In this document: one piece after another, positions 1-36,670 of the stretch
How the letters are laid out: each line of letters opens with the position of its first letter
How positions within the stretch are numbered: the first letter of the stretch is position 1
Assembly (NCBI GenBank): GCA_018993265.1
Contig: JAGKSW010000166.1
Coordinates: forward strand, 1-36,670
Direction: 5' to 3'
DNA: 36,670 nt
DNA from: Nostoc sp. TH1S01
Lineage (GTDB): Bacteria; Cyanobacteriota; Cyanobacteriia; Cyanobacteriales; Nostocaceae
Notes under the pieces: model-generated
What the model was told of the DNA's origin: nothing
What the model saw: the letters and a program-made list of their open reading frames with translations, nothing else
Databases searched by the model: none
Made by a program: the position numbers and the translations under genes

Positions 1-113
1 AACCTCCTGTCAACTACTTCCTAAAAAATTTTCTGTCTTCTTGTAACTCTCTACTCATGGGCTTTCTAGTCCACAATAGTGAATGCACTGTGCAGAGTAA
101 GGAAGAGTAGAGC

Positions 114-992
114 GTGAATTTTCAGTCGGTAATAGCCACACTGCATCAATTCTGGAGCGATCGCGGTTGCTTGATTGCCCAGCCTTATGACATTGAGAAG
201 GGCGCTGGTACTAAAAATCCGCATACATTTTTAAGAGCGTTGGGGCCAGAGCCGTGGGCTGTCGCTTATATTGAACCATGTCGCCGTCCTACGGATGGTC
301 GTTACGGCGAAAACCCTAACCGCTTCCAACATTACTATCAGTACCAGGTTTTAATTAAGCCTTCACCAGATAACATTCAAGAGATTTATCTTGATTCTTT
401 GAGGGCTTTGGGTATTCGTCCTGAAGACCATGATATTCGGTTTGTAGAAGATAACTGGGAAGATGCAACAGTCGGTGCTTGGGGTACTGGCTGGGAAGTT
501 TGGTTGGATGGAATGGAAATTACTCAATTTACCTACTTCCAACAATGCGGAGGTATAGACTGTCGGCCTGTATCGATTGAAATTACTTATGGGTTAGAGC
601 GGTTAGCGATGTATCTCCAGCAAGTGGAAGCCATTACAAAAGTTCAGTGGACAGATAACATTACTTATGGAGATATCTTCCTGCAAAATGAGATTGAGCA
701 GAGTACTTACAACTTTGAAGCATCAAATCCTGAGATGCTGCTAACACTGTTTAATTTGTATGAGCAGGAAGCTAACCAGTTGACGGAGCGTGGTTTAGTC
801 TTACCAAGCTTAGACTATGTAATGAAGTGTTCGCACACTTTCAATTTGCTGGATGCTAGAGGTGTCATTTCTGTAACGGAAAGAACTCGCTACATTGCAA
901 GGATTCGTCATTTAGCAAGAAAGGTTGCACAACTATATGTAGAACAGCGAGAAAAGTTGGGTTACCCTTTGTTGAAGAAAAAAGTCGTGTGA
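114..992 (+). CDS. glyQ: Glycine-tRNA ligase alpha subunit
   Basis: This 292-residue protein is the alpha chain of the bacterial alpha2-beta2 glycyl-tRNA synthetase, which charges tRNA-Gly in the cytoplasm. The family signature is obvious over the full length: the N-terminal segment around [17 protein letters not shown], the class II motif region [20 protein letters not shown], and the glycine-adenylate pocket segment [19 protein letters not shown]. Length is normal for GlyQ. The start is GTG at 114, preceded by a GGAAGAG Shine-Dalgarno-like stretch at about 101-107; no ATG lies in the right place and the protein aligns from its first residue. The beta chain gene glyS is not in the window, which is usual because the two genes are often unlinked in cyanobacteria. 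Its 3' neighbour is convergent, separated by an inverted-repeat element. The call is very secure. Confidence 0.97.
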
Positions 993-1100
993 GTTGTACA
1001 AGCCTCGAAACTACTAAGGACGAGACTGTTTCTTTAACATCACTGTGCTGTATCGTCAAGACACAGCCTCATACTGAATTCAGCTGTAATTGTAAGAATT

Positions 1101-1228
1101 AGGACTTACACAACGCCGATATTGTCATTGCGACCGGAACGGAGTGTAGGGAAGCAATCCCAGCGTCAAGGGATATTACTTCGCTATCGCTCGTAATGAC
1201 GGAGTTACGTTATTTTTGTGTAAGTCCT
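1101..1228. mobile_element. MITE-like element with 13-bp perfect terminal inverted repeats
   Basis: The 128-bp element starts with AGGACTTACACAA (1101-1113) and ends with its exact reverse complement TTGTGTAAGTCCT (1216-1228). Nested inside is a second inverted pair, GTCATTGCGA (1124-1133) against TCGTAATGAC (1191-1200), with one mismatch. It has no coding capacity. I recall ends of the AGGACTTAC type from small non-autonomous elements in Nostoc genomes, but could not search. It fills the gap between the convergent glyQ and ABC-transporter ATPase genes, where transcripts from both sides could fold it into a long hairpin. I do not see a convincing target-site duplication. Confidence 0.7.
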
Positions 1229-1235
1229 GAGAATA

Positions 1236-2027
1236 TTATTCATTACCTAAATATGCTTCAATTACAGCTGGGTTATTTCTAACTACAGAGGGTTCACCCA
1301 AAGCAATTAATTGACCAAAATCTAAGACAGCAATCCGATCGCACAAACCCATAACCAATGGTACGTGGTGTTCGATCAGAATGATGGTTAAATTGAAGCG
1401 ATCGCGGATATTGCGGATAAATTTGCTGAGTTGCTGTTTTTCGCTGGGGTTCATCCCAGCTGCTGGTTCATCTAAAAGTAAAATTTGCGGTTCTAAGGCT
1501 AAAGCACGGGCAATTTCTAAGCGACGTTGATCACCGTAAGCAAAATTTTTAGCTTTTTCTGCTGTGCGATCGCTTAACCCTACTAGTTCTAATAATTCTA
1601 AAGCTTTTTGTTTACTTTGATATTCTTCAGTGGGAGCGGGTGGTAGCCCCAAAACTCCTGTAATCATATTACTTTTAGTATGCAAATGCCGAGCAATTAT
1701 GACATTTTCTAGAGCTGATAATTCGCCAAATAAGCGAATATTTTGAAAAGTTCTTGCAATACCTAAACCTGCAATTTGATGCGGGCGCAGTTGAGCAATT
1801 TTTTGACCTTGATAAGTCAATCCACCCTCAGAAGGTGGAATCAGGGCTGTAATTAAATTAAATAAAGTTGTTTTACCTGCACCATTAGGGCCAATTAAGC
1901 CAAAAATTTCATGTTGATTAACTTTAAAAGATACATTATTTACTGCTACTAAACCACCAAAGCGGCGAGTTAGAGAGTTGGCTTCTAATATTACTTTATT
2001 TTTATCTGGGGAATTAATCTCAGACAT
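1236..2027 (-). CDS. livG: Branched-chain/neutral amino-acid ABC transporter ATPase (LivG/NatA type)
   Basis: This 263-residue cytoplasmic ATPase drives a high-affinity amino-acid importer. Visible motifs are Walker A GPNGAGKTT (about residues 46-54), the Q-loop segment ARTFQNIRLF, the LivG-style signature YGDQRRLEIARAL, Walker B ILLLDEPAAGMN and the switch histidine in IEHH. The AAGMN and ARTFQNIRLF sequences are typical of LivG rather than LivF. It is the last gene of a four-gene minus-strand operon, 22 bp after the LivM-type permease. In cyanobacteria this family corresponds to the N-I neutral amino-acid permease (Nat system), so NatA is the likely equivalent. The second ATPase (LivF/NatE) expected for a heterodimer is not here and is probably encoded elsewhere, as reported for this system in Anabaena. 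Substrate specificity is inferred. Confidence 0.93.
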   Translation of the reverse strand: MSEINSPDKNKVILEANSLTRRFGGLVAVNNVSFKVNQHEIFGLIGPNGAGKTTLFNLITALIPPSEGGLTYQGQKIAQLRPHQIAGLGIARTFQNIRLFGELSALENVIIARHLHTKSNMITGVLGLPPAPTEEYQSKQKALELLELVGLSDRTAEKAKNFAYGDQRRLEIARALALEPQILLLDEPAAGMNPSEKQQLSKFIRNIRDRFNLTIILIEHHVPLVMGLCDRIAVLDFGQLIALGEPSVVRNNPAVIEAYLGNE

Positions 2028-2049
2028 ATTTAAATTTGCATATTCTCTT

Positions 2050-2982
2050 TTATTTTCTGACTTTACCGATTTTAAAAATCTCAGGTGTGACTAAGCCTTG
2101 TGGAAAGAAAATAGTACCTATGACTATGAGTAAACCAAAAATAATTAATCTGCCATCTCTAAGAAATTGAGCTAACCAACCTAACCAATTAGGAAAAATA
2201 CCTGAGTCGGCGATACCGCGTAGAATTTCTGGTAGGGCTGTGAATACCATACCACCTACCACAGAACCTAAAAAAGTTCTAGAACCACCAATTAAGACAA
2301 AAGTTAAATAAATAATACTGGCATCAAATGTACCTTGTCTTGCATTCCAGGTGTTGAGAAAATGAGCGCTAATTGCACCTACAACACCAGCCAGAATTGC
2401 ACCCAAAGTAAATGCTAAAACTTTATAGTAAGTAGGGTTAATTCCCATTGCCCCTGCTGCTAATTCATCTTCGCGTATGGCTGTAAATGCTCTACCGACT
2501 CGCACGCGTTCTAAACGATAGAATAACAGCATACTAATTAACAGTAATGGTAAAGCAATCCACAAATATTCTATTTGACTTTGGAACGGTTGGGGTACAC
2601 CAAAAATACCGACAGCACCGCCTGTAATTTCTAAATTTAAGGAAAGAACACGCAGAACTTCAACAAAAGCAATGGTAGCGATCGCTAGATAAATTCCCCG
2701 TAATCTGAGCGCCGGAATACCTACTAATAAACCCAGTATACCAGACCCTAAACCAGCGATTAACATTTCCAATAAAAGTAAATGTATGGGAAATAAATTA
2801 CTACTAGATGTAAATACTTTTGTGGATAAAATCGCTGCAATATATCCACCTAAAGCATAAAATCCTGGACTGGCTAAAGATAATTGTCCAGTCATTAAAG
2901 GTAAGTACAAAGAAAGTCCTAATAATGCGCCTAGCACCATCGAGACAATTAGTGAACCATAAGTTGAAAAAAATTCAGCCAT
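2050..2982 (-). CDS. livM: Branched-chain/neutral amino-acid ABC transporter permease (LivM type)
   Basis: A 310-residue polytopic inner-membrane protein with about eight to ten hydrophobic segments. The diagnostic stretches are the N-terminal LTGQLSLASPGFYALGGYIAA-like region, GIYLAIATIAFVEVLR, and the cytoplasmic EAA-type loop VGRAFTAIREDELAAGAMGI that contacts the ATPase; the C-terminal region GGSRTFLGSVVGG is also typical of LivM. It pairs with the LivH-type permease encoded 23 bp upstream to form the membrane channel. The operon order on the minus strand is binding protein, LivH, LivM, LivG. Length and start (ATG at 2982) are normal. Cyanobacterial naming would be natC or natD; I cannot decide which from sequence alone. 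Confidence 0.92.
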   Translation of the reverse strand: MAEFFSTYGSLIVSMVLGALLGLSLYLPLMTGQLSLASPGFYALGGYIAAILSTKVFTSSSNLFPIHLLLLEMLIAGLGSGILGLLVGIPALRLRGIYLAIATIAFVEVLRVLSLNLEITGGAVGIFGVPQPFQSQIEYLWIALPLLLISMLLFYRLERVRVGRAFTAIREDELAAGAMGINPTYYKVLAFTLGAILAGVVGAISAHFLNTWNARQGTFDASIIYLTFVLIGGSRTFLGSVVGGMVFTALPEILRGIADSGIFPNWLGWLAQFLRDGRLIIFGLLIVIGTIFFPQGLVTPEIFKIGKVRK

Positions 2983-3005
2983 AAAGTGCCAGAATGCAAA
3001 ATTTC

Positions 3006-3956
3006 TTAGACTTTCTGAACGAAACGCCGCCCAAGTAAACCTTGAGGTCTAACTAACAGCATGATAAACAATATTACAAATGCTACAGCATCTTTGTAGC
3101 CAGAATATTCGGCGGGGACAAAAGCTTCTACTAATCCAATGAGTAATCCTCCCAAAACTGCACCAGGAATACTACCCAAACCACCCAAGACTATCACAGC
3201 TAAACCCCGTAAACCAAAGGCGATACCAAAGTATGGGCCAGCAATACTCACACTAGAAGCCACCAATGTTCCGGCTAATCCTGCTAAGAAACTGCTAATA
3301 AAAAATGTCAAAACAATAAAGCGATCGCTGTTAATTCCTAGTAAACTAGCTGTAGTTGCATCTTCGGCGATCGCTTGCATTGCCTTACCATATTTAGTTC
3401 GATTAATAAAATAGGTAAGAATTGCCACAATTACCATTGACACAACAAAAATTAATATCTGCACACTGCGAATTGGAATTGGTTTCTCGACAGTGCCGAA
3501 GTTAATGGCTGGTGGTAAATTACCAAAAGTATTAGCTGGATATGTATAACTTTCTGCGCCTACTAAATATTGAATTAAGTTAACAATTACTACTGCGACA
3601 CCCAAGCTAGAAACAACTGTTAATAAAGGGTCAGATCCTTGGCGGCGCAAAGGTAAGAAAGCAACACGTTCCATTGCGACTCCCACAAGTCCCGCTAGGC
3701 TACTGCCAATAATTAAAGATATGGCAAATGGTAATTGTACAGGTAACGTCAAATTTGCCAGCAAACCATTAAACCCAAAAGTTCCACCCATGAGTGCGTA
3801 GGTGAAATACGCACCAAGGGTAAAAATTGCACCATGAGCTAAGTTAATGATGCCTAAAATGGAATAAACCAGGGTATATCCTAAAGCAAAAATCGCGTAG
3901 ACGCTGCCAATAGATAACCCATTTAACAATTGTTGCAGAAATAGACTAATATCCAT
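3006..3956 (-). CDS. livH: Branched-chain/neutral amino-acid ABC transporter permease (LivH type)
   Basis: A 316-residue inner-membrane permease of the LivH family. Typical features are the N-terminal FLQQLLNGLSIGSVYAIFAL, the LGYTLVYSILGIINLAHGA segment, the EAA-type loop YGKAMQAIAEDATTASLLGI and the C-terminal GGLGSIPGAVLGGLLIGLVE. About eight membrane segments are visible. It forms a heterodimeric channel with the LivM-type protein encoded downstream. Only 7 bp separate it from the binding-protein gene upstream, which points to co-transcription and tight coupling. The gene carries several HIP1 sites, as do its neighbours, and has no sign of recent transfer. The assignment to the cyanobacterial Nat (N-I) system is inference from family and gene order. 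Confidence 0.93.
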   Translation of the reverse strand: MDISLFLQQLLNGLSIGSVYAIFALGYTLVYSILGIINLAHGAIFTLGAYFTYALMGGTFGFNGLLANLTLPVQLPFAISLIIGSSLAGLVGVAMERVAFLPLRRQGSDPLLTVVSSLGVAVVIVNLIQYLVGAESYTYPANTFGNLPPAINFGTVEKPIPIRSVQILIFVVSMVIVAILTYFINRTKYGKAMQAIAEDATTASLLGINSDRFIVLTFFISSFLAGLAGTLVASSVSIAGPYFGIAFGLRGLAVIVLGGLGSIPGAVLGGLLIGLVEAFVPAEYSGYKDAVAFVILFIMLLVRPQGLLGRRFVQKV

Positions 3957-3963
3957 GTAGCTA

Positions 3964-5184
3964 CTACTTCAAAAATGTAAATTTGCCTTTACTACCATCA
4001 GGTTCCATTTTGATTTGCGCTACATAAAAGTCTTTTTGTACTACTTCTCCTATTGGTGTAAAACCAATTTCCCCTAATGGTGTATTGTATTTACCAGTAA
4101 GTAGCTGTTTGTTCAATTCTGTTCGCAATGCTGGTAATTCTAACTTATTAACTTTGCTCTTTTGATCTAAAGATTTTAGAGCTTCTACATATACCTGAAC
4201 TGCGGCAAAAGCTTGGGCGCTAAATTGCGGTGGTTCTTTTTTAAATTGGTCTACGTAAGCTTGACGAAATGTAGCATTAATTTGACCAGGATGTTCTGGA
4301 CTGTATGCTTGAGCAATTAGTACACCATCGCAAAGTGCCTTGCAAACTGGGAAGATATTAGATGTATTCAGACCATTACCACCAACAATTAAGCCTTTAT
4401 AACCTAATTCTCTTAGTTGTCTCACTAAGTTACCACCATCGGCAGCTAAACCAGAAATAATTACTAAGTCTGGTTTCAGGTTAATAGCATTGGTGGCTTG
4501 GCTTTGAAAATCTGTATCACTAGTTTGAAATTTTTGGACTGTAACTAATTCTAAACCTTGCTCTTTGACTGTTTGCTGAAAAATTTCGGTTTCTGATTTG
4601 CTAAATGCGTCATTTTGCGCGTAAAAAACTGCCACTTTTTTAATGTTGGGATTTAGTTTGAGTGCAGCTTTGATTGAATTAGGCGCAACTACCGAAACAG
4701 GTGCGGAAACACGCGCAATGTAATCACCAATTTCTGGTATACCTTTGGCTGTATTTGAGGGTCCAAGTACAGGGATTTTAGCCCGTTCAGCAATAGGGTT
4801 AGCACTAAAGGCTTGTTGTGATAAAGTAGGGCCGACAATGCCCACAACTTTATCTTTATTAATTAATGCTTGAAAAGCGTTAATTGTACCAGCTTCATCG
4901 CCAGCAGTATCTTGAAAGACTAATTTAATGGGTGTGCCATTAATACCACCTTGATCATTAAAATATTTTTCGGCAATTTTAGTGCCAGCAACTTGTTCTT
5001 GACCCAGTAATGCAACATTACTTGTTTGAGCAACAGCAATACCTATAGGAATAACACCTGATGTTTCTGGAGTTACATTGTTATTATTTGCTGGATTTGT
5101 GCTAGTGGTAGAGCCACTACAGGCAGTAATAAATAAAGCGAAAATGGGCAGTAATGCTGTGGTACGAATAAAAGCAGTGTTCAT
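3964..5184 (-). CDS. natB: Amino-acid ABC transporter substrate-binding lipoprotein (NatB/LivJ type)
   Basis: A 406-residue periplasmic-face binding protein. The N-terminus is a lipoprotein signal with hydrophobic core ALLPIFALFITAC; the lipobox cysteine is at residue 22, followed by a Ser/Thr/Asn-rich linker. The mature part is a Leu/Ile/Val-binding-protein fold (periplasmic binding protein type I): PIGIAVAQTSNVALLGQEQV at the start, GVVGPTLSQQA-like hinge sequence GIVGPTLSQQAFSANP, and GYKGLIVGGNGLN. It is the first gene of the operon and is followed by both permeases and one ATPase. Known Nat systems take up neutral amino acids such as Pro, Leu, Ala and Gly; the exact ligand cannot be read here. 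A GTN10AC element resembling an NtcA site lies about 90 bp upstream, so nitrogen control is possible. Confidence 0.9.
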   Translation of the reverse strand: MNTAFIRTTALLPIFALFITACSGSTTSTNPANNNNVTPETSGVIPIGIAVAQTSNVALLGQEQVAGTKIAEKYFNDQGGINGTPIKLVFQDTAGDEAGTINAFQALINKDKVVGIVGPTLSQQAFSANPIAERAKIPVLGPSNTAKGIPEIGDYIARVSAPVSVVAPNSIKAALKLNPNIKKVAVFYAQNDAFSKSETEIFQQTVKEQGLELVTVQKFQTSDTDFQSQATNAINLKPDLVIISGLAADGGNLVRQLRELGYKGLIVGGNGLNTSNIFPVCKALCDGVLIAQAYSPEHPGQINATFRQAYVDQFKKEPPQFSAQAFAAVQVYVEALKSLDQKSKVNKLELPALRTELNKQLLTGKYNTPLGEIGFTPIGEVVQKDFYVAQIKMEPDGSKGKFTFLK

Positions 5185-5271
5185 TAGTGAATAATTATGC
5201 AGTTATTAGAAATGTCAATAAACTAGTTATTAAATTATTTTTATTTGGCCATGCAAATGTAAATATTCAAA

Positions 5272-5285
5272 GTGTTGATCAATAC
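5272..5285 (-). promoter_or_regulatory. Possible NtcA-like site upstream of the ABC operon
   Basis: On the minus strand the sequence reads GTATTGATCAACAC, which is GTA-N8-CAC: one base off the NtcA consensus GTAN8TAC and a full match to the relaxed GTN10AC. The N8 core TTGATCAA is itself a perfect palindrome. It lies about 90 bp upstream of the binding-protein start codon. I do not see a strong -10 box (TAN3T) about 22 bp downstream, only TAAAAAT-like sequence, so activity is uncertain. Confidence 0.3.
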
Positions 5286-5349
5286 AATTTATTTAATAAT
5301 GCAGATATATAGGAATCCGGTTTGATTTCCGAATTTACTTGTTTAGGCA

Positions 5350-5377
5350 GGGAGTAGGGAATAGGGAGTAGGGAGTA
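5350..5377. repeat. Heptamer short tandem repeat (GGGAGTA/GGGAATA x4)
   Basis: Four head-to-tail heptamers: GGGAGTA, GGGAATA, GGGAGTA, GGGAGTA, then a degenerate GGAAAG. This is the STRR class of tandem repeats known from heterocyst-forming cyanobacteria. A related cluster lies at 24792-24812. Confidence 0.85.
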
Positions 5378-5538
5378 GGAAAGATGCCTAATCTGGGGTA
5401 CTGATTTTTTTCAGAAATCAAATATTAGTCCTATATAAAGTAGCACTTAGAAGTTAGAAGTCAGAATTAGCATAAATTATCTACCTAGCTTGGAAAACTC
5501 AATTGTGTACTTCACTTACTACAAATCTGCTGTAATGC

Positions 5539-5570
5539 AAAAAATGTAATTTAGCAGATGACTTTGCTAA
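5539..5570 (-). terminator. Weak candidate terminator after the FAD oxidoreductase gene
   Basis: On the minus strand TTAGCA and TGCTAA can form a 6-bp stem with an 8-nt loop (5551-5570), followed after five bases by a run of T residues (5539-5544). The stem is short and not GC-rich, so this is a tentative call. Confidence 0.3.
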
Positions 5571-5624
5571 CTGTTGAGGTTAACAAGAAAGTCATAGCTC
5601 ATAATATCGTACTGTGTGTTGCGC

Positions 5625-6791
5625 TTACACACTCAACCTTTGCATAAAGCGGCGGTCAATCCAATCTTTCCAGCACCATATTAAACGGTGGGGTGGTAAG
5701 GTGAATGCGCCTTTGGTAGCGATCGCTCGTTTGTCACCTGTCCCAATTAAACTTAAATATTGTTGCTGTGGTATGTAAGGTTTGAGTGGTTTGCCTAAAA
5801 TCATTCGTTGCAAGTTATCAAATAATGGCTTACCCTGACGCACTGCAAATACACCAGCTTTTGGACGGGGATGATTTACCATTGTGGCAATATCACCTGC
5901 GGCAAATACCTGTGGATGGGTTTGAGATTGCAAGGTGTCATTGACTAAAATAAAGCCTTGTTCATCAGTTGCTAGTTCTGTAGTTCTTAACCAGTCTGGT
6001 GCTGAGGCTTGTGTTACCCAAAAAACTTTATGACACTCGACTACTAACCCAGATTCACATTTGACTGCTAGTAATTCTTCATTTATCTGTGTAATTTGAG
6101 ACACGAACTCGCCTAGATGCAGCTTAATACCTCGATTGGTTAAAACTTGTTTTACCTGACGCTGTACTGAAAAATGATAATGCGGCAAAATTTCTTGATG
6201 GCGATTGAATAAATGAATTTCCAGATTTTGAACTGGTTGTTGGTTAACAATCAAGATTTTCTGTAAATGTGCTTGCATTGAGAGTGCTAATTCTACGCCA
6301 CCAGCACCACCACCAACAATGACTATTTTCAGTTGTTGTTGAGGATTTTCGTGAAAGCTTTGCAGCAGTTTATACCAACAATCTAGAAGTTTTGCTACTG
6401 GTTTAGCTGGTATAGCATATTCAGCTGCACCTGGTACAGAGATTGTCGCGGGAGTACTGCCAATATCAATAGACAAAATATCAAAGTGTACAGGAGGACG
6501 GTTAGCGCAGATTACTTGGTGTTTTTCTAAATCTAAACCAATGGCTCGGTCTATATATAAAGGTGCATGGGCAAAGTCAGCTAATCTTGACAAATTAATG
6601 TGACACTCATCGTAACTATATAATCCAGCAATGTGTCCTGGTAACATTCCAGAATAAGGTGTGTCTGATGCTGGCGTAATTAAAGTTAAACGTACTCCTG
6701 GTAATGATTTCATGCCAAACATTCTTAAGGCGATCGCATGACTATGACCACCACCAACTAGCACTAAATCTTTCAGTACATTTTGCTGCAT
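5625..6791 (-). CDS. FAD-dependent pyridine nucleotide-disulfide-type oxidoreductase (SelD N-terminal-domain family)
   Basis: This roughly 388-residue protein has two Rossmann dinucleotide motifs, LVLVGGGHSHAI at the N-terminus (FAD) and IVIVGGGAGGVELAL in the middle (NAD(P)H), plus the FAD-closing motif VFAAGDIA. It belongs to the NDH-2-like flavoproteins. From memory it closely resembles the N-terminal half of the large cyanobacterial fusion in which such a flavoprotein precedes selenide, water dikinase (SelD); the ending FIDRRFMQRL-like segment WKDWIDRRFMQRLSV is where the SelD half normally begins. Here a TAA stop follows at once and I see no SelD-like sequence downstream. The ATG at 6791 fits the family start better than the GTG at 6809, although neither has a clear ribosome-binding site. 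Substrate and electron acceptor are unknown. It is divergent from the acetyltransferase gene. Confidence 0.8.
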   Translation of the reverse strand: MQQNVLKDLVLVGGGHSHAIALRMFGMKSLPGVRLTLITPASDTPYSGMLPGHIAGLYSYDECHINLSRLADFAHAPLYIDRAIGLDLEKHQVICANRPPVHFDILSIDIGSTPATISVPGAAEYAIPAKPVAKLLDCWYKLLQSFHENPQQQLKIVIVGGGAGGVELALSMQAHLQKILIVNQQPVQNLEIHLFNRHQEILPHYHFSVQRQVKQVLTNRGIKLHLGEFVSQITQINEELLAVKCESGLVVECHKVFWVTQASAPDWLRTTELATDEQGFILVNDTLQSQTHPQVFAAGDIATMVNHPRPKAGVFAVRQGKPLFDNLQRMILGKPLKPYIPQQQYLSLIGTGDKRAIATKGAFTLPPHRLIWCWKDWIDRRFMQRLSV

Positions 6792-6897
6792 TGATAGGTC
6801 GGATCTCACCGCTTCGTGATAATAACATTTCCTTCGCGGATACTACTGACAGCGAAAACAGCCATAGAATTCTTTTGATGAACACTGTATGATTTTT

Positions 6898-6917
6898 GAA
6901 TATTTTCTGAAATATTC
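6898..6917. promoter_or_regulatory. Perfect 8-bp inverted repeat upstream of the GNAT gene
   Basis: GAATATTT and AAATATTC form a perfect dyad with a 4-base spacer, ending 17 bp before the acetyltransferase start codon and lying in the divergent promoter region shared with the flavoprotein gene. It could be an operator for a dimeric repressor or a short hairpin in the leader. No regulator gene is adjacent. Confidence 0.3.
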
Positions 6918-6934
6918 TTTCTGACACGGCAGTG

Positions 6935-7444
6935 ATGACTATCCGCCATGCGACTGAAGCTGATTTACCTGCGATCGTAGCTATCTACAATGCGGCGATT
7001 CCTAGCCGCCTCGCCACCGCTGATTTAGAACCTGTGTCTGTGGAAAGTCGCCGCGCCTGGTTTCATGGGCGATCGCCTAATTTTCGTCCTCTATGGGTAA
7101 TTGAACAAGAAGGTACAATTGCTGGGTGGCTAAGTTTCCAATCATTTTACGGTCGCCCAGCTTATCATTCAACTGCCGAAATTAGTATTTATATTGCCCC
7201 AGCTTTTCATCATTGCGGTTTGGGACGACGACTTTTAAGCCTAGCAATTTCGGAAAGCCCAAATTTCGGTTTAAAAACACTTTTAGGATTTATTTTTGCC
7301 CATAATCATCCCAGTCTGAAACTTTTTGAAACATTAGGTTTTCAACGTTGGGGACATTTACCGCAAATAGCCGAACTAGATGGGGTAGAACGGGACTTAA
7401 TAATTATGGGTTTGCGAATTGGCGAAAAGAAGTCAGGAGTGTGA
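6935..7444 (+). CDS. GNAT family N-acetyltransferase (phosphinothricin/methionine sulfoximine acetyltransferase-like)
   Basis: A 169-residue single-domain acetyltransferase that should move the acetyl group of acetyl-CoA to an amine. The N-terminal IRHATEADLPAIVAIYNAAI and the segment AGWLSFQSFYGRPAYHSTAEISIYI match the Pat/Bar/MddA branch of GNAT proteins; the CoA-binding motif A is seen as HHCGLGRRLL, and the C-terminal NHPSLKLFETLGFQRWGHLP is the usual motif B. Members of this branch acetylate methionine sulfoximine or phosphinothricin, but many homologues are generic, so the substrate is not assigned. GTG at 6932 and ATG at 6935 are tandem possible starts; ATG is preferred. It is a single-gene unit, divergent from the flavoprotein. 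Confidence 0.88.
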   Translation: MTIRHATEADLPAIVAIYNAAIPSRLATADLEPVSVESRRAWFHGRSPNFRPLWVIEQEGTIAGWLSFQSFYGRPAYHSTAEISIYIAPAFHHCGLGRRLLSLAISESPNFGLKTLLGFIFAHNHPSLKLFETLGFQRWGHLPQIAELDGVERDLIIMGLRIGEKKSGV

Positions 7445-7827
7445 AGTATGTTCGCCCTTGGGCTTCCTACAGGGTAGTCTGAAATTCCGAGAAAGCAGCC
7501 AAGAGTCTTTGCTTTATCAGTCATGATGATTAACTTCAACTATCCCAAGATATTAATAATGATAACTATATAAATATATCTATGGAAGCATAGACATTAA
7601 TCAATAGATGATATTTATTAATCCAATCCATAGATATATAAGAATTAATTAGAGTAATTATCGTTGATTTATCTAATCAACTAATTCCCTTTTGCCTCAG
7701 ATAAAGGTAAGCTTAATCTAACAAAATTAAGTAAATATAAACTTGCATTTTTCAATAGGGTTAGCAGCGGGATCAAAGCTATTTGATTCCGTAACACTAA
7801 TTTTTGTTTAAATCTAGAGGTAATTTC
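7445..7827. other. 383-bp AT-rich leader of the CO2-uptake NDH-1 operon
   Basis: No gene is visible. The first 100 bases contain a repeat-like patch (around 7452-7490, sequence of the type CCCTTGGGCTTCCTACAGGG) that resembles small dispersed Nostoc repeats. The middle is very AT-rich and carries a 13-bp inverted repeat at 7574-7639. The end holds the ribosome-binding site AGAGG (7816-7820) for ndhF. The promoter should lie in this stretch, but I cannot place it. Confidence 0.55.
7574..7639. promoter_or_regulatory. 13-bp perfect inverted repeat upstream of ndhF
   Basis: ATATATCTATGGA (7574-7586) is repeated in inverted form as TCCATAGATATAT (7627-7639), with 40 bp between the arms. The element is about 190 bp upstream of the ndhF start codon. 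Such a long AT-rich pair could be two halves of a looped operator or an mRNA stem; related CO2-uptake operons are regulated by LysR-type proteins (CcmR/NdhR, CmpR), but I do not see a clear LysR motif. Confidence 0.4.
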
Positions 7828-9687
7828 ATGGCTCAGTTTCTACTAGAGACTGTTTGGCTAGTTCCTTTATATGCCTTAATTGGCGGATTATTAGCCGTAC
7901 CTTGGTCGCCAGGGATCATTCGTAAGACCGGGCCAAGACCCGCAGGTTATGTAAATTTAGTAATGACATTTTTGGCGTTTGTCCATAGTGCGATCGCCTT
8001 ACAAGCAACTTGGAATCACCCACCCCAAGAAGTATTTATTCATTGGTTATCAACAGCAGGTTTAGACTTGACCATTGCTGTAGAAATTTCATCAATTAGT
8101 GTCGGTGCATTGGTAGTAATCACTGGTTTAAATTTGCTAGCACAAATTTATGCCATTGGTTACATGGAAATGGATTGGGGTTGGGGACGCTTCTATTCTT
8201 TGTTGGGTTTATTTGAAGCCGGATTATGCGCCCTAGCCTTATGTAATAACTTGTTCTTTAGTTATGTAATTCTCGAAATCCTCACCTTGGGAACCTACCT
8301 CTTAGTTGGCTTATGGTTCAGTCAGCCGTTGGTAGTCACTGGTGCGAGAGACGCTTTCTTAACCAAACGGGTAGGAGACTTGTTTCTGCTGATTGGGGTA
8401 TTAGGATTATGGCCTCTAGCGGGAACATGGGATTACAACGAACTAGCTGTATGGGCGAAAACTGCTGAAGTTGACCCCACAGTAATTACCTTAGTAGGTT
8501 TAGCCTTAATTGCCGGGCCGATGGGCAAATGCGCTCAATTCCCCCTGCATTTGTGGTTAGATGAGGCGATGGAAGGCCCTGTTCCCAGTACAGTTTTGCG
8601 GAACTCGGTAGTCGTAGCCAGTGGCGCATGGGTGCTGATTAAACTGCAACCTGTGTTAACTTTGTCACCTCTAGTTTCTACTGTCATGGTAGCGATTGGT
8701 GCAGTGACAGCAATTGGTGCTTCGTTAATTGCGATCGCGCAAATTGACGTTAAACGCTGCCAATCTTATTCTGTTAGTGCTTACATGGGTCTGGTGTTCA
8801 TCGCTGTAGGCACACAACAAGATGATGCTGCACTGTTACTAGTACTCACTCATGCTTTATCTGCTGCACTCTTGGTGATGAGTACCGGCGGTATTATTTG
8901 GAACAGCATCAGCCAAGATATCACTCAACTAGGTGGACTTTGGTCACGTCGTCCCATTTCTGGTTTAGCTTTTATTGTCGGCACATTAGGATTAATCGGT
9001 TTCCCACCTCTAGGTAGCTTTTGGGCATTGATGGAACTAGCCGATGGGTTATGGGAAACTCACCCTTGGTTAGTCGGGATAGTTATAGCAGTTAATGCTT
9101 TGACAGCCGTTAGTTTAGCTAGAGAATTTGGCTTGATTTTTGGTGGTAAACCGAAGCAAATGAGTGAGCGATCGCCTGAAGTTCACTGGCCAATGGTATT
9201 GCCAATGGTGATTTTACTCGGATTTGTCCTGCATTTGCCTTTAGTGTTGCAAAGCTTATCACTGTTACCTAACTGGGCAAACCTCAATAAAGATGTTGCA
9301 CTTTTGTTGATTTGGTCAAGTATTTTTGGTTGCAGCGTCGGTGGCGTAATTTACCTCGGCAATATTCCCAAACCAATTCGCCTACCTTGGAAAGGTCTGC
9401 AAGACTTGTTGGCTTACGACTTTTACACCCCGAAACTCTACCGTATGACCATCATTTTCAGCGTTGCCCAACTGGCTAAATTTGCTGATATGGTTGATCG
9501 CTTCGTAGTTGATGGCATCGTTAATTTCGTTGGTTTGTTCTCACTCCTCGGTGGAGAAGGTTTGAAATACAGCACCTCCGGTCAAACCCAAACTTACGCC
9601 TTTACCGTCCTCGTAGGCATCGGTCTTTTAGGCGCGTGGGTGACATGGCCATATTGGGGCGTGCAGTTTTTAGAGTTGATGTTTTAG
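7828..9687 (+). CDS. ndhF4: NAD(P)H-quinone oxidoreductase subunit F, CO2-uptake type (NdhF3/NdhF4)
   Basis: A 619-residue membrane protein of the NuoL/NdhF proton-pumping family. About 15 hydrophobic segments are visible; conserved pieces include YAIGYMEMDWGWGRFYSLL, the transporter core LDEAMEGPVPSTVLRNS and DVKRCQSYSVSAYMGL. The proximal part lacks the full-length lateral helix of respiratory NdhF1, in line with the shorter F3/F4 forms that belong to NDH-1MS complexes in thylakoid membranes, which couple electron transfer to CO2 hydration. The start is ATG at 7828 with AGAGG eight bases upstream; an in-frame TTG at 7804 is less likely. It heads an operon with ndhD and the CO2 hydration gene. 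The F4 (constitutive, CupB) rather than F3 (inducible, CupA/CupS) label rests mainly on the absence of cupS, so it is moderately sure. Confidence 0.9.
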   Translation: MAQFLLETVWLVPLYALIGGLLAVPWSPGIIRKTGPRPAGYVNLVMTFLAFVHSAIALQATWNHPPQEVFIHWLSTAGLDLTIAVEISSISVGALVVITGLNLLAQIYAIGYMEMDWGWGRFYSLLGLFEAGLCALALCNNLFFSYVILEILTLGTYLLVGLWFSQPLVVTGARDAFLTKRVGDLFLLIGVLGLWPLAGTWDYNELAVWAKTAEVDPTVITLVGLALIAGPMGKCAQFPLHLWLDEAMEGPVPSTVLRNSVVVASGAWVLIKLQPVLTLSPLVSTVMVAIGAVTAIGASLIAIAQIDVKRCQSYSVSAYMGLVFIAVGTQQDDAALLLVLTHALSAALLVMSTGGIIWNSISQDITQLGGLWSRRPISGLAFIVGTLGLIGFPPLGSFWALMELADGLWETHPWLVGIVIAVNALTAVSLAREFGLIFGGKPKQMSERSPEVHWPMVLPMVILLGFVLHLPLVLQSLSLLPNWANLNKDVALLLIWSSIFGCSVGGVIYLGNIPKPIRLPWKGLQDLLAYDFYTPKLYRMTIIFSVAQLAKFADMVDRFVVDGIVNFVGLFSLLGGEGLKYSTSGQTQTYAFTVLVGIGLLGAWVTWPYWGVQFLELMF

Positions 9688-9696
9688 TCAATAGTC

Positions 9697-9726
9697 ATTT
9701 CATCTGCGTTCATCGGTGGTTAAAAA
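9697..9726. repeat. CATCTGCGTT-type spacer repeat in the ndhF-ndhD gap
   Basis: The 44-bp gap between ndhF and ndhD is largely made of TTTCATCTGCGTTCATCGG followed by TGGTTAAAAATT, a unit that recurs in longer form at 30041-30080 and is common in Nostocales spacers. It supplies the only purine-rich stretch (GGTGG, 9715-9719) that could act as ribosome-binding site for ndhD. Confidence 0.55.
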
Positions 9727-9731
9727 TTCCC

Positions 9732-11234
9732 ATGCTAAGTGTTTTAATTTGGGCACCAATTATCGCTTCCGTAATTATTGGGTTTTGGCCTAACAATGCC
9801 ATCCAACCAAATCGCTTGCGCTTGGTATCCCTGACTTTATCTGGTTTAATCCTGCTTTGGAATTTGTTCATCCTCTTAAAATTTGATTTAACTACTCCAG
9901 GAATGCAGTTTCAAGAGTATCTACCTTGGAACGAAACCCTCGGTTTAAGTTATCAATTGGGAGTGGATGGCCTATCAATATTAATGTTGATTTTAAATAG
10001 TCTCCTCACCTGGATTGCTATTTACAGCAGCAGCAAAGATACAGAACGCCCCCGCTTATTTTACTCAATGATTTTGTTAGTAAGTGGCGGCGTTGCTGGA
10101 GCATTCCTCGCAGAAAACTTACTTTTGTTTTTCCTGTTCTACGAATTAGAATTAATCCCCTTCTATTTATTAATTTCAATTTGGGGCGGCGAAAAACGCG
10201 CTTATGCTGGGATTAAATTTTTAATTTACACTGCGGTTTCCGGTGCATTAATTTTAGCCACCTTCTTAGGTATGGTGTGGCTGACAGGTTCCACAAGCTT
10301 TGCCTTTGATGCTGTCTCCACTCAAACCCTCTCTGCTGGGCTGCAACTGCTTTTGCTATCAGGAATCATCCTCGGCTTTGGTATTAAAATTCCTTTGGTT
10401 CCTTTCCATACTTGGCTACCTGATGCTTATGTTGAAGCTTCCGCACCCATCGCCATTCTGTTAGGTGGTGTATTAGCAAAGCTAGGAACCTACGGACTCT
10501 TACGGTTTGGTATGGGGATGTTCCCCCACGCTTGGAGTATTGTGGCACCAACCTTAGCAATTTGGGGCGCAATTAGTGCAATCTATGGGGCAGTCATTGC
10601 GATCGCTCAAAACGATATCAAGCGCATGGTAGCATACAGTTCCATTGGTCACATGGGTTATGTGTTGCTTGCCAGTGCTGCTAGTAACGCACTCTCGATG
10701 GTCGGTGCAGTTTCTCAAATGTTCAGCCACGGCATTATCCTCGCAATTCTCTTCCATTTAGTAGGAGTTGTCGAAGCCAAAGCTGGCACAAGAGAGTTAG
10801 ATAAACTCAACGGTTTAATGAGTCCGATTCGTGGCATACCTTTAATTAGTGCCTTACTCGTATTAAGTGGTATGGCTAGTGCTGGTATTCCCGGTCTAAC
10901 AGGATTTATCGCTGAATTTATCGTCTTTCAGAGCAGTTTTTCTATCTTCCCCATCCCGACAATATTATGTGTTGTCGCTAGTGGTTTAACAGCGGTATAT
11001 TTCGTCATCCTGCTGAACCGCACCTGTTTTGGCAGACTCGACAATGATTTAGCCTACTATCCCAAAGTGTTGTGGTCTGAGAAAATGCCAGCCTTAATTT
11101 TGGCAAGCTTAATCATCTTTTTGGGAGTCCAACCTACTTGGTTAGTGCGTTGGAGTGAAACCACAACCACCGCAATGGTAGCGACAATTCCCCCAGCGGA
11201 AAAAACCGTAATTTCTCAAGTTGCGTTGAAGTAA
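9732..11234 (+). CDS. ndhD4: NAD(P)H-quinone oxidoreductase subunit D, CO2-uptake type (NdhD3/NdhD4)
   Basis: A 500-residue NuoM/NdhD-family antiporter-like subunit with about 14 membrane segments. Family hallmarks are YELELIPFYLLISIWGGEKR, carrying the conserved glutamates of the proton channel, PLVPFHTWLPDAYVEASAP, and QNDIKRMVAYSSIGHMGYVLL. It sits next to NdhF in the distal membrane arm of NDH-1MS and, with the Cup protein, makes the CO2-uptake module. I chose ATG at 9732: the reading frame is open back to 9636, but that extension overlaps ndhF and is not hydrophobic in the family pattern, whereas MLSVLIWAPIIAS is a normal NdhD start. The upstream leader is repeat-derived with a weak GGTGG ribosome-binding site. 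The D4 designation follows the same reasoning as for ndhF4. Confidence 0.92.
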   Translation: MLSVLIWAPIIASVIIGFWPNNAIQPNRLRLVSLTLSGLILLWNLFILLKFDLTTPGMQFQEYLPWNETLGLSYQLGVDGLSILMLILNSLLTWIAIYSSSKDTERPRLFYSMILLVSGGVAGAFLAENLLLFFLFYELELIPFYLLISIWGGEKRAYAGIKFLIYTAVSGALILATFLGMVWLTGSTSFAFDAVSTQTLSAGLQLLLLSGIILGFGIKIPLVPFHTWLPDAYVEASAPIAILLGGVLAKLGTYGLLRFGMGMFPHAWSIVAPTLAIWGAISAIYGAVIAIAQNDIKRMVAYSSIGHMGYVLLASAASNALSMVGAVSQMFSHGIILAILFHLVGVVEAKAGTRELDKLNGLMSPIRGIPLISALLVLSGMASAGIPGLTGFIAEFIVFQSSFSIFPIPTILCVVASGLTAVYFVILLNRTCFGRLDNDLAYYPKVLWSEKMPALILASLIIFLGVQPTWLVRWSETTTTAMVATIPPAEKTVISQVALK

Positions 11235-11267
11235 AAAGAGAATTACGCAACCGATACAGGAGGAAAC

Positions 11268-11864
11268 ATGAATCTCACCTTAATTCCCAGTGGTCTTGTA
11301 CTATTTCGCTTTTTAATAGCACCCTTCCTCCTGTGGGATGCTTGGGATGGTGATACAAGTATTTGGTTTTTAGTGGGTTTTACAGCAGCTTTTCTTTCTG
11401 ATATTTTTGATGGCATTATTGCCCGGCGGTTGGGTATTAGCAATGCCAAATTGCGACAAGCTGATAGCTGGGCTGATAACTGCCTTTTTAGTTGTATATT
11501 TTTGAGTGCTTGGCTAGGATATCGAGAGATTCTAACTACTTATAAATTACCTTTGTTGATGGTAATTTTTGCTCAAACGGTGTGGTGGATAGTTAATTTA
11601 ATTAAGTATGGCAAACCCGCCAGCTATCACACTTACTCAGCCAAGTTTTGGGGAATTACATTATTTATTGCCATTGTGGCACTGTTTGGATTTAACTACG
11701 CTGGAATAGCTTTATGGCTAACTTGTATGACCGGAATTCTTTACAGTCTTGAAGAAATTGCAATGACGTTAATATTACCACTTTGGACGCATGATGTTTT
11801 GAGTATTTTTCATGCTTTAAAGATACGTCAGCAATTACAAATAACCGATATTTCTACTGTTTAA
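11268..11864 (+). CDS. CDP-alcohol phosphatidyltransferase-like membrane protein inside the CO2-uptake operon
   Basis: A 198-residue protein with about five or six hydrophobic segments. Between residues 45 and 72 it carries the CDP-alcohol phosphotransferase signature: SDIFDGIIARR then KLRQADSWADN, giving D-x2-DG-x2-AR-x8-L-x3-D-x3-D. All four metal-binding aspartates are present; the usual glycine before the third aspartate block is replaced by leucine. Enzymes of this family use CDP-activated lipids to make phospholipids such as phosphatidylglycerol phosphate. The gene has the strongest Shine-Dalgarno site of the operon, AGGAGG at 11258-11263, and lies 33 bp after ndhD and 27 bp before cupB on the same strand, so it is almost certainly co-transcribed. 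A direct link to NDH-1 function, for example lipid supply, is only a guess. It could also be an unrelated passenger gene. Confidence 0.75.
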   Translation: MNLTLIPSGLVLFRFLIAPFLLWDAWDGDTSIWFLVGFTAAFLSDIFDGIIARRLGISNAKLRQADSWADNCLFSCIFLSAWLGYREILTTYKLPLLMVIFAQTVWWIVNLIKYGKPASYHTYSAKFWGITLFIAIVALFGFNYAGIALWLTCMTGILYSLEEIAMTLILPLWTHDVLSIFHALKIRQQLQITDISTV

Positions 11865-11891
11865 AAATACATTTAACATCTAGGAAATAAC

Positions 11892-13217
11892 ATGGTACAA
11901 ACTCCAGAAAAACCTGTTAATACTAAACTACCGCCTTCTCGTCATGAATTTGCCGAAGTAATTCATCGTTTAGAAGCTGGCGGTTCAATGTTACCGGATA
12001 CGCCAGAAAACTTAATGCAAATTATCGGTATTTATAAAGCTTACGCTGTACCGATGGATTTTTATTGGCGTGACCTATTATATATAGCTGAACAGGTCTT
12101 TTTAGAGCCATTTGCTTTTTCTAAATACTTCTTACCAAAAGAGTATTTAGAACTCCATAATCATTATGCTGGCGATACTGCTGATTTAAGAATTTGGCGC
12201 GGTGAAGCAACAGCCCATCCTGAACTTTTGGCATTTATGGAAAAGGGTGAAACCACTAAAATGCCAAAATTATTGCATCACTTACTTCACGATCGCATAA
12301 ATATGGAATTTGCTGAAGCTTGTATGCGGGCAATGCTTTGGCATCGGCATATGTATGCGCCAGTAAATCAATTTGATGCGTATCTCGACTCCGAAGAATA
12401 CAAAGCCAACGCCGACAGGGCAATTAAAGCCTACTTCCAAGGCAACCCCGTAATGCTGGGACTGTACAAACTGTTTCCTGATATGTTTTTGGAACAGTGC
12501 CGCCAGATGTCATACTACTCTAACCTCGGCTTGTTCTGGGAAGTCATGGCCCCGGTATTCTTTGAAATGTCCGACATCTACGACGAAGGCGGGTTTAAGG
12601 GTGTACCTGATGCCATGAACTTTTTGGTCAATGGCATATTTGCGATCGCAGGTCGTCCCATTTACCATCATGTTTATATCCGTGGGGAATGCTACGAAAT
12701 TATTCCCAAATCAAAAGGCTTCACCTGGCTATACGAAGCAGCATTACCTTATGTAGAAGCTGTGTTCTACCGCACCGCCCCATTTAGAGGCACAAAATCT
12801 TACAACGCCCAAGCAGGACAAGTGCCAGATGACCAAAAAGATTTCCACTACGGCATTCTCTACGCCGATGTGTTTCCTGTTGGTACTGCTGGTATTCCAC
12901 CAACATTATTAATGCAAGATATGTTGCACTTCTTGCCACAGTATCTTGTTGATTATTACAAACAACATTGCCGTGGTGAAGAAGATATGTTGATTCAGTT
13001 GGGTGTTAGTTTCCAACGGTCAATGTACAATGTTACTTCTGCGGTCATTCAAGCGTTGAGAACTGCACTTTTATATCCATTAGATGACCCTAATCCTAAA
13101 CATTTGCAAGCAAATCGTGAGTTTTTTGAGCAACAATTAAATCGCTTCACTCGTGCTGATTATGGTATGCGTGATGCAGCTCGTCTGCGGAGTATTCAAA
13201 ACCAAGATTATCGCTAA
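11892..13217 (+). CDS. cupB: CO2 hydration protein of NDH-1MS (ChpX/CupB or ChpY/CupA family)
   Basis: A 441-residue soluble-type protein of the cyanobacteria-specific CO2 hydration family that binds the distal end of NDH-1MS and converts CO2 to bicarbonate, with proposed zinc-dependent carbonic-anhydrase-like chemistry. Family-typical stretches are PDTPENLMQIIGIYKAYAVP, MDFYWRDLLYIAEQVFLEPF, LLHHLLHDRINMEFAEACMR and MLWHRHMYAPVNQFDAYLDS; His-rich segments such as HNHYAGD and LLHHLLHDR could contribute to the metal site. The start is ATG at 11892 with AGGAAA upstream. It closes the ndhF-ndhD operon. No fasciclin-domain cupS gene follows, which favours the constitutive CupB (ChpX) system over CupA; the protein itself could be either by eye. 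Confidence 0.88.
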   Translation: MVQTPEKPVNTKLPPSRHEFAEVIHRLEAGGSMLPDTPENLMQIIGIYKAYAVPMDFYWRDLLYIAEQVFLEPFAFSKYFLPKEYLELHNHYAGDTADLRIWRGEATAHPELLAFMEKGETTKMPKLLHHLLHDRINMEFAEACMRAMLWHRHMYAPVNQFDAYLDSEEYKANADRAIKAYFQGNPVMLGLYKLFPDMFLEQCRQMSYYSNLGLFWEVMAPVFFEMSDIYDEGGFKGVPDAMNFLVNGIFAIAGRPIYHHVYIRGECYEIIPKSKGFTWLYEAALPYVEAVFYRTAPFRGTKSYNAQAGQVPDDQKDFHYGILYADVFPVGTAGIPPTLLMQDMLHFLPQYLVDYYKQHCRGEEDMLIQLGVSFQRSMYNVTSAVIQALRTALLYPLDDPNPKHLQANREFFEQQLNRFTRADYGMRDAARLRSIQNQDYR

Positions 13218-13585
13218 TTAAACAGCGCAAAGCTTTACCCGGATTTCTGATCACATTTCTCATAATCTGAACAGGGTTGGAGAATTCTGGTGAAAAATCC
13301 GGGGTTAAACATACTATATACATAAGTTCTGTTGTTATTTAAGCTATTTCTCCACCCTGTCAAATATAGCCATATCGCTTCATACCTTGATATGGAATGA
13401 ATCACCTAACAAAACCATCAACCTTGGTTAGAAAGTCTCAAACTTTAAGTAAAACTACTGAGAGACAAAGAAAATTGTCAATCATTCAGTAGCTTGGCAG
13501 AGTATGCAGTATCTTATATTCTCTTAGATGTTAAACTACAACTGAGTTTTACGAGAATAGGTTGAGAAGCAAGGAAGGTTGACAG
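13218..13585. other. 368-bp spacer after the CO2-uptake operon
   Basis: There is no gene. A long imperfect inverted repeat, CCCGGATTT (13238-13246) against AAATCCGGG (13295-13303), lies just after cupB. The rest is AT-rich sequence that should contain the promoter of the methyltransferase-nuclease gene; the ribosome-binding site AAGGAAGG is at 13571-13578. Confidence 0.5.
13238..13303. repeat. Inverted repeat downstream of cupB
   Basis: Arms CCCGGATTT and AAATCCGGG are perfect over 9 bp and extend imperfectly into TTTA on the left and TTAAA on the right, with 48 bp between them. There is no T-run, so it is not a standard terminator. It looks like a small palindromic dispersed repeat of about 75 bp and could still stop or stabilise the operon transcript. 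Confidence 0.4.
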
Positions 13586-15733
13586 TTGCAGGAGTTTGAC
13601 AAACCCATTCCACAAAACAAGCTTGACATCGTTGAGAAAACTAGGTCTAACTTATTTGCTTGGCGTGGTCAATTTTCGCCACAACTTATTGAAGTTATAC
13701 TAAGCTCTTACTGTTTACCTAACTCAGTCATTCTTGACCCTTTTGCAGGTAGTGGTACTGTCTTACTTGAGGCTGGTATCCTTGCGTTTGAGGCACATGG
13801 TTTTGAAATTAACCCAGCAGCCTGGATTCTTAGTAAAACTTATGAACTTATAAATGCTCCTCAAAGAAAAGAAGTTCTTACAGATGTTAAAAATTTGATA
13901 GACAGGGAATTCCCCTTTAGAATTTTTGAAAGTGGTAGACAAGTAACAGATTTACCAGAAAAATTAAGCAAAATTAGACATGACTTGGATGAACCAGCAA
14001 AAAAAATATTTGATGCTTTAATAATTCTTCTTGATGTTGCAAATCATAAGGTAACTAATGAATTTATACAATCTAAGTTTGCTGATTTGGTAAGTGTTAT
14101 TGAAAAGTTTCCTTTCTCTGAAAAGCAAATTAGACTAAATCTAGCTGATGCTCGTTCTCTGCCGTTAGAAAACGATCAGATAGATTTTGTTTTAACTTCG
14201 CCACCTTATATTAATGTATTCAATTATCATCAAAACTATCGTAAATCTGCTGAAATATTGGGATGGGATTTATTAAAAATAGCAAAGTCGGAAATTGGTT
14301 CTAATAGAGCAAACCGAGGAAATCGGTTTTATACAGTAGTACAGTATTGCCTAGATATGGGTGATACTTTGCTAGAACTTTCAAGAGTAACTAAAAATGA
14401 AGGTCGAATTGTATTTGTTGTAGGACATGAATCTAATGTCTTGGGAGTACCTTTCTATAATGCTGACATTATTGAAAAAATTGGAGTACGAGCAAATCTA
14501 TTTCATAAAAGTTTGAGACAAAAGCGAGAATTTAAAAACAAGTTTGGCAAAATAATAAGAGAGGATTTAATTAATTTTATTAACCTAAACAATGCGTGCC
14601 ATAAAGAAGCGGTTGAGCAAGTTGCAAGAGAGGTAGCATTTGATGTGCTAAGAAGTGGCCTTTCTTTAGTAACCTCGAAAAACTTTAACTTTTTAGAAGA
14701 TGCAATTGAAAAAGTTCAAGATATTGGAAGAACACCAATTTTAGACAAAAGAGTTCATGTCTATCAACTTCCTCAAAGCGTTCAAATAGCTAGTCCTAAG
14801 TATTCACAGTTATTTCAGCCTATGCCTGAATTTTCTCGCCCTCATTATACGAAGCTAACTGCATGTCTGAATAATCGTCGATTACCCCAAGCTGATAAAG
14901 AGCGACTAGAAGAAGCCGTTAGAAAGTATCATGAATGGATTGCTGATTTAGAAGCAATTGAACGTGGTCAAGCAGATACAGTAGAAAAATTAGTCGAAGC
15001 TACTAACCGATATAAACGTTTTATTGAGCTTGACTTGATATTTGATAGCTCAGATAACTTCTTGTACAGACAGAAAGGGCAGTTAAAACTAGACAATACC
15101 ATCTTAGAGGAATTTTTGCCACATGTCGTGTTTCGCAGTTTACGCGGCATAGATGGCTCTTTCGAGTTAGGGCCGAGAAAGACGTTCTCTGGGTTGAGCT
15201 TCTTATCTTCTCTTGGAAATCCCGGTCAAGGTGGTGAACCAACTATTAGGACTAAAGATCAAGATTTTATACTTGGCAAGAAATTATATTTAAAGTCATC
15301 TTTTGATCTAGGGTTTCAAGACTATAAGTTAATTGAGTCACATCTTGGATACGTTTGTGCAGAATGCAAAACTAATCTAGATAAGACTATGTTTCAGGAA
15401 GCAGTAGCAACAAGTAGAGATTTAAAAATAGCTGTTCCTGGATCTTTATATTTTCTAATCTGTGAATTTCTTGATATGACACCAGTTTCAACAGTTTCAA
15501 CTCAAATTGATGATGTTTTGATTGTGCGAAAAACAAAGCGTATGTCCGCTAATATTCGACAAGAGTATAGAACTCCACAGGAAAGGCAACTGCATAGGCA
15601 GGATTATGTTGATTTTTTAGATTCTTCTAAATATTATTCTGATGTATTTCAAAGAATGATTGATAAGATACAAGCCTTGATTGATGACACTAATCCATCA
15701 ATAGAGAATGTTTTAGAGCAAGGATATTTCTAA
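13586..15733 (+). CDS. Fused DNA amino-methyltransferase and PD-(D/E)XK restriction endonuclease
   Basis: A 715-residue protein with two parts. Residues about 1-390 form an S-adenosylmethionine DNA methyltransferase: motif I DPFAGSGTVLLEA (51-63), an acidic motif II FEINP (73-77) and catalytic motif IV TSPPY (204-208). The order I then IV and the SPPY form suggest an N4-cytosine or N6-adenine amino-methyltransferase, N4C being more usual with SPPY. Residues about 410-700 carry a nuclease core with AECKTNLDKTMFQEA (592-606), where E593 and K595 fit the E-x-K of PD-(D/E)XK; an upstream acidic residue near D558/D560 could complete it. From memory this half resembles Bpu10I-family type II enzymes. 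The start is TTG at 13586, well placed after AAGGAAGG. No separate methyltransferase, nuclease or specificity gene is adjacent. A type IIG-like single-chain restriction-modification enzyme is the best reading. Confidence 0.78.
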   Translation: MQEFDKPIPQNKLDIVEKTRSNLFAWRGQFSPQLIEVILSSYCLPNSVILDPFAGSGTVLLEAGILAFEAHGFEINPAAWILSKTYELINAPQRKEVLTDVKNLIDREFPFRIFESGRQVTDLPEKLSKIRHDLDEPAKKIFDALIILLDVANHKVTNEFIQSKFADLVSVIEKFPFSEKQIRLNLADARSLPLENDQIDFVLTSPPYINVFNYHQNYRKSAEILGWDLLKIAKSEIGSNRANRGNRFYTVVQYCLDMGDTLLELSRVTKNEGRIVFVVGHESNVLGVPFYNADIIEKIGVRANLFHKSLRQKREFKNKFGKIIREDLINFINLNNACHKEAVEQVAREVAFDVLRSGLSLVTSKNFNFLEDAIEKVQDIGRTPILDKRVHVYQLPQSVQIASPKYSQLFQPMPEFSRPHYTKLTACLNNRRLPQADKERLEEAVRKYHEWIADLEAIERGQADTVEKLVEATNRYKRFIELDLIFDSSDNFLYRQKGQLKLDNTILEEFLPHVVFRSLRGIDGSFELGPRKTFSGLSFLSSLGNPGQGGEPTIRTKDQDFILGKKLYLKSSFDLGFQDYKLIESHLGYVCAECKTNLDKTMFQEAVATSRDLKIAVPGSLYFLICEFLDMTPVSTVSTQIDDVLIVRKTKRMSANIRQEYRTPQERQLHRQDYVDFLDSSKYYSDVFQRMIDKIQALIDDTNPSIENVLEQGYF

Positions 15734-15782
15734 GTATTTCCTATTTAATTACAAACTTTAAGCGAGAATTTTCTGAGTTTTT

Positions 15783-15895
15783 GAATCAAAACGCTGCCCT
15801 GTTGATATTGATACACATGATAATGTTGATGAAATAATTAATTTTTTGACATTGCTGAATATGGTCATCAAATTTTATTTTATGTACTCAATTAA
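15783..15895 (+). pseudogene. Possible remnant of a small protein, frameshifted at a T6 run
   Basis: Reading from 15783 gives a plausible hydrophilic peptide with the segment VDIDTHDNVDEIINF; at the T6 run 15842-15847 the frame breaks, and adding one T would continue it as FDIAEYGHQILFYVLN and stop at 15895. The composition looks protein-like on both sides of the break, but there is no start and I do not recognise a family. It may be chance. Confidence 0.25.
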
Positions 15896-16107
15896 GAAAC
15901 TTTTTATCTTATCTGTGTCTCTGCATGAAACAATTCCTACCCCATTTATACAACGCCAAGTTTCTTATCGCTGAATTTAGACTAATTTACCTCTCTTTTT
16001 CAGGGATAGTTTTTATGTAACTAAGTTTGAAAAGTTATAGAAATTTATATGATTTTTACGCCTTTTGAGTCATCATCGCCTAATTTGATTGTGGGATTTT
16101 TTATATC

Positions 16108-16131
16108 ACGCAAAAGCGCAGAGACGCAAAG
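16108..16131. repeat. CGCAAAGACGC-type dispersed repeat
   Basis: Sequence CACGCAAAAGCGCAGAGACG followed by CAAAG is one of the common Nostocales spacer repeats. Related words occur at about 22999-23013 (CTGCGCCTCTGCGTG) and in the hemE terminator (TTTGTGTCTTTGTGG). Confidence 0.5.
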
Positions 16132-16154
16132 AAGAGTGAAAGAGTAGAAATATT

Positions 16155-17573
16155 ATGAATCCTAGTAGAAATTATCTTTTTTACGCTTTAACAAATAGCA
16201 TTTGCTCAAAATGTCTTGTAAAAGTTGAAGCCAAAATTATTTTTCAAGATGGTTGTGTTTACATGATTAAACACTGTCCAACGCATGGACAAGAAAAAGT
16301 TTTGATCGCAGATGATATTGAATATTACAAAAAATCACTGGAATTTATTAAACCAGGGGATATGCCTTTAAAGTTTAATACGCCAATTAAACATGGCTGT
16401 CCTTATGATTGTGGTTTGTGTCCTGACCATGAACAGCATAGTTGTTTAACTTTGGTAGAAGTAACAGATAGATGTAATCTTTCCTGCCCGATTTGTTATG
16501 CTGATTCTGGTGCAGCTGAAGTTTCGGAAATATCACAGCAACCGCGTCGCCATCGCAGTTTAGCACATATTGAAAAAATGATTGATGCGGTGGTAGAAAA
16601 TGAAGGTGAACCGCAGATAGTACAACTGAGTGGCGGTGAACCAACTATTCATCCAGAGTTTTTTGAAATATTAGATATTGCTAAAAGTAAGCCGATTAAG
16701 CATTTAATGATTAATACCAATGGTGTGAGGATTGCCAAGGATAAATCATTTTGCGATCGCCTCAGCCAATATATGCCAGGAATTGAATTATATCTGCAAT
16801 TTGATAGTTTTGGAAAGTCAGCTTTACAAGAATTACGCGGTGCAGATTTAAGGGAAGTTCGAGAGAAAGCAATTGAACATCTCAATGAATATAATATCTC
16901 TACAACATTGGTTGTCACCCTGAAAAAAGGACTCAATGATCATGAAATTGGGAAAATTATCGATTATGCTTTACAACAAAAATGTATTCGTGGCGTAACT
17001 TTTCAACCGATACAAGTAGCTGGTAGATTAGAAGGATTTGACGCAAAGCAAGATAGATATACTTTAACCGAGATTCGTCGCTCAATTCTGGAACAAAGTT
17101 CTCATTTTAAACCAGAAGATATTCTACCTGTTCCCTGTCATCCAGATTGTTTAGCGATGGCTTATGCTTTGAAACTTAATGGTAAAGTTATACCTCTGAC
17201 TAGCTTAATAAATCCTGATATTTTTGTGGATATTGTGCCGAACAGCGTATTATATGAACAAAATGAAGAACTAAAAAAGCACATATTTCAGCTATTTTCT
17301 ACAAGTCACTCACCTAATTCTGCGGCTGTATCCTTGAAGCAACTTTTGTGTTGTTTACCAATGTTACCCGTTCCCGAAAACATTAACTACAGCAATGTAT
17401 TTCGAGTCATGATTGTACAGTTTCTCGATCCCTTCAATTTTGATGTGCGTTCAGTGAAGCGTTCCTGCATCCATATTGTTCACCCAGATGGCAGGATTAT
17501 TCCGTTTGATACTTTTAATATTTTTTACCGCGAAGGTAGTGATGGTTATTCATTGGTAAGTAGTAAACATTAG
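16155..17573 (+). CDS. Radical SAM protein of the tetraether lipid synthase (Tes/MJ0619) family
   Basis: A 472-residue iron-sulfur enzyme. The radical SAM cluster motif is CNLSCPICY (C107, C111, C114), followed by the SAM-binding LSGGEPTIHPEF (about 158-169). Extra cysteines sit before it: C17/C20 with C34 and C41 (a possible mononuclear rubredoxin-like iron site) and C82-x3-C86-x2-C89 plus C97 for an auxiliary cluster. The C-terminal segment SVKRSCIHIVHPDGRIIPF is typical of the COG1964 family that includes MJ0619 and archaeal Tes, which joins two lipid tails carbon to carbon. What it does in a cyanobacterium is unknown; lipid tail cross-linking or modification is inference. ATG at 16155 is close to a weak purine-rich site (GAAAGAG). 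A small membrane protein gene follows after 9 bp, likely in the same operon. Confidence 0.82.
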   Translation: MNPSRNYLFYALTNSICSKCLVKVEAKIIFQDGCVYMIKHCPTHGQEKVLIADDIEYYKKSLEFIKPGDMPLKFNTPIKHGCPYDCGLCPDHEQHSCLTLVEVTDRCNLSCPICYADSGAAEVSEISQQPRRHRSLAHIEKMIDAVVENEGEPQIVQLSGGEPTIHPEFFEILDIAKSKPIKHLMINTNGVRIAKDKSFCDRLSQYMPGIELYLQFDSFGKSALQELRGADLREVREKAIEHLNEYNISTTLVVTLKKGLNDHEIGKIIDYALQQKCIRGVTFQPIQVAGRLEGFDAKQDRYTLTEIRRSILEQSSHFKPEDILPVPCHPDCLAMAYALKLNGKVIPLTSLINPDIFVDIVPNSVLYEQNEELKKHIFQLFSTSHSPNSAAVSLKQLLCCLPMLPVPENINYSNVFRVMIVQFLDPFNFDVRSVKRSCIHIVHPDGRIIPFDTFNIFYREGSDGYSLVSSKH

Positions 17574-17582
17574 GACAATTGA

Positions 17583-17912
17583 ATGTCACAAAGAAATAGT
17601 GGAAATGAAGTTTTACAAACATTTTTAGGAATACTATTGCTTTTAGGATTCCATATCATAGCAATAATTATAATAGTTGCCCTTGGTTATATACTAGAGA
17701 TGAATTCACGTTCTGGTAGCTATGTTGGGATACAGGTTTGGATTATTGGAGGTATTGGTTTTTTATTCTGGCAACTTTTATATGTGATTCCGCTTTGTAT
17801 TTTTTTACAACGAAAGCGACTAATAGCAATGAGGAATGGTGTAGTTATTGGTGCAGCACTTACAGCTTTATTAAATGGCGGATGTTTTTTGCTGTTTAAT
17901 GTTGGGCGTTAA
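17583..17912 (+). CDS. Small three-helix membrane protein, unknown
   Basis: A 109-residue hydrophobic protein with three clear membrane segments, about residues 12-38, 50-76 and 85-107, and a short polar N-terminus. The second helix is followed by a basic turn QRKRL, suggesting that loop is cytoplasmic. I do not recognise a family. It starts 9 bp after the radical SAM gene (AGGA overlaps the end of that gene), so the two are probably co-transcribed; this might make it a membrane partner, but nothing in the sequence proves that. Its stop is 3 bp from the convergent aspartoacylase stop. Confidence 0.75.
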   Translation: MSQRNSGNEVLQTFLGILLLLGFHIIAIIIIVALGYILEMNSRSGSYVGIQVWIIGGIGFLFWQLLYVIPLCIFLQRKRLIAMRNGVVIGAALTALLNGGCFLLFNVGR

Positions 17913-17915
17913 AAT

Positions 17916-18794
17916 TTAAATTTGGATGGTTTTCTTTTCAGTTAAACACATTGCTATTCCTTTCTCGTAATATGCGGCTTCGTTGATGAAAATAGGATAA
18001 ACTGTAGATGTTCCTTCGTATGCGATCGCACTTCCATCAAAGGTTAAAAATATCGGTTCACCAGGGTTAAGTGGTTGATAATCTCTAAACTGAAGTTCGG
18101 GGTGAACCATTCCTATGATTTCTCCAGCGGCGTTGCGGGGATAATCAATTACTTCTGTATATTGATAATATGTCAAAGTACGATTTTGCTGTTGAGATAA
18201 CCCTTGATTATAACTTTCGATATAATCTAAAACTTGATAAATTAACGCTTCAGTTTTTTGAAATAATTCAGCATTTAAAACTCCCTGTGCTACAGGCCCT
18301 ACTTCAATCGCAAAACCCAATTCAGATATTGAACACAGAAAGTTAGAATCCCTTGTTGGTTGAGAATAACAAATTCTTACATCAGGATTAATTGCGTTTA
18401 ACTGAGCAGCTAATTGTAAAATAAATGGATGTTGACTTCCCAAAATTATAGTTAACTGCATATTTGCAGTTGAACTATGCAAATCAATAATAACTTGTTG
18501 CTGATTTTTGCTTTCTTCTGTTAATAAATAATAGATATTTTTTGCCAGAATATCTTCATAACTAGCAAGTTGAGGATTTTGTAAATCTGCTGGTGCAAAG
18601 CAGCGATTTAAGTCTTTGTCAATATAGCGTCTAGCTGCTGCAAATGCTTTAGGATTACTCAATAAAATACGAGTATCAAAACTAGGACGCTGAATCAGTT
18701 TTGGAAACTGTTCAAATTTTTTCCCTAGATATATGCCTGTAAATTCATTGCCATGTGTACCAGTAGCAATAACTACTGAATTGATGTTTCCCAT
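17916..18794 (-). CDS. Aspartoacylase (zinc-dependent N-acylaspartate hydrolase)
   Basis: A 292-residue enzyme of the AspA/AstE family, which hydrolyses N-acetylaspartate or other N-acyl amino acids. Zinc ligands are visible in GTHGNEFTG (H14, E17) and IIDLHSST (H106); the substrate-binding [20 protein letters not shown] and the catalytic glutamate in [13 protein letters not shown] (E164) match characterised aspartoacylases. Length is close to the usual 300. It overlaps nothing but lies 5 bp after the Uma2 gene on the minus strand and almost touches the convergent membrane-protein gene. The true substrate in cyanobacteria is not established. Confidence 0.9.
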
Positions 18795-18799
18795 AGTTT

Positions 18800-19504
18800 T
18801 TATAAATTATTTGGGTCGATGCCTTTTTGTTGTAATTTAGCTAGGAGTTCTTGAAGCTGATTCTGAGCTTCTTCTAACTGCTTCTGTCGTGCATTGGCTA
18901 ACTCTTCTGGGGTAGAATATCGCCTACCATTTTCGTCGTACCAATACAACCATTCCCGCGTCATACCTTGATAACTTCCGCCTTCTTTGCCAATACCTAA
19001 GCCAACTTCTGGCATCCAAATTTTATCACCAGATTGTAAGATGTATTCTCCATCAACTAGGCGATACACTTCTAGACGTTGGCGTTTACGGCGTAAGCGT
19101 GTTGGTGCGTAAATAACATAATATAATACTCCCAACTGAGCATAATCTAATTTCTTTTGTTCATACTCATAATTGTATGCTTGGGAGACAATTTCTAACG
19201 TAAAAATTGGCGGTATACCATCTTCTTCCCACATCACATAACTAGAACGTCCATTTTCGCCAATAAAACGTTCTACGCCTAAACTTAAAAATCCATCAGG
19301 GACGATCGCAGGTGTACTCGCTGCATAATAAATCCCCATATTAATACCAAAAAACCAGTCTTCTCGACTTTGCCAAATACTGGTTAAAATTGATAATAAT
19401 AAGCTAGGAATTAATATTTGTAATTCATTATCCACGGGTGTATCGTCAGAATCTGGTAATTCGGCTGATGAAGGTAAACATGATAACGGATTGTAGTGAA
19501 ACAT
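18800..19504 (-). CDS. Uma2 family protein (DUF820, PD-(D/E)XK nuclease fold)
   Basis: A 234-residue member of the Uma2/DUF820 family, which is greatly expanded in cyanobacteria. The nuclease-like core is visible as [16 protein letters not shown] and [33 protein letters not shown], giving the D, E-x-V and K positions. The C-terminal 35 residues form a Gln/Leu-rich coiled coil ([20 protein letters not shown]), common in cyanobacterial members. Actual nuclease activity has not been shown for most members. It is probably co-transcribed with the aspartoacylase gene (5-bp spacing). It is only distantly similar to the second Uma2 protein at 24866. Confidence 0.9.
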
Positions 19505-19533
19505 AAATGTATTTCTTACTCAAACTTTTCTGT

Positions 19534-20259
19534 TTAACTTGCCTGAGTCTGTCTTGGTAACCGTCTTTTTAAACTACAAAAACCAATTGCTGGTGCTATT
19601 CCTAAGATAATTGCTGTAAATCCTTGTTGACTCCCATACAATATTGCTTCCGGCATAAAGTTTTGCATCAATGATAGCAACCAAACCAATAAACTAATTA
19701 ACAAAAAAGCGACTGATGGTACAAAATTCCACCACCAGGATTTGATTGTGTAACGGCGTACAACTAGCCATTGCAATAATCCCATCCAAATTCCTGAAAA
19801 AATATAAGCAATTGTTGATAAAAACCCAAAGATAATTGCTAACTCAGGAGATAACGTTCCATTAAGTGAACTAGCAATTGACGAAATATAATTAATCCAA
19901 GCTGTAGCTACACATTCAGCAGTTAGCCAACCTATGCTAGTAGCCACCATCCATCGCCATCCAGAAAGATAGCGACGCATTACCAATGCTTGGTCAGCAG
20001 CAAAAATAACAGCAAATACAATATTACTGAGTAATCTTATACCATAACCCCATGTTTGCAATTGTCCAGAGTCGGTGGCAAAAATCTGTGTAAGTAATCT
20101 TTCTACAGCAAGACTAAAAACACCACCCACCACCCAACCCAAAATTGTCATAAAAGTAAACAATAGAAAAAACTTCCGACGTTGGGAGTGAGGAATGAAA
20201 AGTTTGACTGATTGAGAATTGCTATGAGTAGCTTTTGAATTATTAGAATCAGTTGGCAT
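19534..20259 (-). CDS. Polytopic membrane protein with an internal duplication, unknown
   Basis: A 241-residue protein with a polar Ser/Asn-rich N-terminus of about 30 residues and then about six membrane segments. Two related modules are visible: ALVMRRYLSGWRWMVATSIGW and WLVVRRYTIKSWWWNFVPSV, each a helix end, RRY, Trp-rich turn and helix. This pattern recurs in uncharacterised cyanobacterial membrane proteins, but I do not know a function. It is 29 bp upstream of the Uma2 gene in the same direction and divergent from hemE. Confidence 0.75.
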   Translation of the reverse strand: MPTDSNNSKATHSNSQSVKLFIPHSQRRKFFLLFTFMTILGWVVGGVFSLAVERLLTQIFATDSGQLQTWGYGIRLLSNIVFAVIFAADQALVMRRYLSGWRWMVATSIGWLTAECVATAWINYISSIASSLNGTLSPELAIIFGFLSTIAYIFSGIWMGLLQWLVVRRYTIKSWWWNFVPSVAFLLISLLVWLLSLMQNFMPEAILYGSQQGFTAIILGIAPAIGFCSLKRRLPRQTQAS

Positions 20260-20375
20260 ATTAAGTTAAGTAAAGCTAAGACTTAGGCTTTTCAAGCAAG
20301 CCTTCTGAAAAAGCGTAATCCCAGAATGATAAGCTAAACATTGACATAACAAAGTGACTTAGGATGAAGTGTTAA

Positions 20376-21437
20376 ATGGGTGTTTCCTCAACGGCCCCTC
20401 ATCTCCTGCGGGCTGCTCGTGGTGAAATAGTAGATCGTCCCCCCGTATGGATGATGCGACAAGCGGGACGATATATGAAGGCGTACCGAGACTTAAGGGA
20501 AAAGTATCCTTCATTTCGCGATCGCTCCGAAATTCCTGAAGTAGCGATTGAAGTATCCCTGCAACCTTGGAAAGCCTTCCAGCCGGACGGAGTGATTTTA
20601 TTTTCCGACATTGTAACTCCATTGCCTGGTTTGGGCATTGATATGGACATTGCGGAAGGTAAAGGGCCAATCATTCATTCGCCCATTCGCACTCAAGCAC
20701 AAGTTGATAGCCTGCATAATTTAGATCCAGAGGCATCATTACCGTTTATTAAAACCATCTTGCAGGCGTTGCGCCAAGAGGTGGGCAACAAATCAACAGT
20801 ATTAGGCTTTGTCGGTGCGCCTTGGACGTTAGCTGCTTATGCAGTGGAAGGAAAAGGTTCTAAAACCTATTCCGTGATCAAAAACTTGGCCTTCTCAGAC
20901 CCGGCAATTTTACACCAACTGCTGACAAAATTGGCAGATGCGATCGCTGTTTATGCCCGTTACCAAATTGACTGCGGCGCACAAGTAGTGCAAATGTTCG
21001 ATTCTTGGGCGGGACAATTAAGCCCTCAAGATTACGATACCTTTGCTCTACCTTATCAGCAACGAGTATTCCAGCAAGTCAAACAAACCCACCCCGACAC
21101 ACCATTAATTCTGTTGGTTAGTGGTAGTGCTGGCGTGTTGGAAAGAATGGCTCAATCTGGTGCTGATATTGTTACAGTCGATTGGGCAGTAGATATGGCA
21201 GATGCTCGCGCTAGATTAGGCAAACACGTGAAAGTGCAAGGTAATCTTGACCCTGGTGTACTCTATGGTTCCAAAGAGTTCATCCGCGATCGCATTTATG
21301 ATACCGTTCGCAAAGCTGGCAATTGGGGTCATATCCTCAACCTCGGTCATGGTGTACTCCCAGATACCCCCGAAGAAAACGTCGCTTTCTTCTTTGAAAC
21401 AGCCAAGCAACTCAGCACAGCAGCACTGGTGAGTTAA
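20376..21437 (+). CDS. hemE: Uroporphyrinogen decarboxylase
   Basis: A 353-residue enzyme that removes four carboxyl groups from uroporphyrinogen III to give coproporphyrinogen III, the step shared by heme and chlorophyll synthesis. Family signatures are complete: [13 protein letters not shown] near residue 22, [15 protein letters not shown] with its catalytic aspartate, [16 protein letters not shown], and the C-terminal [10 protein letters not shown] and [15 protein letters not shown]. Length is standard. The ATG at 20376 is preceded by AGGA at 20362-20365 and begins where the family begins. A hairpin follows the stop. The call is certain. Confidence 0.98.
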
Positions 21438-21443
21438 TTACCT

Positions 21444-21485
21444 TTGTGTCTTTGTGGTGACAATTTTTGAACCACAAAGACATAA
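21444..21485 (+). terminator. Hairpin after hemE, built from a dispersed repeat
   Basis: TGTCTTTGTGGT (21447-21458) pairs perfectly with ACCACAAAGACA (21471-21482), with extension by three pairs including a wobble, and a 12-base loop containing five T residues. There is no long T-run after the stem, so it may be an attenuating or stabilising hairpin between hemE and hicB as much as a terminator. Confidence 0.5.
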
Positions 21486-21514
21486 TAATTGCATTGCTGA
21501 CACATCTATTTTTT

Positions 21515-21724
21515 ATGAGAACTTTTACTGCGATAATCGAACGTGATCCCGACACAAATCTATATGTTGGGTACGTTCCTGGTTTTCCTGGAGCGCATTC
21601 TCAAGGTGAAACATTGGATGAGTTAAACGAAAATCTACGCGAAGTAATTGAGATGCTACTGGAAGATGAAAATTTAGCTTTTGATACCGAGTTTGTCGGT
21701 ACACAGCAAATTGTAATTCGATAA
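21515..21724 (+). CDS. hicB: HicB-like antitoxin
   Basis: A 69-residue HicB-type protein with the partial RNase H-like fold: MRTFTAIIERDPDTNLYVGYVPGFPGAHS, then the loop GETLDELNENLREVIEMLLED. It neutralises the HicA RNase encoded 3 bp downstream. The ATG at 21515 gives the normal family start; an in-frame upstream TTG at 21467 lies in the hemE hairpin and is unlikely. No helix-turn-helix or ribbon-helix-helix DNA-binding tail is present, so this is the short form, which may need another factor for autoregulation. Confidence 0.88.
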   Translation: MRTFTAIIERDPDTNLYVGYVPGFPGAHSQGETLDELNENLREVIEMLLEDENLAFDTEFVGTQQIVIR

Positions 21725-21727
21725 ATC

Positions 21728-21952
21728 ATGAGCAATATCCCCGTTCTCAAACCTCAAGAAGTTGTTAGAATTCTGGAAAATCTTGGCTTTGTTGAGGTGC
21801 GTCAGAAGGGTTCACACAAGCAATTCCGCCATTCGGATGGACGGGGTACAACAGTTCCGTTTCACAAAGGGCGAGATATTTCACCAAGGTTACTAAGACA
21901 AATTGCTATTGATATTAATTTGACAATTGAGGAAATGTTAGAGGCACGATGA
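21728..21952 (+). CDS. hicA: HicA-like mRNA interferase toxin
   Basis: A 74-residue double-stranded-RNA-binding-fold toxin that cleaves mRNA when freed of HicB. The catalytic histidine lies in QKGSHKQFRH, and the tail DISPRLLRQIAIDINLTIEEML is typical of HicA. Here the antitoxin gene comes first, the reverse of the classical hicAB order but common in cyanobacteria. Its stop overlaps an ATGA that opens an upstream extension of the next gene. Confidence 0.92.
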   Translation: MSNIPVLKPQEVVRILENLGFVEVRQKGSHKQFRHSDGRGTTVPFHKGRDISPRLLRQIAIDINLTIEEMLEAR

Positions 21953-22008
21953 ACTCTAACGCGGAACATTTAATCTTATTTTTAAATCTTAAATTACAAA
22001 AACTCAAT

Positions 22009-22965
22009 ATGAGCCAGAAACGTATTTTAGTCACAGGTGCAAGTGGGTGCGTCGGTCATTACATTTCAGAAACATTAATTCAAAATACCAATCACGAGCT
22101 ATTTTTACTAGTTAGAAACCCTAATAAACTACAAGTTAATACACAATTTCGTCCCGGTGTCACAGTCTTGCAAGGCGATATGCAAGAAATTAAGCACTTT
22201 GCGGATTTGTTATCAACTACTGATGTTGCAGTATTAACAGCAACAGCCTGGGGTGGAGATAATACTTATGATATTAATGTCAACAAAACACTAGAACTAT
22301 TCAGTTTATTAAACCCCGAACGTTGTGAACAGGTAATTTATTTTTCTACTGCTAGTGTTTTAGATAACAAAAATCAACCTCTGAAAGAAGCAGGTGAGAT
22401 TGGTACAGATTATATCGGTTCTAAATATCAATGCTTGCATGAAAAAGAAAAACTAGCGATCGCACCTAAAATTACCACAGTTTTTCCCACCTTAGTTTTA
22501 GGCGGCGATGCCAACAAACCTTATTCGCATCTTACCTCTGGCATTCAAGAAGTTACAAAATATATTAATTTAATTCGCTTTTTACAAGCAGACGGCAGTT
22601 TTCACTTTATCCACGGAAAAGATATTGCGACCGTCGTGGAATATTTAATTGAAAACCCACCCCAAACAGAGGAACAACGCAAGTTAGTTTTAGGTCAACA
22701 AGGGTTACACGTTAATCAAGCAATTGAAGAAGTTTGTGCTTATCTAGGCAAAAAAATCTATTTTCGTATTCCTCTATCTATATCATTAGCTAATTTGATT
22801 ATTGCCGTCTTCCGCATTCAAATGGCAGCTTGGGATAGATTCTGTATGAACTATCGCCATTTTACATATAAAAATGCCGTCAATCCTGCGAGTTTTAGCT
22901 TGCCTAATTATTGTGCAAACATGAGTGATGTGTTGAAAATTAGCGGTGTGCCTAGAAAAAAATAA
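22009..22965 (+). CDS. NAD-dependent epimerase/dehydratase (extended SDR family)
   Basis: A 318-residue Rossmann-fold oxidoreductase. KRILVTGASGCVGHYI is the TGxxGxxG nucleotide-binding motif; the catalytic tyrosine and lysine lie in DYIGSKYQCLHEKEK (YxxxK) after YFSTASV with its serine. Substrate-side residues are not diagnostic, so I only call the family; nucleotide-sugar or steroid-type substrates are possible. An open frame extends 60 bp upstream to an ATG at 21949 that overlaps the hicA stop (ATGA) and has GAGG before it. The extra 20 residues precede the first beta strand and look unneeded, so I prefer 22009, which however lacks a clear ribosome-binding site. Confidence 0.82.
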   Translation: MSQKRILVTGASGCVGHYISETLIQNTNHELFLLVRNPNKLQVNTQFRPGVTVLQGDMQEIKHFADLLSTTDVAVLTATAWGGDNTYDINVNKTLELFSLLNPERCEQVIYFSTASVLDNKNQPLKEAGEIGTDYIGSKYQCLHEKEKLAIAPKITTVFPTLVLGGDANKPYSHLTSGIQEVTKYINLIRFLQADGSFHFIHGKDIATVVEYLIENPPQTEEQRKLVLGQQGLHVNQAIEEVCAYLGKKIYFRIPLSISLANLIIAVFRIQMAAWDRFCMNYRHFTYKNAVNPASFSLPNYCANMSDVLKISGVPRKK

Positions 22966-23101
22966 TGTTATTTCAATCTTAAACCTCCTTATTCTCTCTG
23001 CGCCTCTGCGTGAGGTAAGCCATCCAGCACTTTCAATCCCACACACGACCTAAATTCAACACAAAACTGGTAACACTGCTTCACCCAATTGCACAGACAA
23101 A

Positions 23102-23113
23102 ACCTTTAAAGGT
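23102..23113. promoter_or_regulatory. 12-bp perfect palindrome upstream of the B12 radical SAM gene
   Basis: ACCTTTAAAGGT is a perfect palindrome about 80 bp before the start of the next gene. It might be an operator for a dimeric regulator. The call rests only on symmetry. Confidence 0.2.
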
Positions 23114-23194
23114 AAGCTAAAGCCAATATAAAGTCAATAAGTAATTATTTCCGCTAGAGTGGGATAACAATCAAAGTGTGAGGTTTGCTACTAC

Positions 23195-24781
23195 ATGCGA
23201 GTTTTATTAGTTTATCCGATATTTCCTAAAACCTTTTGGTCTTATGAAAAGATTCTGGATTTAGTCGATCGCAAAGTTTTACTACCACCTTTGGGTTTAG
23301 TTACTGTAGCGGCAATTCTTCCGCAAGAATGGGAATTTAAGCTGGTTGATCGCAATATTCGCCCTGCGACAGAAGCAGAATGGGAATGGGCAGATATAGT
23401 CATTTTCTCGGCGATGATTGTCCAGAAACAAGATTTATTGGAACAAATTCAAGAAGCAAAACGACGGGGTAAGTTAGTTGCAGTTGGTGGCCCTTATCCA
23501 ACTTCTACACCCCATGATGTTCAAAATGTTGGTGCAGATTTCCTGATTTTGGATGAAGGGGAAATCACTTTACCGATGTTTGTGGAAGCAATTCAACGAG
23601 GCGAAAAATCTGGAACTTTCCGCACCGCAGAAAAACCCGATGTCACAAGCACACCCGTACCCCGCTTTGATTTATTAGAATTAGATGCTTATGACATGAT
23701 GTCGGTGCAATTTTCGCGCGGTTGTCCTTTCCAGTGCGAATTTTGCGACATTATCGTTCTCTATGGACGCAAACCACGCACCAAAACCCCAGAACAATTA
23801 TTAGCAGAGTTGGATTATCTCTATGAATTGGGTTGGCGGCGGGGCGTGTTCATGGTAGATGACAACTTTATCGGTAACAAGCGGAATGTGAAATTGTTGC
23901 TGAAAGAGTTAAAAGTTTGGATGGAGGAACACCAATATCCCTTTAAATTTGATACCGAAGCTTCTGTAGATTTAGCCCAAGACCCCGAATTGCTAGAGTT
24001 GATGGTTGAATCTGGGTTCTCGGCGGTGTTTTTGGGAATTGAAACCCCAGACGAAGATAGTTTACAACTCACCAAGAAATTTCAAAATACTCGCAGTTCT
24101 TTGACAGACGCAGTACAAACCATCATCAAAGCTGGGTTGCGGCCAATGGCTGGGTTTATTATCGGGTTTGATGGCGAAAAAGCAGGCGCAGGCGATCGCA
24201 TCGTCCGGTTTGCTGAACAAGCCGGGATTCCCTCAACCACCTTCGCCATGTTACAAGCACTACCCAATACAGCACTGTGGCATCGTCTGAAAAAAGAAGG
24301 TAGATTGCGAGAAAATCAAGAAGGCAACATCAACCAAACCACGTTGATGAACTTTATTCCTACCCGTCCTTTAGAAGAACTTGCCAGAGAATATGTTGAA
24401 GCTTTTTGTGCTTTATACGACCCTGTGAAATACTTAGACCGTACCTATCGCTGTTTTTTAATGTTAGGTTCACCTAAGTGGAAAGCACCTTTTAAAATGC
24501 CAGCGTGGGTAGAACTCAAAGCACTGCTAATTGTAGTGTGGCGACAAGGAATTGTCAGGGAAACTCGGTGGAAATTCTGGCATCATTTGTTCAGTATTAT
24601 CAAACGGAACCCTGATGTATTTGCACATTATCTTGCGGTTTGCGCTCATAACGAACATTTTATTGAGTATCGCCAAATTGTCCGCGACCAAATTGAAAGC
24701 CAGTTAGCCGCTTATTTGGCACAAGGCGCAGAAAAACCTTATGTCCCCGTGGCAGAAAAAGCAGAGGCGATCGCTAGTTAA
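23195..24781 (+). CDS. B12-binding-domain radical SAM protein (DUF4070-type, HpnP-like superfamily)
   Basis: A 528-residue enzyme with a cobalamin-binding N-terminal half (MRVLLVYPIFPKTFWSY, then PPLGLVTVAAIL and LILDEGE), a radical SAM barrel with the cluster motif RGCPFQCEFCD (C179-x3-C-x2-C range) and the downstream GFSAVFLGIETP and MAGFIIGFDGE segments. The C-terminal region around YLDRTYRCFLML resembles the DUF4070 domain. The same architecture is found in hopanoid C2-methylase HpnP, but the family has many paralogues with unknown substrates in cyanobacteria, so I do not assign a methylation target. The gene has a GTGAGG stretch a few bases before ATG at 23195 and stands alone on its strand. 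Confidence 0.85.
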   Translation: MRVLLVYPIFPKTFWSYEKILDLVDRKVLLPPLGLVTVAAILPQEWEFKLVDRNIRPATEAEWEWADIVIFSAMIVQKQDLLEQIQEAKRRGKLVAVGGPYPTSTPHDVQNVGADFLILDEGEITLPMFVEAIQRGEKSGTFRTAEKPDVTSTPVPRFDLLELDAYDMMSVQFSRGCPFQCEFCDIIVLYGRKPRTKTPEQLLAELDYLYELGWRRGVFMVDDNFIGNKRNVKLLLKELKVWMEEHQYPFKFDTEASVDLAQDPELLELMVESGFSAVFLGIETPDEDSLQLTKKFQNTRSSLTDAVQTIIKAGLRPMAGFIIGFDGEKAGAGDRIVRFAEQAGIPSTTFAMLQALPNTALWHRLKKEGRLRENQEGNINQTTLMNFIPTRPLEELAREYVEAFCALYDPVKYLDRTYRCFLMLGSPKWKAPFKMPAWVELKALLIVVWRQGIVRETRWKFWHHLFSIIKRNPDVFAHYLAVCAHNEHFIEYRQIVRDQIESQLAAYLAQGAEKPYVPVAEKAEAIAS

Positions 24782-24791
24782 ATTAAAGATA

Positions 24792-24812
24792 GGGAATAGG
24801 GAGCAGGGAATA
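24792..24812. repeat. Heptamer short tandem repeat (GGGAATA x3)
   Basis: GGGAATA, GGGAGCA, GGGAATA head to tail, of the same STRR class as at 5350-5377. Confidence 0.8.
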
Positions 24813-24830
24813 AAAAAATATCCTCTCCCT

Positions 24831-24864
24831 AAATCCAAAATCTGAAATCCCAAATCCAAAATTC
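24831..24864. repeat. AATCCAAAATC-type repeat before the second Uma2 gene
   Basis: AAATCCAAAATCTGAAATCC is followed by CAAATCCAAAATTC, giving two copies of a roughly 17-bp unit. The same word family occurs in the rpsR-RNase gap at 32282-32435, there in both orientations. Confidence 0.6.
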
Positions 24865-24865
24865 T

Positions 24866-25432
24866 ATGACTTCCACAGCATCAGAAAAAGTCCGTTGGAC
24901 AACTGCCGACTTAGAGTTATTTCCTGACGACGGCAAGCGTTATGAGATAATTGATGGAGAGTTATTTGTGACTAGAGCGCCTCATTGGAAACACCAAAAT
25001 GTTTGTGTCAAAATTGGAACACAATTACAAATTTGGTCAAATCAAACAGGTTTAGGACAAGTTGCCTTTGCACCAGGAATTATTTTTACTGATGATGATA
25101 ATGTAATTCCTGATGTAGTTTGGGTGAGTAATGAACGGTTATCAGAAATATTAGATGAAGCTGGACATTTAACAGGAGCGCCAGAGTTAGTAATTGAAGT
25201 GCTTTCTCCTGGGGAAGTACAGAAGAAACGAGATAAGCAATTAAAGCTAAAACTTTACTCAGTTCAAGGGGTACAAGAATACTGGATTTTTGACCGCGAA
25301 AAAGAAACAGTAGAAATTTACCGTCGAGAAAATGGTGTTTTAAAATTAGCAGCTACTTTATATAAAGAAGATAATTTAACCAGTCCGCTTTTGCCGGGAT
25401 TTAGTTGTGCTGTTAAAGTTTGTTTTAGTTAG
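24866..25432 (+). CDS. Uma2 family protein (DUF820, PD-(D/E)XK nuclease fold)
   Basis: A 188-residue, full-length Uma2 protein. The core motif is complete: VIPDVVWVSNERL (aspartate), APELVIEVLSPGE (E-x-V), and the lysines and tyrosine in KRDKQLKLKLYSVQGVQEYWIFD. The N-terminal RWTTADLELFPDDGKRYEIIDGEL is the family's opening. Its function is unknown, with a suggested link to mobile DNA or domesticated nuclease activity. It sits at the edge of an accessory stretch and its stop codon touches a gene-tail repeat at 25432. Confidence 0.92.
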   Translation: MTSTASEKVRWTTADLELFPDDGKRYEIIDGELFVTRAPHWKHQNVCVKIGTQLQIWSNQTGLGQVAFAPGIIFTDDDNVIPDVVWVSNERLSEILDEAGHLTGAPELVIEVLSPGEVQKKRDKQLKLKLYSVQGVQEYWIFDREKETVEIYRRENGVLKLAATLYKEDNLTSPLLPGFSCAVKVCFS

Positions 25433-25500
25433 CGATCGCCTGATAATTTCATCGCAAAGATATCGAGTATTGATTTGATTGCGACAAACTTCATTTGGCT
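25432..25500 (-). repeat. Gene-tail repeat, copy 1
   Basis: Read on the minus strand this 69-bp stretch aligns with the last 60 bp or so of the broken gene at 26176 (copy 2), including the ending ATGAAATTATCAGGCGATCG, but with a 7-bp insertion that breaks the frame. A third, shorter copy is at 28486-28506. All three have the same orientation and contain HIP1. Confidence 0.7.
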
Positions 25501-25513
25501 TATCTTACTCTCC

Positions 25514-25777
25514 TTATGGTTCATACGCTTCACTACGATGGGCGATCGCTACAACTAATACCTGAACTAGTTCATCGTCTACGGAATAGATCACCCTATA
25601 GTCCCCAATACGGTAGCGATAGTAGCCTGCATAGTCTCCTTTAAGGGCTTTGATGTTAGGGTGCGACTGGGGAGTTTGCTCTAGCTGCTGCAAACATCGA
25701 GCAATTTTCTTTGCTAGGGCTTTGTCGGCATTAACGTAAACCTTTTGAGCATCGGGATGGAGAACAACTTCATACAT
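25514..25777 (-). CDS. RelE/ParE-family toxin
   Basis: An 87-residue toxin with the RelE fold: an N-terminal VVLHPDAQKVYVNADKALAKKI helix pair, the core LKGDYAGYYRYRIGDYRVIYSV, and a C-terminal VLVVAIAHRSEAYE. The basic and tyrosine residues RYRIGDYRVIY match the mRNase or gyrase-poison class; I cannot tell RelE from ParE activity. It overlaps the upstream antitoxin gene by 8 bp, which is typical for such modules. Translational coupling is expected. Confidence 0.93.
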   Translation of the reverse strand: MYEVVLHPDAQKVYVNADKALAKKIARCLQQLEQTPQSHPNIKALKGDYAGYYRYRIGDYRVIYSVDDELVQVLVVAIAHRSEAYEP

Positions 25778-26048
25778 CGGAGCGAAGGGTTCTCCAACTG
25801 GTGTACTCAGCTTTAGGGGTTGCTTGATTTTGCTTAACTCGCTCTAGTAATCCAGGAATTGCCAAAAGTTCTTGCGTCGCAGTTTCACTTTCAGCATTTG
25901 CCAAGTAAGCTGCAAAATCAGCAAGCACCTGTAGTCGCTCAGGCGATAGTTGTTTGAGTAAGTCATTAAGCTGGTTCTGCAACTCTGTTACAGATACCAA
26001 ATCTGCCGACGAACCATCATCCATTGGGGCATTATCTGTAGTGTTCAT
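25770..26048 (-). CDS. Antitoxin partner of the RelE/ParE-family toxin
   Basis: A 92-residue acidic protein encoded just upstream of, and overlapping by 8 bp, a RelE-type toxin. The middle part VTELQNQLNDLLKQLSPERLQVLADFAAYLA is predicted helical; the C-terminus KAEYTSWRTLRSDV is polar and could wrap the toxin. The sequence does not show a clear ribbon-helix-helix or Phd domain, but similar proteins with the LSPERLQVLADFAAYL core accompany RelE toxins in cyanobacteria. The role is therefore mostly from gene order. Confidence 0.82.
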   Translation of the reverse strand: MNTTDNAPMDDGSSADLVSVTELQNQLNDLLKQLSPERLQVLADFAAYLANAESETATQELLAIPGLLERVKQNQATPKAEYTSWRTLRSDV

Positions 26049-26354
26049 TGCCTACTTTGCAGTTGCTAGATTAGCATCCATTGTAAAGCAACTAATTGTG
26101 AGGAATGTTATTGCTTGTCGAAAACGTTACGAGCAAAGAAATCTAAATATTTACCAACAGTTTTAACCAAGGCTATCAGCGATCGCCTGCTAATTTCATA
26201 GCAAAGATATTGAGTTGATTGTAACGAACTTCATTTTGCGTACCTCTGCTTAATGCACAAATTTCTTGGTCAGCTACCGCAAGAACTTTGAACTCAACAC
26301 CAGTAGATTCCTTCAGACCGCTCTAATGCGATGGTTAGGTTCTTTTGACAAATA
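26049..26354. other. 306-bp gap between antitoxin and OLD-like gene, holding a broken gene tail
   Basis: The part near 26049-26170 is the antitoxin promoter side and contains nothing I recognise. The rest, 26176-26354, is almost entirely taken up by the frameshifted gene tail described separately. Confidence 0.55.
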
Positions 26355-26361
26355 TCATAAA
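26176..26361 (-). pseudogene. C-terminal remnant of an unknown gene, one frameshift (copy 2 of the gene-tail repeat)
   Basis: On the minus strand, immediately after the OLD-like gene, the sequence encodes YDICQKNLTIALER up to a single extra T, then LKESTGVEFKVLAVADQEIC and a tail ending in NQLNIFAMKLAGDR with TGA at 26176. Removing one base at about 26317 joins the two parts into one natural-looking 60-residue C-terminus. There is no start codon or N-terminal part, so the gene is truncated as well as frameshifted. Its last 60 bp recur at 25432-25500 and partly at 28486-28506. I do not recognise the family. Confidence 0.5.
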
Positions 26362-28310
26362 TGAGGGGTCTTAGCTATATCTTCTATGTCCTCTATCTTG
26401 AAATAATCCGTACCAGGATTGGTTTGATTACTCACTCGCACCAACCTTCTTTTCTGACCCAGCATTTCAGAAATTATAATAACAGCATGAAAATCCTCAT
26501 TCTCGCCCCGTTGCAATTCTTCAACAGAAAATACTTTCATAGCTGAGGTCTGAACTCTTTTGAGATGCTTCCGTAATTGTTCGATTTGCCAGTGCTGATT
26601 GTTTGTAACTGCAATCTGAAGTTCAAGAATGTATCGGCGCAGATAATCTCTAAGGACTCGATCAACATCAACTTGAATCTTAGATGGAAGTAGGCATATC
26701 ACATCGAATAGTTGGCCATACCTCTTGGCCAATTCAGTTTCCGAGATGCCTGCTGACATTTCCGCTATCTCGTCAACAACGGCTTGTCGTTTTAAATCAT
26801 CTTTAAGTTCATAAAAATCGCCGGAGTATTTTGGCAAGTACCTTTCAAGTGTACCACCTGACAACAAGTGAATATTTTGCTGTCTTAGAGCCGTAGTGAT
26901 TTGCCTCAGTCTTCCTTCAATTTCCTCAACAGTAACAGTAATTATCTGCTTAGGTTTGTCTTTAGTCTCCGAAGTAAGAGAAGTTTTCAAAACGGTAGCT
27001 ACTTCATCTCGGTAGCGACTAATAGCCGTGAGAACTGCTACACGCGCCCTACCCCATTTCTTCTTATCCCAATTTTGTCTTGGCCCCAAGCCAGAAAGGA
27101 ATTCATATAGGCATGAAAGTGTTCCTGACAATGGATTTTTTAACAAATGGTCAATAACCTCAGTCAACTTTTGATCTAACTCTCCACAATACTTTGCAAA
27201 ATCATTGCCAACACCAGTATTAACTAGAAAATTATGTATAGTTCCGTCATCTTTGACACAGGCTCTTAAGTTACCAGAAAAAAGACTGTCGAGATCATAC
27301 AAAAAATGCGCTTTCTTCCCAAACAATAAGCATAGCTCCACATAGCGATTTACCTCTTCACAACCACCCGCATCAATAATGCAACTTCCAGCACCCGCCA
27401 CTGAAACACCTCGTGCTTCCTGAAGACTTCCGATCAGTTGTGCATCCAATATTCCTTCAACAAAAATTGGATTATCTGAAAAAAAGAGTTGCTTATGGTG
27501 AATGTTGATCCGAGGCACAAGTGTTGATAACCTTGAGGATGCCTTTTCGTCAATATCTAATATATGCTTTGGCGCAGAATGATCTAGAGAAAAAGAGATA
27601 ACAGACTTAACATCTTCTATAGATCGAAAATCTAGAATAAATGGTGAATGAGTGATTAAGAATACTACTTTTTTGTTTGACCCAGGTGTAGGATGTCCTG
27701 CTAATTTTCGCACTTCTTGGATGAAAAATGCTTGATACTGTAGATGAAGATTTAGTTCAGGCTCATCAATAATAAGATATGGATACTCGTCATTATAAAG
27801 ATGCGTCAATAATACAAGTAGTTCTTTAATTCCGTGGCACTCATCTCTGTCAAGTCTATAGGATGCACCAGTATCTCCAAGAACCGCTCTAGCCAAAAGA
27901 TTTCCTGAATCCCACTCAATATATATCTGACGATTGAAAAGATGACTTAGAGTTGCTTCAACTTGAATACGAAGATCCATTCGTTCTTCTAGCAGAATGA
28001 TGGTATCAATTCCTAATCCTTCTTGTCCTGCCATTTTTAATTGATCGAACAGGTTTTTTGCAAAACCATTGGAAAAATGATCGCCAAGGTAGTTCTTAAG
28101 CGCATTGTTCTGCTCCATACCACTCAGTCTGTCAGTTCCAAGCAGCCGAACATGAGCATTGCCTAAATTCTCTTTTAACGTTTGTCCAAATTTCGATTTT
28201 CCACTACCGTTCGGCCCAACCAGAAAATTAACATAACCAATTTTCGATACCTCAAACCTCTTTTCTTTCCAGGGATGTGGCAGTTCAAAGGATAAGTTTT
28301 TATCTATCAT
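26355..28310 (-). CDS. AAA/ABC-type ATPase with Toprim domain (OLD-like endonuclease family)
   Basis: A 651-residue protein. The ATPase half has Walker A GPNGSGKS (32-39), Walker B YLIIDEPE (178-185) followed by LNLH, and an H-loop in LITHSPFIL (218-226). The classical signature LSGGQ is replaced by ECHGIKELL. A Toprim-type core follows: PIFVEGILDAQL with E285 and D289, then FLYDLDSL with D339 and D341. Residues about 370-651 are largely helical and of unknown role. This layout is that of OLD-family nucleases, many of which take part in phage defence alone or in multi-gene systems. No UvrD helicase, retron or AriB-like gene is adjacent; a toxin-antitoxin pair and a broken gene tail lie downstream. 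A solitary defence nuclease is the most economical guess. The start ATG at 28310 has TAGAG just before it. Confidence 0.8.
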   Translation of the reverse strand: MIDKNLSFELPHPWKEKRFEVSKIGYVNFLVGPNGSGKSKFGQTLKENLGNAHVRLLGTDRLSGMEQNNALKNYLGDHFSNGFAKNLFDQLKMAGQEGLGIDTIILLEERMDLRIQVEATLSHLFNRQIYIEWDSGNLLARAVLGDTGASYRLDRDECHGIKELLVLLTHLYNDEYPYLIIDEPELNLHLQYQAFFIQEVRKLAGHPTPGSNKKVVFLITHSPFILDFRSIEDVKSVISFSLDHSAPKHILDIDEKASSRLSTLVPRINIHHKQLFFSDNPIFVEGILDAQLIGSLQEARGVSVAGAGSCIIDAGGCEEVNRYVELCLLFGKKAHFLYDLDSLFSGNLRACVKDDGTIHNFLVNTGVGNDFAKYCGELDQKLTEVIDHLLKNPLSGTLSCLYEFLSGLGPRQNWDKKKWGRARVAVLTAISRYRDEVATVLKTSLTSETKDKPKQIITVTVEEIEGRLRQITTALRQQNIHLLSGGTLERYLPKYSGDFYELKDDLKRQAVVDEIAEMSAGISETELAKRYGQLFDVICLLPSKIQVDVDRVLRDYLRRYILELQIAVTNNQHWQIEQLRKHLKRVQTSAMKVFSVEELQRGENEDFHAVIIISEMLGQKRRLVRVSNQTNPGTDYFKIEDIEDIAKTPHL

Positions 28311-28439
28311 GCTCTAGAAATTAATTTTCTAAGTTTGATGTTTTTCGAGTGTTGTCTAAGTATTGATTACACGCAAATGTTATGTATTATCTTTTGAAAA
28401 ACTTTAGTATGTCAAAGTTGCAAGAACTTCCTACATAAA

Positions 28440-28470
28440 AAATATACGTAAAATATAAATATACATAAAA
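28440..28470. repeat. Pair of 14-bp direct repeats upstream of the OLD-like gene
   Basis: AAATATACGTAAAA (28440-28453) and AAATATACATAAAA (28457-28470) differ by one base and are 17 bp apart start to start, placing them on nearly the same helix face shifted by 1.6 turns. They lie about 130-160 bp upstream of the OLD-like gene start, in the only region that can hold its promoter. They may bind a regulator, or simply reflect AT-rich drift. Confidence 0.4.
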
Positions 28471-28485
28471 CTTATTTTTCTAGAT

Positions 28486-28506
28486 GCGATCGCCTGATAA
28501 TTTCAT
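28486..28506 (-). repeat. Gene-tail repeat, copy 3 (short)
   Basis: The 21-bp match to copy 1 begins with GCGATCGCC and ends with AATTTCAT; on the minus strand it would read MKLSGDR, like the last residues of the broken gene at 26176. A second HIP1 site follows within a few bases (28511-28518). It lies just downstream of the FadL-type gene end and upstream of the OLD-like gene. Confidence 0.6.
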
Positions 28507-28531
28507 TCATGCGATCGCCCTCAGTATAAGA

Positions 28532-29854
28532 CTAAAACTGCCAATTCAGTTGTAATCCCACAACATCGACTGAGCTTTCAAATTCACCTCTAACTGTACC
28601 CGTTGTAGTGCTGGACTGGTTGATGGGGCTGTCTTCTGAGAAAACATGGCTATAGGCTACATCAAGGCTGAAAGATTTGGAAGGACGGTAACTCGCACCC
28701 ACACCTACCAAAGTGCGATCGCCTCCTGGTAATCTTGCTGTGACAAACTCATCTTTAATGGGGCTGGGATCGTAAGTCACACCAGTCCGTAGAGTTAATT
28801 TATCGTTCACCGAGTAGTTAACACCAAGTCCAAAACGATAAGTATCTTCCCAATTTTCTGGCTGTACACTATCTGCTTGTGCTGGGTTGTCAAACTGTAC
28901 CCGTAATTCTTTAAAACGACTCCAATTTGTCCAAGTCACATCGCCCACAACCGAAACACGAGGACTCAATTCTTGATATACAGCCAGTGAGAGGATATCA
29001 GGAAGATTGACAATAGCTTTAGCCCCCGTATCTGTAAACTGTCCCCTCGCTGTTAGTACTTGCAGACTTTGTGGAACTGTGAAATCTGCATTTCCCCGAA
29101 TGTCTTGGGTGATTGCAGAACGGTAACTTAAACCGATGCGAGTACTTTTGCTTGGTGCATACATTACTCCCAAGTTATAACCCACACTCCAATCAGAACC
29201 AGTTACTTCAACAAAACCATCTGCTTGTTGAGGTTGGGTAGGTAAGCCTGCACTCCGCCCAATTAAACCAAAGTCAATGGCATTGGAAAGGATAGCTTCA
29301 GCATACTGTACATTCAGACCTACACCCACAGAAAAGTTATCTGACAATTTCGCCGCCACTGTGGGATTAATATTAATTGTCGTCAGGCTAGACTCCACAG
29401 CTTGGTAACGTCCCACCCAATCGTTACTATATTTAGTCGCCAAACCAAAAGGAACATTGAAGCCAATACCAGCTTTCACAGTATCAGAAAGACTCCAAGC
29501 CGCATAAAGATTCGGAACCACAACATCAACGCCAGCCTCACCGCCATTACTCCCAGTTAAAGGCGCACCTGTAACAACTGTTGAACCCTGATTTTGAAAT
29601 CTCACTGTAGGAAAAATTACAAAGGCAGATCCAGTAATTGAATTGCCTGTTAAGTGCGTCAACCCAGCCGGATTAAAAAAAATCGCACTAGCATCATCAA
29701 TGTTAACGGCAGTTCCCGCATAGCCATTGCCCACATTTTTGACACTTTGTTCATTCAGGGCAAACCCGCCAGCTAATGCTAAGTTTGCAGTGTTAATAAT
29801 TGTTAACATTGTGAGTATTGGTACTAAGTAAAAATGCGCTTGCGATCGCTTCAT
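28532..29854 (-). CDS. FadL/OmpP1-type outer-membrane transport protein
   Basis: A 440-residue beta-barrel protein. It has a Sec signal peptide (MKRSQAHFYLVPILTMLTII, cleaved after NLALA), then the N-terminal hatch typical of FadL, GGFALNEQSVKNVGNGYAG, with the diagnostic FFNPAGL at residues about 58-64. The rest alternates amphipathic strands, with repeated Gly/Asn-rich turns, and ends in LQLNWQF with the terminal aromatic residue required by the outer-membrane assembly machinery. FadL proteins carry long-chain fatty acids or aromatic hydrocarbons across the outer membrane; the ligand here is unknown. It is monocistronic on the minus strand. Confidence 0.92.
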   Translation of the reverse strand: MKRSQAHFYLVPILTMLTIINTANLALAGGFALNEQSVKNVGNGYAGTAVNIDDASAIFFNPAGLTHLTGNSITGSAFVIFPTVRFQNQGSTVVTGAPLTGSNGGEAGVDVVVPNLYAAWSLSDTVKAGIGFNVPFGLATKYSNDWVGRYQAVESSLTTININPTVAAKLSDNFSVGVGLNVQYAEAILSNAIDFGLIGRSAGLPTQPQQADGFVEVTGSDWSVGYNLGVMYAPSKSTRIGLSYRSAITQDIRGNADFTVPQSLQVLTARGQFTDTGAKAIVNLPDILSLAVYQELSPRVSVVGDVTWTNWSRFKELRVQFDNPAQADSVQPENWEDTYRFGLGVNYSVNDKLTLRTGVTYDPSPIKDEFVTARLPGGDRTLVGVGASYRPSKSFSLDVAYSHVFSEDSPINQSSTTTGTVRGEFESSVDVVGLQLNWQF

Positions 29855-30185
29855 TATTAAATATTTTTTAAGTACTAATACTTATTATCCATGAATTTGA
29901 TACATCAATAGCAGTAATATTTATGACAATAAGTAAAGTGATTAGCTGATAAAAAGTTACGTTAAAAAACTGCCGATGAACTATAGTAAGTCGAGACAGT
30001 CCACTAGACCGACACAGATGAATTTGTACAATAATCGCAATTTCATCCGCGTCCATCTGCGTTTATCTGCGGTTAATTTTATCCAAACTCTATTGCATCA
30101 TCCTAGTCATTCTGGTCAAACATAAATATTTTACTTTTTGAATCATCTCTCAAAATTATGATTTTGTGCTGGATTACAATGAAAC
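29855..30185. other. 331-bp spacer upstream of the FadL-type gene
   Basis: No gene is visible. The stretch should contain the FadL-type promoter in its left part and the 3' region of the exonuclease gene in its right part. A CATCTGCGTT-type repeat lies at 30041-30080. No clear terminator is seen. Confidence 0.5.
30041..30080. repeat. CATCTGCGTT-type spacer repeat
   Basis: TTTCATCCGCGTCCATCTGC followed by GTTTATCTGCGGTTAATTTT contains three degenerate copies of a CATCTGCGT unit. A shorter version forms the ndhF-ndhD gap at 9697-9726. Confidence 0.6.
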
Positions 30186-32246
30186 TCAATTCGCCGCAGA
30201 TTGAGCTTCTTGATACATAATTTCTTGGAATTGGATCATGTCTTTTTGCGGGTCGGCAATGCTCACTTTCACCATTAACTGTTCGCCCAAGGTTACAGAA
30301 CGTTTAAAAATCATTGGTAACTGCAAGCCCAAATCTTCTAATAGAATCAGTGCTAAGTTACTGTCTTCGCGCAACCACATTAAAACTGTGACTGACCAAA
30401 TTTGCTCAGGATGACGGCGGAGATATTCTAACGCCCAATATCGATTCGTTTGCCGTTCTACCATCGTTACTTCTTGGGTAATGGTAGAGACAGTCATCAT
30501 TACTTCTTTGAGTTGTTCAGCAGAAAAGGGCAGAACTTCGCCGCGCAGGTGAGCTTTTAGTTGAAAATGAGTGAGTAAATCGCTGTAGCGGCGGATGGGA
30601 GAAGTTGCTTGAGTGTAAGTATCTAAACCCAAACCTGCATGACGTACAGGAGTAATACTCATTTCGCTTTTGGGCATACACCGCCGCATCGCACAAGCAC
30701 GGACAAATCCTGCCGGTAGCTGAATTAATTCTTCTTCCGGTGGTAATTCTGGCTGTGGCTGGCCGCGAAAGGGCAAGGGTATATTGTGGGTTTGACCGTA
30801 ACGGGCAGCTACTTCACCAGCAAGAATCATCATTTCTGCTACCAATTGCCGCGACGGTGAATCATCTAAGAGGTCAATACTAATATCGTCACCTTTGACT
30901 TTAATCATCGCCTCTGGCATATTAATGCTGATGGCTCCTTGGTTATAACGCCAAGATTTGCGTTTGATTGCCCAATTTGCGATCGCTGCAATTTCTGGTT
31001 CTGCTTGCACTCCTAATTCCAGCATCTCATCGACATCTTCATAAGTGAGGCGATATGTCGGTTTAATCAAGCTGGCATGAATGCTGTAATCTACTACTGC
31101 CCCATTGCTATCTAAAATAATTCCAAAGCTGAGGGCGCAACAAATTTTCCCCTGTACCAAACTCATCGGCCCAGTCGCCAATATTTCTGGGAACATGGGA
31201 ACCATCCCTGTGGGCAAATAAACTGTACTTCCCCGCTTTCTGGCTTCTAAATCTAAGTCATCTTCTGGTTCTAACCAGCGCGTCGGGTCAGCAATATGTA
31301 CCCATAATCTTTCTCTACCATCGGGTAGTGATTCCCAACTAAGACCATCATCTATCTCAGTTGTACTTTCATCATCAATTGTGTAAACCTTTAGATGAGT
31401 CAAATCCAGGCGATTTGCATCCAAGTCTGTGGTTGGAGAATCCAAACGCTGTTGCGCCACTTCTAATACCTTGCTAGTAAACTGAACAGGAATTGACGAA
31501 CGACGCAGGAACAAGTTTTCATACGGACTCCACCAGCCCAGGTCTACTAATAATTGAAAAGCTCCTTGGGGGGTTGCAGGCCGCCCTAGCATATTCATCG
31601 TTTCTAAGACTGGTGCTGGAGGAGGATAAGCCCTAGCTAGAGCATCATATTTTACTCCCTCCCGCACAATATCAGCCATTAAAGCTGCGTATTTTTCTAA
31701 TGCTTCTAGGCGGTGACGGTCATGCCGTTGCCATTCTACCGCTTCTCCTTTGAGTGCTTGCTCTACCCGCACTAAAAATTCTTGCTGTCCCTTGGCTTTG
31801 AGGGTTTCTACTTCTATTTGGTGTTTTCTCTCTGCTACTTGAGCCGTTGTGCGTGGTTCATAAGCATCACCTTTTTGCTTGAAGTAGAGTTTGTCATCTG
31901 ATAACAAGCAATGGGCTGCATAACAAGGTGCTGGTTCTGATTCGGAAAACAGCAGATTCGCCATTTGCGATGGTGTGACTGCTTCTCCATCTTCCACCAA
32001 TAATTCCCAAGCCACTTCCAAGCTAGACGGGTCTAAATATGGCTTGATTTCTTCCAGAAATTTTGGAATGTCAGAGGACTTGTAGGTTTGTCCGTTAACT
32101 GTATATGTAATTTGTCTAGGCGCGAGGCTGTGAGATTGACCACGTTCATCTACCACAAACCAACGGGTCTTACCATCTGGACGATCTACCACTCCCAGAC
32201 GGCGATCGCCTTGAACCCTAAATTCAACTAGCGTCCCCTTCTCCAC
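30186..32246 (-). CDS. RNase II/RNase R family 3'-5' exoribonuclease (RNB domain)
   Basis: A 686-residue exonuclease of the cyanobacterial RNase II/R type (often annotated VacB or Rnb). The RNB catalytic core is clear: YTIDDESTTEIDDGLSW with the metal-binding aspartates, LWVHIADPTRWL, RKRGSTVYLP, MVPMFPEIL, and the C-terminal TSPIRRYSDLLTHFQL. The N-terminal 100 residues form a small beta domain (EKGTLVEFRVQGDRRLGVVD) and the C-terminal end an S1-like fold. It degrades single-stranded RNA in the cytoplasm and takes part in rRNA and mRNA decay. The start is GTG at 32246, where the family sequence EKGTLVEF begins. It is downstream of rpmG-rpsR, an order I recall from other cyanobacteria. Confidence 0.93.
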   Translation of the reverse strand: MEKGTLVEFRVQGDRRLGVVDRPDGKTRWFVVDERGQSHSLAPRQITYTVNGQTYKSSDIPKFLEEIKPYLDPSSLEVAWELLVEDGEAVTPSQMANLLFSESEPAPCYAAHCLLSDDKLYFKQKGDAYEPRTTAQVAERKHQIEVETLKAKGQQEFLVRVEQALKGEAVEWQRHDRHRLEALEKYAALMADIVREGVKYDALARAYPPPAPVLETMNMLGRPATPQGAFQLLVDLGWWSPYENLFLRRSSIPVQFTSKVLEVAQQRLDSPTTDLDANRLDLTHLKVYTIDDESTTEIDDGLSWESLPDGRERLWVHIADPTRWLEPEDDLDLEARKRGSTVYLPTGMVPMFPEILATGPMSLVQGKICCALSFGIILDSNGAVVDYSIHASLIKPTYRLTYEDVDEMLELGVQAEPEIAAIANWAIKRKSWRYNQGAISINMPEAMIKVKGDDISIDLLDDSPSRQLVAEMMILAGEVAARYGQTHNIPLPFRGQPQPELPPEEELIQLPAGFVRACAMRRCMPKSEMSITPVRHAGLGLDTYTQATSPIRRYSDLLTHFQLKAHLRGEVLPFSAEQLKEVMMTVSTITQEVTMVERQTNRYWALEYLRRHPEQIWSVTVLMWLREDSNLALILLEDLGLQLPMIFKRSVTLGEQLMVKVSIADPQKDMIQFQEIMYQEAQSAAN

Positions 32247-32281
32247 AACTCTCGCACTCTTATAATTTTAGATTTTTAGAT

Positions 32282-32435
32282 GTAGGATTTTGGATTTCAG
32301 TAGGAAATCTCGCATCCTAATTTTATGTAGGAACCAATTTTACACTTTATTATTCAGATTTGAGATTTTGGACTCAGAAAGACAAAGCTATTAAATCAGC
32401 TTTTCTTGTTAATCCAAAATCTAAAATCCTAGATT
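32282..32435. repeat. AATCCAAAATC repeats in both orientations between rpsR and the exonuclease gene
   Basis: GATTTTGGATT (32286-32296) and AATCCAAAATC (32411-32421) form an 11-bp inverted pair, with a further degenerate GAGATTTTGGACT at about 32360. The same word family occurs at 24831-24864. The stretch could fold into a stem between the ribosomal-protein genes and the exonuclease gene. Confidence 0.55.
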
Positions 32436-32445
32436 TAAAATTGAT

Positions 32446-32661
32446 TTAGCCTTCAGCGTTGATGAATGGCAACAACGCTACAATCCGCGCCCGTTTAATT
32501 GCTAATGTTAAGTCTCGCTGTTGCTGACAAGTCAGCCCAGTAATCCGGCGAGGGAGAATTTTGCCTCGTTCGGTAATAAACTTACGCAATAAATCAACAT
32601 CTTTGTAATCGATTGGCTCTCCTGGCTTAATCGGAGACAGACGACGACGATAGTAACTCAT
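32446..32661 (-). CDS. rpsR: 30S ribosomal protein S18
   Basis: A 71-residue ribosomal protein that sits on the platform of the small subunit next to S6. The sequence [20 protein letters not shown], then [20 protein letters not shown] and [23 protein letters not shown] is the standard cyanobacterial S18. It begins 2 bp after rpmG, forming a translationally coupled pair. The assignment is certain. Confidence 0.98.
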
Positions 32662-32663
32662 CT

Positions 32664-32858
32664 TTACTTGATTTCCTTGTGAACGGTATGTTTGTTGCAG
32701 TGGGTACAGAACTTATTCAGTTCTAAGCGGTTGGTCGTATTACGACGGTTTTTCATGGTGGTATACCGTGACACACCAGGAGAACGTTTGTCAGGGTTGC
32801 TACGACACTCGGTACATTCTAGTGTCACTATTATGCGGACACCTTTACTCTTAGCCAT
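32664..32858 (-). CDS. rpmG: 50S ribosomal protein L33
   Basis: A 64-residue large-subunit protein of the zinc-binding (C+) type: the cysteine pairs are in LECTECRS and KFCTHCNKH. The conserved TTKNRRNT-like middle is seen as [19 protein letters not shown]. It is the first gene of the rpmG-rpsR pair. Zinc-free alternatives are common under zinc limitation elsewhere, but this is the zinc form. Confidence 0.98.
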
Positions 32859-32902
32859 AATCTTACAAACAGTAAAGCCTGAAGAGAAATTTACACAAAT
32901 GA

Positions 32903-33460
32903 CTATCTTCGCACATTCCGTTGCAAAGTATCAACTAAACGCTTGATTTTTATATCGAGCGAGTAGCCCCGACGCGATGAAACTATAAAAGTTCTAGCGT
33001 AACGGTCATGCAAAGCTTGCCGTAACTGGGGATCGGAGAAAGCTGCACCACAGTCTATTGCCAGAGGAAGTAATAGCAGTATAGCAGTGGGATTCGCTCT
33101 CAGGTTGCCGAGGGCGATCGACACCAACAAAGCACCAAAGCCAATTATAGCTTCTCGCTTCACCAGTGCCAGCAACTCTGGAATTCTCCCCACGACTTGT
33201 CCATTTTCTACTTCTAGGATTTTTAAATCAAAAGCCCAGCGTCCCAAACTTTGCCCTTGATTGTTAAATACCACCACTACCCGCAAAATCAGCCAACAAA
33301 AGATAAAAACTAAAATTTGGACAAATTGAATCCCAAGGCTACTACTACCAAATAGCGAACTGACTAACCAAGCACCTAAAAAATCCAAACCCAAAGCCAG
33401 ACCGCGCCGCCAAATCTCAGCTTTGGGATAGTGTTTTTGCGGAATTCTTTCGATAGTCAT
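32903..33460 (-). CDS. RDD family membrane protein
   Basis: A 185-residue protein with three or four membrane segments. The RDD signature residues are visible: [18 protein letters not shown] (Arg and Asp of the first helix), the [20 protein letters not shown] loop and a terminal [11 protein letters not shown] (Asp-Arg). RDD proteins are thought to affect transport or sodium tolerance, but most are uncharacterised. It is divergent from moeA, with a 100-bp gap, and lies 44 bp upstream of rpmG on the same strand. Confidence 0.88.
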
Positions 33461-33560
33461 ATAAAACAGGTATTTTTATTTAGCGGTTGGGAAATAATCT
33501 ATGCTTCTGCTTTTAATATTAAGGTGATATTTTGCAGGTGCAGTACCGGAGTCATTCGTC

Positions 33561-34802
33561 ATGTTGCCAGTTAGCGATGCAGAAGCAATTATTTTAAATT
33601 TGGTACAACCGTTAGATGCGGAACAAGATATAGAAATTGTAGATTTATTGGCGGCAAGCGATCGCATTCTGGCAAATCCTATCACCAGCCAGCTAGATTT
33701 CCCTCATTGGGATAATTCGGCAATGGATGGCTACGCAGTCCGTTACGCAGATGTACAGCAAGCTAACGCCCAAAACCCAGCTATCTTAGAAATAGTCGAA
33801 GAAATTCCCGCCGGATATCAACCTAAAATTACAATTCAACCAGGACAAGCCGCACGAATTTTTACTGGTGCGGTAATTCCAGCAGGTGCAGATACTGTAG
33901 TGATGCAAGAAAGGACAAGCCGCGAGGAAAATCGCGTGTTTATTAAAGTCGCACCACAACCACAAGAATTTGTCCGCCGCAAAGCATCTTATTATCAAGC
34001 CGGAAACCAACTTTTACCCGCAGGAATTCAATTAAAAGCGGCGGAAATTGCTGTTTTAGCAGCAGCACAGTGTCCCCAAGTCAAAGTTTACCGCCGTCCA
34101 AAAGTTGCAATTTTTTCTACTGGTGATGAATTAGTCACACCAAATACACCATTACAACCAGGACAAATTGTCGATTCTAATAATTATGCCCTGGCAACTT
34201 TAGTTAAAGAAAGTGGTGCAGAGCCTTTATTATTAGGCATTGTGAAAGATAATCCTGTGGCTTTACAACAAACAATTGCTTACGCCATAGCGAATGCTGA
34301 TATTGTGCTTTCTTCTGGTGGAGTTTCTGTTGGTGAATATGATTACGTTGATAAAATTCTTGAAGCTTTAGGGGCAGAAATTCATATTCGTGCTGTGGAA
34401 ATGACACCAGGGAAACCATTAACTGTGGCGAATTTTCCTCACCAAAATTCAGCAATTTATTTTGGTTTACCAGGAAATCCTGTTTCGGCTTTGGTAACTT
34501 TTTGGCGATTTGTACAACCTGTAATTAAAAAGTTAGCTGGACTTGCTGAGGGTTGGGAGGCAAGATTTGTAAAAGTGCGATCGCATGATGAATTACGCGC
34601 CAATGGTAAACGCGAAACTTACATTTGGGGGCGTTTAAATTTACTTAATGGCGCTTATAAATTTCACAAAGCTGGCGGGACTCACAATTCTGGTAATCTA
34701 ATTAACTTAGCTCAAACCAATGCCTTAGCTGTTTTACCTATCGGTCAAACCTTAATTTCACCAGGAGAAGAAGTCCAAGTTTTGTTAATTGCTGCGGTGT
34801 AA
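33561..34802 (+). CDS. moeA: Molybdopterin molybdenumtransferase MoeA
   Basis: A 413-residue enzyme that inserts molybdate into adenylylated molybdopterin to form active molybdenum cofactor, needed for nitrate reductase among others. Conserved segments are DFPHWDNSAMDGYAVRYADV near residue 47-66, GQAARIFTGAVIPAGADTVV, STGDELVTPNTPLQPGQI and SSGGVSVGEYDYV with GLPGNPVSALV. Length is normal. ATG at 33561 follows a GGAG at 33548-33551. Single-gene unit, divergent from the RDD gene. Confidence 0.97.
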   Translation: MLPVSDAEAIILNLVQPLDAEQDIEIVDLLAASDRILANPITSQLDFPHWDNSAMDGYAVRYADVQQANAQNPAILEIVEEIPAGYQPKITIQPGQAARIFTGAVIPAGADTVVMQERTSREENRVFIKVAPQPQEFVRRKASYYQAGNQLLPAGIQLKAAEIAVLAAAQCPQVKVYRRPKVAIFSTGDELVTPNTPLQPGQIVDSNNYALATLVKESGAEPLLLGIVKDNPVALQQTIAYAIANADIVLSSGGVSVGEYDYVDKILEALGAEIHIRAVEMTPGKPLTVANFPHQNSAIYFGLPGNPVSALVTFWRFVQPVIKKLAGLAEGWEARFVKVRSHDELRANGKRETYIWGRLNLLNGAYKFHKAGGTHNSGNLINLAQTNALAVLPIGQTLISPGEEVQVLLIAAV

Positions 34803-35114
34803 ATTATGAGCTTTGACCGCGTTGAGAAAAGCTGTTGAGAATATTGTTGACCTGAACATTGCAGGAGTGCCGAAGAAAGGACGAGCAAGTTTTGGAATCA
34901 CAAACTACTAAATTTCCTAAATGTAACGTAGCACACTTGACAGTCGTCTCAGTCAAGCATAAGGCATCTTGATGAGAGATGACGTAAACTTTTTCAACAT
35001 AAACACCCGACTCTAGTTATAATTTCCTATAAGTTGAAAAAACTCTTAAGATTAGCGTAACTTTTACGCTTGTCTCATACCGACTAGCTGACAACCACAT
35101 TAGGAGGACTATCT
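34803..35114. other. 312-bp leader of the aldolase gene
   Basis: No gene is visible. It holds the aldolase promoter region, with a perfect TATAAT at 35018-35023, and the strong ribosome-binding site AGGAGG at 35102-35107. The first half has no feature I recognise. Confidence 0.55.
35018..35023 (+). promoter_or_regulatory. Candidate -10 box of the aldolase gene
   Basis: TATAAT matches the sigma-70/SigA -10 consensus exactly and lies about 90 bp upstream of the ATG. A TTCAAC at 34993-34998 could be a weak -35 box with a 19-bp spacer. The implied 5' leader would be about 85 nt. Confidence 0.45.
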
Positions 35115-36194
35115 ATGGCGCTGGTACCAATGCGGCTGCTGTTGGATCACGCGGCTGAGAACGGTTACGGCATCCCAGCTTTTAACGTTAACAACCTGGA
35201 GCAAATTCAGGCGATTATGAAGGCGGCTGAAGAAACAGATAGCCCCGTCATTTTGCAAGCTTCTCGTGGCGCTCGTAACTATGCAGGTGAAAACTTCCTG
35301 CGCCACCTGATTTTGGCTGCTGTAGAGACCTATCCTCACATTCCCATTGTGATGCACCAAGATCATGGTAATGCTCCTTCTACCTGCTACTCAGCTATCA
35401 AGAACAACTTCACCAGCGTGATGATGGACGGTTCTTTGGAAGCTGATGCTAAAACCCCAGCCAGCTTCGAGTACAACGTTAACGTTACCCGCGAAGTTGT
35501 AAATGTAGCTCATGCTTTGGGCGTAAGCGTTGAAGGTGAACTCGGTTGCTTGGGTTCTCTGGAAACTGGCGCGGGTGAAGCGGAAGATGGTCACGGTTTT
35601 GAAGGTACTCTCGACCACTCCCAACTGTTAACTGACCCCGATGAAGCAGTTAACTTCGTAGAAGCAACCCAAGTAGATGCTTTGGCTGTAGCGATCGGTA
35701 CAAGCCACGGTGCTTACAAGTTTACCCGCAAGCCTACAGGTGAAATTTTGGCTATCAGCCGCATCGAAGAAATTCACCGTCGTCTACCTAACACCCACTT
35801 GGTAATGCACGGTTCTTCTTCCGTACCTGAAGATTTAATCGCTTTGATTAACGAGTACGGTGGTGCTATTCCTGAAACCTACGGCGTACCTGTCGAAGAA
35901 ATTCAAAAAGGTATCAAGAGCGGTGTTCGTAAAGTTAACATCGACACCGACAACCGTTTGGCTATCACCGCAGCTGTGCGCGAAGCTTTAGCAAAAGCTC
36001 CCAAGGAATTTGACCCACGTCACTTCCTCAAGCCTTCCATCAAATATATGCAGAAGGTTTGTGCTGAACGCTATGTACAATTCGGTACTGCTGGTAACGC
36101 AAGCAAGATTAAGCAAGTTACTTTAGAAGATTTTGCTGCTAAATATGCTAAAGGCGAACTAAACGCTGTCACCAAGGCTGCTGCTAAAGTTTAA
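35115..36194 (+). CDS. fbaA: Class II fructose-bisphosphate aldolase
   Basis: A 359-residue zinc enzyme that splits and forms fructose 1,6-bisphosphate, and in cyanobacteria also sedoheptulose 1,7-bisphosphate in the Calvin cycle. Zinc and substrate-binding motifs are seen in [35 protein letters not shown], and [14 protein letters not shown]; the phosphate-binding end is [18 protein letters not shown]. Codon use is biased towards high expression, and AGGAGG precedes ATG at 35115. Two hairpins follow the stop. Synonyms in cyanobacteria include cbbA and fda. Confidence 0.98.
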
Positions 36195-36211
36195 TTTAGC
36201 TAAAGAATTAT

Positions 36212-36233
36212 AGGGAACACGTTAGTGTTTCCT
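36212..36233 (+). terminator. Hairpin directly after the aldolase gene
   Basis: AGGGAACAC and GTGTTTCCT form a 9-bp stem with one G-U pair and a GTTA loop, 18 bp after the stop. It is followed by TTT only, so it may protect or pause the transcript ahead of the stronger terminator. Confidence 0.55.
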
Positions 36234-36260
36234 TTAACTGAGGGTTTTAATATTAAAAAT

Positions 36261-36293
36261 AAACCGGGAAACATTAAAGTTTCTCGGTTTTTT
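36261..36293 (+). terminator. Rho-independent terminator of the aldolase gene
   Basis: AAACCGGGAAAC and GTTTCTCGGTTT form a 12-bp stem with one G-U pair and a 6-base loop, followed by a run of six T residues (36288-36293). This is a textbook intrinsic terminator. Confidence 0.88.
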
Positions 36294-36346
36294 GTTGAAA
36301 GTAAGACTTATGCACAGGAAGAAAACTTTAGGACTTCATAGCATTT

Positions 36347-36556
36347 TTGTCTAAAATAGAACTAAAAAATTTTGAAATTAATAAAGAAGAGTTTCAGAAC
36401 TTGGCTCAACGGGAAAATCCTCAAATTAGTTCGCGCAAAACCATTTTAGTGTTAGCCTCCAGCCCCACCAATGAAGCGAGATTGCGCTTAGATAAAGAGG
36501 TGCGAGAAATTTATGAGTTTAGGCGATCGCAGTTTGGATCGCATTGGCTTAGGTAG
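36347..36556 (+). pseudogene. N-terminal fragment of a CHAT-type protein, broken
   Basis: The 69-residue frame (TTG start, unlikely to be real) contains KTILVLASSPTNEARLRLDK followed by EVREI, the opening strand and helix of the CHAT-like/effector-associated domain found at the N-terminus of many Nostoc conflict proteins, normally continued as EGLRRSQ and then a long protease-like domain. Here it continues as EFRRSQFGSHWLR and stops at 36556. The homology breaks at a HIP1 site (36523-36530), where a NACHT segment begins in another frame. This looks like a gene collapsed by deletion. Confidence 0.55.
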
Positions 36557-36670
36557 AGAACGGCAAAGAGTTTCAGGACTAGCGGTACTGGCGAAAAATA
36601 CGAATCTCATGGTGGTGGGTAAACCAGGTTCAGGGAAGACCACTTATTTGCAACCCACATTCCGCACTTC
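36513..36670 (+). pseudogene. NACHT/STAND NTPase fragment, runs off the window
   Basis: From an ATG at 36513, overlapping the preceding frame, the sequence reads SLDRIGLGRERQRVSGLAVL then LMVVGKPGSGKTTYLQ, which is the linker and Walker A (P-loop) start of a NACHT ATPase. After TTYLQ the frame gives PTFRT, which no longer fits the family; two surplus bases near 36656 would restore a helix-like continuation, so a second frameshift is possible. The rest lies beyond the window edge. NACHT proteins are signal-sensing ATPases with roles in immunity-like conflict systems. Confidence 0.6.

Follow-up and report, generated by a model that had tools for sequence, protein, structure and literature searches.

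Type II restriction–modification systems are bacterial defences against viruses that pair a methyltransferase (M), which marks DNA, with a nuclease (R), which cuts it, and in the relatives of the gene described here the two are usually encoded by two neighbouring genes. The closest described nucleases are BbvCI (6eg7, 6maf; CCTCAGC) and Bpu10I (CCTNAGC), both of which have two subunits and asymmetric sites. According to the available text of PMC6326814, it has been proposed that the outer C:G pair of the CCTN half-site is read in BbvCI subunit R1 by D204 and R227, and the outer pair of the GCTN half-site in subunit R2 by K214 and N236; the centre base is read by the residue at position four of the loop that follows the ExK motif, where a methionine allows any base. 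The centre-base residue was tested by mutation, and the outer-base pairs were called tentative by the authors (PMC6326814). The same source describes symmetric kin of BbvCI, such as Bsu36I (CCTNAGG) and BlpI (GCTNAGC). It has also been reported, in the accessible part of PMC3039593, that the engineered Type IIP fusion RM.Eco29kI works, with weaker restriction of phage, and that natural fusions of such a kind could exist. REase–MTase fusions, natural and synthetic, are mentioned as a class in the available part of PMC3850674.

In the window, the whole stretch of 36,670 nucleotides from Nostoc sp. TH1S01 that was analysed, M and R are found in a single gene at 13586–15733 on the forward strand. 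The frame (715 aa plus stop) begins with TTG, has no internal stop codon as read from the sequence, and is preceded, 7 nt upstream of the TTG, by the ribosome-binding-like stretch AAGGAAGG (13571–13578, +). The first-pass annotation had described this frame as a methyltransferase joined to a Bpu10I-family PD-(D/E)XK nuclease with DPFAGSGT, TSPPY and E-x-K motifs, and had expected N6_N4_Mtase and RE_Bpu10I profiles in its two halves. Both profiles were recovered, PF01555 at residues 17–78 (E 8.6e-13) and PF09549 at residues 499–715 (E 4.9e-105), and the motifs DPFAGSGT, TSPPY, AECK and DKTM start at residues 51, 204, 592 and 599, respectively. On sequence comparison, the fused frame is neither a chance product nor an assembly error, because fused relatives occur in other cyanobacterial loci and in loci of other phyla. 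The AF2 model, built from an alignment of 86 sequences of the window and the loci (mean pLDDT 90.8, pTM 0.59), consists of two well-folded domains joined by a floppy linker (residues 396–412; 14771–14821, +), in which residues 396–410 have pLDDT below 50.

The N-terminal domain (residues 1–395; 13586–14770, +) has free-standing homologues of similar length, its 10-residue blocks mostly score above 90 in the AF2 model, and PADLOC called it a Type II MTase with a best E of 9.5e-20. DPFAGSGT (residues 51–58; 13736–13759, +), read in the locus alignment, is presumably the SAM-binding motif I, and TSPPY (residues 204–208; 14195–14209, +) is the catalytic motif IV, with S-P-P-Y conserved in all 60 of the non-redundant complete loci compared below. 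The SPPY form of motif IV is that of the N4-cytosine methyltransferases. The domain is by sequence a DNA amino-methyltransferase, and by its SPPY motif probably one of the N4-cytosine type.

The C-terminal domain (residues 413–715 plus stop; 14822–15733, +) matches the RE_Bpu10I profile over all of its 218 positions (1–218), with 350.4 bits against a gathering cut-off of 25. In a PDB sequence search with this half, only BbvCI subunits were found at E ≤ 0.01 (R2, 7.2e-17; R1, 4.7e-8). Similarly, BbvCI chains occupied ranks 1–7 of the Foldseek search against the PDB (E 2.5e-12 to 5.2e-8; TM-score by target 0.69–0.78), followed by Trm11-type tRNA and other SAM methyltransferases; sequence identity to the BbvCI chains over the fold is 17–27%. 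The D-ExK site is intact: D560 (15263–15265, +) lies in strand 552–572 and E593-C-K595 (15362–15370, +) in strand 580–598 of the AF2 model, with helix 600–616 next, and these residues align with D146 and E177-C-K179 of BbvCI R2. D560, E593 and K595 are conserved in 60/60 loci. The C-terminal 303 residues are thus predicted, from sequence and model, to form a complete Bpu10I/BbvCI-fold PD-(D/E)XK nuclease, and the earlier expectation of a nuclease family held good, with D and E-x-K on adjacent strands of the model.

The recognition residues of this domain point to a particular target. The predicted inner-base recognition loop D599-K600-T601-M602 (15380–15391, +) carries, by alignment, the methionine that would leave the centre base unread, following the available text of PMC6326814. 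The predicted readers of the outer C:G pair, D630 (15473–15475, +) and R652 (15539–15541, +), are equivalent to D204 and R227 of BbvCI R1, the pair proposed for the CCTN half, and D630, R652 and M602 are each present in 60/60 non-redundant loci. Since these three residues match the R1 code plus methionine, a CCTN half-site is predicted and, by analogy, the palindrome CCTNAGG for a homodimer. A symmetric DNA site is therefore the probable target of the fused enzyme, and the missing partner would then be unnecessary. A second RE_Bpu10I subfamily (L110–L118, 290–337 aa) has the K/N pair of BbvCI R2 together with the methionine in 9/9 sampled cyanobacterial genes; from these residues it would be predicted to read GCTNAGC, the BlpI target given in PMC6326814 as available.

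Taken together, we favour, at a probability of roughly 0.7, a horizontally acquired Type II M–R cassette whose tandem genes have fused and which acts as a homodimeric nuclease and a methyltransferase on the palindrome CCTNAGG. An ordinary cassette would have lost the stop codon that separated its two genes; the N-terminal 395 residues would methylate, and a flexible linker, about 17 residues long, would lead to the C-terminal 303-residue nuclease. The nuclease domain would dimerise through its own fold, two copies reading CCTNAGG and cleaving inside the site, and the methyltransferase would mark a cytosine on both strands. With both strands of the palindrome marked, one methyltransferase and one nuclease would be enough. 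A symmetric site would in this way dissolve the apparent paradox of one methylase on an asymmetric site.

The surroundings of the gene are consistent with acquisition. Its neighbours are the CO2-hydration protein ChpXY (11892–13217) and, by Pfam, a subunit of the proton-translocating NADH:quinone oxidoreductase type; these neighbours and the nearest named kin of the gene both point to a cyanobacterial source. In the congener G357, blocks matching 11892–13221 (ChpXY) and 15975–17571 (a radical-SAM gene and its upstream region) are on a single contig with 15 bp between them; in the window, the same blocks are separated by 2,753 bp (13222–15974) that include the M–R gene. Among the matches listed for ten genus-mates, none falls inside the M–R gene. 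Because the flanking blocks of G357 nearly adjoin without it, the gene appears to have been inserted in the host lineage, which fits a mobile restriction system. The radical-SAM protein (16155–17573) resembles TrsS and the tetraether synthase Tes, with scores of 319 and 289 bits that fall short of the respective NCBIfam cut-offs (490 and 450), and has close homologues (83–91% identical) in 7 of the 39 other genomes sampled from the family, one of these 7 being a fragment. A Uma2-family protein (PF05685, a putative endonuclease) is encoded near the M–R gene at 18800–19504 on the reverse strand.

Site avoidance gives evidence both ways. In a 436,670 bp sample of the host genome (G000), CCTNAGG was depleted more strongly than any other of 64 interrupted 7-bp palindromes (4 observed vs 37.1 expected), followed by GGTNACC (6 vs 48) and GCTNAGC (12 vs 66; rank 3); in the window it was observed 0 times, compared with a mean of 5.1 in shuffles. 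It ranked first in the carrier G281 and second in the carrier G060. Depletion of the asymmetric CCTNAGC was found in none of these three sampled carriers (143 observed vs 99 expected in G000), and depletion of ACTNAGT and TCTNAGA was likewise sought in the G000 sample without result. GGTNACC is depleted about 7–9-fold in the same three genomes and is low in many non-carriers too. Across whole genomes of the order, the CCTNAGG/GGANTCC ratio was lower in the 28 intact carriers (median 0.046) than in the 39 non-carriers (median 0.343; p 3e-5), while for the control GGTNACC/CCANTGG carriers (25) and non-carriers (39) were alike (p 0.36); the avoidance p-values are too small because the genomes are related. 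These counts cover 78 genomes; three whose R is broken and eight whose sole match was a weaker one from the second subfamily were omitted from the tests. Within taxonomic families, carriers had lower ratios than the single sampled non-carrier in f2, f8, f12, f14, f15 and f20, but not in f5 and f9, and in f1, to which the host belongs, the five carriers all fall inside the range of the 14 non-carriers. In 32 carrier genomes, mostly from other phyla and with no matched control, the ratio ran from 0.006 to 1.33. CCTNAGG is hardly avoided in the intact close carriers G020 (fused, 0.45) and G167 (0.51). The G020 locus (L080) has EPFAGSGT as motif I, with E replacing D at residue 51.

The same counts bear on a fused Type II enzyme with another palindromic target, be it GCTNAGC, SCTNAGS or one that lies outside the CTNAG group, a reading that we regard as unlikely but worth keeping in view. 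Besides its third rank in G000, GCTNAGC is also lower in carriers relative to CGANTCG (p 0.012 with all 39 non-carriers as the reference); when only the 25 non-carriers outside f1 are taken, its p of 5.7e-5 is about as strong as the 4.0e-5 of CCTNAGG; several carriers also hold second-subfamily RE_Bpu10I genes, which may contribute to this avoidance. In addition, the CCTNAGG avoidance of G000 is common to congeners without the gene: 6/10 gene-free genus-mates (G353, G344, G354, G357, G359 and G361) deplete the site as strongly (0.044–0.098), the remaining four having ratios of 0.33–0.74, so that the depletion in G000 need not stem from the fused gene and other systems may be responsible. The PF09549 search of the ten genus-mates gave nothing in nine and a weak match in G361 (2e-14, 338 aa), which by score and length appears to belong to the second subfamily; no close M relative was found in the ten, the best match being 1e-7 over 71 residues. 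The six avoiding genus-mates perhaps hold another CCTNAGG system. Avoidance in the host's own genome was dropped as proof of the target on this control. What argues for CCTNAGG over another palindrome is that the carriers G281, G255, G032 and G074 avoid CCTNAGG (0.012–0.045) but not GCTNAGC (0.88–1.06), and that among genomes without GCTNAGC avoidance the CCTNAGG median is 0.055 in 9 carriers vs 0.49 in 22 non-carriers (p 0.004). Also counting against another palindrome, ACTNAGT and TCTNAGA are not depleted in G000, and the K/N residues of the GCTN type belong to a different subfamily.

The relatives of the gene show how the two halves are arranged elsewhere. The contig scan yielded 236 relatives; the best 80 of them gave 76 loci, distributed over Cyanobacteriota and more than ten further phyla or candidate phyla. 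Another 30 loci were retained from a search of the host's order, in which 61 of 291 genomes had PF09549. From these 106 loci, 28 with M or R missing, cut or interrupted and 18 near-duplicates were removed, leaving 60. M and R are separate in 46/60 and form a single frame in 14/60, and in the order search a frame of at least 715 aa occurs in 5 of 28 complete, unbroken matches. The fused arrangement, thought unusual in the first-pass annotation, is accordingly a minority state and not a unique one. In 45 of the 46 split loci, the genes stand in tandem with M first, and either a short gap separates them or they overlap slightly; in L106 R precedes M. The fused relatives of the non-redundant set comprise five other cyanobacterial loci (62–87% identity) and eight loci in other phyla (39–57%). 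The fused/split label changes 11 times on the R tree (at least 6 forced by starred branches) and 9 times on the M tree (at least 7 forced), both being quick trees with many weak forks; given these 9–11 changes, fusion appears to have been gained or lost many times, the window gene being one instance. In the plasmid search, 8 records matched, all within residues 1–329 (10–42% of the query), and the phage search with the 715-aa query gave no match. Three loci are on viral contigs, L107 with a complete split M–R pair and two others with M only; L107, from an IMG/VR contig classed as viral, has identities of 40% (M) and 45% (R).

Among these kin, R is interrupted or shortened in 14 of the 28 dropped loci (e.g., L005, L022, L024, L047, L056, L058 and L090), and five loci (L019, L023, L025, L026 and L029) have M and no R frame, likely through nuclease loss leaving orphan methylases. 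Such decay would make it conceivable that fusion has inactivated the nuclease of the window gene and left a modification-only gene, which would be compatible with a CCTNAGG target. This is improbable, as the window nuclease keeps its catalytic and near-invariant family residues, is 86–93% identical to the fused cyanobacterial kin L002, L003, L078 and L080, and is better conserved than M (92% vs 82% to L002).

A functional cassette might also release its nuclease separately. Split cyanobacterial nuclease genes often begin at a methionine just ahead of SRPHY (MPEFSRPHY or MPELSRPHY), and the in-frame ATG of M413 (14822–14824, +) stands at this start position. A start methionine no more than 12 codons upstream of the conserved PH is retained in 11/14 fused loci (chance about 0.17 per protein, p 9e-7, a value too small because the loci are related). 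A Shine–Dalgarno-like stretch at the internal start is present in 4/14 fused loci, none of them among the 6 cyanobacterial ones, and none was found upstream of M413 in the window gene. Since the nuclease start codon is kept in frame, M413 may yield some free nuclease.

Meanwhile, in the split M-then-R loci (L106 omitted), R lies in the frame of M in 23/45 (p 0.01 vs one third), and a TAG stop separates M and R in 8/23 in-frame pairs (L006, L007, L013, L014, L031, L037, L043 and L059) vs 0/22 out-of-frame pairs (Fisher p 0.004, post hoc). Stop-codon readthrough in split loci is kept as a lead only, because most in-frame R genes have their own start just past the stop and the loci share ancestry. 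A more speculative reading, possible but doubtful, is that fusion is selected and repeatedly switched, giving full-length M–R plus free nuclease, with the stop codon as a dial on the methylase:nuclease ratio, and that the D/R and K/N code with methionine predicts CCTNAGG and GCTNAGC across the Bpu10I family.

The first-pass annotation had also considered a type IIG-like enzyme. Such a type IIG/IIC-like protein would use one shared recognition region for both activities, be stimulated by SAM and cut away from an asymmetric site. Both domains do lie in one chain with the motifs of both intact, and the presence of the two activities in one protein is the definition of Type IIC in the available text of PMC4081073, where BtgZI gives a precedent for an N-terminal MTase and a C-terminal nuclease. 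A shared recognition region is nevertheless quite improbable, because the halves are free-standing genes in 46/60 loci and the linker is disordered in the AF2 model; the nuclease also matches whole BbvCI subunits, own recognition residues included. Least probable is that the protein is half of a Bpu10I/BbvCI-type heterodimer that would depend on a partner subunit encoded at a distance and on a further methyltransferase, which the Pfam family name and the low-level identity to BbvCI chains would allow: unlike a Type IIT enzyme, the chain has one nuclease domain and the 7.65 Mb host genome (247 contigs) a single PF09549 match, the 60 complete loci each have one M and one R (at locus level, several genomes of the order search showing a weaker second-subfamily match), the D/R and methionine residues suit symmetric CCTN/CCTN, and CCTNAGC is not depleted in the three sampled carriers. 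The absence of a partner gene, noted earlier for the neighbourhood, thus extends to the genome for the RE_Bpu10I family; the premise of an asymmetric site and the distant partner drawn from it were rejected on the same residues and counts, and on the existence of symmetric kin (PMC6326814, available text).

The fused Type II cassette shares with BbvCI the nuclease fold, the D...E-C-K site (as in R2) and the outer-base residues of R1, and with Bpu10I the Pfam family name; whereas these two enzymes combine two subunits, here one nuclease is fused to a methyltransferase and a symmetric site is predicted. Bsu36I (CC|TNAGG), described in the available text of PMC6326814 as BbvCI-related and symmetric with methionine at the centre-base position, has the very target predicted here, and the likeness is drawn from this published description, not from sequence. 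The CCTNAGG prediction is cheap to test, and the gene possibly encodes a natural Bsu36I isoschizomer that brings its own methylase. In pandoravirus, genomic N4-methylcytosine has been reported, with one methyltransferase assigned to CCTNAGG and no associated nuclease in the part of PMC7253447 available, a comparison made by description only. RM.Eco29kI is likewise a Type IIP nuclease fused to its methyltransferase, but it is engineered, with R before M, a GIY-YIG nuclease and m5C modification (PMC3039593, accessible part), whereas the present gene is natural, with M before R, a PD-(D/E)XK nuclease and an SPPY-type M. BtgZI and other Type IIC/IIG enzymes also hold both activities in one chain, BtgZI with the MTase first and the nuclease last; they cut remotely and mostly have one shared recognition region (PMC4081073, available text), unlike the whole site-specific nuclease with free-standing homologues found here. 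The C-REase fusions of PvuII-like systems, as far as PMC3850674 is available, are a further natural in-frame joining of R–M neighbours, also cyanobacterial and probably arisen more than once, but they join a regulator to a nuclease instead of a methyltransferase to a nuclease. In the part of the open-licence PMC literature that was covered, no account of a natural M–R fusion in the RE_Bpu10I family was found, and no claim is made that such a fusion is unreported. Closely related fused and split forms provide a natural counterpart to what RM.Eco29kI was built to imitate, and with this set it can be tested directly how fusion alters the timing of protection and cutting and the ratio between them. 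The gene joins an ordinary Type II M–R pair in a natural fusion, and the principle of fusion was already known, because RM.Eco29kI, BtgZI/Type IIC and the REase–MTase fusion class have been described; the present analysis adds a naturally occurring, recurrent series of fused and split forms in one PD-(D/E)XK Type II family, together with a prediction of its target.
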